Below the pieces are notes generated by a model that saw only the letters and a list, made by a program, of their open reading frames with translations, searched no databases and was not told where the DNA came from. This document shows positions 1-56,258 of a DNA stretch of 56,258 nt, in pieces; position 1 is the first letter of the stretch; every line of letters starts with the position of its first letter. The translations under genes and the position numbers were made by a program. Source of the stretch: an uncultured Bacilli bacterium (lineage in GTDB: Bacteria; Bacillota_I; Bacilli_A; RF39; UBA660); NCBI GenBank assembly GCA_944332435.1, contig CALVJW010000006.1, positions 1-56,258 on the forward strand, in the 5' to 3' direction.

Positions 1-382
1 CTGACTTCTTACTTTCATCAATCGTTACTGTTTCATTTCCATATTCTTTTACGACACAGTATCCATTTAACCATGCTCTTAATTGTGTATCCATATCTTC
101 ATTAATATCTAAGGTAAATTTTGTTGGAACTGTTCCTTTCATATCTAAGTTGCTTGTTTCATCATAATGATATGGTGGATTGACTCCAGCAATTCCTTCC
201 GTTGCTGCCCTTAATTCTGCCGACTTAATGACATTATATCCTGCATCTCTTGATGCTCCTTTTTTCGCATCGTTTATTACATTCATAATCAGTGGGGTTG
301 CGATTAAAGCAATGACTGCTAGTATTACTATTACTGCGAGTAATTCAATTAAGGTAAATCCTGTATTTCTTTTTTTCTTCAT
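1..382 (-). CDS. Type IV pilin-like prepilin (pseudopilin), 3' end cut by window edge
   Basis: Reading the minus strand from an ATG at 382 gives a protein starting MKKKRNTGFTLIELLAVIVI, followed by more hydrophobic residues. This is the class III signal and methylation motif (G-FTLIE) of type IV pilins and type II pseudopilins, cleaved after Gly by a prepilin peptidase. About 127 codons are visible and the frame is still open at base 1, so the C-terminus is missing. After the N-terminal helix comes a small globular part with one Cys. The SD GGAGTGA lies just before the ATG and a good promoter lies at 413-441. No assembly ATPase, platform protein or peptidase gene is in the window. A major pilin, a ComGC-like pseudopilin or an orphan surface protein are all possible. 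Confidence 0.85.
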   Translation of the reverse strand, partial: MKKKRNTGFTLIELLAVIVILAVIALIATPLIMNVINDAKKGASRDAGYNVIKSAELRAATEGIAGVNPPYHYDETSNLDMKGTVPTKFTLDINEDMDTQLRAWLNGYCVVKEYGNETVTIDESKKS

Positions 383-412
383 TCTTTTATTCACTCCTTC
401 TATTCTAACTTT

Positions 413-441
413 AGTATATCAGTTTTCTAGTATACTATCAA
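413..441 (-). promoter_or_regulatory. Sigma-A promoter of the pseudopilin gene
   Basis: On the minus strand, TTGATA (436-441) and TATACT (413-418) are separated by 17 bp. The start codon lies 30 bp downstream with a good SD between. Confidence 0.7.
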
Positions 442-500
442 TATACTTTTCTCGACAATTTTCTATTTTCAAATCACTTCCTTTATTCAGTGTTCTTCTA

Positions 501-535
501 TAAAAAATAGGGAGAGGGCTAAATCGCCCCCCCCC
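501..535 (-). terminator. Intrinsic terminator with a G9 run
   Basis: On the minus strand nine G plus C (535-526), a six-base loop and GCCCTCTCCC (519-510) form a 10-bp stem using two G-U pairs, followed by TATTTTTT. It could end the glyS transcript or a short RNA that starts near 607. Confidence 0.7.
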
Positions 536-613
536 ATTTTTGCTTTTTGCTAATCAATTTCCATTTTATTATTAGCAATTTTCTAATGAGAAGAACTATT
601 TTTCTTTATCATT

Positions 614-643
614 AGTATAACATACATGCTTATCTATTTTCAA
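614..643 (-). promoter_or_regulatory. Possible sigma-A promoter between glyS and the pseudopilin gene
   Basis: TTGAAA (638-643) and TATACT (614-619) are separated by 18 bp on the minus strand. No gene start follows before the terminator at 501-535, so the promoter would make an RNA of about 105 nt. A chance match in AT-rich DNA is possible. Confidence 0.4.
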
Positions 644-671
644 ATTCTTTTTATAAAATAACTTATTAGTT

Positions 672-2042
672 CTAAAACTTAATTTTATTTTCAACATATT
701 CTATAGTTTCTTCAATACTTAATGTAATTTGTTCCATTGTATCGCGATCACGAATTGTTACAGTTTCTTGATTTAAAGTATTATCATCAATCGTAATTGC
801 GAATGGTGTTCCAATCACATCTTGTCTGCGATAACGTTTTCCTATATTTCCTGATTCATCATAAGTAGTCATAAAATGCTTACTAAATTTGTGATATACT
901 TCCATCGCTTTTTCACTATGATATTTTTTCACAAGTGGTAATACTGCTACTTTATATGGTGCGATAGCTGGAATAAAATGCATAACTTCTCTCGTTGTTC
1001 CATCTTCTAAAGTTTCTTCTTCATAAGCTTCATCTAATAGTGCTAATACTACACGGTCACATCCATAACTTGCTTCCACAACATATGGTATATATTTTTC
1101 ATTTGTTTCTGGATCTAAATATTCCATTGATTTTTTACTAAAGTTTTGATGGTTTGTTAAATCAAAATTGGTGCGGTTATGAGTACCATTGATTTCTCCC
1201 CAACCAAAATTAAATAAGTATTCAATATCACATGCAGCTTTGGCATAATGTGCTAATTTTTCATGGTCTTTAAATCTTAAATGTTCTTCTTGTAATCCCA
1301 AATCCATGAAGAATTGTTTTCCAAAATTCTTATAATATTCATAGTAATGTTCATCCGTACCTTCTTTACAAAAGAATTGATGTTCCATTTGCTCAAACTC
1401 AATTGTTCTAAATGTAAAGTTACCTGGTGTAATTTCATTACGGAATGCTTTTCCTATTTGGCCAATTCCAAAAGGTACTTTAAGACGCATACTTCTTTGA
1501 ACATTTAAGAAATTAACAAATTCTCCTTGTGCTGTTTCTGGACGTAAGTATACAACACTTTTAGAATCATTCGTTACACCTCTATGTGTTTCAAACATTA
1601 AATTAAATTGTCTAATATCAGTAAAATCGTGTCCACCACAGTTTGGACAAGGTACATGATGTTCCTTAATATACGCTTTCATTTCATCCATACTCATTGC
1701 ATCTGCATTCGCATTTGGATCAAATTCTTCAATCATATTATCAACACGATGTCGTGTCTTACATTGTTTACAGTCCATAAGAGGATCTGAAAAATTACTT
1801 AAATGTCCACTTGCTTCCCAAACTCGTGGATTCATTAAAATAGCTGCATCTACACCATAACTATTTGGTGATTCTTGAACAAAACGTTTCCACCAACATT
1901 TTTTTACATTATTTTTAAGTTCTACTCCAAGTGGACCGTAATCCCAAGTATTTGCAAGTCCATCATAGATTTCACTTCCTTGAAAAATAAATCCATATTG
2001 TTTACTTAAATTGACTAATTTTTCCATTGTTAACTTTTCCAT
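672..2042 (-). CDS. glyS: Glycine--tRNA ligase, single-chain (alpha2) class II type
   Basis: Charges tRNA-Gly with glycine in the cytoplasm. The 456-residue product is the eukaryote/archaea-like dimeric GlyRS found in many Bacilli and Mollicutes, not the alpha2-beta2 GlyQS enzyme. It begins with the typical KLVNLSKQYGFIFQGSEIY and WDYGPLG, has a Cys-rich insertion (CKQC...CPNCGG, about residues 91-139), the class II motif 2 region FRNEITP and a C-terminal anticodon-binding domain. The start at 2042 follows AGGAGG by 7 nt. A T-box leader precedes it, so expression should rise when tRNA-Gly is uncharged. GlyRS sits downstream of the recO region here, as glyQS often does in Firmicutes, but two unknown genes intervene. 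Confidence 0.97.
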   Translation of the reverse strand: MEKLTMEKLVNLSKQYGFIFQGSEIYDGLANTWDYGPLGVELKNNVKKCWWKRFVQESPNSYGVDAAILMNPRVWEASGHLSNFSDPLMDCKQCKTRHRVDNMIEEFDPNANADAMSMDEMKAYIKEHHVPCPNCGGHDFTDIRQFNLMFETHRGVTNDSKSVVYLRPETAQGEFVNFLNVQRSMRLKVPFGIGQIGKAFRNEITPGNFTFRTIEFEQMEHQFFCKEGTDEHYYEYYKNFGKQFFMDLGLQEEHLRFKDHEKLAHYAKAACDIEYLFNFGWGEINGTHNRTNFDLTNHQNFSKKSMEYLDPETNEKYIPYVVEASYGCDRVVLALLDEAYEEETLEDGTTREVMHFIPAIAPYKVAVLPLVKKYHSEKAMEVYHKFSKHFMTTYDESGNIGKRYRRQDVIGTPFAITIDDNTLNQETVTIRDRDTMEQITLSIEETIEYVENKIKF

Positions 2043-2058
2043 TATTTTCCTCCTAATA

Positions 2059-2187
2059 AAAAAACTTTAGAATATATAAGGACTCAAATAATGAGCGGTT
2101 CCACCTTACTTATTCTAAAGAGAATCACTTTTTTTACATCGCTCTTTGGTTTCCATCCCACGTCATTGCTTGTCAATATCTAAGACA
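2059..2187 (-). promoter_or_regulatory. T-box leader of glyS (antiterminator/terminator clear)
   Basis: The minus strand carries the T-box sequence AAGGTGGAACCGC (2107-2095). A terminator stem pairs CTTTAGAATA (2120-2111) with TATTCTAAAG (2073-2064) and runs into seven T. The T-box bulge UGGA would pair with a tRNA ending UCCA, which fits the U73 discriminator of bacterial tRNA-Gly. The part available for Stem I is short (about 65 nt from the predicted start), and I could not find a convincing glycine specifier codon in it. Confidence 0.85.
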
Positions 2188-2192
2188 GTTAC

Positions 2193-2221
2193 ATTGTATT
2201 ATAAAAGAAATCATTTGTCAA
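2193..2221 (-). promoter_or_regulatory. Sigma-A promoter of the glyS T-box transcript
   Basis: TTGACA (2216-2221) and TACAAT (2193-2198) lie 17 bp apart on the minus strand. The -35 sits in the loop of the preceding gene's terminator, so the two elements overlap. Confidence 0.75.
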
Positions 2222-2228
2222 TGATTTC
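2203..2228 (-). terminator. Intrinsic terminator of the unknown gene at 2242-2727
   Basis: A 9-bp perfect stem, GAAATCATT/AATGATTTC with a four-base loop, is followed by TTTT on the minus strand. Confidence 0.65.
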
Positions 2229-2241
2229 CCATAATATTCCG

Positions 2242-2727
2242 TTAAACACACTTTAATTTTTTTGTATTTTTTTCTCCTACTTTTCGTAGACTATTTAAAA
2301 AATTTTGTGTATAAAAGTTACTTACAAAATAATAAGTAGAATCCAATAGTTGTGGATATCTTTTTAAATTAGATTGTACTATTTTTTCTGGAAATTTAAT
2401 TAACCAATTTTGTTTTTTAAAATCATTACAATATTCAATTTCATGAATTGCTAAATATCTAACAAGATTTGCATGTAATTGTTTTACATCTATTCCTAAT
2501 TTTTCATCGGCTATACCAATTGTCATTAATACTTCATTATAGTCAGGATATTCCATTGCAAGTTGTTCCAATGTTTGGGCATAAATTTCACCAGAAATAG
2601 GAAGTTTTACAGTTCGATAACATTTTCCAAATTCTATCGATTTTCCTCTTTTTTCTTCAAATATAATCGGATAATTACTGTGATATGCCATCACAGATAA
2701 TAATAATTCAATTGCATCTTCTTTCAT
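2242..2727 (-). CDS. Unknown 161-residue protein
   Basis: I do not recognise a family. The product is soluble-looking, with no signal peptide or membrane segment, a mixed helical character, and a basic C-terminal tail (VGEKNTKKLKCV). The start is taken at the ATG at 2727 because GGAG lies 6 nt before it; an in-frame ATG at 2739 has no SD. It stands alone between the terminator at 2781-2817 and its own terminator at 2203-2228, so it appears monocistronic. Nothing nearby suggests a job. Confidence 0.65.
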   Translation of the reverse strand: MKEDAIELLLSVMAYHSNYPIIFEEKRGKSIEFGKCYRTVKLPISGEIYAQTLEQLAMEYPDYNEVLMTIGIADEKLGIDVKQLHANLVRYLAIHEIEYCNDFKKQNWLIKFPEKIVQSNLKRYPQLLDSTYYFVSNFYTQNFLNSLRKVGEKNTKKLKCV

Positions 2728-2780
2728 TTGTTTCTCCATTCTATTTTACGGGTGCAGTATCCATTTTACTATTCGTAATA

Positions 2781-2817
2781 AAAAAAAAACAAAAATTCGT
2801 CTGAAACAGTCGAATTC
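2781..2817 (-). terminator. Intrinsic terminator after the Cys-repeat membrane protein gene
   Basis: On the minus strand AATTCG-A-CTG / CAG-A-CGAATT forms a hairpin followed by a long T run (2790-2781). Confidence 0.75.
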
Positions 2818-2859
2818 TTGTCCCATTTATTTATTTGTTACATATTTCATATATTAAAA

Positions 2860-3561
2860 CTAAAAATACTCTAAACAATTTTTCATCTTATCATCTCCAA
2901 ATAATGTAAAAATAAACTCCAAGAAAGTTGGCAACATCAATAAAATAATAGCAATAATTAAACGATTTACAAATGTCTTCCATGCTTTTTTCATATCATC
3001 AGCATTATCACTGGCAGTTGCCCTAGTAAAATCCATCATTCCCATAACTACAACAACAACCATAGATAATAGAATAACAGTTCGATAAACTTTACCTAAT
3101 AAGACTGCCATTCTTTCACTTAATAAGCCATTGCAAACATAGTAATTTTCTTCTTTGATTTCACCATAATAACTTTCATCTTTTTGTCCTGCTAAATTTG
3201 CTTTATATAGTTTTTCCAAATCTGCCTTAGATTTTTTCTCACCTTTATCATTCGTACAAGTTTCGTCTTTACATTCCCATTTATTTTTTGAGCGCCAAGC
3301 CCGAAACTTTATATCATCATCATACATTTGCTTCAATTTATCTTCGCTTACCGTCTCATTTTTATAATTGGTACAAGTTCCGTTTTTACATTCCCAGCTT
3401 TCTTCTTTTTTGTACTCTTCAAATTGTTCATTATAAGTAACGGAATCTTCCCAATCCGGGCGCCATGAATCTGGTAGATCTGATACATCTTCAGCTTTTA
3501 CTATTGTAGGAATTAAAAACAAAACTCCTATTATCATTAAAAATATAATATTTCTTTTCAT
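2860..3561 (-). CDS. Secreted/membrane protein with two Cys repeats and a VirB2-like two-helix C-terminus
   Basis: Residues 1-23 form a signal peptide (KRNIIFLMI...VKAED). Two copies of a Cys-containing repeat follow: WECKNGTCTN at about 56-65 and WECKDETCTN at about 95-104. Each is followed by a charged Lys-rich stretch ending L-x-x-x-Y. The last 85 residues hold two long hydrophobic segments (about 153-176 and 198-222) separated by a short polar loop, the layout of VirB2/TrbC-type conjugative pilins. The whole fold is therefore exported with a disulfide-capable ectodomain. No other secretion or conjugation gene is present, so a pilin role is only a topological guess. Start ATG at 3561 has GGAGAG before it, and an extended -10 promoter lies at 3583-3591. 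Confidence 0.7.
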   Translation of the reverse strand: MKRNIIFLMIIGVLFLIPTIVKAEDVSDLPDSWRPDWEDSVTYNEQFEEYKKEESWECKNGTCTNYKNETVSEDKLKQMYDDDIKFRAWRSKNKWECKDETCTNDKGEKKSKADLEKLYKANLAGQKDESYYGEIKEENYYVCNGLLSERMAVLLGKVYRTVILLSMVVVVVMGMMDFTRATASDNADDMKKAWKTFVNRLIIAIILLMLPTFLEFIFTLFGDDKMKNCLEYF

Positions 3562-3582
3562 TTTATCTCTCCAATCAATATT

Positions 3583-3591
3583 ATTATAACA
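3583..3591 (-). promoter_or_regulatory. Extended -10 promoter (TGTTATAAT)
   Basis: On the minus strand TGTTATAAT lies 21 bp before the start codon at 3561, directly after the recO terminator. The -35 is poor, as is usual for extended -10 promoters. Confidence 0.5.
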
Positions 3592-3592
3592 T

Positions 3593-3621
3593 AAAAAAAC
3601 AAATCTGAGTCCCTAGATTTA
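3593..3621 (-). terminator. Intrinsic terminator of the yqfC-recO gene run
   Basis: AAATCT/AGATTT with an eight-base loop precedes GTTTTTTT on the minus strand. It overlaps the recO stop codon. Confidence 0.65.
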
Positions 3622-4359
3622 TTTTACAATCTTATTTAAATTTTGTATAAACGCTTTGCTCTTTAAATATAACCCGGTATATCTTTCATAATATTCATCT
3701 AAAAAAGTATTAATTTCAAATTTATATTTATCTTTGATTTCTAATTTTTCTATTTTAGAAATATCAACATAGTAAAACATTCGAATTAATTTAATTGTTT
3801 TTGGATCATTTACATGTTCTTGCATTGTCTTACAATTACTACATAAATAACCGCCTAAACTACTCGATAATGTTGTAATATTTGTCTTAGATCCACATTT
3901 ACAACAACCATCTAAGATTGGCATCACTCCTAAGTAATCTAAATATTTTAGTTCAATTATGTTAGTTATAATCATTGGATCATAACCTTCTTCTATTTTT
4001 AGTAAAGCATCTATCAACAATTGATAAATTACTTCATTATTATTATGACGATAAACTTGCTCAGCTAGTTCTAATAAAAAACTAGCGTAACTAATTTTAT
4101 CAATATCCATTTTTATTTCTTTAAAATAGTTTAAAACATCCACATTTGTCAAAGTAGAAAGTTTATCTTGTTTGTAAACAATATAAAAATATCCATAAGT
4201 CAATTTTCCTGTAACACTTCGAAGTGGACTTTTCATTGTTTTAGCCCCCTTCGCCATCAATCCGATAATTCCATGTTCTTTTGTAAATAAATTTATAATT
4301 TTACTTGTTTCGCCATAACTTTTCTCGTTTAAAATAATACCTTCTACTTTTTCAATCAC
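3619..4359 (-). CDS. recO: DNA repair protein RecO
   Basis: RecO loads RecA onto SSB-coated single strands with RecR (RecFOR pathway). The 246-residue product has the N-terminal OB fold (KVEGIILNEKSYGETSKIINLFT, the RecO hallmark), the AKGAK motif, and a zinc-binding pair CCKCG...CSNC at about residues 152-177, followed by a helical C-terminus. The start is a GTG at 4359: GGGAGTG lies 6 nt upstream, spanning the end of yqzL, so the two genes are tightly coupled. Length and order (era-yqzL-recO) match Bacillus. It is the last gene before the terminator at 3593-3621. Confidence 0.95.
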   Translation of the reverse strand: MIEKVEGIILNEKSYGETSKIINLFTKEHGIIGLMAKGAKTMKSPLRSVTGKLTYGYFYIVYKQDKLSTLTNVDVLNYFKEIKMDIDKISYASFLLELAEQVYRHNNNEVIYQLLIDALLKIEEGYDPMIITNIIELKYLDYLGVMPILDGCCKCGSKTNITTLSSSLGGYLCSNCKTMQEHVNDPKTIKLIRMFYYVDISKIEKLEIKDKYKFEINTFLDEYYERYTGLYLKSKAFIQNLNKIVK

Positions 4360-4361
4360 GA

Positions 4362-4469
4362 TTACACTCCCTTTTGACTACTTTGTTCTAATCGTTCTAA
4401 TTCTTTATATTTCATATAATATTCAATTTTACCAGTTTTTCGAAACATATCCCAAAGTAATTGTTTCAT
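4362..4469 (-). CDS. yqzL: YqzL-family small protein (35 aa)
   Basis: A 35-residue frame starts at ATG 4469 (MKQLLWDMFRKTGKIEYYM) and ends TAA at 4362, two bases before the recO start. YqzL proteins are short, carry a W-x-x-F-x-x-T-G-x-I-x-x-Y pattern and sit between era and recO in Bacillus and relatives; both the pattern and the place agree. AGGTGATT lies before the start. The function of the family is unknown to me. It is easily missed because of its size. Confidence 0.8.
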   Translation of the reverse strand: MKQLLWDMFRKTGKIEYYMKYKELERLEQSSQKGV

Positions 4470-4513
4470 AAAAATAATCACCTCTATTACTATAGTGGTA
4501 ATTATTTTTATCT

Positions 4514-5398
4514 TTATTCAAAATCATGAAAACCAAACTCTTGTAAATACTTTTCTCGATCACACCATTTTTTTATTGTTCTAACATAAATTTCTAAATA
4601 AACAGGGCAACCTAGTAATTCTTCAATTTCTGGTCTTGCTCTTACACCAATTTCTTTTACCATGGAAGCATTTTTTCCAATTACAATCTTTTTTAACGCA
4701 TCCCGATCTACAATGATACAAACATTAATAATATATTTATTTTTTGTTTTCTTCATTTGTTCTGTAATGCAAGTTAAAGAATGGGGAATTTCATCATTCG
4801 TCAATTGAAATACTTTTTCTCTTACGATTTCACTTACTAAAAAGGAAATTGGTTTATTTGTAATTTCATCTTCTCCATAATATCTTACCTGATCTGGTAA
4901 ATAAGTACGAATTGCTTTCATTAGTTCTTCAATATTTCTCTTTTTTAAAGCGGATACAGGAACAATTTCTTTAAATGGATATAAATCTTTATATTCTAAT
5001 ATTTTTTGAAAAATTTGTTCATTTGATAAACCATCAATTTTATTTAAAACTAAGATTACAGGTTTTTCAGCTTGCTTTAATCGCTCTAATATATATTGAT
5101 CACCTGGTCCTAATTTTTCTTTTACATCCGTTAAAAATAAAATAACATCCACATCGTCAATACTATAATAAGCTTGTTTATTTAAATATTTTCCTAATTT
5201 ATGATTTGGTTTATGAATTCCAGGAGTATCAACAAAAATAATCTGAGTATCATCATCGTTGTAAATTCCTTGGATTGCATTTCTGGTAGTTTGTGGTTTA
5301 TTAGAAGTAATCGCAACTTTTTTACCAACAATACCGTTTAATAAAGTAGATTTTCCAACATTAGGGCGCCCAATTAAACTAACAAAACCACTTTTCAT
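4514..5398 (-). CDS. era: GTPase Era
   Basis: Era is an essential GTPase that binds the 3' end of 16S rRNA and helps mature the 30S subunit. The 294-residue product shows G1 GRPNVGKST (11-19), a switch with TTRNAIQG, G3 DTPG (58-61), G4 NKID and a C-terminal KH domain with the VIGKNASMVKEIG loop. The start codon at 5398 lies inside the last codons of cdd (4-bp overlap), so translation is coupled. It sits in the ybeY-dgkA-cdd-era-yqzL-recO order typical of Firmicutes, which groups 16S rRNA maturation genes (YbeY, Era). Confidence 0.97.
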   Translation of the reverse strand: MKSGFVSLIGRPNVGKSTLLNGIVGKKVAITSNKPQTTRNAIQGIYNDDDTQIIFVDTPGIHKPNHKLGKYLNKQAYYSIDDVDVILFLTDVKEKLGPGDQYILERLKQAEKPVILVLNKIDGLSNEQIFQKILEYKDLYPFKEIVPVSALKKRNIEELMKAIRTYLPDQVRYYGEDEITNKPISFLVSEIVREKVFQLTNDEIPHSLTCITEQMKKTKNKYIINVCIIVDRDALKKIVIGKNASMVKEIGVRARPEIEELLGCPVYLEIYVRTIKKWCDREKYLQEFGFHDFE

Positions 5399-5781
5399 TT
5401 TAAATCCTCCTCACTAAAAGGAAAAGGACATAGTTCTGCGACTGTAAAAACTCGTTTTTCACCATTTTTATTCATACAGGTTATTTTCGCTTGTTTATCA
5501 AAAAATTCTAATATTAATTGCCGACATACAAAACAACATGTACTAATTTCACTATTATCTACCATGACATAAATTTCTTGAAAATCACCCTTCTTATATC
5601 CATTTGCAATCGCTGTTGTAATTGCGTTTCTCTCGGCACAAATTCCTGCATGAAAGGATGCATCTTCAACATTAACACCAGAAAACATTGTTCCATCTTT
5701 CATTACGACAATTGATGATACTTTAAAATTAGAATACGGACTATAAGAGTTTTGTAATAATTGTTGTAACTTTTCTACCAT
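5395..5781 (-). CDS. cdd: Cytidine deaminase
   Basis: Converts cytidine/deoxycytidine to uridine/deoxyuridine in pyrimidine salvage. At 128 residues it is the short tetrameric zinc form. The motif HAGICAERNAI (about residues 44-54) supplies the first zinc Cys and the catalytic Glu, and CCFVCRQ (about 81-87) supplies the other two zinc Cys. The N-terminal SPYSNFKVSS and GVNVEDASFHAG are typical. AGGAG precedes the ATG at 5781; the gene overlaps era by 4 bp. Confidence 0.96.
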   Translation of the reverse strand: MVEKLQQLLQNSYSPYSNFKVSSIVVMKDGTMFSGVNVEDASFHAGICAERNAITTAIANGYKKGDFQEIYVMVDNSEISTCCFVCRQLILEFFDKQAKITCMNKNGEKRVFTVAELCPFPFSEEDLK

Positions 5782-5791
5782 AACTTCTCCT

Positions 5792-6196
5792 TTATAACGT
5801 TGTAATTAATGTAATAATTTTAGGAAGAAAAATAATTCCCCCACAAAAAATAGCTGTTATTGCAAACACAAATACAGCAGCGCTCGCCGTATCTTTTGCA
5901 ATTTTAGCTAATGGATGTATTTTAGGACAACTTAAATCTACTACTGCTTCAATCGACGTATTAATTAATTCTGTTGCGATAACAAGGCCAATTACTAATA
6001 CACAAATTAACCACTCGAATAAATTGAGTTTAAAGAAGATTCCGGCTAAAATAACAACCATCATTGCAAGAACATGAACAAACATACTCTGTTCATATTT
6101 ATAGGCATATCGAAGACCATCTATAGAATATCCAAAACTTCGAATAAAACGACCTATTCCCATTTTCTTTTGTTCTTCTCTTTGCTCTTGATTCAT
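5792..6196 (-). CDS. dgkA: Undecaprenol/diacylglycerol kinase, DgkA type (copy 1)
   Basis: Small membrane kinase; in Gram-positives this family phosphorylates undecaprenol, feeding the lipid carrier pool for wall synthesis. The 134-residue protein has three membrane helices and the family signature ATELINTSIEAVVDL (Glu and Asn coordinate Mg-ATP), plus the conserved AKDTASAAV. The N-terminus RFIRSFGYSIDGLRYAYKYEQSM matches the amphipathic surface helix. It lies 10 bp after a paralogue (6207-6599), and the two share the same motifs in the same order, pointing to a tandem duplication. Confidence 0.92.
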   Translation of the reverse strand: MNQEQREEQKKMGIGRFIRSFGYSIDGLRYAYKYEQSMFVHVLAMMVVILAGIFFKLNLFEWLICVLVIGLVIATELINTSIEAVVDLSCPKIHPLAKIAKDTASAAVFVFAITAIFCGGIIFLPKIITLITTL

Positions 6197-6206
6197 ATTC
6201 TACCAC

Positions 6207-6599
6207 CTATCCAAACACCAACATTTTTGGTATAAAAATAATTAAAAAACAAATAAAAGCTACACCCGAAAAGACAAATACAGCGGCACTTGCCGTGTCT
6301 TTTGCAACCTTTGCTAACGGATGTATTTCCTGTGTTACTAAGTCTACTACCGCTTCAATTGCGGTATTAATTAGTTCTGTTGCACCAATTAGTCCTAATA
6401 CCATAACACAAATTGCCCATTCTACTTCACTAATTTTGAGCAAAATTCCAAGTGTTACTACAATGATGCAAGAAATCATATGAATTGTCATACTTTGTTC
6501 ATATCGATAAGCATAATGCAATCCCGAAAAAGAGTTTCTAAAACTATCCAAAAAACGTCTTTTACTAAATTTCTTTCTCTCTTGTAATTCCGTATTCAT
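6207..6599 (-). CDS. Undecaprenol/diacylglycerol kinase, DgkA type (copy 2)
   Basis: This 130-residue protein parallels its neighbour: SFRNSFSGLHYAYRYEQSM, three hydrophobic helices, ATELINTAIEAVVDL and AKDTASAAVFVFSG. All catalytic positions I can recognise (Glu, Asn, Glu, Asp) are kept, so it should be active. One copy may act on undecaprenol and the other on diacylglycerol, but nothing in the sequence tells which. The start at 6599 lies 35 bp inside ybeY; a downstream Met (about residue 37) would be too late because it removes the conserved N-terminal helix. Confidence 0.88.
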   Translation of the reverse strand: MNTELQERKKFSKRRFLDSFRNSFSGLHYAYRYEQSMTIHMISCIIVVTLGILLKISEVEWAICVMVLGLIGATELINTAIEAVVDLVTQEIHPLAKVAKDTASAAVFVFSGVAFICFLIIFIPKMLVFG

Positions 6600-7023
6600 T
6601 TAGTACCTCCTCTTGCTTTGCAAACATAATTTTTTCTTCTTTTTCTGTCATATGATCATACCCTAACAAATGGTAAAAACCATGAATACATAAAAAGGCG
6701 TACTCTCTTAATAAACTGTGTCCATACTCTTTTGCTTGTTCTTTAGCTTTATCAACACAAATATAAATATCACCTAATACTCTACCATCTAAAAATTCAA
6801 TATCCTTATGATCTTCTAATGCAAAGGTAATAACATCTGTTTCACGATCAATTCCTCGATAAGTATAATTCAATTTATGAATCTCTTCTTTATTTACAAA
6901 AATAATATTAAATTCAACCGGTTCTATTTTTTCTTTTTTAATTGCAAAATTAATGAAATCTTTTAATGTTTCTATATAAGGTATTTCTTCCTTGGTTTCA
7001 TTAAAAAATTCAACTTGATTCAT
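6565..7023 (-). CDS. ybeY: Endoribonuclease YbeY (16S rRNA maturation)
   Basis: Metal-dependent RNase involved in 16S rRNA 3' processing and ribosome quality control. The 152-residue product carries the zinc motif HGFYHLLGYDH (H-x3-H-x5-H, about 114-124), the N-terminal NKEEIHKLNYTYRGIDRETDVITF and GDIYIC. It overlaps the VanZ gene by 4 bp upstream and the second dgkA by 35 bp downstream. Together with era just downstream this keeps two rRNA maturation factors in one transcript. Confidence 0.95.
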   Translation of the reverse strand: MNQVEFFNETKEEIPYIETLKDFINFAIKKEKIEPVEFNIIFVNKEEIHKLNYTYRGIDRETDVITFALEDHKDIEFLDGRVLGDIYICVDKAKEQAKEYGHSLLREYAFLCIHGFYHLLGYDHMTEKEEKIMFAKQEEVLNEYGITREKEI

Positions 7024-7637
7024 ACTATGCCTCCTACTACCACTGCTTGATAAAAATAAAAGCTAATTCCAATCAAAATCAACACTATTATTATATTATA
7101 AAAGATTTCGTTTTTCAATATAGGTGGTAGTTTTGCTTGTAACTTTGTTAAGATATAGCAAATGTAAAATCCACAAATTCCTCCGAGTATATTTAAAACA
7201 ATATCATCAATATCAAATACTCTCCCAATACAAAGTTGTGTAACTTCAATCGTAGCGGATGTAATAACACTCAAAATCACTTCACTACGTAGTTTTTCTA
7301 ATTTTAAGAAATAAGTAATAAAAAAACCATATGGCATAAACATAATCATGTTGCCAATTACATTACGATAAAATAAAGGGCTTCCTAATTGATAGCGAAA
7401 CATTTCTTTAAATGGAACAAAATTAGAAGAAGACCAACTAACATCTTGAAAAGTTACAACATAAAATAAGCATAAAATATAAATTAAGAATGCCAACTGT
7501 AACACTTCACGATAAAAAATAAACTTTGTCTTATTTTTTATATAGTAAGTAATTTTCATACTAGCTAAAATAGTAGTCAATATTAAAATCATTGGCCAAC
7601 TATTTTTAAAAATATTGATTACTATTTCAGTCATCAT
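7020..7637 (-). CDS. VanZ-family membrane protein
   Basis: A 205-residue protein with about five hydrophobic segments and the VanZ-like pattern: NFVPFKEM, NVIGNMIMFMPYGFF, then EVTQLCIGRVFDIDDIVLNILGGICGFYICYIL. VanZ proteins are membrane proteins linked to low-level teicoplanin resistance or lipid handling; the biochemical role of the family is unclear. In related Firmicutes the genes phoH and pgpH usually lie between yqfD and ybeY; here neither is present and this gene fills the place. It overlaps ybeY by 4 bp. Confidence 0.8.
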   Translation of the reverse strand: MMTEIVINIFKNSWPMILILTTILASMKITYYIKNKTKFIFYREVLQLAFLIYILCLFYVVTFQDVSWSSSNFVPFKEMFRYQLGSPLFYRNVIGNMIMFMPYGFFITYFLKLEKLRSEVILSVITSATIEVTQLCIGRVFDIDDIVLNILGGICGFYICYILTKLQAKLPPILKNEIFYNIIIVLILIGISFYFYQAVVVGGIV

Positions 7638-7652
7638 AGTAATACCTCAATT

Positions 7653-8834
7653 CTATTCTTTTTTTGATTCTTCTAATTTCTTTTTCACTTCTTCTTCATC
7701 TATTTTTTGATATGCCGTAATATCTTCATATACAGTAAAAAATACATCTAGTCTTATTTTACTCTCTTTTGTACTAACTTTCAAATCTTTTGTGGAAATT
7801 ATATACTCATTTTTCTTTAATTGTTCCTTCATTTTTTTTATTGCCAACTTTCTTGCTTCTGTAATTGCTTCATCAATTGTATAAATTTTATCTTTTACCG
7901 TAACTTCTTCTTGCTCTTCTTTTACAAATTGAAATGGTAGAAATAAATGTTGCAATAATATTTTATCGCTTTTTTTACTTTGTTGAAATGGATGGAAATT
8001 AAATAAATCGAAATGCCAATTTAAAAACCGAATTTGATATACTGTTTTCTTTTTTCCTGTGTAATTTTCTTCATAATATAAATATGGGAATTCTACAGAA
8101 CTTTTATACCATACTTCGCCAAATATTTTTCCATCAGCACTAATTACATCTTTCAATTCTTCATTTAAATAAATTTCACCACTAATAACCGTATCCCCTT
8201 TTCCAACATAATGATTAATCTCCCTTGTTATCACTCCATTTTTTGCTTCCACCTTTTTTAAAATAGCCGGTTTTTTTGCAACAACATTTCTTTTTTCTAG
8301 ATCTTCGTTCTTTTGATTTTGCTTTCTTTCTTCCACCTTAATTTGATACTTTGTCCCAATATTAATAATTTCTATCCATTCTAACTCTTTTTTATGATTT
8401 TCTAAGATTTCTTTTTTTATCTGTTCTATTTGGTCATAACTTTTTTTTAAATGATATTTTTGAATTCCATATTTTTCAACTTCATTTAATAATAAATTTC
8501 TAACATTTTTATCAGAATGAATTACTTCTACTTCTGTAATAACTTGTGTAAGAAATAGTAAAATACATGCTCCAACAACTAAAGAGAAGAAAAATATTTT
8601 ATAAGAAAAAAATTGTTGTTTGATTTTTAACCAACCATAAGAATTCAATATTTGAATGTCATAAATTGTTTTTAACTTTTCTACTTGCTCGTAATCTTCC
8701 GCATAAATTTTAACAAATACTTCATTATAATTACAATATTTAATTTCTAACAAATCAATCTTATGATTATTTAACCTTCTAAGAAAACGTTCAATATTTT
8801 TTCCACTTATTTTTATTTTTATGATATTTTTCAA
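7653..8834 (-). CDS. yqfD: Sporulation protein YqfD
   Basis: YqfD is made in the mother cell during endospore formation in Bacillus and Clostridium and is needed for efficient sporulation. The 393-residue protein has the expected layout: an N-terminal soluble part, one membrane helix at about residues 78-98 (YKIFFFSLVVGACILLFLTQ), and a long extracytoplasmic domain with GKGDTVISGEIY and a lysine-rich tail. The start is TTG at 8834 with AGGTGAT before it, overlapping the yqfC stop. Paired with yqfC as in Bacillus. Confidence 0.9.
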   Translation of the reverse strand: MKNIIKIKISGKNIERFLRRLNNHKIDLLEIKYCNYNEVFVKIYAEDYEQVEKLKTIYDIQILNSYGWLKIKQQFFSYKIFFFSLVVGACILLFLTQVITEVEVIHSDKNVRNLLLNEVEKYGIQKYHLKKSYDQIEQIKKEILENHKKELEWIEIINIGTKYQIKVEERKQNQKNEDLEKRNVVAKKPAILKKVEAKNGVITREINHYVGKGDTVISGEIYLNEELKDVISADGKIFGEVWYKSSVEFPYLYYEENYTGKKKTVYQIRFLNWHFDLFNFHPFQQSKKSDKILLQHLFLPFQFVKEEQEEVTVKDKIYTIDEAITEARKLAIKKMKEQLKKNEYIISTKDLKVSTKESKIRLDVFFTVYEDITAYQKIDEEEVKKKLEESKKE

Positions 8835-8838
8835 ATGA

Positions 8839-9078
8839 TCACCTAAATTCTATTTGTTCCACACAACCTTTAATTAATACTTCATCGCCAAGTAATTTAG
8901 CTAAAGAAAGATTCTTCCCCTTAATTTGTAAGATTCCATTTTGATGTCTAACAATCATTTTTTCAGTGCTAATTTCACCAATACTTGTAAAACTGACTAT
9001 ATGAAGATATTCTGGATACAAATGAACTTCTAAATTTTCCGGCAATAAACATCCTCTTATTTTACTTAGTAATTCCAT
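8839..9078 (-). CDS. yqfC: Sporulation protein YqfC (YabP/YqfC family)
   Basis: A 79-residue member of the YabP/YqfC family of spore-cortex-related proteins. It has the family core GEISTEKMIVRHQNGILQIKGKNLSLAKLLGDEVLIKG. In Bacillus subtilis the gene is transcribed by sigma-E and lies directly before yqfD, as here (4-bp gap). ATG 9078 follows AGGTGAT. It is the first gene of the run that ends with recO. Confidence 0.9.
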   Translation of the reverse strand: MELLSKIRGCLLPENLEVHLYPEYLHIVSFTSIGEISTEKMIVRHQNGILQIKGKNLSLAKLLGDEVLIKGCVEQIEFR

Positions 9079-9124
9079 AATATCACCTATCTCATTGTAC
9101 GAAATTTTTCTCTTGTTTATGTAT

Positions 9125-9150
9125 AAAAAAAGATTTGATGATCAAATCTT
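9125..9150 (-). terminator. Intrinsic terminator
   Basis: AAGATTTGA/TCAAATCTT with a three-base loop, then TTTTTT, on the minus strand; it contains the stop codon of the gene at 9142-9375 and separates it from yqfC. Confidence 0.8.
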
Positions 9151-9375
9151 AAAAGAATCAATATTTTCAATATGACATTGCGGTAAAAATTCTTCGAACA
9201 TTCCAATATCAATATTTTGCGCATTTTTTAAGTTAAAACTTAATTCTGTAATGCCATACTCATTCATAATAATATACATTTTTTGTTTTAATCTACGAAT
9301 TTCTTCCATATTAGCAAAACCTTCTACAGAAATAACTAAAGTATTTTTTTTATATTCTAACTCTGTTTTCATCAT
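9142..9375 (-). CDS. Small (77 aa) STAS-like protein, function unknown
   Basis: The frame starts ATG 9375 after GGAGATGA and ends inside a terminator. The pattern NTLVISVEGFANMEEIRRLKQKM...ITELSFNLKNAQNIDIGMFEEF resembles the first beta-strand, helix and the 'L-D-x-S-x-V-x-F-x-D' strand of STAS (anti-sigma antagonist) domains, but it lacks the phosphorylatable Ser and the C-terminal helix. A STAS relation is an inference from pattern only. It is monocistronic, divergent from murT. Confidence 0.55.
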   Translation of the reverse strand: MMKTELEYKKNTLVISVEGFANMEEIRRLKQKMYIIMNEYGITELSFNLKNAQNIDIGMFEEFLPQCHIENIDSFKI

Positions 9376-9490
9376 TTTCTCATCTCCAACAGAACTATAT
9401 CATAGCAATCCTAAGAAAAAAACGAATTCGACAAAAGTAGAAAAAGAAAATCTAGTTACGTTAATTCAGTATCTAAATGTTGTAAAACTA

Positions 9491-9499
9491 TGGTATAAT
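9491..9499 (+). promoter_or_regulatory. Extended -10 promoter of murT-gatD
   Basis: TGGTATAAT fits TGnTATAAT, 22 bp before the ATG at 9522. I see no good -35. Confidence 0.55.
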
Positions 9500-9521
9500 C
9501 ATTGTAATGGAAGTGATATTT

Positions 9522-10859
9522 ATGCGTAAAACAATTAGTATTATTATTGGAAAAATTTTCGTATTTATCGGGAAGTTATTACATCGTGGTTCTAGCTTAC
9601 CAGGTAGTATTGCACTAAAATTATACCCTAATTTAATGCATGAATTTAAAATGCCAGAAATTGTAATTGCTGTAACAGGTTCTAGTGGGAAAGGAAGTAT
9701 CACTAGTATGATTGCTGAAATTTGTAAAAAAGCAGGATATAAAGTAGCTCATAATTCTAAGGGTTCTAATTTAAGTGCTGGAATTACAACTTTATTATTA
9801 GAACATAGTACAGTTCATGGAGGAATAAAAAGTGATATTGTGATTGCCGAAGTAGATGAACGTTACTGTAAATATGTTTTTCCTTGTATCAAACCAAAGT
9901 ATGTTGTAATTTCCAACATTACTCGTGATCAACCACCAAGACAAGGACATTTCGATTTAGTATATCAAGAAATAAAAAAAGCGCTTACTTCTGATATGCA
10001 CCTTATTTTATCAAGTGATGATCCAATGTTACAAAAATTTGTATTAGAAAAAGAAAATCCCGTTACTTATTATGGAATTGATAAGAATCGTTATTCTTAT
10101 ATTGTTAGTAAATTTAAAAACTTAAATTTTACTTATTGTCCAATTTGTCATACAAAATTAATTTACGATTATTATCATTTTGAAGAAATTGGTGATTATC
10201 ATTGTCCAAATTGTCAATTCAAACGTCCTTTAGCAGATATTACTTGTACTGATATTGACTATGATAATAAAGCGATTACAATTCAAAATAATAAGAAAAC
10301 CCATATCCCATATCAATTATTATACTGTGTTTATAACTCTTTAGCTGCTTATACAGCAACAAAATTATTAGGAATAAAAGAAGATGATATTCTTACTACA
10401 ATTGATGAAATTGCCGGTAATACCAAGAATTTTAGTATCTATCATTATCAAGATCGTAAAGTTCACATATTAAATAATAAAAATGAAAATAGTAGTACGT
10501 TTAATCAATCTATTTTATATGTTGATCGAATGAAGGGAGAAAAAACAATCGTTATTGGTTGGAAAGAAATTAGTAGGCGCTATGCGTTTGATGACTTATC
10601 ATGGCTTTATGATATTGATTTTGAAATTCTAGCGAAACATGATATACATAGTGTGATTTGTGTAGGATTACATTGCTATGATATTGCAACAAGAGTAAAA
10701 TATGCCAATATTGAAGAAAAGAAAATTAAAACCTTCGATTCATTAGAAGAAGCCGTTCCATATATTAAAAAAAGAACCAAAGGAGATATTTATGCAATCT
10801 TAAACTTCGATTATGTCGTACCATTTCAAGAATTAATGAATGGAAGTGAAAATGAATGA
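9522..10859 (+). CDS. murT: MurT, lipid II isoglutaminyl synthase ligase subunit
   Basis: MurT is a Mur-ligase relative that, with GatD, amidates the D-Glu of lipid II to D-isoglutamine using ATP. The 445-residue product has the P-loop TGSSGKGS (52-59), a four-Cys zinc ribbon CPIC...CPNC (206, 209, 228, 231) characteristic of MurT, and the C-terminal DUF1727 region with DDLSWLYDIDFE (about 357-368) holding the conserved catalytic Asp. The zinc ribbon separates it from FolC and MurE. GGAAGTGAT precedes the ATG at 9522; an upstream in-frame ATG lies in the SD region. It overlaps gatD by 4 bp. Confidence 0.92.
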   Translation: MRKTISIIIGKIFVFIGKLLHRGSSLPGSIALKLYPNLMHEFKMPEIVIAVTGSSGKGSITSMIAEICKKAGYKVAHNSKGSNLSAGITTLLLEHSTVHGGIKSDIVIAEVDERYCKYVFPCIKPKYVVISNITRDQPPRQGHFDLVYQEIKKALTSDMHLILSSDDPMLQKFVLEKENPVTYYGIDKNRYSYIVSKFKNLNFTYCPICHTKLIYDYYHFEEIGDYHCPNCQFKRPLADITCTDIDYDNKAITIQNNKKTHIPYQLLYCVYNSLAAYTATKLLGIKEDDILTTIDEIAGNTKNFSIYHYQDRKVHILNNKNENSSTFNQSILYVDRMKGEKTIVIGWKEISRRYAFDDLSWLYDIDFEILAKHDIHSVICVGLHCYDIATRVKYANIEEKKIKTFDSLEEAVPYIKKRTKGDIYAILNFDYVVPFQELMNGSENE

Positions 10860-11584
10860 TAACAATTGCTCATCTATATTATGACCTATTAAATTTATAT
10901 GGAGAAAGTGGAAATGTAAAAGCATTAAAAATGGCATTAGAAAGTATTGGAGTCGATGTTACTGTAAAATTGTTAACAACCGATGATACATTAGATTTTT
11001 CACAATATGATTTTGTTTATTTGGGAATGGGAACAGAAGAAAATCAAATGTTAGCATTAAAACATTTATTATCTTACAAAGAACAAATAAAAACCGCAAT
11101 TGAGCATGGAACTTTTTTTCTAGCAACAGGAAATGCAATGGAATTATTTGGAAAATACATCATTGATCAAACTGGTAAAAAAATGAAAACACTTCAAATT
11201 TTCCCTTATACGACGAAATTGGAAACATTTCGAATGGTAGATGAAGTTCTTGCGAAAACAGAGTTTACTTCTTCCCCTATCTTAGGATTTCAAAATCAAT
11301 TTGGTGTTATCAAAGATAGTAATCATCCAATCTTTACAATGATAAGAGGAATTGGAAGTTATCCAAATAGTAAAAAAGAAGGTTATATGAACCATCACTT
11401 TTTCGGTACTTATTTTATTGGACCTATCTTAATTCGTAATCCAGAATTATTAGAATATTTTTGTACCGAGCTTTGTAAAGAAAAGAAAATTAAAACAAGA
11501 AAAAAATTGAAATTAGATCTAGAAAGAAAAGCGCATAATCAATTTATCGAACATTATTATAAAGAAGAAAAGGCAACAAAATAG
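10856..11584 (+). CDS. gatD: GatD-like glutamine amidotransferase subunit lacking the catalytic Cys and His
   Basis: By position (4-bp overlap with murT), length (242 aa) and the start ITIAHLYYDLLNLYGESGN this is GatD, the class I glutaminase that delivers ammonia to MurT. In GatD proteins a nucleophile elbow of type C-G-G and a later TYLHGP supply Cys and His. Here the elbow reads LATGNAMELFG (Gly at residue 92 in the Cys place), and the later motif reads GTYFIGP (Ile at 188 in the His place). The Gly-Phe-Glu-Asn-His segment is also altered to GFQNQFG. The fold seems kept but glutaminase activity should be absent. It may be a structural partner, with MurT using free ammonia. Confidence 0.85.
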   Translation: MITIAHLYYDLLNLYGESGNVKALKMALESIGVDVTVKLLTTDDTLDFSQYDFVYLGMGTEENQMLALKHLLSYKEQIKTAIEHGTFFLATGNAMELFGKYIIDQTGKKMKTLQIFPYTTKLETFRMVDEVLAKTEFTSSPILGFQNQFGVIKDSNHPIFTMIRGIGSYPNSKKEGYMNHHFFGTYFIGPILIRNPELLEYFCTELCKEKKIKTRKKLKLDLERKAHNQFIEHYYKEEKATK

Positions 11585-11603
11585 TGAGTTGCCTTTTCTT
11601 TTT
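11568..11603 (+). terminator. Intrinsic terminator of murT-gatD
   Basis: AAAAGGCAAC/GTTGCCTTTT with a ten-base loop, followed by CTTTTT. Confidence 0.85.
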
Positions 11604-11642
11604 AATAATGCTTTCATACTTATTTTACTCATTCATTTCAAA

Positions 11643-11981
11643 CTAGCAGTTTTTCCACAATTCTACTTTTTTCTCTTCTAATTCTTCTTTTGATATGATA
11701 ATTTGACTTTCTTTTACTCCAACCCATTCATCATCTAACCTAATTTCATTGAACATATCTTCCGCTGTATATCGAAAAGGAACTAAAATAATACGTACAA
11801 GTTCTTGTTTTTCTAGATCATGTTCAAACCCTTCTGGTTCATAAGATGTAATATTTCCAGGTTGTAATTGCCAATCTTGATTTAGATTTTCTCTTTTATA
11901 ATAATAATATTGAAATACAAAATCTAATCCTTCCTGTTGTAATTTTTTACGATCTAATGACTGCAATAATACTTTTTTCAT
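11643..11981 (-). CDS. Unknown 112-residue protein
   Basis: No family recognised. The acidic protein begins MKKVLLQSLDRKKLQQEGLD and contains a Tyr run (FQYYYYKREN), a segment rich in Glu/Leu, and a C-terminal Glu/Lys helix (KEELEEKKVELWKNC). No signal or membrane segment. AGGTGAAAAT lies before the ATG at 11981. It lies convergent to gatD and upstream of nothing in its direction, so it appears monocistronic. Confidence 0.65.
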   Translation of the reverse strand: MKKVLLQSLDRKKLQQEGLDFVFQYYYYKRENLNQDWQLQPGNITSYEPEGFEHDLEKQELVRIILVPFRYTAEDMFNEIRLDDEWVGVKESQIIISKEELEEKKVELWKNC

Positions 11982-12020
11982 ATTTTCACCTCACTTTTAT
12001 TATAACAAAAGATTTCCTAC

Positions 12021-12045
12021 AAAAAAAGAGACTTATTTGTCTCTT
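12021..12045 (-). terminator. Intrinsic terminator of the pheST operon
   Basis: AAGAGAC/GTCTCTT with a six-base loop and a T run on the minus strand, overlapping the pheT stop region. Confidence 0.85.
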
Positions 12046-14420
12046 AATTTAGCATCTAATGTTGTTTCTACTTTTTCAATAATATGGTTAAATACTTGTG
12101 TTACTTCTTCATCATTTAAAGTACGAGTCATATCTTGGAATTCTAATGAATAAGCAATTGATTTTTCATCAGGCTGAACATTTTCACCTACATAAACATC
12201 AAATACAGATACATTTGTAAGTAATCTTCCACCGGCTTTCATAATTACTTTTTTAATTTCTTCACTGGTTACTGTTTGTTTTACAATAAACGCTACATCT
12301 TTTTTTACGGTTGGATATTTATTTAATTCTTTAAATTTAATACCACGTGTTTTAATTGTCATTAATGCTTCTAAATTAATTTCAAATACATAAATTTCTT
12401 GTTTATTTCTTTTTGGATGAACTTGACCAAGATATCCTACTTTTGTTCGATCAACAATAATGTTTGCCGTTCTTCCTGGATGCATATCACTCATTGTTTC
12501 TTCTACTTCAAAATGATATCTTCCTTTTAATCCAAAATATTGTAATAAATTTTCAACAATTCCTTTTACTGTGTAAAAGTCAACATTTACTCTAATACCT
12601 TGCCAACTATTTGTTAAATAAGTTCCTGACACTAATCCAGTTAGCACTGGTTTTTCTATATACTGATTATCTTCTTTATAATAAATACTTCCCGTTTCAT
12701 AAATTTGAACATCTTTGATTCCTCTTGCTCGATTATACTGATAAACGTTTATTAATGAAGGAACAAGACTTTTTCGCATTACCTTTCTGTCTTCACTCAT
12801 AGGAGAAGCTAGAATTATACTTTCTTTTTCATCGCCACCAAACCAGTTACTTTCTTCCTCACTTAAAAGTGAATATGTAATCACTTGATTTAATCCTAAA
12901 GATTGCATTCTTTCACGAATACATTTCAAATCAGATCCTTTTTTACTATATCCACCTTTTCTAACCGTACTAGAAGGCATTCTACCTACTACATGTTCAT
13001 ACCCATAAATACGTCCTACTTCTTCAATTAAATCTTCTTTAATAGTAATATCTAATCTTCTAGTTGGAACTGTTACAACAAAGATATTCTCCTTTTCCTC
13101 TACTGCAAATTGTAAACGAGAAAAAACATCTTTTACATCTTCTTTTGTTAGATTCATACCAAGTACTTGGTTAATTTTATCTAAACTAATTTCAATTTTT
13201 TTATCTTCATGATTTGCTTCATCATGAACAAGCATTCCTTGTAAAACTTCTCCACTTGCGTACTTTTCTAATAACATACATGCACGCGTAATTGCTTTTT
13301 TTGTACGATTTGGATCAATTCCTTTTTCGTAACGACTACTTGCTTCACTACGCAAAATTGTCTTAGCTGTATAACGAATATTTAATGGATTAAAAATAGC
13401 GGCTTCAATAAAAATATTCTTTGTATCTAATTCAACTTCCGTATTTAATCCACCCATGACTCCAGCTAAACAAACCGCTTCTTTTTCATTTGCGATAACA
13501 ATATCATTTTCTTTTAAAACTCTTTCATTACCATCTAATGTCGTCATGGTCTCATCTTTTTTCGCATTTCTTACGATAACATGATTTCCAAGACGATCAG
13601 CATCAAAGAAATGAAGTGGTTGACCATATTCTAGCATAACATAATTACTAATATCTACTACATTGTTAATTGGACGAATCCCACTAGCCATGAGCCTTGT
13701 TTTAATAAAATCTGGACTTTCTTTTATTACAACATTTTTTACTAACTTTCCAAGATAAATAGAACATGCATTTGTCTCTACATCTAATTTCATAGATTCT
13801 TCAATGTTTCCATCGATTTCATGAACTTCAATCTCTGGTTCGGTTACTGATTTATTGTAAATTGCCCCTACTTCATAAGCCATACCTAAAACACTCATCA
13901 AATCGGCACGATTAGCAGTTAATTCAAAATCAATTGTTTCATCATCATATCCTAAATATTTTACAGCATCCATTCCAACGGGTGCATCATCTGGTAAAAT
14001 GTGAATCCCTTTTTTATCTTCTTCTGTAACATATTTAGAATCTAATCCTAATTCAGCTAATGAACAAATCATTCCATTTGATTCCATTCCTGCTAATTTT
14101 GCTTTTTTAATTTCAATACCAGATAGTACAGCCCCTACTTTTGCAACAATTACTTTTTTTGCTTGTCCTACATTAGGTGCTCCACATAAAATTTGTACTG
14201 GTTCTTCTAATCCTAAATCAACTTTACAAATACTTAATTTTTTAGATTCAGGATGCTTTTTACATTCCAATATTTCTCCAACTACTAAATTTTTTGCATC
14301 GCAAATGGCTTCGATACTTTCATATTCATTTCCAGCAAAAACCATTTTTTCTGCTAAATCATGATAATTTATATCTTGAATATCAACATAATCACTTAAA
14401 AAACTTTTACTTACTTTCAT
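12033..14420 (-). CDS. pheT: Phenylalanine--tRNA ligase beta subunit
   Basis: Beta subunit of the alpha2-beta2 PheRS; it binds tRNA-Phe and edits Tyr-tRNA-Phe. The 795-residue product has the EMAP-like tRNA-binding OB domain ([22 protein letters not shown], about 40-150), the B3/B4 editing domain ([16 protein letters not shown]), B5 and a C-terminal anticodon-binding domain ([18 protein letters not shown]...). The start is ATG 14420 ([12 protein letters not shown]) with AGGAGG 7 nt before; the frame extends 28 codons further upstream but that part is only the overlap with pheS. Overlap with pheS is 14 bp. Confidence 0.97.
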
Positions 14421-15468
14421 CCGTAGATCCTCCTTCCTTTCGATTAAAATTACTAATAAAACGCATATCATTTGTATAGAAATGACGAATATCATTAATG
14501 CCATACTTTAGCATAGCAATTCTCTCAGGTCCCATACCAAAAGCAAAACCTGTATATTTTTCTGGGTCATATCCACATTCTCTTAGCACATTTGGATGAA
14601 CCATTCCACTACCTAAAATTTCAATCCATCCTGTTCCTTTACATAAACTACAACCTTTTCCACCACATTTAAAACAACTAACATCTACTTCAAGAGATGG
14701 TTCTGTAAATGGGAAGAAACTTGGTCTAAAACGAACTGTTCTATCTTCGCCAAACATTGTTTTAGCTAAAATTTCTAACGTTCCTTTTAAATCAGCGATG
14801 GAAATATTTTCATCAACTACTAACCCTTCAATTTGATGAAATTGATGTGAATGTGTTGCATCATCATTATCTCTACGATATGTTTTACCAGGGCAAATCA
14901 TACGAATTGGTGATTTTTCTTTATTTGCTTCCATCGTTCTTGCTTGAACAGGCGAAGTTTGTGTTCTAAGTAACATTTCTTCTGTAATATAAAAACTATC
15001 TTGACTATCACGTGCTGGGTGTCCCTTTGGTAAATTCAACTTTTCAAAGTTGTATAAGTCTTGTTCAATTTCTGGTCCTTCTACCACATCATATCCCATT
15101 GAAATAAACAAATCACATACATCATCAATTACCATTTGAATTGGATGTTTTCCCCCTACTGGTAATGAAGTACTATCTAATGTAATATCAATTTTTTCTT
15201 TTGCTAATTTTTCGTTTAATTCTTTTTCTTCTAATTCATTTTTTGCTTCTTCAAACCACGTATTTACGTCATTCTTAAATGAATTTAGTAAAGCACCAAA
15301 TGTTTTCTTCTCATCTACTGGTAATTCTTTCATCATCCCACTTAATGCAACAATTGGTCCTTTTTTTCCTAAATACTCTACTTTTAACTCATTCAATTCT
15401 TTCACTGAATGAATTGTTTCTAATTTTGCTTTAATTTCTTTCTTTAATACATTTATTTTTTCATTCAT
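14407..15468 (-). CDS. pheS: Phenylalanine--tRNA ligase alpha subunit
   Basis: Catalytic subunit of PheRS. The 353-residue protein has an N-terminal coiled coil (about 1-85), class II motif 2 with FHQIEG, the Phe-pocket region [15 protein letters not shown], a Cys cluster [17 protein letters not shown] and motif 3 [23 protein letters not shown] precedes ATG 15468. It follows the hydrolase gene by 12 bp and overlaps pheT, so the three genes are one operon under the Phe T-box. Confidence 0.97.
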
Positions 15469-15480
15469 AATAACCCTCCT

Positions 15481-16206
15481 CTATATTACATCTTTTTTCA
15501 TTTTATGAAATGTATCATTCCATTTTAAAAATTGATAAATATAATTTGTAACTTCCTCTTTTTTATGACTAATAAATACTTGATGTCTTACATCTCTTAA
15601 TACCGTTAAGTATTTACGTGTTGCTCGCAAAGAGTCATAAGCATAAACACTTGATTGAAACGGCACAACATCATCGATATTTCCTTGTAATATCAAAGTT
15701 GGACATGTTACTTTTTCAATATAAGGTTTATATTCCTTGACTAATTTTGTAAACTCAACAAGTTGTTTCGCTGGTACACTTCTAATTTTAGAAAGTAAGG
15801 TATCGTATCCTACGACACCTTTTCGAGTTTCCCCTTCGAAAAAGGATTGAATATCTGCTTTATTTTGATCAAAGCTTCCATATAAGAACGCAGGAGCAAC
15901 TAGAACTAATTTCTTTACTCTTTTAGGATATTTACTTGCAAGATAACTCGCAATAACACCACCCATACTATGACCAATTAAATAAATCGTATGATAATCG
16001 CGAAATAAATCTAATAGTGCATCTTCTGAACGTTTTATCCAACTTTGATATGGAACTTTTCGCATAAATGGTGTTTCATGTCCTGGCATCGTAAACGTAT
16101 AAACATCTAATTCAGGATAGCGTTGTAATGTATTAATACAATATTCATTTTCATAATAACTGGCAGAAAAGCCATGGATAAATAAAACTGCCTTTCGAAA
16201 TAACAT
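15481..16206 (-). CDS. Alpha/beta hydrolase, first gene of the T-box pheST operon
   Basis: A 241-residue serine hydrolase resembling small carboxylesterases/monoacylglycerol lipases. The oxyanion motif is FIHGFSASYYEN, the nucleophile elbow GHSMGG, the acid NIDDVVPF and the catalytic His in VRHQVFISH. No signal peptide, so it acts in the cytoplasm. The start at ATG 16206 is preceded by AGGAG; a longer frame to 16251 runs into the T-box terminator and is not used. Its location between a Phe T-box and pheS is unusual: either it has a role tied to aminoacylation (for example, ester cleavage) or it was simply inserted here. Substrate unknown. Confidence 0.85.
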   Translation of the reverse strand: MLFRKAVLFIHGFSASYYENEYCINTLQRYPELDVYTFTMPGHETPFMRKVPYQSWIKRSEDALLDLFRDYHTIYLIGHSMGGVIASYLASKYPKRVKKLVLVAPAFLYGSFDQNKADIQSFFEGETRKGVVGYDTLLSKIRSVPAKQLVEFTKLVKEYKPYIEKVTCPTLILQGNIDDVVPFQSSVYAYDSLRATRKYLTVLRDVRHQVFISHKKEEVTNYIYQFLKWNDTFHKMKKDVI

Positions 16207-16241
16207 AACGTCTCCTTTCTTTAAATGGATACTACGATACG

Positions 16242-16449
16242 AAAAAATCACGTCCTAAACTAAGGACGTGATTACGTGGTACCACCTTATTTCGTAGATA
16301 TACTACCTCTTCACTAAAACGCGTGACCGTTATATCTTTGCAATATAAAGCTCTCAAAGTGAATTCATAAGTTTTTATTATTCGTTTCCATCAACCACGA
16401 ACTTTCTATCAATAAAATAGCTTATTACTACTCTTTGGTCATTGCCTCT
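16242..16449 (-). promoter_or_regulatory. Phenylalanine T-box riboswitch
   Basis: Minus strand: T-box AAGGTGGTACCACG (16288-16275) and a terminator AATCACGTCCT/AGGACGTGATT (16273-16246) with T run. In Stem I, CAAAG and CTTTG close an internal loop; its 3' side reads GAATTCA, giving the specifier UUC (Phe) at 16363-16361 followed by A. The T-box bulge UGGU fits a tRNA with A73, as in tRNA-Phe. Uncharged tRNA-Phe should switch on the hydrolase-pheS-pheT operon. Confidence 0.93.
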
Positions 16450-16455
16450 TTTTAA

Positions 16456-16483
16456 ATTATATCATATTTTTATGATTGTTCAA
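16456..16483 (-). promoter_or_regulatory. Sigma-A promoter of the Phe T-box operon
   Basis: TTGAAC (16478-16483) and TATAAT (16456-16461) with a 16-bp spacer. It overlaps the 3' end of the upstream gene at 16470. Confidence 0.8.
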
Positions 16484-16904
16484 ACTTTTTCTTTTTTACA
16501 TAAACAGGTTTTGCTTGTTTTACTTCTTGTGTTTGCTTTATTGTACTTGTTACTTGTAAAAAAGCATCACGTAATAATGGATCTAAAAAATGGATTAATG
16601 AAACTAATTCTGATTCTGTTAACTCTGATTTAATTTTTAAAGGTTGAGTTTCACATTTAACACTTTTACAAATGCAATTATAGATGTTAATTAAATCATG
16701 AATTTCCATATGAATTGGCATATAAGCGTCATCGTCCTTATGCATTGGAATCTCTATTAATTCATTCTCTACTAATAAATAATTTTTTCTATTTTTAGAA
16801 TCCATTACCATATAAAATACTTGATCTACCGTATCTTCAGTATTAATACAAGCATAAATATTTTGTGTTTGATATAATTGTTCTTGATTATTTGTATTTT
16901 TCAT
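16470..16904 (-). CDS. Unknown 144-residue protein
   Basis: No family recognised. The start is placed at ATG 16904 (MKNTNNQEQLYQ) because GGAG lies 10 nt before it and a promoter ends just upstream; a longer frame to 16958 would begin in the promoter. The protein is acidic in its middle (MHKDDDAYMP), contains ICKSVKCE and ends in a very basic tail (VKQAKPVYVKKKKFEQS), which could bind nucleic acid or membrane. No signal or transmembrane segment. Monocistronic. Confidence 0.65.
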   Translation of the reverse strand: MKNTNNQEQLYQTQNIYACINTEDTVDQVFYMVMDSKNRKNYLLVENELIEIPMHKDDDAYMPIHMEIHDLINIYNCICKSVKCETQPLKIKSELTESELVSLIHFLDPLLRDAFLQVTSTIKQTQEVKQAKPVYVKKKKFEQS

Positions 16905-16929
16905 CTCTATCAACTCCGTTTTGACCTGT

Positions 16930-16958
16930 ATTGTATCATAATAAAAAAAAGAATACAA
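16930..16958 (-). promoter_or_regulatory. Sigma-A promoter of the gene at 16470-16904
   Basis: TTGTAT (16953-16958) and TACAAT (16930-16935) separated by 17 bp. Confidence 0.6.
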
Positions 16959-16964
16959 GTATTA

Positions 16965-17321
16965 TTATGAAATTGTAACTTTGTATTCATATGTTTCGTT
17001 ATTATTTGTAATGGTAATGGTTGTACTTCTTGACATTTTTGCATTCGTTTCATGATTTTCTACTTCCCCAATATATCCACCATCAATTAATTCTCCTAAT
17101 GTCAAAGTATAAGTTTCTCCGTTATCAGGAATTTTCATTCTATTATCCGCTTCCCAATTTTTTGTTGCGGCAATAATATTGCTAATTTCTGTTTGATTCG
17201 CATCTTTCCTAGACTGTGAAATATATTTTTCTACTTGTGGAAAAGCAATTAAAGCTACTACAGATAGTAATACTAATACTGCCAAAAGTTCAATTAATGT
17301 AAATCCTTTACTTTGTCTCAT
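16965..17321 (-). CDS. Type IV pilin-like prepilin (pseudopilin)
   Basis: The 118-residue product starts MRQSKGFTLIELLAVLVLLS, a prepilin leader with G-FTLIE cleavage and methylation site and a 20-residue hydrophobic helix. The mature part has a short helix (ATKNWEADNRMKIP) and a small beta domain. ATG 17321 follows AGGTGAT; a longer frame would begin upstream of the promoter. It has its own promoter (17341-17369) and no pilus assembly gene nearby. Similar in plan to the prepilin at the window start, but the two mature domains differ. Confidence 0.85.
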   Translation of the reverse strand: MRQSKGFTLIELLAVLVLLSVVALIAFPQVEKYISQSRKDANQTEISNIIAATKNWEADNRMKIPDNGETYTLTLGELIDGGYIGEVENHETNAKMSRSTTITITNNNETYEYKVTIS

Positions 17322-17340
17322 TCTATCACCTACTATTATT

Positions 17341-17369
17341 AGAATAGCATATTTTGTTCTTTTTCTCAA
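17341..17369 (-). promoter_or_regulatory. Sigma-A promoter of the second pseudopilin gene
   Basis: TTGAGA (17364-17369) and TATTCT (17341-17346), spacer 17 bp. Confidence 0.6.
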
Positions 17370-17376
17370 GTACAAC

Positions 17377-17398
17377 AAAATCCCCAATTGGGGATTTT
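17377..17398 (-). terminator. Intrinsic terminator of the small gene at 17402-17554
   Basis: A 9-bp palindrome AAAATCCCC/GGGGATTTT with an AATT loop, just after the stop codon on the minus strand. Confidence 0.75.
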
Positions 17399-17401
17399 AA
17401 G

Positions 17402-17554
17402 TTACATCATATCTTCTAACTTCTCATTTGCTTTTTTTATTGTTTTATCTACTGTTCTTTCTACTTTACGCATCATTGGCTTATTGTATTTATCATATAA
17501 ATACATACATCCTGCACCAAGTGCAACTAGAGCTAAATTTTTTCCCATTTTCAT
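17402..17554 (-). CDS. Small single-pass membrane protein (50 aa)
   Basis: A 50-residue frame begins at ATG 17554 (MKMGKNLALVALGAGCMYLY) with AGAGGTGATTGAA before it, and ends TAA just before a terminator. One short hydrophobic N-terminal helix is followed by an amphipathic, charged helix (RKVERTVDKTIKKANEKLED). The plan resembles small YtxH- or DUF3918-like stress/membrane proteins of Bacilli, but I cannot assign it. Lies 75 bp after recD2's upstream end of the next unit and reads as its own unit. Confidence 0.65.
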   Translation of the reverse strand: MKMGKNLALVALGAGCMYLYDKYNKPMMRKVERTVDKTIKKANEKLEDMM

Positions 17555-17628
17555 TTCAATCACCTCTTTAGTTAAAAAATATGAGCCAGTGTATATAAAA
17601 ACTTATATACACTCTTAATATGAACGAA

Positions 17629-19848
17629 TTACAATTGTTTATTCATATTTTGTAACATTTCTTTTAAAGTAGTTTTTCTCACATATTCTTGATTGTTTTT
17701 TACTGCAAATTCAAAAGATTTTACTTCACCAATTAAAATCAATTTCTTTTTTGCTCTTGTTACACCTGTATAAACAAGTTTACGATATAACATTCTATGA
17801 TAATTATGACTAATCGGCATTACCACTACTTCAAATTCACTTCCTTGTGATTTATGAATCGTAATCACATAACCATGTTTTATTTTTACAAAATCCTTTG
17901 GTAAATATTTTACAACAATCCCATCATAGTCAACATATATTTCATTTTTACCACTTTTACTATGATTGGCAGGAATAATATACTTTATCACACCAATATC
18001 TCCATTAAATACATTTTCATCTGGCATATTTACTAATTGTAAAATTTTATCCTGTTCCCTAAAAATAGTGTCACCGTATTTTATTTCCACCTTGCTATCA
18101 TCTCTTGGATTAAATACATCTTGTAATTCTTTATTTAAAATATCAATGCCATTTTCTCCACGATACATTGGTGCCATAATCTGTACTCTTTTTTCATGAT
18201 ATTCTTTTTCTTTTAATTGACGGCATAAATTCTTTAAATTCATATTGATACTAGAACTAGAACAATTTAGAAAGGTATAATCACTATGTGTTTCTAAAAA
18301 TTTGGAACTTAAGCTACCTTCTTTTATTTCACTAGCTAATGTTGAAATATAAGAATTTTCATCTTGGCGATAGAGATGTTCCAATTGAACCGTCGGAATT
18401 ACTTGACTATCGATCATATCCTTTAAAATTTGCCCAGCTCCAACACTTGGTAATTGATTATAATCTCCAACTAATACAATTTGAATTTGGTTCGTTAATC
18501 CTTTTAATAAATGATTTAATAATAATGTATCAATCATACTTACTTCGTCTACAATAATAAATCGACTAAAATCTTTATTAAATTCATTGACTGCAAATTC
18601 ATTATTATCTTTATTCCACTTTAGAAAGCGATGAATTGTAGAAGCACTATGTAAAGTAGACTCACACATTCGTTTACTTGCACGCCCCGTTGGCGCAAGA
18701 AGACATAAATTAGCATCTAATTCTTCTGCATCCATTTTATGTATACGCGCATATAGTTCTACAATTGCTTTCATAATGGTCGTTTTCCCAGTTCCCGGTC
18801 CACCAGTGATAATCGTAATAGAATTAGTTAATGCTGTTACAATCGCTTCTTTTTGCTTTTCGTTATAAATAATATCATTTTCTTTTTGTAATGTTTCTAA
18901 ATAGGTCGTTAATTTGGGATAATGAAATGTTTTTTTCTGCACTAAAGAAGTTAACTGAAACGCAATATTTTTTTCTGCTTCGTACATTTCTTTTAAATAT
19001 AATTTATTTTCTTCTACGACAACTTTGTCTAATAAACGTAAATTATGTAAATAATTAGTAAATTGCTCTAATGTAATTTCTATTTTCAAATAACGATTTA
19101 ACTGTTTAAACACTTCTTCTTCCCTTAAATAAGTATCACCTTGTTTAAAAGATAGTTGTTCCATAATATAAATCATACATGATTCTATTCTATTTTCTTC
19201 CATTCGATCATAGCCAAGTTTCATTCCAATTTCATCTAATTTAGGAAAAGAGATTTCATCAACATCATCTAATAACTGATAAATATTATGCTCAATTGTT
19301 GTGATAGTATTACTTTTATAATAATTATAAATATTTAAACTATCTTTCATACTAAATCCCAAATCAGTTAAATAGACAATTGTTTGATGACTTTCTTCGT
19401 ATTTTTGCAATGTTTTTATAATATGATCCATTTTCTTTTTACTAAGTTTTGGTACTAACATCAAACATTCTGGTTCTTCTAAAATACAATCTAACGCTTG
19501 TTCACCTAAAGTATCGACAATTCTTTCCGCCATTTTTTCCCCAATTCCATGAAATAAATCACTTGATAAAAAAGCAATAATCCCATCTTTACCACTTGGC
19601 TTTACTCGTTCATATTCACTTACTTGAAATTGAAATCCATACTTTGGATGCTCTAATTCCTCTCCATAAAAAATATACTGATCATCCAAATTAAGTTCAT
19701 GAAAATAACCTGTAAAAGTAATTGTTTTTCCAGCATAATCTTCCATATTTTCCATATTGGTATCTGTTACTTTAAATAACCCAATTACGTAACCTTTATC
19801 AGATTCAAAAATACTTCTTCGGTAATTTCCTTTTATATATTTTTTCAC
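17629..19848 (-). CDS. recD2: RecD2-type SF1B DNA helicase
   Basis: RecD2 is a 5'-3' DNA helicase of bacteria without RecBC, acting in replication-fork and mismatch repair. The 739-residue protein has an N-terminal OB-like domain, helix-hairpin-helix region (GIGEKMAERIVDTLGEQAL), Walker A ITGGPGTGKTT (about 345-355), motif II VDEVSMIDT, LVGDYNQLPSVGAG, and the C-terminal UvrD-like YVITIHKSQGSEF. This is the RecD2 domain order (long N-terminus) rather than RecD of RecBCD. Start ATG 19848 lies after AGGTGATAAAG. Confidence 0.95.
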   Translation of the reverse strand: MKKYIKGNYRRSIFESDKGYVIGLFKVTDTNMENMEDYAGKTITFTGYFHELNLDDQYIFYGEELEHPKYGFQFQVSEYERVKPSGKDGIIAFLSSDLFHGIGEKMAERIVDTLGEQALDCILEEPECLMLVPKLSKKKMDHIIKTLQKYEESHQTIVYLTDLGFSMKDSLNIYNYYKSNTITTIEHNIYQLLDDVDEISFPKLDEIGMKLGYDRMEENRIESCMIYIMEQLSFKQGDTYLREEEVFKQLNRYLKIEITLEQFTNYLHNLRLLDKVVVEENKLYLKEMYEAEKNIAFQLTSLVQKKTFHYPKLTTYLETLQKENDIIYNEKQKEAIVTALTNSITIITGGPGTGKTTIMKAIVELYARIHKMDAEELDANLCLLAPTGRASKRMCESTLHSASTIHRFLKWNKDNNEFAVNEFNKDFSRFIIVDEVSMIDTLLLNHLLKGLTNQIQIVLVGDYNQLPSVGAGQILKDMIDSQVIPTVQLEHLYRQDENSYISTLASEIKEGSLSSKFLETHSDYTFLNCSSSSINMNLKNLCRQLKEKEYHEKRVQIMAPMYRGENGIDILNKELQDVFNPRDDSKVEIKYGDTIFREQDKILQLVNMPDENVFNGDIGVIKYIIPANHSKSGKNEIYVDYDGIVVKYLPKDFVKIKHGYVITIHKSQGSEFEVVVMPISHNYHRMLYRKLVYTGVTRAKKKLILIGEVKSFEFAVKNNQEYVRKTTLKEMLQNMNKQL

Positions 19849-19860
19849 TTTATCACCTCT

Positions 19861-19892
19861 AAAAAGAAAAGGTTCATTATGAATGAGCCTTT
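19861..19892 (-). terminator. Intrinsic terminator after the gene at 19877-20737
   Basis: AAAGG-TCATT / AATGA-CCTTT hairpin with one mismatch followed by TCTTTTT on the minus strand. Confidence 0.65.
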
Positions 19893-20737
19893 AAATCTTC
19901 TAATGTAATTGGATCCATCCGTATGGTTTCTCCTTCACGTCTTATTTTAGAACAAATATGATTTAATTTAGAAAAAGTTTGTACGTCTTTTACCGGTCCA
20001 ATCACAATAAAGTGCTTCTCGAAATCATGTGGTAATGTTCGATCAATTACCGTAAAATCAAAATAATATTGCTTACTATTTACCATATCATAACTCGTTG
20101 TTAAATAGTTTCCTTGCTTTAGATTTTCATTTAATATTGCAAGTACATCTTCGGTTGTACTTTTTTTGTGATTTGACCATGTGGCTTTTCCATCTTCATC
20201 CATTGTAACAATGACTAGTTGCTCACTTTTCAACTGAGCCATATCAATTAATTGTCCCAAATTATTAATCACATATGGTTCTAACTCTTTAATCATTGTT
20301 TCATTATGACAAAAAATATTAATAATAATATTACCATCGATAAAACGACAGAATGGAGTTTTATTGTCTGGAACAGTTACTTGGTTTCTTGGAATCGTAC
20401 ACTCATATCGTTTAGTATACATTTTCTGTTGTTCTAAATAACGTTTTAAGGCATTCATAACTCCACTAAAACGTTTCGTATAAATATCACCTTCAGGAAT
20501 ACTATTAATTGTTATTTTATGATTTGAAACTGCAGAACTACCAATTACAAGGCACATATAATCACCAACCAAACTCGCTGGTTCTAATATTTCTAATTCC
20601 TCTTCATAACATCTTATTTTTTTAGGATATGTTGTATCTTTTTTTTCTTTATCTAACAAAATTAATATATTAAATTCTCGATACTTAACCGTACTTTGAA
20701 TTCCTAATAAAGACTGTAATGAAACAGCTTGTTGCAT
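19877..20737 (-). CDS. Unknown 286-residue protein
   Basis: No family recognised. ATG 20737 (MQQAVSLQSLLGIQS) is preceded by AGGAGGG and by a strong promoter; the upstream extension to 20794 overlaps that promoter and is rejected. The protein is cytoplasmic-looking with mixed alpha/beta character. It contains a central basic segment (KRYLEQQKMYTKRYEC) and a late segment FDFTVIDRTLPHDFEKHFIVIGPV. It is an independent unit between the sortase gene and recD2. Confidence 0.7.
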   Translation of the reverse strand: MQQAVSLQSLLGIQSTVKYREFNILILLDKEKKDTTYPKKIRCYEEELEILEPASLVGDYMCLVIGSSAVSNHKITINSIPEGDIYTKRFSGVMNALKRYLEQQKMYTKRYECTIPRNQVTVPDNKTPFCRFIDGNIIINIFCHNETMIKELEPYVINNLGQLIDMAQLKSEQLVIVTMDEDGKATWSNHKKSTTEDVLAILNENLKQGNYLTTSYDMVNSKQYYFDFTVIDRTLPHDFEKHFIVIGPVKDVQTFSKLNHICSKIRREGETIRMDPITLEDLKAHS

Positions 20738-20765
20738 AGTATCCCTCCTAGTTCTTTCTATATTC

Positions 20766-20794
20766 AGTTTACTATGAAGGAATAACGATGTCAA
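20766..20794 (-). promoter_or_regulatory. Sigma-A promoter of the gene at 19877-20737
   Basis: Consensus TTGACA (20789-20794) and TAAACT (20766-20771), spacer 17 bp. Confidence 0.75.
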
Positions 20795-20812
20795 TCATTA
20801 CCAGATAAAAGG

Positions 20813-21334
20813 TTAAATTTGACAATATACAACTAATCTCTTTTCATTATCATTCATGCAAGTAATTAAAATTAACATATGATTACGCAGTTTCTTCATA
20901 AATGACAGATTACTTTCTTCAATTACTTCTTTCCCTATCACATGATATTGATACTGATTTTTTTCCTTTACTAATTCTACCGTATCACCAATTTTTAATT
21001 TATGAAGAATCTCAAATTGATTTTTTCTACTATGACCTACTAAAATAAATGGATCACAAGGAACATTTTTGGGATGCTCACCAAAAATACCTATTTTAAA
21101 TTGACTCACTGCTTGTTCTGGCGAACCATACATAATAAATCGATATTGATGATAATTAGGAAAAGATAAATAACCAAAATATTCATTTCGATATTGTTCT
21201 GGCTCTTCTTCATATTCCATCATTAATATTTGTTCCTTTTTTTGGTCCATTTTTAAAACCCCATAACCTAGTAAGAAAGAAAAAGTCATCAAAAATAATA
21301 TCATCCATCCTAATTTTTCGAATATTTTATCCAT
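20813..21334 (-). CDS. Sortase transpeptidase
   Basis: Membrane-bound cysteine transpeptidase that attaches surface proteins to the wall or polymerises pilins. The 173-residue protein has one N-terminal membrane helix (about 9-29) and the catalytic set: His101 in ILVGHSRKNQF, Cys159 in LILITCMND and Arg166 (C-x6-R) in EKRLVV. It is shorter than typical class A/C enzymes (around 200+), with no C-terminal membrane helix, so I cannot set the class. It overlaps the adhesin gene upstream by 8 bp, so that adhesin is its likely substrate. Confidence 0.85.
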   Translation of the reverse strand: MDKIFEKLGWMILFLMTFSFLLGYGVLKMDQKKEQILMMEYEEEPEQYRNEYFGYLSFPNYHQYRFIMYGSPEQAVSQFKIGIFGEHPKNVPCDPFILVGHSRKNQFEILHKLKIGDTVELVKEKNQYQYHVIGKEVIEESNLSFMKKLRNHMLILITCMNDNEKRLVVYCQI

Positions 21335-24113
21335 GCCGCTTCTTTTTTAGGAAAAAAGCAAGAAAGAAAAAGGTAATCATACTTCCAAAGCCAATTATCA
21401 TCCATTTTTCAATTATTTTATTTAAACTAGACGTATCTGGCAAAATTAATTTTTTATTTTTTACTACAATTTTATTCACCACATTATCTTGATATAATTC
21501 TACTTTTCTCTTTCCTTTCATTCGTTGGTATCCATCTGGTGCTTTTATTTCCTCTATATAATAAGTACCATACTCTAATGATTCTAAAAGAAGCATTCCA
21601 TTTTCATCCACTTGATCTTGATAAATAGCCTTTCCTGTTTCATCCGTGATTGTAAAAATCGCATTCGATAACAACTTACCATGATTATCCTGTTTTAAAA
21701 TTAAAATACTGCCTTTTTTCTTTTCATTTACCACTGTTTCACTTTTCTTAGGCTCTTCCTTTGTTACTTTCACTACGATTTCTTTACTTTTTTTATATTC
21801 CTTTTTATCAGTAAGTTCTTTAATCACATAAGTTCCAAACGGTAAATTTTCAAATGTAATTCTTCCTTCTTGATTAGTTACTTCTTTCATTAATAAAGTA
21901 TTTACTGGAATTGTTGTATGATTGATTTTTATTGGTTCTTGGTTGTAGATTCCAAATTCTATTTGTTCAAATGGGATTTTTTGATAAACACCTAGTCGCT
22001 TATCAATTCCAATCATCTTTTCTGCTTTTTTTAATAATTCTATTTTGGTATGTGGTACTTCGTTGACAAAAGAGAATTCTTTAATCATAACACGATCTTG
22101 ATTTTCCGTTGCTTCTATTTGAAAGCAATATTCTTTTTCATCCAAAATATAATCTTCAACAGTATAAGTTTCTTTTAAGCAATAGCTACCTAATGGTAAT
22201 TCTTTTGAAATAACTTCTCCATTCTTTGTTTCCAATTTTTCTACAATATCATGTTGTTTATAAATTATTTTTTCATTTTCCACAATATTTTCTTTTGCAT
22301 ACAAAGTAAAAACTACACCCGTTAATGGTACCATTTCTTCTTGTTTTTCATATAATCCATCTTCATTTTGAACAAATGTAATTTTGCGTCCTTGTTTTTT
22401 AATCTTTACTTTTCCCTTTTGTCTTATATTCTTTACTTCAATCGTATAAAGTAATCCATCTTCCGTCTTTTCATACTTGGTATCTTCATTTAAAGTAAAT
22501 GGAATAGGAGCTTCTAACTTATAATAGCCAGTTGGTGCCGTTTTTTCTTCTAATTCATAACGTCCTGCTGGTAAAGAAGATGGAAGTAAAATCTCTCCAT
22601 TTTGATCCGTCTGAAATTCTTCTATTACTTTATTTTCTGGATAAGTAAGATTTTGTTTTACATACTCACCAGTATCTAAATTTTTTATTTTGAAGGTAAT
22701 GTTTTCCACACGAATGGGATTGCCTATTTCATCTACTTTTTTAATTTTTAATTTACTACGAATAAATTTGTCATGTAATACATATTGGATCGGTTCTTTT
22801 TTATCTTCTGTTACATGAATTTCAAAATCTTTTACTTTTTCATAATTTGGTAGTGTATTTAATTGTTTTACAACATAGTCACCATATGGTAATTCAAAAG
22901 AAACAGAGCCATAAGAATCTGTTACCACTTCTTGATAAAGTGTTCCATCTTTCTTATAAATACCAAAATGAATCGATACCTCTGGCTTTAAAATTCCAGT
23001 TTCCCCATCGGAAAATACTTTAATTAATTTAACCTTATTCTTTATTACTTCTTCTAACATATCCATATCTACTTCTAAATTCGTATCTTGATTGAAAGTA
23101 ACAGTATAAATTTTTTTATCTAATAAGTATCCTTCTGGTGCTTTTATTTCTTTTATTTTATAAGTACCAGCCGGTATATCTTTTAACGTAGCAACTCCAT
23201 TTCGATCAGTCTTCATTGTATTCAAATAATCTAGTCCATTACTAATTTCATAAACTGCTCCTTCTAAAGTTGCATCTCCACTTGGTTCATTCGTATCCGT
23301 ATCAGCATCTTTTTTATGTATTGCAAGTTGATATCCTTTAACCTTAATATGAACATTTGCTTCCACACGACTAGATAATCCAAACGTTCCTAATGCTTGA
23401 GAATTATTTTTAGTATAAAGAAAACTTGCTTGATAAGAATTTGGATATCGCAAAAAGGATATCGTTGTTTCTCCTACTTTTTGGGGATAGATTATCAATT
23501 TATTCCCCTCGATTTTAGTATCTTGATTAACTGGTAAAATTACCCCATAATCATGAAGAATTCCATTTTTTTCATTTAAATAAAATGGCACACCTGAGAT
23601 AACTTCATACGTTTGTCCATGAAATGACGGCTTATTATAGTGGCCATCCATTAAACGCTTAATTTCCTTTTTCTCAGATTCTACATTAATTCTTTCCCCT
23701 TGATGTTCTGCTTTTGTCGTCCAATAAAGTTCCTTTAATCCTAAATAACGCCATATTAATTCTTGCGTGGCCAAATAATACTTCGTTGTCTGATGGGATG
23801 GATATTGATAACCGTAATAAGCGACTAACTCTAAATATTCTTTATCTTCTTTGTCTAAATTTTTAATAGAAAAATCAGTATAAGAATCATAAATATTTTC
23901 TGTAATCCATTTACCGGGTTCTAAACAATATGCGAGTTTATTATTCGCATAAGTAAGTCCAATTTGATTCCAATAGAATAAATCTCCAATCATAAAATTT
24001 CCATAAACATTCTTTAAATAATCAACTCGTACTTGTGTATCGTTTGGTTTAGCATTTACAAATCCAATCATACTGCCAATCAAAATGAATATAACAAGTA
24101 ATTTTTTCTTCAT
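21327..24113 (-). CDS. Cell-wall-anchored thioester (TED)/Cna-B repeat surface protein
   Basis: A 928-residue surface adhesin. Residues 1-22 form the signal peptide. A thioester domain follows, with Cys63 in AYCLEPGKW and Gln117 in LATQELIW, the residue pair that forms the reactive internal thioester used for covalent host binding. About six Cna-B/SpaA-like repeats come next, marked by isopeptide Glu motifs such as IKEIKAPEGYLLD, EEKTAPTGYYKLE and EEIKAPDGYQRM. The end has the sorting signal LPDTS (891-895), a membrane helix and KKKRHG. LPDTS differs from LPxTG at the last residue. The sortase gene overlaps the end. AAGGGAGG precedes ATG 24113. Confidence 0.9.
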   Translation of the reverse strand: MKKKLLVIFILIGSMIGFVNAKPNDTQVRVDYLKNVYGNFMIGDLFYWNQIGLTYANNKLAYCLEPGKWITENIYDSYTDFSIKNLDKEDKEYLELVAYYGYQYPSHQTTKYYLATQELIWRYLGLKELYWTTKAEHQGERINVESEKKEIKRLMDGHYNKPSFHGQTYEVISGVPFYLNEKNGILHDYGVILPVNQDTKIEGNKLIIYPQKVGETTISFLRYPNSYQASFLYTKNNSQALGTFGLSSRVEANVHIKVKGYQLAIHKKDADTDTNEPSGDATLEGAVYEISNGLDYLNTMKTDRNGVATLKDIPAGTYKIKEIKAPEGYLLDKKIYTVTFNQDTNLEVDMDMLEEVIKNKVKLIKVFSDGETGILKPEVSIHFGIYKKDGTLYQEVVTDSYGSVSFELPYGDYVVKQLNTLPNYEKVKDFEIHVTEDKKEPIQYVLHDKFIRSKLKIKKVDEIGNPIRVENITFKIKNLDTGEYVKQNLTYPENKVIEEFQTDQNGEILLPSSLPAGRYELEEKTAPTGYYKLEAPIPFTLNEDTKYEKTEDGLLYTIEVKNIRQKGKVKIKKQGRKITFVQNEDGLYEKQEEMVPLTGVVFTLYAKENIVENEKIIYKQHDIVEKLETKNGEVISKELPLGSYCLKETYTVEDYILDEKEYCFQIEATENQDRVMIKEFSFVNEVPHTKIELLKKAEKMIGIDKRLGVYQKIPFEQIEFGIYNQEPIKINHTTIPVNTLLMKEVTNQEGRITFENLPFGTYVIKELTDKKEYKKSKEIVVKVTKEEPKKSETVVNEKKKGSILILKQDNHGKLLSNAIFTITDETGKAIYQDQVDENGMLLLESLEYGTYYIEEIKAPDGYQRMKGKRKVELYQDNVVNKIVVKNKKLILPDTSSLNKIIEKWMIIGFGSMITFFFLAFFLKKKRHG

Positions 24114-24200
24114 ACGCTTCCTCCCTTACACTTCTATTTTTCGATAAAAATCATGAAATTCCTGCATAAAAAGAAAAAAAATTTTATCTTTTCATAATCA

Positions 24201-24229
24201 TTGAATAATCTCACATTTTAGTGTAAGAT
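24201..24229 (+). promoter_or_regulatory. Sigma-A promoter of the rodA/ftsW-like gene
   Basis: TTGAAT (24201-24206) and TAAGAT (24224-24229) with 17 bp between; start codon at 24246. Confidence 0.6.
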
Positions 24230-24245
24230 GTTAACAGGTGATAAC

Positions 24246-25376
24246 ATGAAAAAAATATCAAAATATAAAGTAGACCGAGGATTATTTATCACATTAATTT
24301 TATTTGCGATAATTAGTGTTGCAACAGTTTATAGTGCACAAAGTTTGCTTCCTAGTTATATGCATGATTTAGCAATTAGACAAGCAATCTGGTATATTGT
24401 AGGCTTTATTATTGCTTATTTTATTATGTTTATTGGAAATGAATATATCTACCGAAACATATGGGTTTTATACGGTTTAGGAGTTGCTTCTTTAGTAGCA
24501 TTACTCTTATTTGCAGAGCCAATTAATGATGCGAGATGTTGGTTTTCGATTCCTGGAATTGGTACAATACAACCAAGTGAATTTATGAAAATCATTTTGA
24601 TTATTACGTTAGGAACAATGATTCATAATTTTAATACCAACTATACTGATCCTACCGTCGAAGAAGAATTTCAATTTCTCATTAAAGTAGGGATTGTGGT
24701 TGCAATACCAAGTCTTCTTACTTTTTTGCAACCAGATACTGGAGTTGTATTAATTTACTTATTAATTACCGCAATTATGTTATTTATATCCGGAATTCGT
24801 TATCGTTGGTTTCTCATTGCCATTGGTATTTTACTTGCTTTCGTTGGTATAGTTCTAGCTATTTATTTTATCAATACTGATTTATTTATTGATATTTTTG
24901 GTACTAGCTTCTTTTTACGTGTAGATCGTTTACTAGATTGGTCTAATAAAAGCGGATTCCAATTAGAAAATGGATTAAGTGCGATTGGTTCTGCTGGATT
25001 ATTTGGAAATGGTTTTAATCAAACACCACTATATTTTCCTGAACCACAAACTGATTTTGTGTTCGCAACATTTGCTAGTAACTTTGGTTTTATTGGCTCT
25101 GTATTCTTACTTTCTTTAATTGCTTTCTTTGATATTCGTTTAATCTTTATCGCCATTCGTAGCAGTTCTAATGTTAATAAATATGTCATCGCAGGAATTG
25201 TCGGAATGCTTATTTATCAACAACTACAAAATATTGGAATGACGTTTGGACTTATGCCAATTACTGGTATTACTCTTCCATTTATTAGTTATGGAGGTTC
25301 TAGTTTACTTAGTTATATGATTATGGCTGGAATATTCTTTAATATTTCTAATGAACAAATGCGCTATGCCAATTAA
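24246..25376 (+). CDS. rodA: RodA/FtsW (SEDS) family peptidoglycan glycosyltransferase
   Basis: Polytopic SEDS protein that polymerises lipid II with a class B PBP during elongation, division or spore cortex synthesis. The 376-residue protein has about ten membrane helices, the hallmark segment CWFSIPGIGTIQPSEFMKI, the extracellular loop GLFGNGFNQTPLYFPEPQTDF (catalytic-Asp-containing loop) and the terminal MPITGITLPFISYGGSS. The loop is closest to RodA in pattern but SpoVE or FtsW cannot be excluded. Start ATG 24246 has AGGTGATAAC before it; the six-codon longer form from 24228 lacks an SD. Monocistronic. Confidence 0.85.
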   Translation: MKKISKYKVDRGLFITLILFAIISVATVYSAQSLLPSYMHDLAIRQAIWYIVGFIIAYFIMFIGNEYIYRNIWVLYGLGVASLVALLLFAEPINDARCWFSIPGIGTIQPSEFMKIILIITLGTMIHNFNTNYTDPTVEEEFQFLIKVGIVVAIPSLLTFLQPDTGVVLIYLLITAIMLFISGIRYRWFLIAIGILLAFVGIVLAIYFINTDLFIDIFGTSFFLRVDRLLDWSNKSGFQLENGLSAIGSAGLFGNGFNQTPLYFPEPQTDFVFATFASNFGFIGSVFLLSLIAFFDIRLIFIAIRSSSNVNKYVIAGIVGMLIYQQLQNIGMTFGLMPITGITLPFISYGGSSLLSYMIMAGIFFNISNEQMRYAN

Positions 25377-25402
25377 AAACAGATTTCTAAAGAAATCTGT
25401 TT
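25377..25402. terminator. Bidirectional intrinsic terminator
   Basis: AAACAGATTTC/GAAATCTGTTT, loop TAAA, between the convergent rodA-like and CmpB-family genes, with T runs on both strands. Confidence 0.8.
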
Positions 25403-25904
25403 ATTTTATATTATGATAAAAGGTAAGACCATAATCTAGAAGAAATACAAACATTACAATTATCGTAATTGTTAAAGGAATTTGCTTTACAAGTGGATCT
25501 AAAAAAGGTTTGATAACATAAATAAAAAAGATAGAACCAATTCCCCAAGTTAAACTCATCGTAAGAGAAATATATTTACCAATATGAAATGGATGACTAC
25601 TATAATCCCAAAAAACTTTGTGAAAAAAGTGTTCAATGGCAATTCCACCTAGCCATTCAATTGCTGTTAACATGATTGTGATAATGACAAAAGCAAACAA
25701 AGTTTCATAAATACGTGGCATATGAAGATTGTAAAATAAATAATTGGACAGTAATACAATCATTACTGCACCTACTCCATATACCGGTGTCCAAGGACCA
25801 TATAAAATTCCACTTTGAAAATGACTTTTCGTAAAAAAAGCTACTACTGTTTCTAATCCATACCCTAAAATAGAGTAAATTAAAAAAGTATTAATATAGT
25901 ACAT
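25401..25904 (-). CDS. Putative ABC-transporter-permease-like membrane protein (CmpB/DUF1113 family)
   Basis: A 167-residue protein with about five membrane helices. The first segment FLIYSILGYGLETVVAFF, then GPWTPVYGVGAVMIV, and AIEWLGGIAIEHFFHKVFWDYS match the CmpB (DUF1113) family found in Clostridia and Bacilli; the transporter label of the family is by similarity and the role is unknown. Start ATG 25904 (MYYINTF) follows GGTGATT; an upstream extension to 25964 would start inside the spoIVA terminator. Confidence 0.75.
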   Translation of the reverse strand: MYYINTFLIYSILGYGLETVVAFFTKSHFQSGILYGPWTPVYGVGAVMIVLLSNYLFYNLHMPRIYETLFAFVIITIMLTAIEWLGGIAIEHFFHKVFWDYSSHPFHIGKYISLTMSLTWGIGSIFFIYVIKPFLDPLVKQIPLTITIIVMFVFLLDYGLTFYHNIK

Positions 25905-25947
25905 ATAAATCACCATTATTAATATGGTACATTCACATTCTGTTATA

Positions 25948-25972
25948 CAAAAAAACTCTTTCAAAGAGTTTT
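25948..25972 (-). terminator. Intrinsic terminator of spoIVA
   Basis: AAAACTCTTT/AAAGAGTTTT hairpin with T run on the minus strand. Confidence 0.8.
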
Positions 25973-27446
25973 AAAGTACAATCGCAAATAAATTACCAGA
26001 TCCTTTATTCACTAATTTTGAAAGTGTTCCTTGTAATTTATAACGGACATTATCTGGAAGAAGTGATAGTTTTGCTTGAATTCCTTCTTGTACAATTACA
26101 TCAAGACTACGTCCAAAAATTTCACTTTTCCAAATACTTTCTGGATCTTTATCTTTATCTTTCATTAAATAATCAATTAATTCTTTACTTTGAAGCTCTG
26201 AGCCAATAATTGGTTCAAATGTTGATTCTACGTCAATTCTAAACATATGAATACTTGGCGCAAGTGCCTTTAATTTAATCCCATAGCGACTACCCTGTTT
26301 AATAATTTCTGGTTTATCTAGTTGCATATCACTTAGTGTTGGACTTGCTACTCCATATCCTGTTTGTTTTACCATTTTTAAAGCACCTTTAATTTGATCA
26401 TATTCTCTTTTGGCTTCATTATATTCTTGGAATAAATTTAATAATTCTGCTCGACTGGTTAATTCTACTCCAATAATATCTTTTAATACTTGATTATATA
26501 ATTCATTTGGTGCATCTAACGTAACCGTTACTCGACCTGTCTCAGTATCTACTTCTGATAAGAAGGATTTTGAAATATATTCACAATTCATAAAGTGGGC
26601 TGTAATTGTATTAATATGTTTTAATTTATCAATCTCTACAACACTTTCACGAATCTTATCAATATAAACTTTTTTTAACCAATGACTTGGTTCTAAGCAA
26701 GCAATCCATTCTGGCATCTTCACATCGACTTCTACAACGGGAAATTCATACAAGGCTTCTCTTAAAATATTATAAATATCTCGTTCACTCATATTTTCTA
26801 CACTCATCGGAATTACTGGTACTTGGTATTCTTCCGTTAATTTTTCAGCTAATCGTTCTGTTTCTGGTAACATTGGATGACTAGAATTTAATACAACGAT
26901 AAAAGGTTTTCCCATACTAGAAAGTTCACTTACAACACGTTGTTCTGCTTCTACATAATCACTACGATTTAATTCACCAATAGAACCATCCGTTGTCATA
27001 ACAATTCCAATCGTTGAATGATCTTTAATTACTTTTTCTGTCCCAACTTCTGCGGCTTCGATAAATGGTATTTCTTCATCATACCAAGGAGTTTTTACTA
27101 ATCTTGGCCCATTTTCATCTTCGTATCCTTTCGCATTAGGTATTACATATCCAACACAATCAACTAAACGAATATTACAAGTAAAGTCATCAATCTTAAT
27201 TGTTGCTGCTTGACTTGGAACAAATTTTGGTTCCATTGTCATAATTGTTTTTCCTTGCGCACTTTGTGGTATTTCATCTAAAGCACGTTTTTTTTCATAT
27301 TCATCTTCAATATTAGGGACAACTAAGTTTTCGATAACTTTCTTTATAAAAGTTGATTTCCCAGTTCTTACTGCTCCGACAACTCCTAAATAGATATCGC
27401 CACCTGTTCGTCCCGTAATACTTTTAATGATATCTAACTTTTCCAT
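25971..27446 (-). CDS. spoIVA: Stage IV sporulation protein A, spore coat morphogenetic ATPase
   Basis: SpoIVA polymerises on the outer forespore membrane using ATP and forms the basement layer of the spore coat. The 491-residue product has Walker A GVVGAVRTGKSTFIKK (about residues 22-37), GKTIMTMEPKFVPSQAA, DCVGYVIPNAKGYEDENGPR, and the C-terminal VNKGSGNLFAIVL that docks to SpoVM-bound membrane in Bacillus. Length and motifs match Bacillus (492 aa). A sigma-E-type promoter lies just upstream at 27473-27501. Its presence is among the best indicators that this organism forms endospores. spoVM is not visible here. Confidence 0.97.
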   Translation of the reverse strand: MEKLDIIKSITGRTGGDIYLGVVGAVRTGKSTFIKKVIENLVVPNIEDEYEKKRALDEIPQSAQGKTIMTMEPKFVPSQAATIKIDDFTCNIRLVDCVGYVIPNAKGYEDENGPRLVKTPWYDEEIPFIEAAEVGTEKVIKDHSTIGIVMTTDGSIGELNRSDYVEAEQRVVSELSSMGKPFIVVLNSSHPMLPETERLAEKLTEEYQVPVIPMSVENMSERDIYNILREALYEFPVVEVDVKMPEWIACLEPSHWLKKVYIDKIRESVVEIDKLKHINTITAHFMNCEYISKSFLSEVDTETGRVTVTLDAPNELYNQVLKDIIGVELTSRAELLNLFQEYNEAKREYDQIKGALKMVKQTGYGVASPTLSDMQLDKPEIIKQGSRYGIKLKALAPSIHMFRIDVESTFEPIIGSELQSKELIDYLMKDKDKDPESIWKSEIFGRSLDVIVQEGIQAKLSLLPDNVRYKLQGTLSKLVNKGSGNLFAIVL

Positions 27447-27472
27447 TTCATCCCTACTTTCTTTTTCATTTA

Positions 27473-27501
27473 ACTATATGAAGATAAAAAAAAGAATATG
27501 A
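27473..27501 (-). promoter_or_regulatory. Sigma-E-type promoter of spoIVA
   Basis: Minus strand: -35 TCATATT (27501-27495) equals the Bacillus sigma-E consensus KMATATT; 14 bp later the -10 CATATAGT (27480-27473) matches CATACA-T at six of eight positions. Predicted start is about 20 nt before the ATG, leaving room for the SD. Confidence 0.65.
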
Positions 27502-27533
27502 AAAAAAAAGAAGATTATTTTTGATATCTTCTT
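27501..27533 (-). terminator. Intrinsic terminator of alr
   Basis: AAGAAGAT/ATCTTCTT stem with a ten-base loop and nine T on the minus strand; the T run abuts the sigma-E -35 element. Confidence 0.75.
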
Positions 27534-28582
27534 GGAACTCTTTTCGTAATATTACACATTACTTCATAAGGAATTGTTTCTAAATAATCTGAAATCTCAA
27601 TCAAATGTTCTTTATCCTTTATTATTTCTACTTCATCATATAACTTCACTGTATCATCAATTTTCACCATTAGCATATCCATACAAATATTACCAATTAT
27701 TGGATATCGTTTTCCATAAATAAAAACATCTCTTCCGGTATTTTTACGAATCACTCCGTCAGCATATCCAATTGCAACAATTCCTATCTTTTCATCATTT
27801 TGTGCTTGATAGATTCCGTTATAACCTACTGTTTCTCCTTTCTTCAAGTCCTTTATTTCAATGATTTGACTAATAAGGGAGAAAGTAGATTTTAATGGTA
27901 ATAATGTAGAAGTTATCCCATACATAATAACTCCTAAACGGCAACCATTCACATAAGGTAATTTAGAAAATGATGCCACTGTTTCACTTTGGGCGATATG
28001 AACAATTGGAATTTCTAAAAGTGGTATTCCACTCGTAAGTTGTAAAAACTTATCAAATTGTTTTTCTGTTTTTTCTTGATTACTTGCTTCATAAATATGT
28101 GTATAAATTCCTTCTGTCTTGCATCCATATTTTTTTAAGTAAGAATACAATTCTGTTACTTCTTTTTCATTCTTTAATCCAAGACGATTCATTCCCGTGT
28201 CTATTTTAATATGACAAATTAATTTTGGTAATAATTCTTTTGGCATATTTTTTCCATATTCTAATGAAGGAATCGTAATTGTAATTTTATTTTCAATACA
28301 AATAGGAAGAAATTGTGGTAAGATAACGCCTAAACAAAGAATTGGTATATCTTTTAATTCTTTTCTAATTTGTAAAGCTTCTTCTAAAGAAGATACCGCT
28401 AAATAATTACATCCACCTTTTATAATCCTTTTTACAACCTCATTATCACAATGTCCATAACTATCTGCTTTTACCACACCAAAATAATATTGATAACCTG
28501 GATATGTTGTTATAATTGTTTTAACATTATCTTCAATATTTGATAACAATACTTTCATATAAGTATTACGATATTGATTCAT
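27515..28582 (-). CDS. alr: Alanine racemase
   Basis: PLP enzyme making D-alanine for peptidoglycan. The 355-residue protein carries the PLP Lys in FGVVKADSYGH (about residues 34-44), HIKIDTGMNRLG, GCRLGVIMYG (Arg near the pyridine nitrogen) and GYNGIYQ with the second catalytic Tyr, plus DMLMVKIDD. AAGGGTGAT precedes ATG 28582. In Bacilli alr may serve vegetative growth (Alr) or the spore (YncD); being beside spoIVA is suggestive of neither on its own. No D-Ala-D-Ala ligase lies nearby. Confidence 0.94.
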   Translation of the reverse strand: MNQYRNTYMKVLLSNIEDNVKTIITTYPGYQYYFGVVKADSYGHCDNEVVKRIIKGGCNYLAVSSLEEALQIRKELKDIPILCLGVILPQFLPICIENKITITIPSLEYGKNMPKELLPKLICHIKIDTGMNRLGLKNEKEVTELYSYLKKYGCKTEGIYTHIYEASNQEKTEKQFDKFLQLTSGIPLLEIPIVHIAQSETVASFSKLPYVNGCRLGVIMYGITSTLLPLKSTFSLISQIIEIKDLKKGETVGYNGIYQAQNDEKIGIVAIGYADGVIRKNTGRDVFIYGKRYPIIGNICMDMLMVKIDDTVKLYDEVEIIKDKEHLIEISDYLETIPYEVMCNITKRVPRRYQK

Positions 28583-28602
28583 TTTATCACCCTTTCATTT
28601 GA

Positions 28603-28628
28603 TAAAAAAATAGTCACACGACTATTTT
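28603..28628 (-). terminator. Intrinsic terminator
   Basis: AAAATAGTC/GACTATTTT, loop four bases, T run; it ends the gene at 28622-29221. Confidence 0.75.
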
Positions 28629-29221
28629 AAAATTTCTTTTACTTCATCAATTTGATGTTTCATATTCATAAGTATCTGTGTATGAATCGTTTTATAAGCT
28701 CCATCTAAAAATTTTTGTAATACTTTCGTTAATTCTTTTTTTAACTGCATTTTTAATTTAACACTAACTTCTTCATAAGAATTACCACTAATTGTCTTTA
28801 ATTCTTTCGCAATTGCTTCTGTTGTTCTTCTTGGAAAATCAGCATAACAACTTGTTTGATCCTTATTATAAATGGTCTTAATTACTCTTGTTAAATCATT
28901 AAACTCTTGTTCAATTGTAGGTATAATTTCATTTTCCTTTAATTTATCAAATTCATGATTCGTAGTATTTAAATAATTTCTAAGTTCACTATCACTACGA
29001 ATAATCGAATTCTCAAACACATCTTTAATAATCGATTGAATTTTATCATGACTAGGTACTTCTTCTAATTTATATTTCTTTTCTAATATTCCTAATATAT
29101 CTTTGGTAATCATTTCTATTTCTAAATTAGACATAATACGCAACATTTGACTAGACGCTACTGGAATATTATCTTTAAATGCTACATAATCATCTAAATG
29201 TTGTTTTAACTCTTTTTCCAT
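28622..29221 (-). CDS. Unknown 199-residue protein next to spoVIF
   Basis: No family recognised. The start is ATG 29221 (MEKELKQHLDDYVAF), after AGGTGAGA; a longer frame to 29266 has no SD. The protein appears almost wholly alpha-helical with high Lys/Glu content and no membrane segment, with SCYADFPRRT about 60% along. It lies 56 bp downstream of spoVIF in the same direction with no terminator between, so a sporulation link is possible but unproven. Confidence 0.65.
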   Translation of the reverse strand: MEKELKQHLDDYVAFKDNIPVASSQMLRIMSNLEIEMITKDILGILEKKYKLEEVPSHDKIQSIIKDVFENSIIRSDSELRNYLNTTNHEFDKLKENEIIPTIEQEFNDLTRVIKTIYNKDQTSCYADFPRRTTEAIAKELKTISGNSYEEVSVKLKMQLKKELTKVLQKFLDGAYKTIHTQILMNMKHQIDEVKEILK

Positions 29222-29277
29222 ACTCTCACCTAGTATCATTTTACCAAATTTTTTAACAATTCTCAATCTTATTTTAT

Positions 29278-29523
29278 TTAAATCATCTTATCTAAATCTT
29301 TGGGCACTTTATCGTTTACAACAGCACTAACAATCTTATCTTCTTTTTCTTTACTAACTTCTTTTCCTGTCATAGCACCTATCTCTTTAATTACTTCACG
29401 CAATGTATTTTCATTTTTTAAATCATTTTCTTGCAATTTCTTAGCAAGTTCTAAAATTGTTTCCTTTCCAACATTCGTCTTCTTCTCTACTTTATTAAAA
29501 AAACTATCTGAAAAATTAAACAC
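29278..29523 (-). CDS. spoVIF: Stage VI sporulation protein F (SpoVIF-like)
   Basis: An 81-residue protein in the SpoVIF/YjcC family, which in Bacillus is made late in the mother cell and helps coat assembly through GerR. The recognisable pattern is FFNKVEKKTNVGKETILELAKKLQ, then LREVIKEIGAMTGKEVSKEKEDKIVSAVVNDKVP. The start is a GTG at 29523 with AGGAGGG 6 nt before. It is followed by an unknown helical protein gene in the same direction. Confidence 0.8.
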   Translation of the reverse strand: MFNFSDSFFNKVEKKTNVGKETILELAKKLQENDLKNENTLREVIKEIGAMTGKEVSKEKEDKIVSAVVNDKVPKDLDKMI

Positions 29524-29578
29524 CTAAATCCCTCCTACACCATTATATGTAAGAGTATGAAATTGGTTCATTTGTAAC

Positions 29579-29601
29579 AAAAAAAGGCTTTTATTAAGCC
29601 T
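29579..29601 (-). terminator. Intrinsic terminator
   Basis: AGGCTT/AAGCCT hairpin with a seven-T run on the minus strand, after the gene at 29612-29980. Confidence 0.7.
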
Positions 29602-29611
29602 ATTCATTCAT

Positions 29612-29980
29612 CTACTTTAAAGGAGCTTCATACCAACGTTCCATTAACATATTAAATGCATCATTTAAAATTTCACATTCTGATATACTCATTTTTTCTT
29701 TTAAAATAGGGTTTACTATAGTAACTTTTACCATATTATCTTCTCTTCTTATATTGATACCATTAATAGTGTAATCATTCGAATCTTTTAAAATTGAATA
29801 TACATCTGAATAACAAATACCACCTAAACAATAATTTAAAAATAGTTCTAATACTTTTATATTACCACTTATTTTAGATGGTGCCATCATACTCATTTTT
29901 TCAGGTTCGTTTATAAGATTATATTCTTTGGTTTTTGCATTATACCAAAGTATTAAATCATAAATAACTTGTGAACCCAT
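29612..29980 (-). CDS. Unknown 122-residue protein (second of an overlapping pair)
   Basis: No family recognised. It contains IYDLILWYNAKTKEYNLINE, a hydrophobic centre (VLELFLNYCLGGICYSDVYSIL) and a C-terminal helix EILNDAFNMLMERW. The SD at its start is poor; it overlaps the previous gene by 28 bp, so it is probably translated by coupling. With the gene at 29953-30276 it forms a two-gene unit that may be two parts of one function. Confidence 0.6.
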   Translation of the reverse strand: MGSQVIYDLILWYNAKTKEYNLINEPEKMSMMAPSKISGNIKVLELFLNYCLGGICYSDVYSILKDSNDYTINGINIRREDNMVKVTIVNPILKEKMSISECEILNDAFNMLMERWYEAPLK

Positions 29981-30276
29981 TTTTTTCTAAGTACTATTGG
30001 ATAAGCATCATAAACCTTATCATTTTGATAGATCACTACCAAATCAAAATATTTAGTTTTCTCAAATTTAATATTTTCGCATATTGAACTTTTATATCCA
30101 TAACGCAAAGTTTCTTGCACTTCTTTAGAAAAAAATGATTTTTGTGCTTCTGTTAAATCTCCACTTGGATTATAAAAAATATATTTTATTTCTTTTTTCT
30201 CATCTTCTCTTAGTAAAAATATGTCATTTGTTTGTAAAACTTTTGCAGTTCCTGTTAAATAATCAATTAATCTCAT
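29953..30276 (-). CDS. Unknown 107-residue protein (first of an overlapping pair)
   Basis: No family recognised. ATG 30276 (MRLIDYLTGTAKVLQ) follows AGAGGTGATTTG, so this start is preferred to the one at 30297. It contains IFYNPSGDLTEAQKSFFSKE and a strand FDLVVIYQNDKVYDAYPIVLRKKW. No signal peptide. The 195-bp stretch between it and der holds a probable promoter (TTGATT, 17 bp, TAATAT on the minus strand near 30350) and the der terminator. Confidence 0.6.
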   Translation of the reverse strand: MRLIDYLTGTAKVLQTNDIFLLREDEKKEIKYIFYNPSGDLTEAQKSFFSKEVQETLRYGYKSSICENIKFEKTKYFDLVVIYQNDKVYDAYPIVLRKKWVHKLFMI

Positions 30277-30460
30277 CAAATCACCTCTAATCGCCAATAC
30301 GATTTTATTTTTAGTATCTATATTCTACAGTGCTTGGCTTTATAGTGTTATATTATAATAAATTCTAAAAATAATCAAGTAATCTTATCTAAATACATAA
30401 TATTCTTCCGTTTTATTTTACTCTAGAAGTCTATCAATTTATTTACCAATATTCTAATAA

Positions 30461-30483
30461 AAAAGAAGAATTATTGTTCTCCT
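30461..30483 (-). terminator. Intrinsic terminator of der
   Basis: AGGAGAA/TTCTTCT stem (one G-U pair) with T run on the minus strand, overlapping the der stop. Confidence 0.55.
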
Positions 30484-31787
30484 TTATTCTTAAATTGTAA
30501 TACAATTGGTGTTCCTGTAAAATCGAAAGCTTCTCTTATTTTATTTTCTAAATATCGTTCATAAGAGAAATGAATTAATCCCTTTGAATTTACTTGAATA
30601 TCAAATGTTGGTGGTGCCGTTCTTACTTGTGTTGAAAAATAAATTTTTAATCTTTTACCTTTATATGTTGGTGGTAAATTTAGAGCATAAGCATCGGTAA
30701 TGACATTATTAAGTAGGCTTGTTTGAATCTCTCTATGACTATTTTCATAAGCTCTTAGTATTTCTGGCATCAATGTATGGATTCGTTTTGTTGTAAGTGC
30801 TGATAAAAAGACAACTGGGGCAAATGGCATAAATTGAAAGTGTGCTTTGATATCATTTTTCCATTTTTTCATTGCTTGATCTTTATCTTCTACTGTATCC
30901 CATTTATTTACTACCAGTACTACTGCTTTTCCTGCTTCTAGTGCATATCCAGCAATATGTTTATCATGTTCAATAATTCCTTCTTCAGCATTAATTACAA
31001 TCACACATACATCAGAACGATCCATTGCCTTCATCGTACGTAGTAAACTATATTTTTCAACTGCTTCATAAATTTTACCTTTTTTACGCATTCCAGCTGT
31101 ATCAATTACTACATATTCTTTCCCATGATATGTAAATTCAGTATCAATTGCATCTCTTGTTGTTCCTGCTACATCAGATGCAATTACCCTTTTTTCTCCA
31201 ACAATTGCATTTACCAAACTACTTTTTCCGACATTTGGTCTACCTAAAATACAAAATTTAATAATTCCTTCCGCATATTCATCATCAGGATATTCATTAA
31301 AATCATGGGTAACTTCTTGTAATAAGTCATAAATACCAATATTTTGTTCACCTGATACATTCATATAGTTGCTAAAACCAAGTTCATAAAAATCATACAT
31401 ATGGTCTTTAAATTGTTTACTATCTGTTTTATTAATAACGACAATTACCGGTTTTCCACTTTGTAAAAGCATATCTCTTACAACATAATCATTACTAGTA
31501 AGACCTTCTTTTCCATCGACAACAAATAAAATTTTATCTGCTTCATCAATTGCTAATTCAGCTTGAATTTTAATATCTTCGTTAAAATGGTCTTCTCCTA
31601 GGTCAATTCCTCCAGTATCAATTAAATGGAAAGCATAATCCTCAAAGGTTACCGTCCCATAAATACGATCTCTAGTAATCCCTGGTGTATCTTCTATAAT
31701 GGATATTTTTTTTCCTACTAGACGATTAAATATCGTTGACTTCCCGACATTTGGTCTTCCTACTAATGCGACTACTGGTTTTTTCAT
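30471..31787 (-). CDS. der: GTPase Der (EngA), 50S ribosome assembly
   Basis: Essential GTPase with two tandem G domains and a KH-like domain that helps assemble the 50S subunit. Two GRPNVGKS(T/S) P-loops are seen (about residues 8-16 and 184-192), with DTGG and DTAGMRKKG, NKTD and NKWD, and the C-terminal KH-like part ending FTGTPIVLQFKNKGEQ. Length 438 is standard. AGGTGATAAT precedes ATG 31787; a promoter sits at 31811-31839. ysxC, another 50S assembly GTPase, lies just upstream beyond one unknown gene. Confidence 0.97.
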   Translation of the reverse strand: MKKPVVALVGRPNVGKSTIFNRLVGKKISIIEDTPGITRDRIYGTVTFEDYAFHLIDTGGIDLGEDHFNEDIKIQAELAIDEADKILFVVDGKEGLTSNDYVVRDMLLQSGKPVIVVINKTDSKQFKDHMYDFYELGFSNYMNVSGEQNIGIYDLLQEVTHDFNEYPDDEYAEGIIKFCILGRPNVGKSSLVNAIVGEKRVIASDVAGTTRDAIDTEFTYHGKEYVVIDTAGMRKKGKIYEAVEKYSLLRTMKAMDRSDVCVIVINAEEGIIEHDKHIAGYALEAGKAVVLVVNKWDTVEDKDQAMKKWKNDIKAHFQFMPFAPVVFLSALTTKRIHTLMPEILRAYENSHREIQTSLLNNVITDAYALNLPPTYKGKRLKIYFSTQVRTAPPTFDIQVNSKGLIHFSYERYLENKIREAFDFTGTPIVLQFKNKGEQ

Positions 31788-31810
31788 ATTATCACCTCAA
31801 ATTCGTTAGT

Positions 31811-31839
31811 ATTATATCATACTTTTTTAGTATTACCAA
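31811..31839 (-). promoter_or_regulatory. Sigma-A promoter of der
   Basis: TTGGTA (31834-31839) and TATAAT (31811-31816), spacer 17 bp. Confidence 0.65.
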
Positions 31840-31852
31840 GATACTGATTTCA

Positions 31853-32344
31853 TTATAATTCTACTAATGTTCCACTTTTTAAAATTTTCTCTGTATATTG
31901 ATAAATTAAATTGCTGTGCTCTAATAATTTTCCTAAATCGATATAATCAATTTTTTCTATTAATTGTAAATACAATTTTCCATGATACCGATATAATTTA
32001 GAATCTTGTAGTAATTGGGAATCTATTTCGAAAGGATCTTCTAATTCATATAAAAAACTGCTTTCTTTTTCAATTTGAATTTTCATATCAATCGTATTAA
32101 TATACATATCATAATAATCATTTTCTTCTTTGGTTATTTCTATTACCGCTCCATAATTAATATCATGATACAACATGATATCATAATAACCAGATAACTG
32201 AATATGATAATGATCTTTTAGTTTTTGAAAAATTGATTTAAAATAAGTTGCCAACGTATTTCGATTTGATAACTCTAATTCTTTTGCATAAAAATCCTGG
32301 CAATAAACTACTAAATAATCTGAATTAGAAAAAAGAACTTTCAT
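31853..32344 (-). CDS. Unknown 163-residue protein between ysxC and der
   Basis: No family recognised. It starts MKVLFSNSDYLVVYCQDFYA after AGGTGAGCAT. It is acidic and Tyr/Ile-rich (YDIMLYHDINYGAVIEITKEE, then LYELEDPFEIDSQLL), cytoplasmic-looking and without catalytic motifs I know. The first five codons form one arm of a 15-bp inverted repeat whose loop holds the SD, which may limit translation. Confidence 0.65.
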   Translation of the reverse strand: MKVLFSNSDYLVVYCQDFYAKELELSNRNTLATYFKSIFQKLKDHYHIQLSGYYDIMLYHDINYGAVIEITKEENDYYDMYINTIDMKIQIEKESSFLYELEDPFEIDSQLLQDSKLYRYHGKLYLQLIEKIDYIDLGKLLEHSNLIYQYTEKILKSGTLVEL

Positions 32345-32379
32345 ATGCTCACCTACGTTATTTTATGAAAGTTCTTTTT
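32330..32379 (-). promoter_or_regulatory. 15-bp inverted repeat enclosing the SD of the gene at 31853-32344
   Basis: AAAAAGAACTTTCAT (32330-32344) and its exact complement ATGAAAGTTCTTTTT (32365-32379) flank a 20-nt loop containing AGGTGAG. On the minus strand the second arm is the start codon plus four codons and ends in TTTTT(T), so it can act as the ysxC terminator and also hide the start. Confidence 0.6.
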
Positions 32380-32389
32380 AATGGTTCCT

Positions 32390-32971
32390 TTAACTCAATA
32401 TTTCAATTTTATTTTGAATTTCTGTTTTTCCTGCTTTTGTAATACTAGAAAACATAACAAAGTCATTTCCTACTACTAATTCTAATTCATCTAAAATTGC
32501 ATTACGATGTTTTTGGTGATTTGTAATTCCCACCTTATCGATTTTCGTTGCAACAATCGTAACTGGAATATTATAATGTTTTAAAAATTCATACATCATT
32601 AAATCATCACTAGTTGGTTTATGACGAAAATCAATTAACATAAATACTTGTTTTAAATTTTCTCTATTTTGTAAATAATCTTCCATCATTAAACCAAATT
32701 TTTTCTTGTTTGCCTTTGATAAATTAGCAAATCCATATCCAGGAGCATCTACTAAATAAAAGCGATCATTTACTAAATAAAAATTAATTGTTTGTGTTTT
32801 CCCTGGATTGGAACTTGTTCTTGCATAATTTTTGCGATTAATAATCGTATTAATAAAACTACTTTTTCCAACGTTAGAACGTCCTACTAATAAAAATTCT
32901 GGTTTATGATCTGTTGGATACTGACTTCTTCTTACTGCGCTAATAACAAGTTCTACACTATTTATTTTCAT
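32390..32971 (-). CDS. ysxC: Ribosome biogenesis GTP-binding protein YsxC (EngB)
   Basis: GTPase needed for 50S maturation in Bacillus. The 193-residue product has G1 LVGRSNVGKSSFIN (about 27-40), the TSSNPGKTQTINFY switch, G3 VDAPGYG (about 76-82), G4 ATKIDK and a C-terminal SSITKAGK. This is the YihA/YsxC pattern. GGGTGAT precedes ATG 32971 and a consensus promoter lies at 33010-33038. Divergent from recU. Confidence 0.95.
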   Translation of the reverse strand: MKINSVELVISAVRRSQYPTDHKPEFLLVGRSNVGKSSFINTIINRKNYARTSSNPGKTQTINFYLVNDRFYLVDAPGYGFANLSKANKKKFGLMMEDYLQNRENLKQVFMLIDFRHKPTSDDLMMYEFLKHYNIPVTIVATKIDKVGITNHQKHRNAILDELELVVGNDFVMFSSITKAGKTEIQNKIEILS

Positions 32972-33009
32972 CCTATCACCCGTTTACCTATATTTTCATT
33001 CGTGATGTC

Positions 33010-33038
33010 ATTATAACATCCTGCCTATTATTTGTCAA
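33010..33038 (-). promoter_or_regulatory. Near-consensus sigma-A promoter of ysxC
   Basis: TTGACA (33033-33038), 17 bp, TATAAT (33010-33015): a perfect match at both hexamers. Confidence 0.85.
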
Positions 33039-33110
33039 AAAACTGTTCAGGATAGACATATTTTTTATTTCAACTTTGTCATTTTTATAGAAAAATTCAT
33101 ACGATTATAG

Positions 33111-33116
33111 TATAAT
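33111..33116 (+). promoter_or_regulatory. -10 element of the recU-PBP operon
   Basis: TATAAT with a weak TAGAAA -35 at 33088-33093 (17-bp spacer). Confidence 0.45.
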
Positions 33117-33132
33117 TATATTGGTGAAGTAT

Positions 33133-33702
33133 ATGAACTATCCAGCAGGAGTAAAAAAAACAAAATGTAATATGGTTCAATATAGTAATCGCGGAATGTC
33201 TCTAGAACATGATTTAAATGAAACTAATGAATTTTACCGCATTTCAAATCGAGCGATTATTTATAAAAAACCGACACCAATTACAATTGTTAAAGTAGAT
33301 TATAAATCTAGAATAGACGCTGTTATTAAAGAAGCCTATTTTAAAACTCCTTCTACCACAGACTATAATGGAATTTATAAAGAGAAATATTTAGATTTTG
33401 AAGCGAAAGAAACAAAAAACAAAACATTTTTTCCTTTAGCGAATATTCATAGTCATCAAATTGAACATTTAAAAAAAATTCGTGAACACGGGGGTATCGG
33501 TTTTTTAATTGTTCGATTCTCTACTCTCAATTTGACATATTTTTTAGATAGTAGTAAATTGGTAGAGTTCATAGAAACAAATACGAGAAAATCCATTCCT
33601 CTTCAATACTTTGAAGATTATGGGTATCGTATTTTTGACAACTATAATCCTAGATTAGATTATCTAGCAGTTGTTGACATAATATATTTTGGAGGAAAAT
33701 AA
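33133..33702 (+). CDS. recU: Holliday junction resolvase RecU
   Basis: RecU cuts Holliday junctions and modulates RecA in Firmicutes. The 189-residue product starts MNYPAGVKK (family: M-x-Y-P-x-G), has GMSLEHDLNETNEFY with catalytic acid residues, PTPITIVKVDY, the core STTDYNGIYKEKYLDFEAKET (catalytic Asp, Glu, Lys) and HSHQIEHLKKI with HGGIGFLIV. I place the start at ATG 33133, preceded by GGTGAAG; the frame also opens at TTG 33121. One base separates its stop from the PBP start, matching the recU-ponA pair of Bacillus. Confidence 0.96.
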   Translation: MNYPAGVKKTKCNMVQYSNRGMSLEHDLNETNEFYRISNRAIIYKKPTPITIVKVDYKSRIDAVIKEAYFKTPSTTDYNGIYKEKYLDFEAKETKNKTFFPLANIHSHQIEHLKKIREHGGIGFLIVRFSTLNLTYFLDSSKLVEFIETNTRKSIPLQYFEDYGYRIFDNYNPRLDYLAVVDIIYFGGK

Positions 33703-33703
33703 T

Positions 33704-36634
33704 ATGAGTAGCAAAGCAAAAAAATTTATTTACCGATACCAATTTGAGATTTGTATCGCAATTATTAGTTTAATCGCTCTTATCATAGGAACACTTGCGA
33801 TTGGCTTTTTAAAAGCTTTCTTAATTGTTGGTGCGATTGACTTACTTCTAATTGTTCCGGGCTTATTTCATAAGAAACCGGTTCAAGGAAAACATGTAAA
33901 AGGAAACAATCATAAAGATGAAACAAAACGTAATTCATCAGTAAAAGGGAAAAACACAAAGAAAAAGAAAACTTGGTGGAAAAAATTACTATTAGTATTT
34001 TTAATTCTATTTATTATAGGTATGATTCTATTTTCTGTTTTCATGGCCTATATTGTTATTTCAGCGCCAAAGTTTGACCCTGATAACTTATATCGTACTG
34101 AATCATCCATTCTATATGATAAAAATGGAAAGATTTTTGCAAAACTAGGAGCAGAAAAACGAGAAAAGATCAGTTATGATGAAATGCCAGAAGTCCTAAT
34201 TGATGCGATTATAGCAACAGAAGATTCAAGATTCTTTCAACATAATGGATTTGATTTACCTCGTTTTATGAAAGCATCATTTGGACAATTACTTGGACGC
34301 GATGCAGGTGGAGCCTCTACCTTAACAATGCAAGTATCAAAAAATAACTATACTTCTACTACTGCGAGTGGTTTTGAAGGAATTAAACGTAAATTTACTG
34401 ACATTTATATGTCAATATTCCAAATTGAAAAGAAATACACAAAACAAGAAATTTTAGAATTTTATGTAAATCAACCTTATTTAGGTAGTGGTGCATATGG
34501 TGTAGAACAAGCATGTCAAACATATTTTGGTAAAAGTGCGAAAGATATTAACTTAGCTGAAGCTGCACTAATCGCTGGTTTATTCCAAGCACCAAATGCA
34601 TATGACCCATACTTACATCCAGAAACAAGTGAAAAACGTCGTAATACTGTTCTTTACTTAATGGAAAGACATGGTTATATTACAAAAGAAGAACGAGAAG
34701 CAGCCGAAAAAGTTCCAGTTGAAGAATTATTAACAAAATCAGCTGGTGAAAAAAATAAATATCAATCATTTATTGATACCGTAATTGATGACGTAGAAAA
34801 GAAAACAAAAATGAGTCCATATAACGTAGCAATGGAAATCTATACAACAATGGATTCAGAACTACAACAATCTATGGATGACATTATGAATGGTAAAACT
34901 TTTGATTGGGAAAATGAAGCTGTTACAGCAGGTGTTGCAATATTAGATGTAAAAACAGGTGCTTTAGTAGCAGTTGGGGCCGGACGTAATCAAACCGGAG
35001 AGCGTACTTTTAATAATGCAACGATGATTAATAGACAAATTGGTTCTACAGCAAAACCATTGTATGACTATGCAATGGGATTTGAGAAAAAAGGATGGTC
35101 TACTTATCAACCATTTGCCGATGAACCACATGGTTACACAAATAGTGATACCGATGTTGATAACTGGAATCGTACATTCCAAGGATTTATGACTTTACGT
35201 AATTCACTTGCTGAATCTCGTAATATTCCAGCATTAAAAGCTTTCCAAATGAATAGTAAAAAAGATATTGCTAATTTTGTTGAAAGTGTTGGATTATCAC
35301 CAGAATACGAAAACGGAGTATTACATGAAGCACATGCCTTAGGAGGATATAATGGAGAGTCACCATTATCACTAGCTGCTGCTTATTCAAGTTTTGCAAG
35401 TGGTGGTTACTATACAGAACCATATACTTTCTCAAAAATTGTATATCGTGAAGATGGAAAAACATTTGAACCTGATACAACAAGAAAAAAAGTATTAAGT
35501 GAAGAAACAACTTATATGATGAGCGATGTATTAAAAGATGCTGCTAAATGGGGAGTTGGTACAAATACAACTTCAAATGGTGCTGTTTTCTCAGCTAAAA
35601 CAGGTACTTCTAACTTCCCTTCTAGTGTATTTGAATCTTATGAAAATTATCCAGACAATGCAGTAAATGACTTATGGGTTGCTGGTTACAATCCTGAATA
35701 TTCTATTAGTGTTTGGTATGGATATGAAAAATTACATGAAAAATATGTTAGTACAACAAATACTGGTGGACATAGAAGATTATTCTTAGCAGTTGCTAAT
35801 AATGTCTTTAAGCCAGGTGTTGACTTTAAAAAAACAGATGGTGTTGTAGAAGTAACGGTAGAAAATTACACCTACCCTGCTAAATTACCAAGTAAAAATA
35901 CACCTAATGATTTAAAAATTACCGAATTATTTAAAAAAGGAACAGAACCTACTGAAGTTTCAAAACGTTTTGATACCCTTGATAATGTTAAAAATGTTAA
36001 ATCATCTTTAAATGGTAATACTGTAACACTTACATGGGATAAAGTAGTTCCTGCAACACAAGATACTTCTTGGGTAAGTAAATTATTTAGTGATAGTGGA
36101 TATGCAAATAGTTTCATTGGACAATTAAATACTTATAATACACAAAAAGTTGGTACTTTTGGCTACAATGTATACGCCAAAGATAGTAGTGGTAATTTAA
36201 GATTAATTGACTTTGTTACCGAAAATAAAATTAGTTTTAAAGTATCTAGTTCTGATCCAACTACTTATGTTGTAAAAACATCTTATTCTATTCTAAAGAG
36301 CTGTGAAAGTTCTGGTGTAGAAGTAAAAGTTAATTTAGACTCTGTAAAAGCTGAAATAGAAGCTAGTCTAATTGGAAGTAACGAAGAAGTTGCAATTGAC
36401 GGAACTTATACGGAAAAAGGTATTTCTGTTACTGCTGATGGTGAAGACGTTACAAATGAAGCAACAGTAAGTATTACCATTACAGACAGTGCTGGTGTTT
36501 CTTCTACCGTATCTAGTTTAGATGAAATCGCTTCACATATTGATACAAGTAAAGCAAATACCTATACAATTTCTTATAAAGTTACTTATGAAGATTTTAC
36601 AGATGTGTTAACAAGAACTGTTACAATAAAATAA
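33704..36634 (+). CDS. pbp1A: Class A penicillin-binding protein (PBP1-like)
   Basis: Bifunctional peptidoglycan synthase. In the 976-residue protein the GT51 domain has EDSRFFQHNGFDL (catalytic Glu about 173) and GGASTLTMQ; the transpeptidase has S-x-x-K in IGSTAKPL (about 448), SRN (about 505) and KTGTS (about 631). The C-terminus (about 720-976) holds immunoglobulin/fibronectin-like modules. Besides the usual anchor helix (about 93-118), residues 14-55 form an additional hydrophobic stretch that could be a two-helix membrane hairpin, unusual for the family. GGAGGAAAAT lies before ATG 33704. Operon with recU. Confidence 0.93.
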   Translation: MSSKAKKFIYRYQFEICIAIISLIALIIGTLAIGFLKAFLIVGAIDLLLIVPGLFHKKPVQGKHVKGNNHKDETKRNSSVKGKNTKKKKTWWKKLLLVFLILFIIGMILFSVFMAYIVISAPKFDPDNLYRTESSILYDKNGKIFAKLGAEKREKISYDEMPEVLIDAIIATEDSRFFQHNGFDLPRFMKASFGQLLGRDAGGASTLTMQVSKNNYTSTTASGFEGIKRKFTDIYMSIFQIEKKYTKQEILEFYVNQPYLGSGAYGVEQACQTYFGKSAKDINLAEAALIAGLFQAPNAYDPYLHPETSEKRRNTVLYLMERHGYITKEEREAAEKVPVEELLTKSAGEKNKYQSFIDTVIDDVEKKTKMSPYNVAMEIYTTMDSELQQSMDDIMNGKTFDWENEAVTAGVAILDVKTGALVAVGAGRNQTGERTFNNATMINRQIGSTAKPLYDYAMGFEKKGWSTYQPFADEPHGYTNSDTDVDNWNRTFQGFMTLRNSLAESRNIPALKAFQMNSKKDIANFVESVGLSPEYENGVLHEAHALGGYNGESPLSLAAAYSSFASGGYYTEPYTFSKIVYREDGKTFEPDTTRKKVLSEETTYMMSDVLKDAAKWGVGTNTTSNGAVFSAKTGTSNFPSSVFESYENYPDNAVNDLWVAGYNPEYSISVWYGYEKLHEKYVSTTNTGGHRRLFLAVANNVFKPGVDFKKTDGVVEVTVENYTYPAKLPSKNTPNDLKITELFKKGTEPTEVSKRFDTLDNVKNVKSSLNGNTVTLTWDKVVPATQDTSWVSKLFSDSGYANSFIGQLNTYNTQKVGTFGYNVYAKDSSGNLRLIDFVTENKISFKVSSSDPTTYVVKTSYSILKSCESSGVEVKVNLDSVKAEIEASLIGSNEEVAIDGTYTEKGISVTADGEDVTNEATVSITITDSAGVSSTVSSLDEIASHIDTSKANTYTISYKVTYEDFTDVLTRTVTIK

Positions 36635-36661
36635 AAAATGAGATATCAAATCTCATTTTTT
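36635..36661. terminator. Bidirectional terminator between the PBP gene and divIC
   Basis: AAAAATGAGAT/ATCTCATTTTT-type hairpin just after the PBP stop; the divIC stop codon lies within it. Confidence 0.8.
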
Positions 36662-37084
36662 TCTTATCATCCATATTACAACTACTAAAGCAAAAATAAT
36701 ACAACCCGTTATCACATAATTTAAATAATTATCGTTTACCGTATAATCTTTCTTTTTTTCTTCCTTCGTCTTATCATCTATTTTAATAATATATTCTCCA
36801 TTTTTTGAATACAAATAATTTTCTCTTGCAAATCTAGCAATATAATCTGGATCTTTCAATTTTTCAATTTCATTCTTTAAATTCTTTTCATCAGCTTTCA
36901 AAGTTACTAATTCTTGCTCTAAATCTCTTTGCTCTCTTTTTAACGCAATAATATTTAAGGCATAATTAGTAGATGATATTAAAAAATATGCGATTACAAC
37001 AACTGATAGTGGGGCAAAAATTACAAGCCGTCTCTTTGTCTTTTTTGCAGCTTTTTTACGTTTTATTCTACTTTTGTTTGCCAT
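36653..37084 (-). CDS. divIC: Septum formation initiator DivIC/FtsB family protein with an extra C-terminal membrane helix
   Basis: DivIC forms the FtsB-like part of the divisome activator with DivIB and FtsL. The 143-residue protein has a basic N-terminus (KKAAKKTKRR), a membrane helix (about 19-39), a coiled coil (LKREQRDLEQELVTLKADEK) and the family end DPDYIARFARENYLY. It then continues with a linker and a second hydrophobic segment, YVITGCIIFALVVVIWMIRKK (about 122-140), not present in Bacillus DivIC. ATG 37084 is preceded by AGGTGGTGAT. It ends the yabP-yabQ-divIC set, as in Bacillus. Confidence 0.88.
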   Translation of the reverse strand: MANKSRIKRKKAAKKTKRRLVIFAPLSVVVIAYFLISSTNYALNIIALKREQRDLEQELVTLKADEKNLKNEIEKLKDPDYIARFARENYLYSKNGEYIIKIDDKTKEEKKKDYTVNDNYLNYVITGCIIFALVVVIWMIRKK

Positions 37085-37113
37085 ACTATCACCACCTAGC
37101 ATATATAAGTATA

Positions 37114-37398
37114 TCAAATATGCTTCTTTTTATCAATATAATAAAGAAGTAATTCCATAATTACAAACCCTATTAAAACAGTTAATAAGCAATAAGGATG
37201 TAAAATACCATTATTTACCTTTTCCATTAGTAAATAATAAACAATGGTATGTACGAGTACGAATATTAAATTAAATAATAACCGTATATAACGGTTTCTT
37301 ATTTTCATTTTTTTATAACAATAATTAAAAGTAAGAGAGAATAAAGTTCCAAAAAGGAAAGATGAAATAATACTATAGACTTGTATTTTTAAATTCAT
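37114..37398 (-). CDS. yabQ: Spore cortex biosynthesis protein YabQ
   Basis: YabQ is a small mother-cell membrane protein required for cortex formation in Bacillus. The 94-residue protein has three membrane segments and the order FLFGTLFSLTFNYCYKK, LLFNLIFVLVHTIVYYLLM, NNGILHPYCLLTVLIGFVIME. Start and yabP stop overlap by one base (TAATG). Placement before divIC matches Bacillus and clostridial genomes. Confidence 0.85.
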   Translation of the reverse strand: MNLKIQVYSIISSFLFGTLFSLTFNYCYKKMKIRNRYIRLLFNLIFVLVHTIVYYLLMEKVNNGILHPYCLLTVLIGFVIMELLLYYIDKKKHI

Positions 37399-37691
37399 TA
37401 TTTAAACAATTTTGAAAATAAACCATCATCTTTCTCTTTCTTAGATGTTGATTCTACATATTCAAAACGATTGATCTTACCTTTAATTGAAACAGTACCT
37501 TGATAAGTATCTAATTTAATGATTTCCAACATTTCCCCTTTTATTATAATATCGCCCATACTAGTATCCATAATAAATTCTTCATCATCAAAACTTTCAA
37601 TTTTCTTTACTCCAGTTACAACAATATTTTTTCTATCACTCATAGTTACATTATGATTGAGTGATGAAATAAGTGTTTGTTCCTTGTCCAT
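37398..37691 (-). CDS. yabP: Sporulation protein YabP
   Basis: A 97-residue YabP/YqfC-family protein needed for spore cortex formation. It contains HNVTMSDRKNIVVTGVKKIESFDDEEFIMDTSMGDIIIKGEMLEI, the family core, then LDTYQGTVSIKGKINRFEY and a charged tail. AGGAGGAAAT precedes ATG 37691. First gene of yabP-yabQ-divIC. A paralogue, yqfC, lies at 8839-9078. Confidence 0.9.
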   Translation of the reverse strand: MDKEQTLISSLNHNVTMSDRKNIVVTGVKKIESFDDEEFIMDTSMGDIIIKGEMLEIIKLDTYQGTVSIKGKINRFEYVESTSKKEKDDGLFSKLFK

Positions 37692-37738
37692 ATATTTCCT
37701 CCTACTAGTATCTTATGTTTAAAAAGAAATATTAGACT

Positions 37739-37762
37739 AAAAAAAACTCGTAAAAGAGTTTT
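37739..37762 (-). terminator. Intrinsic terminator of spoVG
   Basis: AAAACTC/GAGTTTT hairpin with six-base loop and T run on the minus strand. Confidence 0.7.
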
Positions 37763-38019
37763 TAATCTAGCTTATTATATACCTCAAAAACAGCATCCTC
37801 TATCATTTTACGACATTCTTTATTAATTGGGTATGCTAAATCAACATATCCCCCAGTTGCTGTTTTACGACTAGGCATGGCAAGAAATAACTTTTCTTTT
37901 CCTTGGATAATTCTAATATCACGAACAAGAAAACAATTATCAAATTCAATCGAAGCCATACCTTTCATTTTTGATCCTTCTTTTTCTTCTTTACGTACTT
38001 TTACAGATGTAATTTTCAA
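37762..38019 (-). CDS. spoVG: SpoVG, RNA/DNA-binding regulator
   Basis: SpoVG is a small nucleic-acid-binding regulator affecting septation and sporulation in Bacillus. The 85-residue product reads MKITSVKVRK...MKGMASIEFDNCFLVRDIRIIQG, then AMPSRKT and YVDLAYPINKECRKMIE, the diagnostic family pattern. Start is TTG 38019 with GGGAGAG before it. Promoter at 38056-38084 is sigma-A-like rather than the sigma-H type known from Bacillus. Confidence 0.95.
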   Translation of the reverse strand: MKITSVKVRKEEKEGSKMKGMASIEFDNCFLVRDIRIIQGKEKLFLAMPSRKTATGGYVDLAYPINKECRKMIEDAVFEVYNKLD

Positions 38020-38055
38020 GTAAATCTCTCCCTTCAGTATACTACTTACACTTTC

Positions 38056-38084
38056 ATTATATAATAATCTATTTAGAAAGGCAA
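38056..38084 (-). promoter_or_regulatory. Sigma-A promoter of spoVG
   Basis: TTGCCT (38079-38084) and TATAAT (38056-38061), spacer 17 bp. Confidence 0.6.
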
Positions 38085-38099
38085 GAAACTACTTTTAAA

Positions 38100-38324
38100 T
38101 TATTGGATTTCATACTCTATCTTAATTGTTTTTGTAATAATATCTGAGTAAGAGAAAGATTTAATAATATTTTGATCATTATTCATCTGTACCGTAAAGA
38201 TATTATGATATAACTCTTTAATTACCACTTCATAGGTCTCATACTTATTTCTTCCTAAATTATAGTTTAATGTTACAACTTCCCCAAGATGATGATTTAA
38301 CTCTTCTTTTATTTTTGTAATCAT
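38100..38324 (-). CDS. veg: Veg family protein
   Basis: Veg is a small, highly expressed protein of Bacillus linked to biofilm and spore germination control. The 74-residue product has IKEELNHHLGEVVTLNYNLGRNKYETYEVVIKELY..IFTVQ, the typical pattern. ATG 38324 is preceded by AGGAGGAAAG; the longer frame to 38354 begins inside yabG's end. It follows yabG by 10 bp, the same order as in Bacillus (yabG-veg). Confidence 0.88.
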   Translation of the reverse strand: MITKIKEELNHHLGEVVTLNYNLGRNKYETYEVVIKELYHNIFTVQMNNDQNIIKSFSYSDIITKTIKIEYEIQ

Positions 38325-38334
38325 CTCTTTCCTC

Positions 38335-39120
38335 CTATCTAGGATATCCCACATACATTGTTCCCTTTGTTAAAATACCCCCAATTCCGTTTGTACCATA
38401 TTTTGTATCTTCTAAAATACCCTTTAAATCAATATCTTCTGTTACTGCTGATAAACTTAATTTTGCTGCAATAATAGCCGGATCTAATGCGTGAATATTT
38501 ACTCTTTTCGGACTTGATGCAAAATTTGCTCCGGCTTTAATTAACTCTTCATAATTCGATTGACAAGCTCCCGCAATAATTAATAATTTTTCATGACTTT
38601 TTTCATATCTTCTTGCTTCTTTTACCGCATCTACAAAGTTTTGACTATTTCTATATGCAGACATATCATTTATGTCTCCTTTTCGTTTATAATAAGCATC
38701 ATGCCCAGTAATCACAACAATATTAGGATTATATTCGTTTAATAAGTCTCTAATTTTAGTACTAATATCCCGCTCGTTTTCTTGAATTCCAATTGCCCAT
38801 AAATTATGTTTTTTATAGTAAGATAAACATCTTTCTAAGTAATCTTTATCTGCGTCAATATGTAATATTTTACCTGGTAAATAAAAATAATCGCATCGAT
38901 CTAAAACTGGTAATGGACGAATTCTTTGTAAAAATTCCTGATCTTTTTCGATATCTTTATCTTCTTTATATAAAACTAAGTCTTCAATAGGGCTATCAGC
39001 AATTAACCTCACATTTTGTCCTTTTAATATACATATATTTTGATTCTTTTCTATAACACAAAAAATCATATCATGGTCATGTGAAATACGTGTTACTAAA
39101 TCTCCCACTTGTAATTCCAT
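38335..39120 (-). CDS. yabG: Sporulation-specific protease YabG
   Basis: YabG is a coat-associated cysteine protease that processes coat proteins (and CspBA in clostridia). The 261-residue product begins VGDLVTRISHDHDMIFCVIE and contains PGKILHIDADKDYLERCLSYYKK, VITGHDAYYKRKGD, SYRNSQ-like SAYRNSQNFVDAVKEAR, and IIAGACQSNYEELIKAGANFASSPKRVNIHALDP with the conserved His and Cys. Ends with GIGGILTKGTMYVGYPR. GGGTGAT precedes ATG 39120. Confidence 0.93.
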   Translation of the reverse strand: MELQVGDLVTRISHDHDMIFCVIEKNQNICILKGQNVRLIADSPIEDLVLYKEDKDIEKDQEFLQRIRPLPVLDRCDYFYLPGKILHIDADKDYLERCLSYYKKHNLWAIGIQENERDISTKIRDLLNEYNPNIVVITGHDAYYKRKGDINDMSAYRNSQNFVDAVKEARRYEKSHEKLLIIAGACQSNYEELIKAGANFASSPKRVNIHALDPAIIAAKLSLSAVTEDIDLKGILEDTKYGTNGIGGILTKGTMYVGYPR

Positions 39121-39164
39121 ATTATCACCCAGTTCATTCTATGCATAAAGAAAAATTTTTATAC

Positions 39165-39191
39165 AAAAAAAAAACAAGTTTCAACTTGTTT
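39165..39191 (-). terminator. Intrinsic terminator of ftsEX
   Basis: AAACAAGT/ACTTGTTT hairpin with a ten-T run on the minus strand. Confidence 0.8.
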
Positions 39192-39192
39192 C

Positions 39193-40092
39193 TTATATTT
39201 TTAAATGTTTCTTTACTGCTCGCCAACTTCCAAACATACCAACTAAAACGCCAATAATCATCAAAATTAGTGAAATAACAAAGATAAATGGTTGTGGTGA
39301 TACCAATTTAATAAATGGAGAAAATAATTGACCATTAAAGTTTTTATATAACTCTGTATAACCATACATCGTTGCGATAATTGGAATGATTGATCCCAAA
39401 ATACCTAAGAATAATCCTTCAAAGATAAATGGAATTTTAATATTAATATTACTTGCCCCAACAAGACGCATAATATCAATTTCTCTTTTACGTGAATGAA
39501 TAGTAATTTTAATTGTATTAGCGATTAAAAAAGCAGTTACTAAAATTAAGGCAATGACTGTTCCAGCACATACTTTTCTTACCACATCAAATACAGTAAT
39601 CAGTGAGTGAATCATATCTTGTCCCCATTTTACTTCTGAAACACCTTCTATTTTTTCGACTTTTTTTGCAATTCCTTCCACTTGTTCTATTGAAGTGGCT
39701 TTAATTCTAAATGTTGGATTTAATGGATTTTCGTCATCTGACCAATTTTCCATAATACTTTTGAAAGTTTCATTTCCTTCCATCATTTCTTCAGCAATTT
39801 GTTGTTTAGATTCAAAAGAATAATTATCCACATTATCAATTCGTTTAATCTTTTCTTCTATCACTTTTACTTCGTCATCATTAATGTCTACATCCAGAAA
39901 AGCAACAATTGTTACATCTTGCTCTACTAGCCTAGTAAAATTATTAACATTGTATGACAAGATAATAAAGATTGATACAACTAATAATGTTATAGTAATA
40001 CATGAAATAGATGCTAATGATAAGGAGAAATTACGAAATACACTATTAAATGCATCTCTTATATTTCTTGAAAATATTCTAAATGCCTTCAT
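39193..40092 (-). CDS. ftsX: Cell division protein FtsX
   Basis: Membrane partner of FtsE; the complex activates peptidoglycan hydrolases at the division site or cell wall. The 299-residue protein has an N-terminal cytoplasmic part, a helix (about 20-43), an extracellular domain of about 120 residues, and three further helices, with the family end VGMFGSWRAVKKHLKI. Start ATG 40092 follows GGAGAG; it overlaps ftsE by 14 bp. An upstream extension to 40113 is not needed. Confidence 0.94.
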   Translation of the reverse strand: MKAFRIFSRNIRDAFNSVFRNFSLSLASISCITITLLVVSIFIILSYNVNNFTRLVEQDVTIVAFLDVDINDDEVKVIEEKIKRIDNVDNYSFESKQQIAEEMMEGNETFKSIMENWSDDENPLNPTFRIKATSIEQVEGIAKKVEKIEGVSEVKWGQDMIHSLITVFDVVRKVCAGTVIALILVTAFLIANTIKITIHSRKREIDIMRLVGASNINIKIPFIFEGLFLGILGSIIPIIATMYGYTELYKNFNGQLFSPFIKLVSPQPFIFVISLILMIIGVLVGMFGSWRAVKKHLKI

Positions 40093-40774
40093 GGTTGTAC
40101 TCTCCTTCCGCATAATCTTTAAGTACTCTTCCTGAATCTAAAACAATTACTCTTTTCTTCATCTTATTAACAATTTCTGTATCATGCGTTACCATGATAA
40201 TAGTCGTTCCCATTTTAGAAATTTCTTCTAAAACACTCATTATTTCCATACTTGTTACTTCATCCAAGTTTCCCGTTGGTTCATCACAAATTAAAAGTTT
40301 TGGTCCATTTACAATTGCTCTAGCAATAGCAACACGTTGCTGTTCTCCACCTGAAAGCTCTGTTGGATAATTTTTAGCTTTATGTTTTAATCCAACTAAT
40401 TCCAATACTTTTAATACCTTTGAATGAATTTCATCTTTTGGTACTCCAAAAATCTCTAAAGCAAAAGCAACATTTTCATATACTGTCTTTTTATTTAATA
40501 ATTTAAAGTCTTGGAAAACAACTCCTAATTTTCTACGAAGTTTGTATACTTTACTATTACGTAACTTTCCAACATCCAATCCACCAACTAATACTTGTCC
40601 ACTTGTTGGTCTCTCCTCGCGATAAAGCATTTTAATTAATGTTGATTTTCCACATCCGGTGGAACCAATGACAAATACAAATTCTCCTTTTTTTATTTTT
40701 AAATTCATGTTGTAAATAGCTGTCACACCATTTTTATATCGTTTACTTACATTTCTTAATCTAATTAATTCCAT
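40079..40774 (-). CDS. ftsE: Cell division ATP-binding protein FtsE
   Basis: ABC ATPase of FtsEX. The 231-residue product shows Walker A GSTGCGKST (37-45), Q-loop VFQDFKLL, signature LSGGEQQRVAIARAI, Walker B LLICDEPTGNLD and H-loop VTHD. It begins IRLRNVSKRYKNGVTAIYNMNLKI, as usual for FtsE. An extended -10 (TGTTATAAT) lies upstream near 40800-40808. The distance from AGGTGA to the ATG is about 10 nt, longer than neighbours. ftsX overlaps its end. Confidence 0.96.
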   Translation of the reverse strand: MELIRLRNVSKRYKNGVTAIYNMNLKIKKGEFVFVIGSTGCGKSTLIKMLYREERPTSGQVLVGGLDVGKLRNSKVYKLRRKLGVVFQDFKLLNKKTVYENVAFALEIFGVPKDEIHSKVLKVLELVGLKHKAKNYPTELSGGEQQRVAIARAIVNGPKLLICDEPTGNLDEVTSMEIMSVLEEISKMGTTIIMVTHDTEIVNKMKKRVIVLDSGRVLKDYAEGEYNHEGI

Positions 40775-40839
40775 CTATTATTAGTCACCTCTTTTTTTAT
40801 TATAACATGCTTTCTTTTATTTCTAATTTCCAATACTTG

Positions 40840-41718
40840 CTATTCTCCTCCTGACACTTCATAAGCATCAGTCACTAAAAAGAATGCATCAGGATCAATA
40901 CTATGGATTCCTTCTTTGGCAATAAAATATTCTTTTGTCGGGATAATACACATAATTACTTTTTGATGATTTCCGGTAAACCCACCTCTACCATCTAATA
41001 CTGTTACACCATGACTCAAATGGTTCATAATAAACTTTTTTACTGCGGTTTCATGATCTGTAATAATATAAAATGCTTTTGAAGAAGAAATTCCTAAAAT
41101 CACTTTATCGGTCATAATACTAATGATATAAAGTGCAATTAAAGAATACATAATTTCTGTCCATCCAAAAACAAATACTCCCGAAAAAACAATTAATCCA
41201 TCTGTCCAAAACATTGCACTACCAATCGACATCTTTGCATATTTTGAAACAATTTGATTTAAAATATCAGTTCCTCCTGTTGTATATCCACCTTTAAATA
41301 CAAGTCCTAACCCAAATCCAGTTAAAACAGACGCAAATAAAGTAAATAGTAAAGGATCATATTCTGCTACAACAAAACGAGGAAACGTTTCTGTTAACTT
41401 AATCATAATAGGAACTAGTAAAGCACCTAATACTGAATTAGCTGTTTTTTCTTTTCCTAATAAAATAAAACTTAATATTAATAATATCACGTTACCAATG
41501 AAAATAACAAGAGATGGGTCTACACCTAATACACTATTTAAAATAACCCCTACACCATTCATTCCATAAACAATTTTTGTAGGCAATATAAAGAGATTGA
41601 AAGCAACTGCTACCATAAATACTCCTACAAAAAGATAAAAATAACGAACCCAGCGATCTTTTTGATAAATTTTCTGAATAATGTTTTCTTCTGATTTTTC
41701 CTTCTTTTTATTAAACAT
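40840..41718 (-). CDS. YitT-family membrane protein
   Basis: A 292-residue polytopic protein: about five membrane helices (DUF161 pair, starting YFYLFVGVFMVAVAFNLFI and GFGLGLVFKGGYTTGGTDIL) followed by a cytoplasmic DUF2179 domain (SKAFYIITDHETAVKKFIMNHLSHGVTVLDGRGGFTGNHQKVIMC). Transport substrate of the family is unknown to me. It lies 4 bp after prfB, as related yvjA-type genes do near ftsE in Bacillus. AGGAGTAAAT precedes ATG 41718. Confidence 0.9.
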   Translation of the reverse strand: MFNKKKEKSEENIIQKIYQKDRWVRYFYLFVGVFMVAVAFNLFILPTKIVYGMNGVGVILNSVLGVDPSLVIFIGNVILLILSFILLGKEKTANSVLGALLVPIMIKLTETFPRFVVAEYDPLLFTLFASVLTGFGLGLVFKGGYTTGGTDILNQIVSKYAKMSIGSAMFWTDGLIVFSGVFVFGWTEIMYSLIALYIISIMTDKVILGISSSKAFYIITDHETAVKKFIMNHLSHGVTVLDGRGGFTGNHQKVIMCIIPTKEYFIAKEGIHSIDPDAFFLVTDAYEVSGGE

Positions 41719-41722
41719 ATAT

Positions 41723-42818
41723 TTACTCCTTACTTTTTAAATAACTATCAATAAATAAATCTATATCACCATCTAATACTTTTTCTACGTTTGTATTTTC
41801 TGTATTTGTACGATGATCTTTTACTAACGAATAAGGGTGCATTACATAACTTCGAATCTGTGAACCAAAATTAATTTCCATTTGATTTCCCTGTATTTTT
41901 TTTACGCTGGCATTTCTTTTTTCAATCTCCAATTGATATAATTTCATTTTTAATAATTCCATTGCTTTTTCACGATTGCGAATTTGACTACGCTCGTTTT
42001 GACAAGTTACGACAATTTTGGTTGGTAAATGTGTAATTCTAACTGCACTATCTGTTGTATTAACGTGTTGTCCTCCAGCACCACTTGATCGATATACATC
42101 AATTTTTAAGTCAGACTCTTTTATATCTAATTCAATTTGATTATGATCGAATATCGGTGTTACAAGTACTGAGGCAAACGAAGTATGTCTTCTAGCCCCC
42201 GAATCGAAAGGAGAAATACGAACAAGTCTATGAACTCCTTTTTCACATTTCAAATATCCATAGGCAAATTCACCTTTTACAAGCATTGTCACACTTTTTA
42301 TTCCAGCTTCATCACCACGTAATTCATCCATTACTTCTACTTTATAATGTTTTTTTTCACACCAACGTAAATACATTCGATACAACATATTGGCCCAATC
42401 ACAAGCTTCTGTTCCCCCAGCACCAGAGTGTAGTTCTAAAACAGCACCATTATGATCAAACTCACCATTTAATAATAATTCAATTTCTAATTGATTTAAC
42501 TTTGTATCAATCTCTTGTAGCTCTGATTCTAATAATTCTATAAATTCTTCATCCAATGCTTCATCTTCTAATAGCACAATAGAATTTTCTATTTTTTGTT
42601 TCAAAGTTTCAACATTGGATAGTTGATTTCTAATTGCCGTTAATTCACTCATTACTTGGTTACTATTATTTTTATCATTCCAAAAATTTGGTTGCATTGT
42701 AATTGCTTCCAATTCCTCTTTTCTTATTTGTAATTTATCTGGTTCAAAGTGACCTCCATAATTCATTAATTCTAATTGAGGCATCTTTGTAACTACTATT
42801 TATTTCATATCGTTCCAT
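41723..42818 (-). CDS. prfB: Peptide chain release factor 2 with programmed +1 frameshift
   Basis: RF2 ends translation at UGA and UAA. Translation starts at ATG 42818 after AAGGAGG and reads 24 codons to CTT (42749-42747), then meets TGA (42746-42744). The site GGAGG-TCA-CTT-TGA has an internal SD-like GGAGG 3 bp before CTT, as in the classic prfB autoregulatory site. A +1 slip gives GAA CCA GAT..., and the frame runs to 41723 (total about 364 residues). The main part has GGTEACDWA, the GGQ motif SSGAGGQHVNTTDSAVRITHLPT and QNERSQIRN. The anticodon-like SPF motif reads RISPFD. Annotation from the internal ATG at 42784 would miss the N-terminus. Confidence 0.95.
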
Positions 42819-42889
42819 CTTAATCCTCCTTATTTATTATAACATACGCCAAAGGTAATTCGCAACCTAACTATCTTGATTTCTCTATG

Positions 42890-42915
42890 AAAAAAAATAG
42901 TAATCATACTATTTT
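42890..42915 (-). terminator. Intrinsic terminator of yutD
   Basis: AAAATAGTA/TACTATTTT, loop four bases, with eight T on the minus strand. Confidence 0.8.
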
Positions 42916-43190
42916 GATTCTTTTCTTAACACAAAATATCTACAATCATAAGAACAACAATCACGAATATAATCTTCAACAAAATGATAATCATTAATAT
43001 GTTTATATAGTGTATTTTCTTTTTTACAAAATCCTTTCAATCTTAATTTACCATAAGACCAATCACCTACAATATAATCAAATGGCTCAAAATAATCTGT
43101 ATATAAATATTCTACAGCCTCTAAATCAAATCCGTTCTTATAATCTTTCTCTACTGTATAAAAAGTATCTTCCAATTGAATCTTTTTCAA
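42909..43190 (-). CDS. yutD: YutD family protein
   Basis: A 93-residue protein of the YutD (DUF1027) family, function unknown. It carries DYKNGFDLEAVEYLYTDYFEPFDYIVGDWSYGKLRLKGF and ends CSYDCRYFVLRK, matching the family's KYDYIVGDWGYxQLRLKGF and C-x3-C-x-YFVL. The start is TTG 43190 with AGGAGTTGATAAA before; the longer frame lacks an SD. In Bacillus yutD also lies close to yunB. Confidence 0.85.
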   Translation of the reverse strand: MKKIQLEDTFYTVEKDYKNGFDLEAVEYLYTDYFEPFDYIVGDWSYGKLRLKGFCKKENTLYKHINDYHFVEDYIRDCCSYDCRYFVLRKESK

Positions 43191-43212
43191 TTTATCAACT
43201 CCTAATAACAAT

Positions 43213-43242
43213 AGTATACACGAAATTTTAGTATCATGTCTA
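43213..43242 (-). promoter_or_regulatory. Sigma-A promoter of yutD
   Basis: TAGACA (43237-43242), 18 bp, TATACT (43213-43218). It overlaps the last codon of yunB. Confidence 0.5.
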
Positions 43243-44019
43243 CTTTACAGGAATTGACAAAGTATTAGAATCTTTTCCTATTGTACCAAAATAAGATTCT
43301 GGAATTTTACCACTCATTATTTTTATCGCCACTGGTATATTATTTTCTACTGTAATTGTTTTACTTATAAAGGGTAAAATAACTTGCTCATTCACTTTAA
43401 TATTCACAAATACTTCGATTAAAGCATTATTAATTCCGTAATCACTAATTTTGGTATGAATATTACTTTGGATATCCCCTATTAAATTTAACCGTACTGG
43501 TATTTTGGGACCAATGTTATTTAATAAAGCATTTTGAAATACAATACCACTTGGAATTTCAAAAATAATCCCTTCTTTATTTTTTTCATCTTTATATTCC
43601 GTTAAAAATGTGTCTGGAATATCGATCAATTCTAATTTTCCCTCTTCAATATATTTCAAGTTTAACTGTACAGTTGATGTACATGTTGCTAACACTTTAT
43701 TGACAATAGCCGGATTAAAATCAATTGTATTTATCTCACCATTATCGTTTTTATCAATCAAAAATAAGTCATCAAACTTCAGTTGTTCAGTCATTTGTTT
43801 TGTGACAGCTTTCGTTATAACTAGACTGGATAAATGCTTCATCTCTGTTTCTGCATAATGGATCAGGATTGGTGAAACAGTACGATTAATCACATAAAAG
43901 GATAAAACAAGTGAGAAAACAAGGAAACTAAAAACAACGATTAGTTTCTGACTTTTTGTTAAACGTTTATTATTTTTATGAAAATATACTTTTCTTTTCC
44001 ATTTAATTTTTTTTCGCAC
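43240..44019 (-). CDS. yunB: Sporulation protein YunB
   Basis: YunB is a sigma-E-dependent mother-cell protein needed for efficient spore formation in Bacillus. The 259-residue product has a basic N-terminus, one membrane helix (about residues 25-45, LIVVFSFLVFSLVLSFYVI), then RTVSPILIHYAETEMKHLSSLVITKAV and LGPxxPVRL-like NIGPKIPVRLNLIGDI with GINNALIEVFVNIKVN. The start is GTG 44019 preceded by AGGTGAT; the frame extends three codons further but that part is the SD. Confidence 0.88.
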   Translation of the reverse strand: MRKKIKWKRKVYFHKNNKRLTKSQKLIVVFSFLVFSLVLSFYVINRTVSPILIHYAETEMKHLSSLVITKAVTKQMTEQLKFDDLFLIDKNDNGEINTIDFNPAIVNKVLATCTSTVQLNLKYIEEGKLELIDIPDTFLTEYKDEKNKEGIIFEIPSGIVFQNALLNNIGPKIPVRLNLIGDIQSNIHTKISDYGINNALIEVFVNIKVNEQVILPFISKTITVENNIPVAIKIMSGKIPESYFGTIGKDSNTLSIPVK

Positions 44020-44051
44020 AAATATCACCTATCTTATTATATTCTTTTCAC

Positions 44052-44076
44052 AAAAAAACAGTCCAAAGACTGTTTT
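44052..44076 (-). terminator. Intrinsic terminator of the Tyr/Trp-repeat protein gene
   Basis: AAAACAGTC/GACTGTTTT, loop CAAA-size, with T run on the minus strand. Confidence 0.8.
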
Positions 44077-45442
44077 ACGCTTTTCTATAACGATATTGAT
44101 ATTTTACTTCTACTTTAATGTTTGGTGTATTATAGAATTGTGTATACGATTTTCCTACTTGTTTTTCAAATGTTTCCTTATCAACAAACTCTGGTAATTT
44201 CAATAAAGAATATACTTGATATTTGATTCGATAACGTGATCTTACTTCTACCATTTCTTCACGATAATAACTATTTTCACTTGTCTTTTTACTTTGTTCT
44301 GAATAAGAACTCCAATTACCAATCATCATATTTTCATCATCCCGATAATTAAATCCACGTGGTGCGACAGAAGTATAACCACTATAGTTTCTTTTTTCTC
44401 CATTATACCAACGCCACTCTGTATCTTGATAAGAATACATAGTTACCTTCTTGTCATCACGTTCTGTATATAATTCTGCTGGTTGTTCTGGGGAATATTC
44501 TCCACTATTCCAATATACTTTTTTTCCGTCTTTTTTATAATACCAACGATATCCTACAGATGACTTAATTGTTCGATAACTTGCCGTATCTGGGTAATTC
44601 ATTGACCAACTTGACCAATCTGTCTTTCTCATTGACGCAGTATCTTTGTTAGCATAGCCACTTGGCTGTGTTGAAGAATAAGCAGAATAATCACCATTCG
44701 CATTTTTATAAAATTTCCATCTTTTATCACGATAGCGATAATAATTTTTATCTTCTTTTTCAATATCAATAATATGTCCAACATCAGGAACTTTTGGCAT
44801 TAATTTTTCGTTTTCTAAAAGTGGAAATCCATACTCTGATTTTTCTTCACTTAAATATTCTTGCGCATAATAAGAAGTCCATTTTGTATAATAATCCTCT
44901 GTTTCATAATAATTAAATGTTGGCACTAGCTCAACGATTACATTTCCTTTTGGCATCTTACTACTCGTTTTCCACTTTCCATAACGATCACTTGTTGTAC
45001 AATATCCACAATTAGTAAGCTCAACATTCAAAATATAACGTTCTTCATCTAACTCCTGCTCACTTTTTCCTTTTTTATTTTCTGGTTCTTTATATCGTGT
45101 AATTGTAATTGTTGCATGACATTGATTTTCTTTTAACATCACATCACTTTTTGATATTCTACCAGTAGCAATTAAATCATCACCATTAATTGTAATAGAT
45201 TCCGTTTCTACAGTTGGTAATTGATTCTTCTCTTTTGCATAACTTAATGCAGCCGTTTTATATGCATCTTCAATTGAATTACATTTTTTATTTTTTCTAC
45301 TTTTATTTACTGTCATTACAATAAAAACAATCATTAAAATTACTAAAAGAGCAATTCCACCGTACATTCCCAATTTCTTAGGATCCATTTGTTTATGAAC
45401 AATTGGCTGTCCTGTCTCATTTACGTACCCTTGCTGTTTCAT
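44075..45442 (-). CDS. Membrane-anchored protein with Tyr/Trp-rich repeats, function unknown
   Basis: A 455-residue protein with a cytoplasmic N-terminus of about 26 residues, one membrane helix (about 27-45) and a large outside domain. Residues 54-150 form a unit with CNSIEDAYKTAALSYAKEKN and four Cys (54, 108, 145, 148), which could make disulfides. From 234 on, a repeat of about 48 residues occurs at 234-283 and 336-382 (W-K/R-x-Y...YS-x-Y-x-S...P-x-G...W-S-S-W/Y-S), with a shorter copy near 297-325 (YRWYYKKDGKKVYWNSGEYS). The N-terminal part recalls pseudopilin-like ectodomains but no family is recognised. AAGAGGT precedes ATG 45442. Could be a wall- or carbohydrate-binding surface protein; this is inference from aromatic content. 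Confidence 0.75.
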   Translation of the reverse strand: MKQQGYVNETGQPIVHKQMDPKKLGMYGGIALLVILMIVFIVMTVNKSRKNKKCNSIEDAYKTAALSYAKEKNQLPTVETESITINGDDLIATGRISKSDVMLKENQCHATITITRYKEPENKKGKSEQELDEERYILNVELTNCGYCTTSDRYGKWKTSSKMPKGNVIVELVPTFNYYETEDYYTKWTSYYAQEYLSEEKSEYGFPLLENEKLMPKVPDVGHIIDIEKEDKNYYRYRDKRWKFYKNANGDYSAYSSTQPSGYANKDTASMRKTDWSSWSMNYPDTASYRTIKSSVGYRWYYKKDGKKVYWNSGEYSPEQPAELYTERDDKKVTMYSYQDTEWRWYNGEKRNYSGYTSVAPRGFNYRDDENMMIGNWSSYSEQSKKTSENSYYREEMVEVRSRYRIKYQVYSLLKLPEFVDKETFEKQVGKSYTQFYNTPNIKVEVKYQYRYRKA

Positions 45443-45510
45443 ATAATACCTCTTTCCTTATTTCTCTTTTATATCATAGCATAACAAAGAGAAAAATAAA
45501 AGATTACAAA

Positions 45511-45538
45511 GAAAAAAGATATGAAATTTCACATCTTT
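45511..45538 (-). terminator. Intrinsic terminator of nrdDG
   Basis: AAAGATGTGA/TCATATCTTT (one G-U pair) with T run on the minus strand, overlapping the nrdG stop. Confidence 0.75.
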
Positions 45539-46097
45539 AAATATAAACGCCTTCAACCTTTTTTCTATTATCGTTCTGTGGTAATTCTAAATCAATTTCA
45601 TTAAGACAAACTTGTCCTTTTGCCAAACTTTCTTTTACGTTAATAATTCTTTGATTTCTAGAACCTTTAAATTTTAAACTATAACTTTTTTCAGCTAAAA
45701 TAAACCTTCCATCAATTAATACATCAATTTCTTTTAAAAATGTTAAAATCATTGGTTTTGTTTTGCTCAATGTTTGTAATTCCTCAAAAGTATAACCGGT
45801 ATAACACCAAACATTCATTCCAATTTGATGGGCATGTTTTGCTATTTCATAACATGCTTCTGGTTGACACATAGGATCTCCACCAGAAAAAGTAATACCA
45901 TCTTGACTTGTTAATTGATCTAACTCTTCATTTATTTCGTCAACATCAATTAAGGCTCCATCTTCAAAACTATGTGTACTTGGATTATGACACCCTAAAC
46001 AATTATGTGGACATCCTTGTGTCCAAATGACGGTTCGAATGCCAAGACCATCTACAATGCTATCTGTTTGCAACGTACTAGCTAAACGGATTTTCAT
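45537..46097 (-). CDS. nrdG: Anaerobic ribonucleotide reductase activating protein NrdG
   Basis: Radical SAM activase that places the glycyl radical on NrdD. The 186-residue product has the iron-sulfur motif CPHNCLGC (C-x3-C-x2-C, in TQGCPHNCLGCHNPST), GGDPMCQPE (SAM-binding GGEP-type) and the terminal FKGSRNQRIINV. Start at ATG 46097, two bases after the stop of the glycyl-radical gene; no clear SD, so translation is probably coupled. An in-frame ATG at 46115 lies inside that gene. Needs strict anaerobiosis. Confidence 0.94.
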   Translation of the reverse strand: MKIRLASTLQTDSIVDGLGIRTVIWTQGCPHNCLGCHNPSTHSFEDGALIDVDEINEELDQLTSQDGITFSGGDPMCQPEACYEIAKHAHQIGMNVWCYTGYTFEELQTLSKTKPMILTFLKEIDVLIDGRFILAEKSYSLKFKGSRNQRIINVKESLAKGQVCLNEIDLELPQNDNRKKVEGVYI

Positions 46098-46099
46098 AG

Positions 46100-46282
46100 T
46101 TAATTTGCAGGGCAAACTTTTGGACTTTCTTCTTTCATTACTGCTTTTACACCACTATGTTTTACACGATCTTTTTCTTCCGCACGTTTTGCATTATTAA
46201 AACGTTTTACATCTCCTGCTAAATAACCTGTTACTCTTCTAATTCTTTCAAATTCAATTCCTTCTCCAACTACTTTTTCCAT
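46100..46282 (-). CDS. Stand-alone glycyl-radical C-terminal segment of NrdD (60 aa)
   Basis: The 60-residue product contains FERIRRVTGYLAGDVKRFNN, then KRAEEKDRVKHS: the very end of class III RNR, where the Gly of R-x-x-G-Y carries the radical. In most NrdD proteins this is fused to the main chain. Here the main gene stops 17 bp upstream in another frame and this gene has its own SD (GGAAAGGG) and ATG 46282. So it is a separate subunit that must join NrdD for catalysis, comparable in idea to YfiD for PFL. It also has a tail with VCPAN. Similar stand-alone proteins probably occur in other gut Firmicutes. Confidence 0.85.
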   Translation of the reverse strand: MEKVVGEGIEFERIRRVTGYLAGDVKRFNNAKRAEEKDRVKHSGVKAVMKEESPKVCPAN

Positions 46283-46299
46283 AATATTCCCTTTCCTTT

Positions 46300-48624
46300 C
46301 TAACATCCACATTGTACTTCACGTACTTTTTCAAGTGGCACACTTTCAAATTCTTTTCGTCCACATCCAGGACAAACATCTCCAATTACTCCAACATATC
46401 CACAAACTGGATCACGATCAACTGGATGATTAATAGCTCCATAACCAATACCTGATTCTTTCATTAGTCGAATCACACTTTCAAATGCATCAACATTCAT
46501 CGCTGTATCACCATCTAACTCTATATAGCTAATATGCCCGCCATTCGTAAGAGCATGATATGGTGCTTCCACCTCAATTTTATGTTTAATACTAGTATTG
46601 TAATATACTGGTACATGGAATGAATTCGTATAATATTCTCGGTCTGTTACTCCCTTAATCTTTCCATAAATAGCCTTATCTATATTAACAAAACGACCAG
46701 ATAATCCCTCAGCTGGAGTTGCAATTAACGTAAAGTTTAAGCGATATTCCTTCGCATATTCATCTGCTTTATTCCTCATAAATGAAATAATTTCTAATCC
46801 TAATTTTTGTGCTTCTTCACTTTCACCTTGATGTTTTCCAATAAGTGCTACTAATGATTCAGCAAGACCAATAAACCCAAATGTTAAACTTCCGTGTTTT
46901 AATATTTTGCGTAAACGATCTGATGGTTTTAACTTATCCCCATCTGTCCATACACCTTGTCCAAGTAAAAATGGAAAATTATAATTATGTTTCGAACATT
47001 GTACTTCAAAACGTTCCAATAATTGATCTTTTACAAGTTCCATTTCTTCGGCTAATTCTTGATAAAAACCTTCCATATCTGCTTTGTCACGTTCTTTTAA
47101 GCAAATTCCATGCTTAATAGCAATACGAGGTAAATTAATTGACGTAAAAGATAAATTCCCACGCCCACCAGTTGTTTGATTATTTAAATCAGTAACATCA
47201 CTCATTACTCTAGTACGACAACCCATATAACCAACTTCGGTACGATAATCTCCCTCTTTATAATATTCTAAGTTAAATGGTGCATCAATAAATGAAAAGT
47301 TTGGAAATAAACGTTTTGCTGATACTTTGCACGCTAATTTAAACAAATCATAGTTCTTATCCTCAGGATTATAATTGATACCTTCTTTTACTTTAAAAAT
47401 AGAAACTGGGAAAATTGGTGTTTCACCTTTTCCTAATCCAGCATCAGTTGCTAGTAAAAAGTTTTTAATTACCATTCTTCCTTCACTAGAAGTATCAGTA
47501 CCTAAGTTAACTGATGAAAATGGTACTTGTGCTCCAGCACGAGAATGCATCGTATTTAAATTATGAATAAATGCTTCCATTGCTTGATAAGTAATTCTTT
47601 CTGTCTTTTTCAATGCATTTTCATAACTCTTCATAAATAAACGCTTAATTTGTTCTGATTCTTTATAAATTGGTTGAAATAACGTAATATCTAAATCAAT
47701 TGTCGTCAGTTTATCTACTTCTCTTGCAATTCGCTCCATACTAATAAATGATAGTAAATCACTATAATCTAATAAATCATAAAGTTGTTGCTTAAATTGT
47801 TTCTTAAATGTTTTTAATACTCCTGGAGCCATGTAATAATCAAATGCTGGAATTGATTGTCCTCCATGTTGATCATTTTGATCTGATTGAATAGCAATCG
47901 CTGCAAGAGCACTATATGACATAATATCATTTGGTTCTCTCAAATGACCATGTCCTGTTGAAAAACCATTTTTAAATAATTTATCTAACTCTATTTGCAT
48001 ACAAGTCGTAGTTCCCATTGCAAGGAAATCCATATCATGAATATGAATATCACCATTATCATGCGCATCCGCATATTTCTTTTTCATTAAATATGATTTA
48101 GCAAATTCTTTGGAAATGGTACTTCCATACTGAAGCATTGTACCCATCGCACTATCTCCATCGATATTTGCATTTTCTCTTTTAATATCCTCTTCTCCAG
48201 CTGACTTAAGACCTAACCCTTCAATTGCTTTTAAAAACTTATGTGTTTTTTTCTCATCAAAGAATAATTGTCTTGATTGATTTCTTCTCTCACGATATTC
48301 AGAAAAAGAAGCATAAACATCATCATAACCTTTTTTCTTTAATTCTTCTTCAATCATATCTTGAATTTCTTCAATCTTAATTTTTTCTTTATCTTTATAC
48401 TCTTTTTGAATTCGTTTCATCACACTATGATATACTTTTTGAATATCCTTTTCTGTATAAGTGTATACCTTATCTATACTCTCTTCTTCTTCATCTACTT
48501 TCGGTTTGACACTATCAAATCCCTTTTTTATTGCAAGAGCAATTTTAGTTCCATCAAAATCTACTTTTTTTCCATTTCGCTTAACAACGAATAGTGTTAA
48601 TTTTTGTTCGTCTACTTGGACCAT
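46300..48624 (-). CDS. nrdD: Anaerobic (class III) ribonucleoside-triphosphate reductase, large part
   Basis: Reduces NTPs to dNTPs without oxygen. The 774-residue product has an N-terminal ATP-cone (VVKRNGKKVDFDGTKIALAI, about 10-105), DIHIHDMDFLAMGTTTCMQIELDKLF, DQNDQHGGQSIPAFDYY, SRAGAQVPFSSVNLGTDTS and the zinc-type Cys end CGYVGVIGDVCPGCGR plus a final CGC. It stops before the R-x-x-G-Y glycyl-radical loop, which is encoded by the next gene. Start ATG 48624 follows AGGTGA; promoter at 48655-48683. Operon nrdD - radical peptide - nrdG. Confidence 0.95.
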   Translation of the reverse strand: MVQVDEQKLTLFVVKRNGKKVDFDGTKIALAIKKGFDSVKPKVDEEEESIDKVYTYTEKDIQKVYHSVMKRIQKEYKDKEKIKIEEIQDMIEEELKKKGYDDVYASFSEYRERRNQSRQLFFDEKKTHKFLKAIEGLGLKSAGEEDIKRENANIDGDSAMGTMLQYGSTISKEFAKSYLMKKKYADAHDNGDIHIHDMDFLAMGTTTCMQIELDKLFKNGFSTGHGHLREPNDIMSYSALAAIAIQSDQNDQHGGQSIPAFDYYMAPGVLKTFKKQFKQQLYDLLDYSDLLSFISMERIAREVDKLTTIDLDITLFQPIYKESEQIKRLFMKSYENALKKTERITYQAMEAFIHNLNTMHSRAGAQVPFSSVNLGTDTSSEGRMVIKNFLLATDAGLGKGETPIFPVSIFKVKEGINYNPEDKNYDLFKLACKVSAKRLFPNFSFIDAPFNLEYYKEGDYRTEVGYMGCRTRVMSDVTDLNNQTTGGRGNLSFTSINLPRIAIKHGICLKERDKADMEGFYQELAEEMELVKDQLLERFEVQCSKHNYNFPFLLGQGVWTDGDKLKPSDRLRKILKHGSLTFGFIGLAESLVALIGKHQGESEEAQKLGLEIISFMRNKADEYAKEYRLNFTLIATPAEGLSGRFVNIDKAIYGKIKGVTDREYYTNSFHVPVYYNTSIKHKIEVEAPYHALTNGGHISYIELDGDTAMNVDAFESVIRLMKESGIGYGAINHPVDRDPVCGYVGVIGDVCPGCGRKEFESVPLEKVREVQCGC

Positions 48625-48654
48625 TTTTTCACCTCACCTATCATTTCTAACCCC

Positions 48655-48683
48655 ATTATAAGCACTATTTTTTAGAAAATCAA
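48655..48683 (-). promoter_or_regulatory. Sigma-A promoter of the nrdD operon
   Basis: TTGATT (48678-48683), 17 bp, TATAAT (48655-48660). Confidence 0.75.
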
Positions 48684-48691
48684 TCCCTAAT

Positions 48692-48720
48692 TTTTCCTAT
48701 ATTGTTTGCCAGTAGGAAAA
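48692..48720. promoter_or_regulatory. Inverted repeat upstream of the nrdD promoter
   Basis: TTTTCCTA (48692-48699) and TAGGAAAA (48713-48720), 13 bp apart, lie just upstream of the -35. A possible operator; it does not look like the known NrdR box. Confidence 0.4.
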
Positions 48721-49130
48721 CTCTCTTTGTTTTAAACATTTTTTATTAAAAAAAGATTTTTATTTTTTTCACTTTTTTACATTTTCTTATTTTTTTCTTT
48801 TTTTATTTCTTTCATAAACAGTGAAAATAATATTTTCCCTTTTTATTTTCAGCAAAAATTACGTCACTATCAAAAATAACTTTTTTTATATTTTTTCACT
48901 TTTTTTAAAAAATCATTTTATTCATTTTTTTATTTTTTTCTTTTTTTATTTTTATTATTTTATCCTTTTTTTACCTTTTTCTTTGTTTTTCTATAACTTT
49001 TTACTGCATCCTTTCTTTTTTATACCTTTTGTTTTTTTATTATCTGCTTTTTTGTTCGCTTTTTTTATTTCTTTTTATCATCTTTTTAAATAGACTACAT
49101 TATTCTTTTGTATGAATTTTATTTTTTCTC
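48721..49130. other. T-rich intergenic region between nrdD and the deacetylase gene
   Basis: About 400 bp whose plus strand is mostly T in runs of 4-8 broken by single A, C or G. No plausible gene: a 90-codon plus-strand frame (48821-49093) is nearly all Phe/Leu/Tyr/Ile and has no SD, and the minus strand is full of stops. I see no terminator or tRNA in it. The bias is stronger than in any other intergenic stretch here. Confidence 0.7.
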
Positions 49131-49154
49131 ATATAGTTTTATTAGGGTGATATT

Positions 49155-50405
49155 GTGAAAAAAGTGCTCTTCTTAATCCTTTCTATTTTATTAATAACTG
49201 GCTGTAATCAAGAAAAAGAAAAACAAGTAACAAGTATTATAAAAAAAGAGAATAATATTGCTATAGCGATTCATTATCCAAATTTTCAATACCAAAAGTT
49301 AGATCAACAAATAAAAAAAGAAATTGACTCTATATCGCAAGAATTTCAACAAATGTCATCAAAAGAAAAAGAATTAAACATTGACTATGACTATAACATT
49401 CTAAATGACCGCTATATTAACGTTCAACTGTTTATTTATATCCATAATAAAAAAGAATATCATCAAGTAAAAACCTTCCACTATGACATTAAAAAGAAAA
49501 AGTTACTAACACTAAAAGATATTATAAATGAAGAAGAGTTAAAAAAATTAGTACCTAAAATTAAAACGATACTAACAAAACAATATTCTAATTATCTTGT
49601 GCTAGACAAATTAAATGAGACTATTACACCAGACTTTTCTCACTATTTACAATTTTATTTCGATGATAATGATTTCACATTCTACTTTGATGCCAATCAG
49701 TTTACAAAAGAATACCACGATATTATTCGTGCAAAAATTTCATTGGATCTCATGAATCTTACAATTCCTTTAGAGCGTGGGATGTTTCAAGAAGAAGATG
49801 TTATTCTTCCTACAAGAAAACAGGAACCAATTGATCAAAATAAACCAATGATTGCGCTTACTTTCGACGATGGTCCTAGTAAATATACCAATTCAATTAT
49901 CGAACTTTTAAAAAAATATGATGCTAGAGCAACTTTCTTTGTAATTGGTAATAAAGTAAAACTTTATCAAGAAACAATACAAAAATTGGTTCGCTATGGA
50001 AATGAAATAGGAAATCATTCCTATAATCACAAATGGCTTACTAAAGTATCAGATGACGAATTAGTAAATCAAATTAACACTACGCAAAATATTATCCAAG
50101 AAACAACTGGATTAGTACCAAAATTATTTCGACCAACTTATGGATCAATTAATCAACATTTAAGAGAAAAAATATCATTAGACATTGTTATGTGGACTGT
50201 GGATACTTCTGATTGGAAAACAACAAATTCTAAAAAGATTGCTTCCTATGCTTTAAAAGCAATTAAAAATAAAGATATCATTTTGATGCACGATACACAT
50301 AAACAGACTTATGAAGCATTAAAAATCATGTTACCAAAATTAAAAGAGCAAGGCTACCAGTTTATTACGGTAAGTGAATTGAATGAAATTCTCGCTACTC
50401 ACTGA
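49155..50405 (+). CDS. Lipoprotein polysaccharide (peptidoglycan) deacetylase, PdaC-like
   Basis: A 416-residue secreted lipoprotein. The signal peptide ends with LLITGC, a lipobox, at about residues 13-18. An extracellular DUF4163/DUF3298-like part (about 25-210) precedes the NodB domain with ALTFDDGPSKYT (metal and base Asp), GNEIGNHSYNH (metal His pair), RPTYGSIN and DIILMHDTHKQ. The order is that of Bacillus PdaC, which deacetylates MurNAc or chitin-like sugars. The start is GTG 49155 with AGGGTGAT before it. It overlaps the next gene by 23 bp. Confidence 0.9.
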   Translation: MKKVLFLILSILLITGCNQEKEKQVTSIIKKENNIAIAIHYPNFQYQKLDQQIKKEIDSISQEFQQMSSKEKELNIDYDYNILNDRYINVQLFIYIHNKKEYHQVKTFHYDIKKKKLLTLKDIINEEELKKLVPKIKTILTKQYSNYLVLDKLNETITPDFSHYLQFYFDDNDFTFYFDANQFTKEYHDIIRAKISLDLMNLTIPLERGMFQEEDVILPTRKQEPIDQNKPMIALTFDDGPSKYTNSIIELLKKYDARATFFVIGNKVKLYQETIQKLVRYGNEIGNHSYNHKWLTKVSDDELVNQINTTQNIIQETTGLVPKLFRPTYGSINQHLREKISLDIVMWTVDTSDWKTTNSKKIASYALKAIKNKDIILMHDTHKQTYEALKIMLPKLKEQGYQFITVSELNEILATH

Positions 50406-50814
50406 TGTTAACAGAAATACCGAAAATCCTTCAGAAGAAGAACAATTTTTAGTAACTGTACAACTAATTGTAGCTGTTGCCTTCATTGTTTCATGGTTAG
50501 TTAATGCAATACTAACTTATGATTTGTATTTAAAAAAAACAGGAAAAGAACCTATTTTTGATGATGATACAGCCTCAAAAATAGGAACTTATAACCAGTG
50601 CTATACCTTGGCTTTAATTATCATCATTGTTTTTATTAACTATAACTATATTCAAGTATCAAAAGAAAAAGAAAATGGCGATGTAAATTCGGCAATTGGT
50701 CAATTTATCGTATCGATTTTAACTTTAGCTGCAAGTACTTTAAGCTTATCGATTCTTCTTCGTAATTTAAATAAACAATTTAATAGAAATGATTTAGAGA
50801 ATTCTGAAATATAA
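50383..50814 (+). CDS. Unknown small membrane protein (143 aa)
   Basis: A 143-residue protein with three membrane segments (about 24-45, 73-90 and 107-130) and short charged loops (EKENGDVN, NLNKQFNRND). No family recognised. Start at ATG 50383 lies inside the end of the deacetylase gene, with only a weak SD (GGTAAGTGA), so translation is likely coupled. Ends at the terminator 50816-50847. Confidence 0.6.
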   Translation: MKFSLLTDVNRNTENPSEEEQFLVTVQLIVAVAFIVSWLVNAILTYDLYLKKTGKEPIFDDDTASKIGTYNQCYTLALIIIIVFINYNYIQVSKEKENGDVNSAIGQFIVSILTLAASTLSLSILLRNLNKQFNRNDLENSEI

Positions 50815-50815
50815 A

Positions 50816-50847
50816 AAAGAAAGATTATTTATGATCTTTCTTTATAA
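50816..50847 (+). terminator. Intrinsic terminator of the deacetylase operon
   Basis: AAAGAAAGAT/ATCTTTCTTT with an eight-base loop, followed by ATAAAATTTT. Confidence 0.7.
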
Positions 50848-50878
50848 AATTTTCTATAATATCTCCGTGGTAAATTCC

Positions 50879-51166
50879 TTAATAAATTAAATTAAGCTGT
50901 TGATTATAAAAACCTTTTGCAAAAATAAATTCTTCACTAACACCTAAAAAAGAATAATCAACATTTTCAAACCCCAACTCCTTTTTCACTTCTCTTTTTA
51001 CTGCTTCTATACTCTCTTCAAGTTGTTCTATTTTTCCACCCATTAATAAATAAAAATCCCTACCTTCAACATTAAACAATAATACTTTAGATTCGTCTTC
51101 GTTGTAAATTAATGCAGAAACACGGTATAGAAATTGAAAATTATCTTTTTGATATTTAATATCCAT
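50879..51166 (-). CDS. Short Nudix-like protein, probably C-terminally truncated
   Basis: The 95-residue product has a Nudix box at 44-66 (G-x5-E-x7-REVKKELGF). One of the two metal-binding Glu in 'REUXEE' is Lys (K62), and the protein is shorter than usual Nudix hydrolases (about 130-160). The stop TAA at 50881-50879 is followed in the same frame by GIYHGDIIENFIKKDHK and another stop, which looks like the lost C-terminus. So this is either a decayed gene, a recent nonsense mutation, or a short form. Start ATG 51166 lies 12 bp after the histidine phosphatase gene. Confidence 0.7.
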   Translation of the reverse strand: MDIKYQKDNFQFLYRVSALIYNEDESKVLLFNVEGRDFYLLMGGKIEQLEESIEAVKREVKKELGFENVDYSFLGVSEEFIFAKGFYNQQLNLIY

Positions 51167-51178
51167 TTTATTTCTCCT

Positions 51179-51634
51179 CTACTTTTTTTCTATCGTAAAA
51201 TATAGTGGTGAACATAATCCTGCTTGAATCCAAGGATTATTATCACTTGCTTTAATTCCTAATGTATAGAAAATAAAGGCTGATACATTAATACCGCTTG
51301 TAACACATAAAACAATATCATCATTATTTGCTTTTTTCACAATATCATCAATAGCATCCATATTTCTTTGTTGAACACTACTCCATGATTCGCCATGTTG
51401 TGTTTCATTTAGTCTTTCATCCTCATAAATTGGCAAATTATGATACTGATTAATAATTTCTGCTGTGTGCATACAACGTTTATATGGTGATGAATAAATT
51501 GCAGTAATGTTAGTATTTTTTAAGCTTTCAGCAACTAAATTAGCCTGTTTTACTCCGTTTTCAGTAATATCGTTTTCTTGATTAACACCAAATCTTACAT
51601 CTCTTTCTGCATGATGAATATAAATTAATTTCAT
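51179..51634 (-). CDS. Histidine phosphatase superfamily protein with degenerate active site
   Basis: A 151-residue member of the phosphoglycerate mutase-like family by layout: LIYIHHAERD, ITENGVKQANLVAESL, AIYSSPYKRCMHTAEII, DERLNE. In active members the first motif is R-H-G/A; here Arg is His (H7), the nucleophile His8 remains. The later V-x-H-G motif reads VTSGINV (S113 for the second His). Thus two of four active-site residues are lost, which suggests a non-enzyme or changed chemistry. GGAGAGG precedes ATG 51634. Confidence 0.8.
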   Translation of the reverse strand: MKLIYIHHAERDVRFGVNQENDITENGVKQANLVAESLKNTNITAIYSSPYKRCMHTAEIINQYHNLPIYEDERLNETQHGESWSSVQQRNMDAIDDIVKKANNDDIVLCVTSGINVSAFIFYTLGIKASDNNPWIQAGLCSPLYFTIEKK

Positions 51635-51671
51635 TTTATAACCTCTCCTACTTTTATTTTATATTTATTTC

Positions 51672-51701
51672 ATTATATCATATATTATATCAAAGTATCA
51701 A
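51672..51701 (-). promoter_or_regulatory. Sigma-A promoter of the histidine phosphatase-Nudix pair
   Basis: TTGATA (51696-51701), 18 bp, TATAAT (51672-51677), adjacent to the polC terminator. Confidence 0.6.
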
Positions 51702-51728
51702 AAAACTAAGTTTAAAATAAACTTAGTT
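51700..51728 (-). terminator. Intrinsic terminator of polC
   Basis: AACTAAGTTTA/TAAACTTAGTT with a three-base loop and T run on the minus strand; includes the polC stop region. Confidence 0.8.
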
Positions 51729-54700
51729 GACTTGATTCATCCATACCATCTAGGATTCCCATCATTCGCATTTTTTCAATTAGTGTAGCAGAAATTTTTG
51801 CACGTTTCTGTAAATCTTCAATACTTAAGAATGGTCGTTTTTCTCGCTCTGCTACAATATTTTTCGCTACTGTATCTCCTAATCCATCAATAGATGCAAA
51901 TGGTGGATACATCGTTTTATCATCTTTTACTCCGAAAACAGTAGCACTACTATGTTCCAAACTAATATTTTCAAATTTCATACCGCGAGCAGTTGCTTCT
52001 AGGGCTAGTTTTAAACATTCTAATTGACCTAACTCTTTATTCGTTGCATCAAATCCTTTGGCAGTAATTTCATTAATTCGATTTCGAATTGCATCATATC
52101 CTTTAATCATAGCTTCAATATCAAAATCGGTTGCTTTGGTTGAAAACCATGATGCATAATACCATACTGGATGATGAACTTTAAAATAAGCAATACGAAA
52201 AGCACTGGTAACATATGCAGTCGCATGAGCTTTTGGGAACATGTATTTAATTTTACGACAAGAATCAATAAACCATTCTTCAATTCCTGCATCACGCATT
52301 TCTTTTTCCATTCCAGCCCACGTTTCTGGATCTTTTGATGCTTTTCCTTTACGAACAAATTCCATAATTTTAAATGCTCGAATCGGTTCTAATCCTTGAT
52401 ACATCAAGTACACCATGATATCATCACGGCAGCCAATAACGTCTTTAAATGGAACAACGTTATTTTTAATTAAATCTTGGGCGTTTCCAAGCCATACATC
52501 AGTACCATGGGATAAACCTGATAATTTAATTAACTCGGCAAATGTTGTTGGTTTTGTTTCTGCAACCATGCTGATAGTAAAATTGGTACCAAATTCTGGA
52601 ATTCCTAATGTTCCCGTTGGATTCATAATTTGTTCTTTTGTAACCCCTAGTGGTTCTGGTGACAAGAAAATTCCCATTGTAGCTTTATCATCTAATGGAA
52701 CCTTCGTAATATCCATTCCTGATAAATCTTGAATCATTCTTAGTTGTGTTGGATCAGAGTGTCCTAAAATATCTAGTTTTAAAACATCTTGATCAATGGC
52801 GTGGTAATCAAAGTGAGTCGTTCGCCAAGCAGAGTTAATATCATCAGCTGGATATTGAAATGGTGTAAAATCAAATACATCCATGTATCCAGGAATAACA
52901 ACAATTCCACCTGGGTGTTGACCGGTAGTTCGTTTTACTCCAGTACATCCTTTGGCTAATCGTTCTACCTCAGCTGTACGCATCATAATTCCTTTGTCCT
53001 CACAATATCCTTTTACAAATCCAAAAGCGGTCTTTGAAGCTACCGTACCAATTGTACCGGCACGATATACATTGTCTACACCGAATAATACTTTTGTATA
53101 CTCATGAGCATCGGCTTGGTTTAAATCGGAAAAGTTAAGATCAATATCTGGTACTTTGTCCGCATTAAATCCTAAGAATGTTGCGAATGGCATATCGTTT
53201 CCATCTTTTAACATCTTCGTTCCACACTTTGGACAATCCATATCTGGTAAGTCAAATCCACTGGAATAAGTTGCTCCTAACGCTTCCCCATTAATTTCAA
53301 AAATACTATGTTTACAATTTGGACAAACATAATGTGCAGGAAGTGGATTTACTTCTGTTATTCCCATCATTGTTGCTACAAAACTAGATCCTACTGATCC
53401 ACGGCTTCCTACTAAATATCCATCATCATTAGAGTGTTTTACAAGTTTTTGAGCAATTAAGTAAATTACATCAAATCCACCACCAATAATTCCTTTTAAC
53501 TCTTGTTCTATTCGCTCTTCAATATTTGCTGGAAGTGGATCTCCATAAATTTCATGGGCTTTTCCATAGACTAATTCTTTTACTGTCTCTACAGAATTTT
53601 CAATCTTAGGAGAAAATGGTACTCCTCCTGTTTCAATAATAACTTCCACAATTTCTACCATATCTGCAATTTTATTTGGATTCGTAATTACAATTTCTTT
53701 TGCCAAATCTTCTTCTAGAAAAGAAAAACTTTCTAACATTTCATTCGTTGTTCTAAAATGCATACTAGGAATACTGGTAATATTACTACGAGCTAAAGGA
53801 TGTCGTCCCCCTCCTGGTACTTTTTGATTGACAATAATTTCACGGTAAATGTTATCATCTGGATTTAACTGGTGAACATCTCCGGTTGCAACTATGAATT
53901 TACCAGCAGCTTTTGTAACATCAATAATTTTTTTAATATTACTAATTAATTCTCCTTTACTTCCAAAATCATTCATTTGAAGTAAATGGTCGTAACATTC
54001 TGGAGGTTGTACTTCAACATAGTCATAAAAGTTAATAATATTGGTTAACTCTTCTTCACTCTTACTTCTAGCTTGGGTAAATACTTCTGATTCGTAGCAA
54101 CCACTTCCAACTAAAAGTCCTTCACGATGTTTTTCTATTTCACTACGTAAAATTCTAGGTGTTTTATATAAATACTTCGTATTCGCATAAGAAATAATTT
54201 TAAATAAGTTTTTTAATCCTACTTTATTTTTTACAAGTAAGTTTACATGGAAAGTACGTCCATATTTATGAATTTCATCTTTACTTACCAATTTTGTTAA
54301 ATCGGCAATCGTTTCAAAATTGCGATCGTTTAATTTATGTAACATCTTATCTAGTACGTAAGCGGTTCCCTCTGCATCATAATCTGCTCTATGGTGAGCA
54401 TCTTCATCCCAAGGAACATTATAACGTTTTACTAATGCAGATAGACTATGACGGGCAAATCCGGTATCCATTGTTCTAGATAATTCTAATGTATCGATTA
54501 CTGTGTTAGTAAATGTCCCTAAATTATATTTTTGATAGGCCATTTCTAAGAATGACACATCGAATTTGGCATTATGCGCAACCATTGGTAAATCGCCAAA
54601 CCAATCAATAAATTTACGAATAACGGTTTCTTCATCCGGTTTTCCAGATAACATTTCATCGGTAATCTGTGTAAGTTCTACAATCTTTTGTGGTAATTTA

Positions 54701-56112
54701 CGATGTGGATCAATTAATTCATCAAAACGGTCAATAATTTCTCCCTTATGAATTTTTACTGCCCCTACTTCGATAATTTGATCTTTTCCACCAGCATTAA
54801 ATCCGGTTGTTTCAAAGTCGAATACAACATAAGTACTATCTAATAAAGACTGTTCTGTTGGACGTAATACAATATTGACTGTATCATCTACCATTGTTAA
54901 TTCTGTTCCATAAATGGCTTTAAACTTATCTTCTTCTTTGTCAATTTTTTTATTGATATCACAAATTAAATGATAAACATCTGGGAATGCCTGTGCCCCA
55001 TTATGATCGGTAACTGCAATTGCCTTATGGCCCCATTTATATGCTTGTTTTACTAATTTTTTCGCATCAACTACTCCATCCATCTGACTCATCATCGTAT
55101 GAGCATGTAGTTCTACCCGTTTTTCTACTGCATCATCCATTCTCTCTTCTATTTCTTTTTCTAAATGATTGACATCACGAATAGATAGCGTTAACTCATT
55201 GCTATAGTTATCCATTTTAACATTTCCACGGATAACAAACCAAGACCCTTCTTTTAACTGTTTCTTAATTACTTTTAAATCTTCTTCATCATATACAAAT
55301 AATTTTCCATAAATACTATCCGTATAATCTGTAAGTTTTAATGTTACAATTTTTAAATCTGTTTTTGTTTCCCTAATTTCTGGTTCTTCATATAATGTAG
55401 CTTCGATTACAACATGATTCATTTCTCCATAAATATCATGCATATGTGTAATTTCTTTTTCTGTAATTTCTCTACCTAGTACAACTTCAGCATTCTCAGT
55501 ATCAACAACTAATTTACGTGAATAATTTTTTTGAAAATTCCTTTTTGGTGCTACTTCTACAGCTGGAGTTGGTTCCTTTTCTTCAAATATTTCTTTTGGA
55601 ATATCTACTACCACATCTGGAATAACAGATGTTGCATTTTCATCCATTCTAACTTCAATTGTAAGTTTATTTTCACCAATCTTTTTGAAATCTTCTTTTA
55701 ACTTTGGAACCAATTTATTCAATTGTAATTGTTCTGCTTTATTGTTTACCGTAAATACTAATTTCTGCTCTTCATATTGTGGTTCCAATGAATCAAAGAC
55801 AGATAAAATGGGACTTTCTTGCTTATACTTTTCTAAAAAATAGAGAAAATATTTTTTTACATTTTCTTCACTTTTATTTAACACTTCAAAATATGCACTT
55901 ACTTTACGTATTGTAGGAAATCCATTTGGTAATAATGAAATAAAATAGTCGTAAACATCAACTGGTAACATTTCATCTATTCGAATCAAAAAACGATATT
56001 CAGTTCGTTCGTGGTTTCCCACAATTCGTTCTAACGATGCATGATAAAAATATTCTTCATAAGAAGCTTCCATTCCAATTTGTTTTAATAAAATTTTAAG
56101 TTTTTCCTGCAT
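51712..56112 (-). CDS. polC: DNA polymerase III PolC-type alpha subunit
   Basis: Main replicative polymerase of low-GC Firmicutes. The 1466-residue product has an N-terminal domain, OB fold (about 220-320), PHP domain HAHTMMSQMDGVVDAKKLV..AVTDHNGAQAFPD, a DEDDh 3'-5' exonuclease inserted in it (YVVFDFETTGFNAGG, about 430-590), a zinc module CPNCKHS...CPKCGTKM (about 929-960), the catalytic Asp pair in PDIDLNFSDL (about 988) and a C-terminal duplex-binding and HhH region. Start ATG 56112 lies after AGAGGTGG; the frame's GTG at 56121 falls in that SD. polC often follows proS in Bacilli; the upstream gene lies outside the window. Confidence 0.97.
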   Translation of the reverse strand: MQEKLKILLKQIGMEASYEEYFYHASLERIVGNHERTEYRFLIRIDEMLPVDVYDYFISLLPNGFPTIRKVSAYFEVLNKSEENVKKYFLYFLEKYKQESPILSVFDSLEPQYEEQKLVFTVNNKAEQLQLNKLVPKLKEDFKKIGENKLTIEVRMDENATSVIPDVVVDIPKEIFEEKEPTPAVEVAPKRNFQKNYSRKLVVDTENAEVVLGREITEKEITHMHDIYGEMNHVVIEATLYEEPEIRETKTDLKIVTLKLTDYTDSIYGKLFVYDEEDLKVIKKQLKEGSWFVIRGNVKMDNYSNELTLSIRDVNHLEKEIEERMDDAVEKRVELHAHTMMSQMDGVVDAKKLVKQAYKWGHKAIAVTDHNGAQAFPDVYHLICDINKKIDKEEDKFKAIYGTELTMVDDTVNIVLRPTEQSLLDSTYVVFDFETTGFNAGGKDQIIEVGAVKIHKGEIIDRFDELIDPHRKLPQKIVELTQITDEMLSGKPDEETVIRKFIDWFGDLPMVAHNAKFDVSFLEMAYQKYNLGTFTNTVIDTLELSRTMDTGFARHSLSALVKRYNVPWDEDAHHRADYDAEGTAYVLDKMLHKLNDRNFETIADLTKLVSKDEIHKYGRTFHVNLLVKNKVGLKNLFKIISYANTKYLYKTPRILRSEIEKHREGLLVGSGCYESEVFTQARSKSEEELTNIINFYDYVEVQPPECYDHLLQMNDFGSKGELISNIKKIIDVTKAAGKFIVATGDVHQLNPDDNIYREIIVNQKVPGGGRHPLARSNITSIPSMHFRTTNEMLESFSFLEEDLAKEIVITNPNKIADMVEIVEVIIETGGVPFSPKIENSVETVKELVYGKAHEIYGDPLPANIEERIEQELKGIIGGGFDVIYLIAQKLVKHSNDDGYLVGSRGSVGSSFVATMMGITEVNPLPAHYVCPNCKHSIFEINGEALGATYSSGFDLPDMDCPKCGTKMLKDGNDMPFATFLGFNADKVPDIDLNFSDLNQADAHEYTKVLFGVDNVYRAGTIGTVASKTAFGFVKGYCEDKGIMMRTAEVERLAKGCTGVKRTTGQHPGGIVVIPGYMDVFDFTPFQYPADDINSAWRTTHFDYHAIDQDVLKLDILGHSDPTQLRMIQDLSGMDITKVPLDDKATMGIFLSPEPLGVTKEQIMNPTGTLGIPEFGTNFTISMVAETKPTTFAELIKLSGLSHGTDVWLGNAQDLIKNNVVPFKDVIGCRDDIMVYLMYQGLEPIRAFKIMEFVRKGKASKDPETWAGMEKEMRDAGIEEWFIDSCRKIKYMFPKAHATAYVTSAFRIAYFKVHHPVWYYASWFSTKATDFDIEAMIKGYDAIRNRINEITAKGFDATNKELGQLECLKLALEATARGMKFENISLEHSSATVFGVKDDKTMYPPFASIDGLGDTVAKNIVAEREKRPFLSIEDLQKRAKISATLIEKMRMMGILDGMDESSQLSLF

Positions 56113-56128
56113 GCATACCACCTCTTTT

Positions 56129-56134
56129 ATTGTA
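56129..56134 (-). promoter_or_regulatory. -10 element upstream of polC
   Basis: TACAAT on the minus strand, with no convincing -35, 17 bp before the start codon. The last 125 bp of the window contain no gene; a TATAAT on the plus strand near 56247 may belong to a divergent gene outside. Confidence 0.35.
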
Positions 56135-56258
56135 TCAAAAAAAAAGATAGAATTGAAGAAGAATTGCTACTTTGTACTATCTTCGTAGATTTTTATTTGG
56201 AATTCCGTTTTATGATAAAAAACTGAAATAAGTCTGATAGTAGTATAATATACATGTT

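Follow-up and report, generated by a model that had tools for sequence, protein, structure and literature searches.

We found that a 56,258-nucleotide stretch of DNA from an uncultured Bacilli bacterium (hereafter, the window) carries three genes on its minus strand, in the order nrdD, small gene, nrdG, which in our judgement (a probability of roughly 0.86 for this reading as a whole) encode a class III ribonucleotide reductase whose catalytic and glycyl-radical chains are separate proteins. NrdG would generate the radical on Gly19 of the small chain, the radical would then be passed to a cysteine of the large chain, and the arrangement would have originated by partial duplication. Class III reductases have been described with the storage radical on their own chain. 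The presence of two genes, their complementarity and conservation, the standing of the split enzyme as the sole detected reductase in most genomes, and the geometry of a structural model are computed results. The features of the locus are as follows:

48001..48003, minus strand: codon of the second presumed active-site cysteine, Cys208 (TTTC), invariant in 32 relatives
47218..47220, minus strand: codon of the presumed thiyl-radical cysteine, Cys469 (MGCR), invariant in 32 fused and split relatives
46300..48624, minus strand: nrdD, large chain (774 aa, stop codon TAG), with ATP-cone, catalytic barrel and zinc site and without a glycyl-radical motif
46303..46356, minus strand: C-terminal nrdD tail KEFESVPLEKVREVQCGC, with a Cys cluster at its end; putatively a degenerate counterpart, in register, of the segment TEADGVKFERIRRITGYL of fused NrdDs
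46289..46296, minus strand: Shine-Dalgarno (SD)-like sequence GGAAAGGG 5' of the small gene
46100..46282, minus strand: small-chain gene, a stand-alone glycyl-radical segment (ATG at 46282, TAA at 46100, 60 aa, MEKVVGEGIEFERIRRVTGYLAGDVKRFNNAKRAEEKDRVKH...)
46226..46228, minus strand: predicted radical glycine codon, Gly19 of the small chain, in a T-G-Y-L motif that matches the place of the radical glycine in solved NrdDs
45537..46097, minus strand: nrdG, radical-SAM activase (CPHNCLGC at 45990-46013; TIGR02491 146.7 bits, cut-off 126.1)

A sequence-only reading of this DNA had claimed that the 774-residue NrdD ends in a Cys-rich segment lacking R-x-x-G-Y, and that a separate 60-codon gene with its own SD sequence, in another frame and before nrdG, carries the missing motif. 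The sequence bears this out: the large chain terminates in ...CGYVGVIGDVCPGCGRKEFESVPLEKVREVQCGC, the small gene contains RRVTGYLAGDVKRFNNAKRAEEKDRVKH with the radical glycine at residue 19, the SD-like string is in place, and the coordinates agree with the frame and order given. A mechanical open reading frame call extends the small gene to 46312 (70 aa); we prefer 46282 because relatives share a conserved start of the form ME/KK...VGEG, sometimes with a stop codon just upstream.

Profile searches divided a single enzyme between the two chains. The 562 positions of Pfam NRDD were partitioned exactly, 1-533 to the large chain (E = 9e-187; 622 bits against a cut-off of 26, with the ATP-cone also matched) and 533-562 to the small chain (E = 2.5e-7, above the gathering score); as judged from these matches, the partition is far above chance, and it was found again across the family. 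The large chain also matched NCBIfam PRK07111 (1003 bits, cut-off 764) and has the active-site signature TTTC208, MGC469R and N151-A-N153 (the NxN flap), all invariant in a 32-row alignment; the roles of Cys469 (thiyl radical) and Cys208 are our assumption from what is known of T4 NrdD. All 99 of 99 distinct small chains of the family keep G-x-G and F-x-R-I-R-R-x-T-G-Y-L without change. Among solved structures P. copri NrdD comes nearest, and the small chain aligns to residues 707-740 of that enzyme (8p23). Of the further criteria for NrdD membership, that of a dedicated NrdG activase is fulfilled by the next gene, and that of a radical motif on the same chain fails, since the motif is encoded separately; the window enzyme is thus filed as a two-chain variant and no ordinary class III member. 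Membership of the small chain in the PFL/YfiD family was rejected: NRDD was its sole Pfam match up to an E-value of 1, with no match to Gly_radical (PF01228).

The split was suspected of being a lineage-wide design in gut Firmicutes, and the counts support this. The small protein found a match in 141 of 288 genomes of the order, and the motif lay in a short stand-alone frame in 125 of these 141 and in a fused frame of ~780-810 aa in the other 16. We read 109 loci with the motif downstream of a truncated nrdD. Across them the gap between the nrdD stop and the ATG of the small gene ran from -7 to 59 nt (median 16), leaving a remainder of 2, 1 or 0 on division by 3 in 38, 38 and 33 loci; start and SD-like sequence are conserved (a permissive pattern places the latter within 20 nt of the small gene at 102 of 109 loci), while the frames differ. 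nrdG, recognised by motif, follows the small gene directly in 92 of the 109. Translational coupling of nrdD and the small gene is likely. The named relatives are mostly uncultured gut Bacilli, including Candidatus Faecimonas, Onthousia and Pelethosoma, and Faecimonas has been assigned to GTDB order RF39 (PMC8035907).

These counts bear on two explanations in which the split would be more apparent than real. One reading frame might have been broken by an error of sequencing, assembly or annotation, and the window's genome is indeed a draft (66% complete); yet a second, independent genome of the same genus encodes an identical small protein in an identical arrangement, and more than 100 loci from many studies have varied gaps. 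We therefore treat an error as ruled out by independent genomes, and neither of the outcomes that had been named as refuting the split, a single-base indel or a split in this assembly only, holds. Alternatively, programmed frameshifting, read-through of the stop or hopping might still yield a fused protein, as short gaps and the third of loci in which both genes share a frame with a stop between them would allow; however, because the three frame offsets are about equally frequent, a general mechanism of this kind is strongly disfavoured, the stop is TAA or TAG, the small gene has an SD-like sequence and an ATG ahead of it, and fusion would duplicate the FERIRR-like segment. We reject programmed frameshifting as highly improbable.

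Beyond the zinc motif, the tail of the large chain aligns without gaps to the segment of fused NrdDs that leads into the radical loop (tail consensus GRKEFEGVPLERIKNLDCNC vs. fused segment GRTEADGVKFERIRRITGYL), and all 88 of 88 distinct family tails beat their shuffles at p<0.05 in fixed register. The same pre-loop segment occurs again, intact, in the small chain. Since the segment is present twice, once decayed and once intact, the split is most simply explained, and is likely to have arisen, by partial duplication of the nrdD 3' end with later decay of the first copy, although the segment on which this rests is short; that first copy would survive as today's tail, and the second would have become the small gene. 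In the column of the radical glycine, tails most often have Cys (52 of 87). At least one tail Cys is found in 100 of 109 split loci and at least two in 79, vs. none of 28 fused proteins, and the C-terminal Cys cluster of the window (46303-46356) is absent from fused and phage relatives. Whether these cysteines supply an extra zinc ligand, a redox tail like that of classes I and II, or nothing is unknown; a review notes that the C-terminal Cys pair is missing from modern class III enzymes (PMC4390871). The Cys tail cannot be a universal essential feature, as 9 of the 109 loci and the phage split tails lack Cys. On a tree of 133 NrdDs (FastTree) the split and fused states cluster but require 6 changes (shuffled mean 22), so a single clean origin of the split is not supported; the deepest family branches are split and fused clades are nested, with the branching order unsure owing to several long branches. 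Re-fusion and repeated splitting are both possible.

We also scored other reductases in the genomes. The class I/II reductase profile, PF02867, exceeded its cut-off in 1 of the 78 split genomes vs. 11 of 14 control genomes, and gave no match in the window's own genome (66% complete) or in a 94% complete genome of the same genus. All 78 split genomes contain the truncated NrdD and ~15 contain a further full or partial NrdD, so that, second copies counted, ~62 of 78 show no reductase besides the split NrdD. As most of these genomes are draft MAGs, a second reductase may have gone undetected. From its standing as sole detected reductase we infer that the split NrdD very probably works, in the absence of activity, binding or radical data; binding of the chains, activation by NrdG, radical transfer and exchange of damaged small chains are likewise inferred.

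In one relative (L062) the two genes lie in one frame with a single TAG between them, and we modelled it read through as one chain. AlphaFold2 gave a mean pLDDT of 83 and a pTM of 0.80; the small-chain part (778-832) reached a pLDDT of about 73-85 except at its end, and confidence was lowest, <50, at the junction (769-777). Residues 118-819 superposed on P. copri NrdD (8p2s_B; Z 44.9, rmsd 2.5, 634 aligned), so that the modelled small chain occupies the position that the glycyl-radical domain has in the solved enzyme. The chains were joined through the read stop codon, the alignment includes fused relatives, and affinity is not addressed. In the P. copri enzyme ATP leaves the radical domain ordered, whereas with dATP it is disordered or undetectable, and the authors of that study expect a rigid-body movement (PMC11226230). 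A detachable radical domain is plausible given this mobility, and by analogy dATP might release the small chain.

Three observations go beyond the sequence-only reading: the in-register vestigial tail segment described above, longer stand-alone versions in other Bacilli, and a distribution among phages. Other Bacilli families encode a protein of 90-117 aa in which a ~55-aa N-terminal part precedes the same radical segment, apart from a fused NrdD, which is present alongside most of these ~95-aa versions. In five loci (L271-L275) a desulfoferrodoxin (superoxide reductase) gene lies directly before the ~95-aa gene; by analogy, this neighbour hints at an operon for repair of oxygen damage to NrdD, and a parallel may be drawn with YfiD, which repairs oxygen-damaged PFL (PMC8683613). 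In one genome (G319; L261, L050, L278) an NrdD stops short immediately ahead of nrdG, a ~95-aa radical protein is encoded by itself at another chromosomal site, and a second NrdD is fused; this split is likely to be independent of the others.

These longer versions, together with phage copies that lack an NrdD, agree with the idea that the small protein is mainly a YfiD-like repair part that replaces oxygen-cleaved radical ends. For the window we consider this unlikely: the large chain there lacks a radical loop, which obliges the small chain to be a permanent subunit and leaves repair by exchange as a possible side effect. The missing loop also resembles decay, and the large chain might be a failing pseudogene with the small protein a decoy that occupies NrdG; against this, none of the residues presumed to be catalytic varies and ~62 of 78 genomes yielded no other reductase, and we give it next to no credence. 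An obligate two-chain enzyme remains the best reading of the window.

A scan of IMG/VR with the small-protein alignment returned 319 relatives. Among the best 80 of these the motif was detected in 77, all of them stand-alone frames, mostly of 44-100 aa, with neighbours that include terminase small subunit, RusA, tape measure, baseplate and endolysin genes; NrdD-type stand-alone radical proteins are common in phages of anaerobes (viral contigs L181-L260). No NrdD was found in 46 of 50 viral records with the small gene, records that are possibly fragments. In the other four (L206, L211, L231 and L244) the NrdD lacks the radical loop, a small gene lies nearby, and the tails, such as GRREGEAVSEEKLESLKKKYKLR, resemble the bacterial ones; in L231 (1253-4477) the split NrdD carries a LAGLIDADG homing-endonuclease (intein-like) insert. 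In L282 and L283 a truncated NrdD is overlapped by an 87-aa version of the radical protein. One IMG genome (2561511128) holds four prophage records (L199, L200, L212 and L224), each with a lone radical protein, and among phage-like genes of genome G187 there is a 96-aa protein (L158:2869-3156) with its own N-terminal part and the NrdD radical segment. In three host genomes with a chromosomal split NrdD, an additional small gene stands alone in a prophage-like region (L160, L163, L164). Prophage copies were close to the host variant in 3 of 4 host genomes (0.94-0.97 identity, rank 1-5 of 75) and ranked 45 in the fourth, a resemblance in sequence that is suggestive only. PHROGs has no family of its own for the small protein, matches to which go to NrdD families. 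The phage copies are perhaps a mobile spare part. We further consider, as a tentative proposal that falls slightly short of an even bet, that the radical-bearing end of NrdD is an exchangeable mobile module which phages supply in trans to re-arm, hijack or outcompete the host reductase, and that the split host enzyme arose from, or stays open to, this traffic.

The window enzyme shares with known NrdDs (P. copri, T4, PRK07111) the fold, ATP-cone, presumed catalytic cysteines, NxN flap, zinc site, radical motif and NrdG; it differs in placing the glycyl-radical segment on a second polypeptide and in its Cys-rich new C-terminus, with only three Cys in the zinc motif of the large chain, as in its fused relatives. 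The sequence-only reading had likened it to YfiD of pyruvate formate-lyase, which stands as an idea and fails as family membership. Like YfiD/GrcA and phage T4 Y06I (PFL cofactors), the small chain is a stand-alone glycyl-radical protein that completes a catalytic chain and is phage-borne too; unlike them, it is NrdD-type, about 60 aa vs. ~14 kDa, and obligate in the window, where there is no spare and the partner has no radical domain of its own. Split class II NrdJa/NrdJb of P. aeruginosa is also a two-chain reductase, but a B12 enzyme, and its PF02867 core found no match in the window's draft genome. Fragmented phage nrdD genes (phiAS4, Lactococcus phage 949, T-even) likewise come in several pieces, with breaks due to introns, inteins, homing endonucleases or recent gaps (PMC3653736), whereas the window split is old and at a domain boundary. 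We found no published NrdD that is split at its radical domain, nor any account of stand-alone NrdD radical domains in phages, with few subscription papers covered.

The two-chain layout is a variant of a known enzyme, and the unexpected element is a phage-borne mobile radical subunit. A likely role can now be given to a phage small gene without a PHROG family of its own in the collection searched, and a phage strategy is suggested in which ~150 bases are carried in place of a whole reductase. A natural two-chain version parts the radical carrier from the catalyst, so that activation, radical transfer and allosteric control could be studied piecewise, and it suggests how an essential enzyme that is sensitive to oxygen might be repaired, by swapping a 60-residue chain and not a 90-kDa one.
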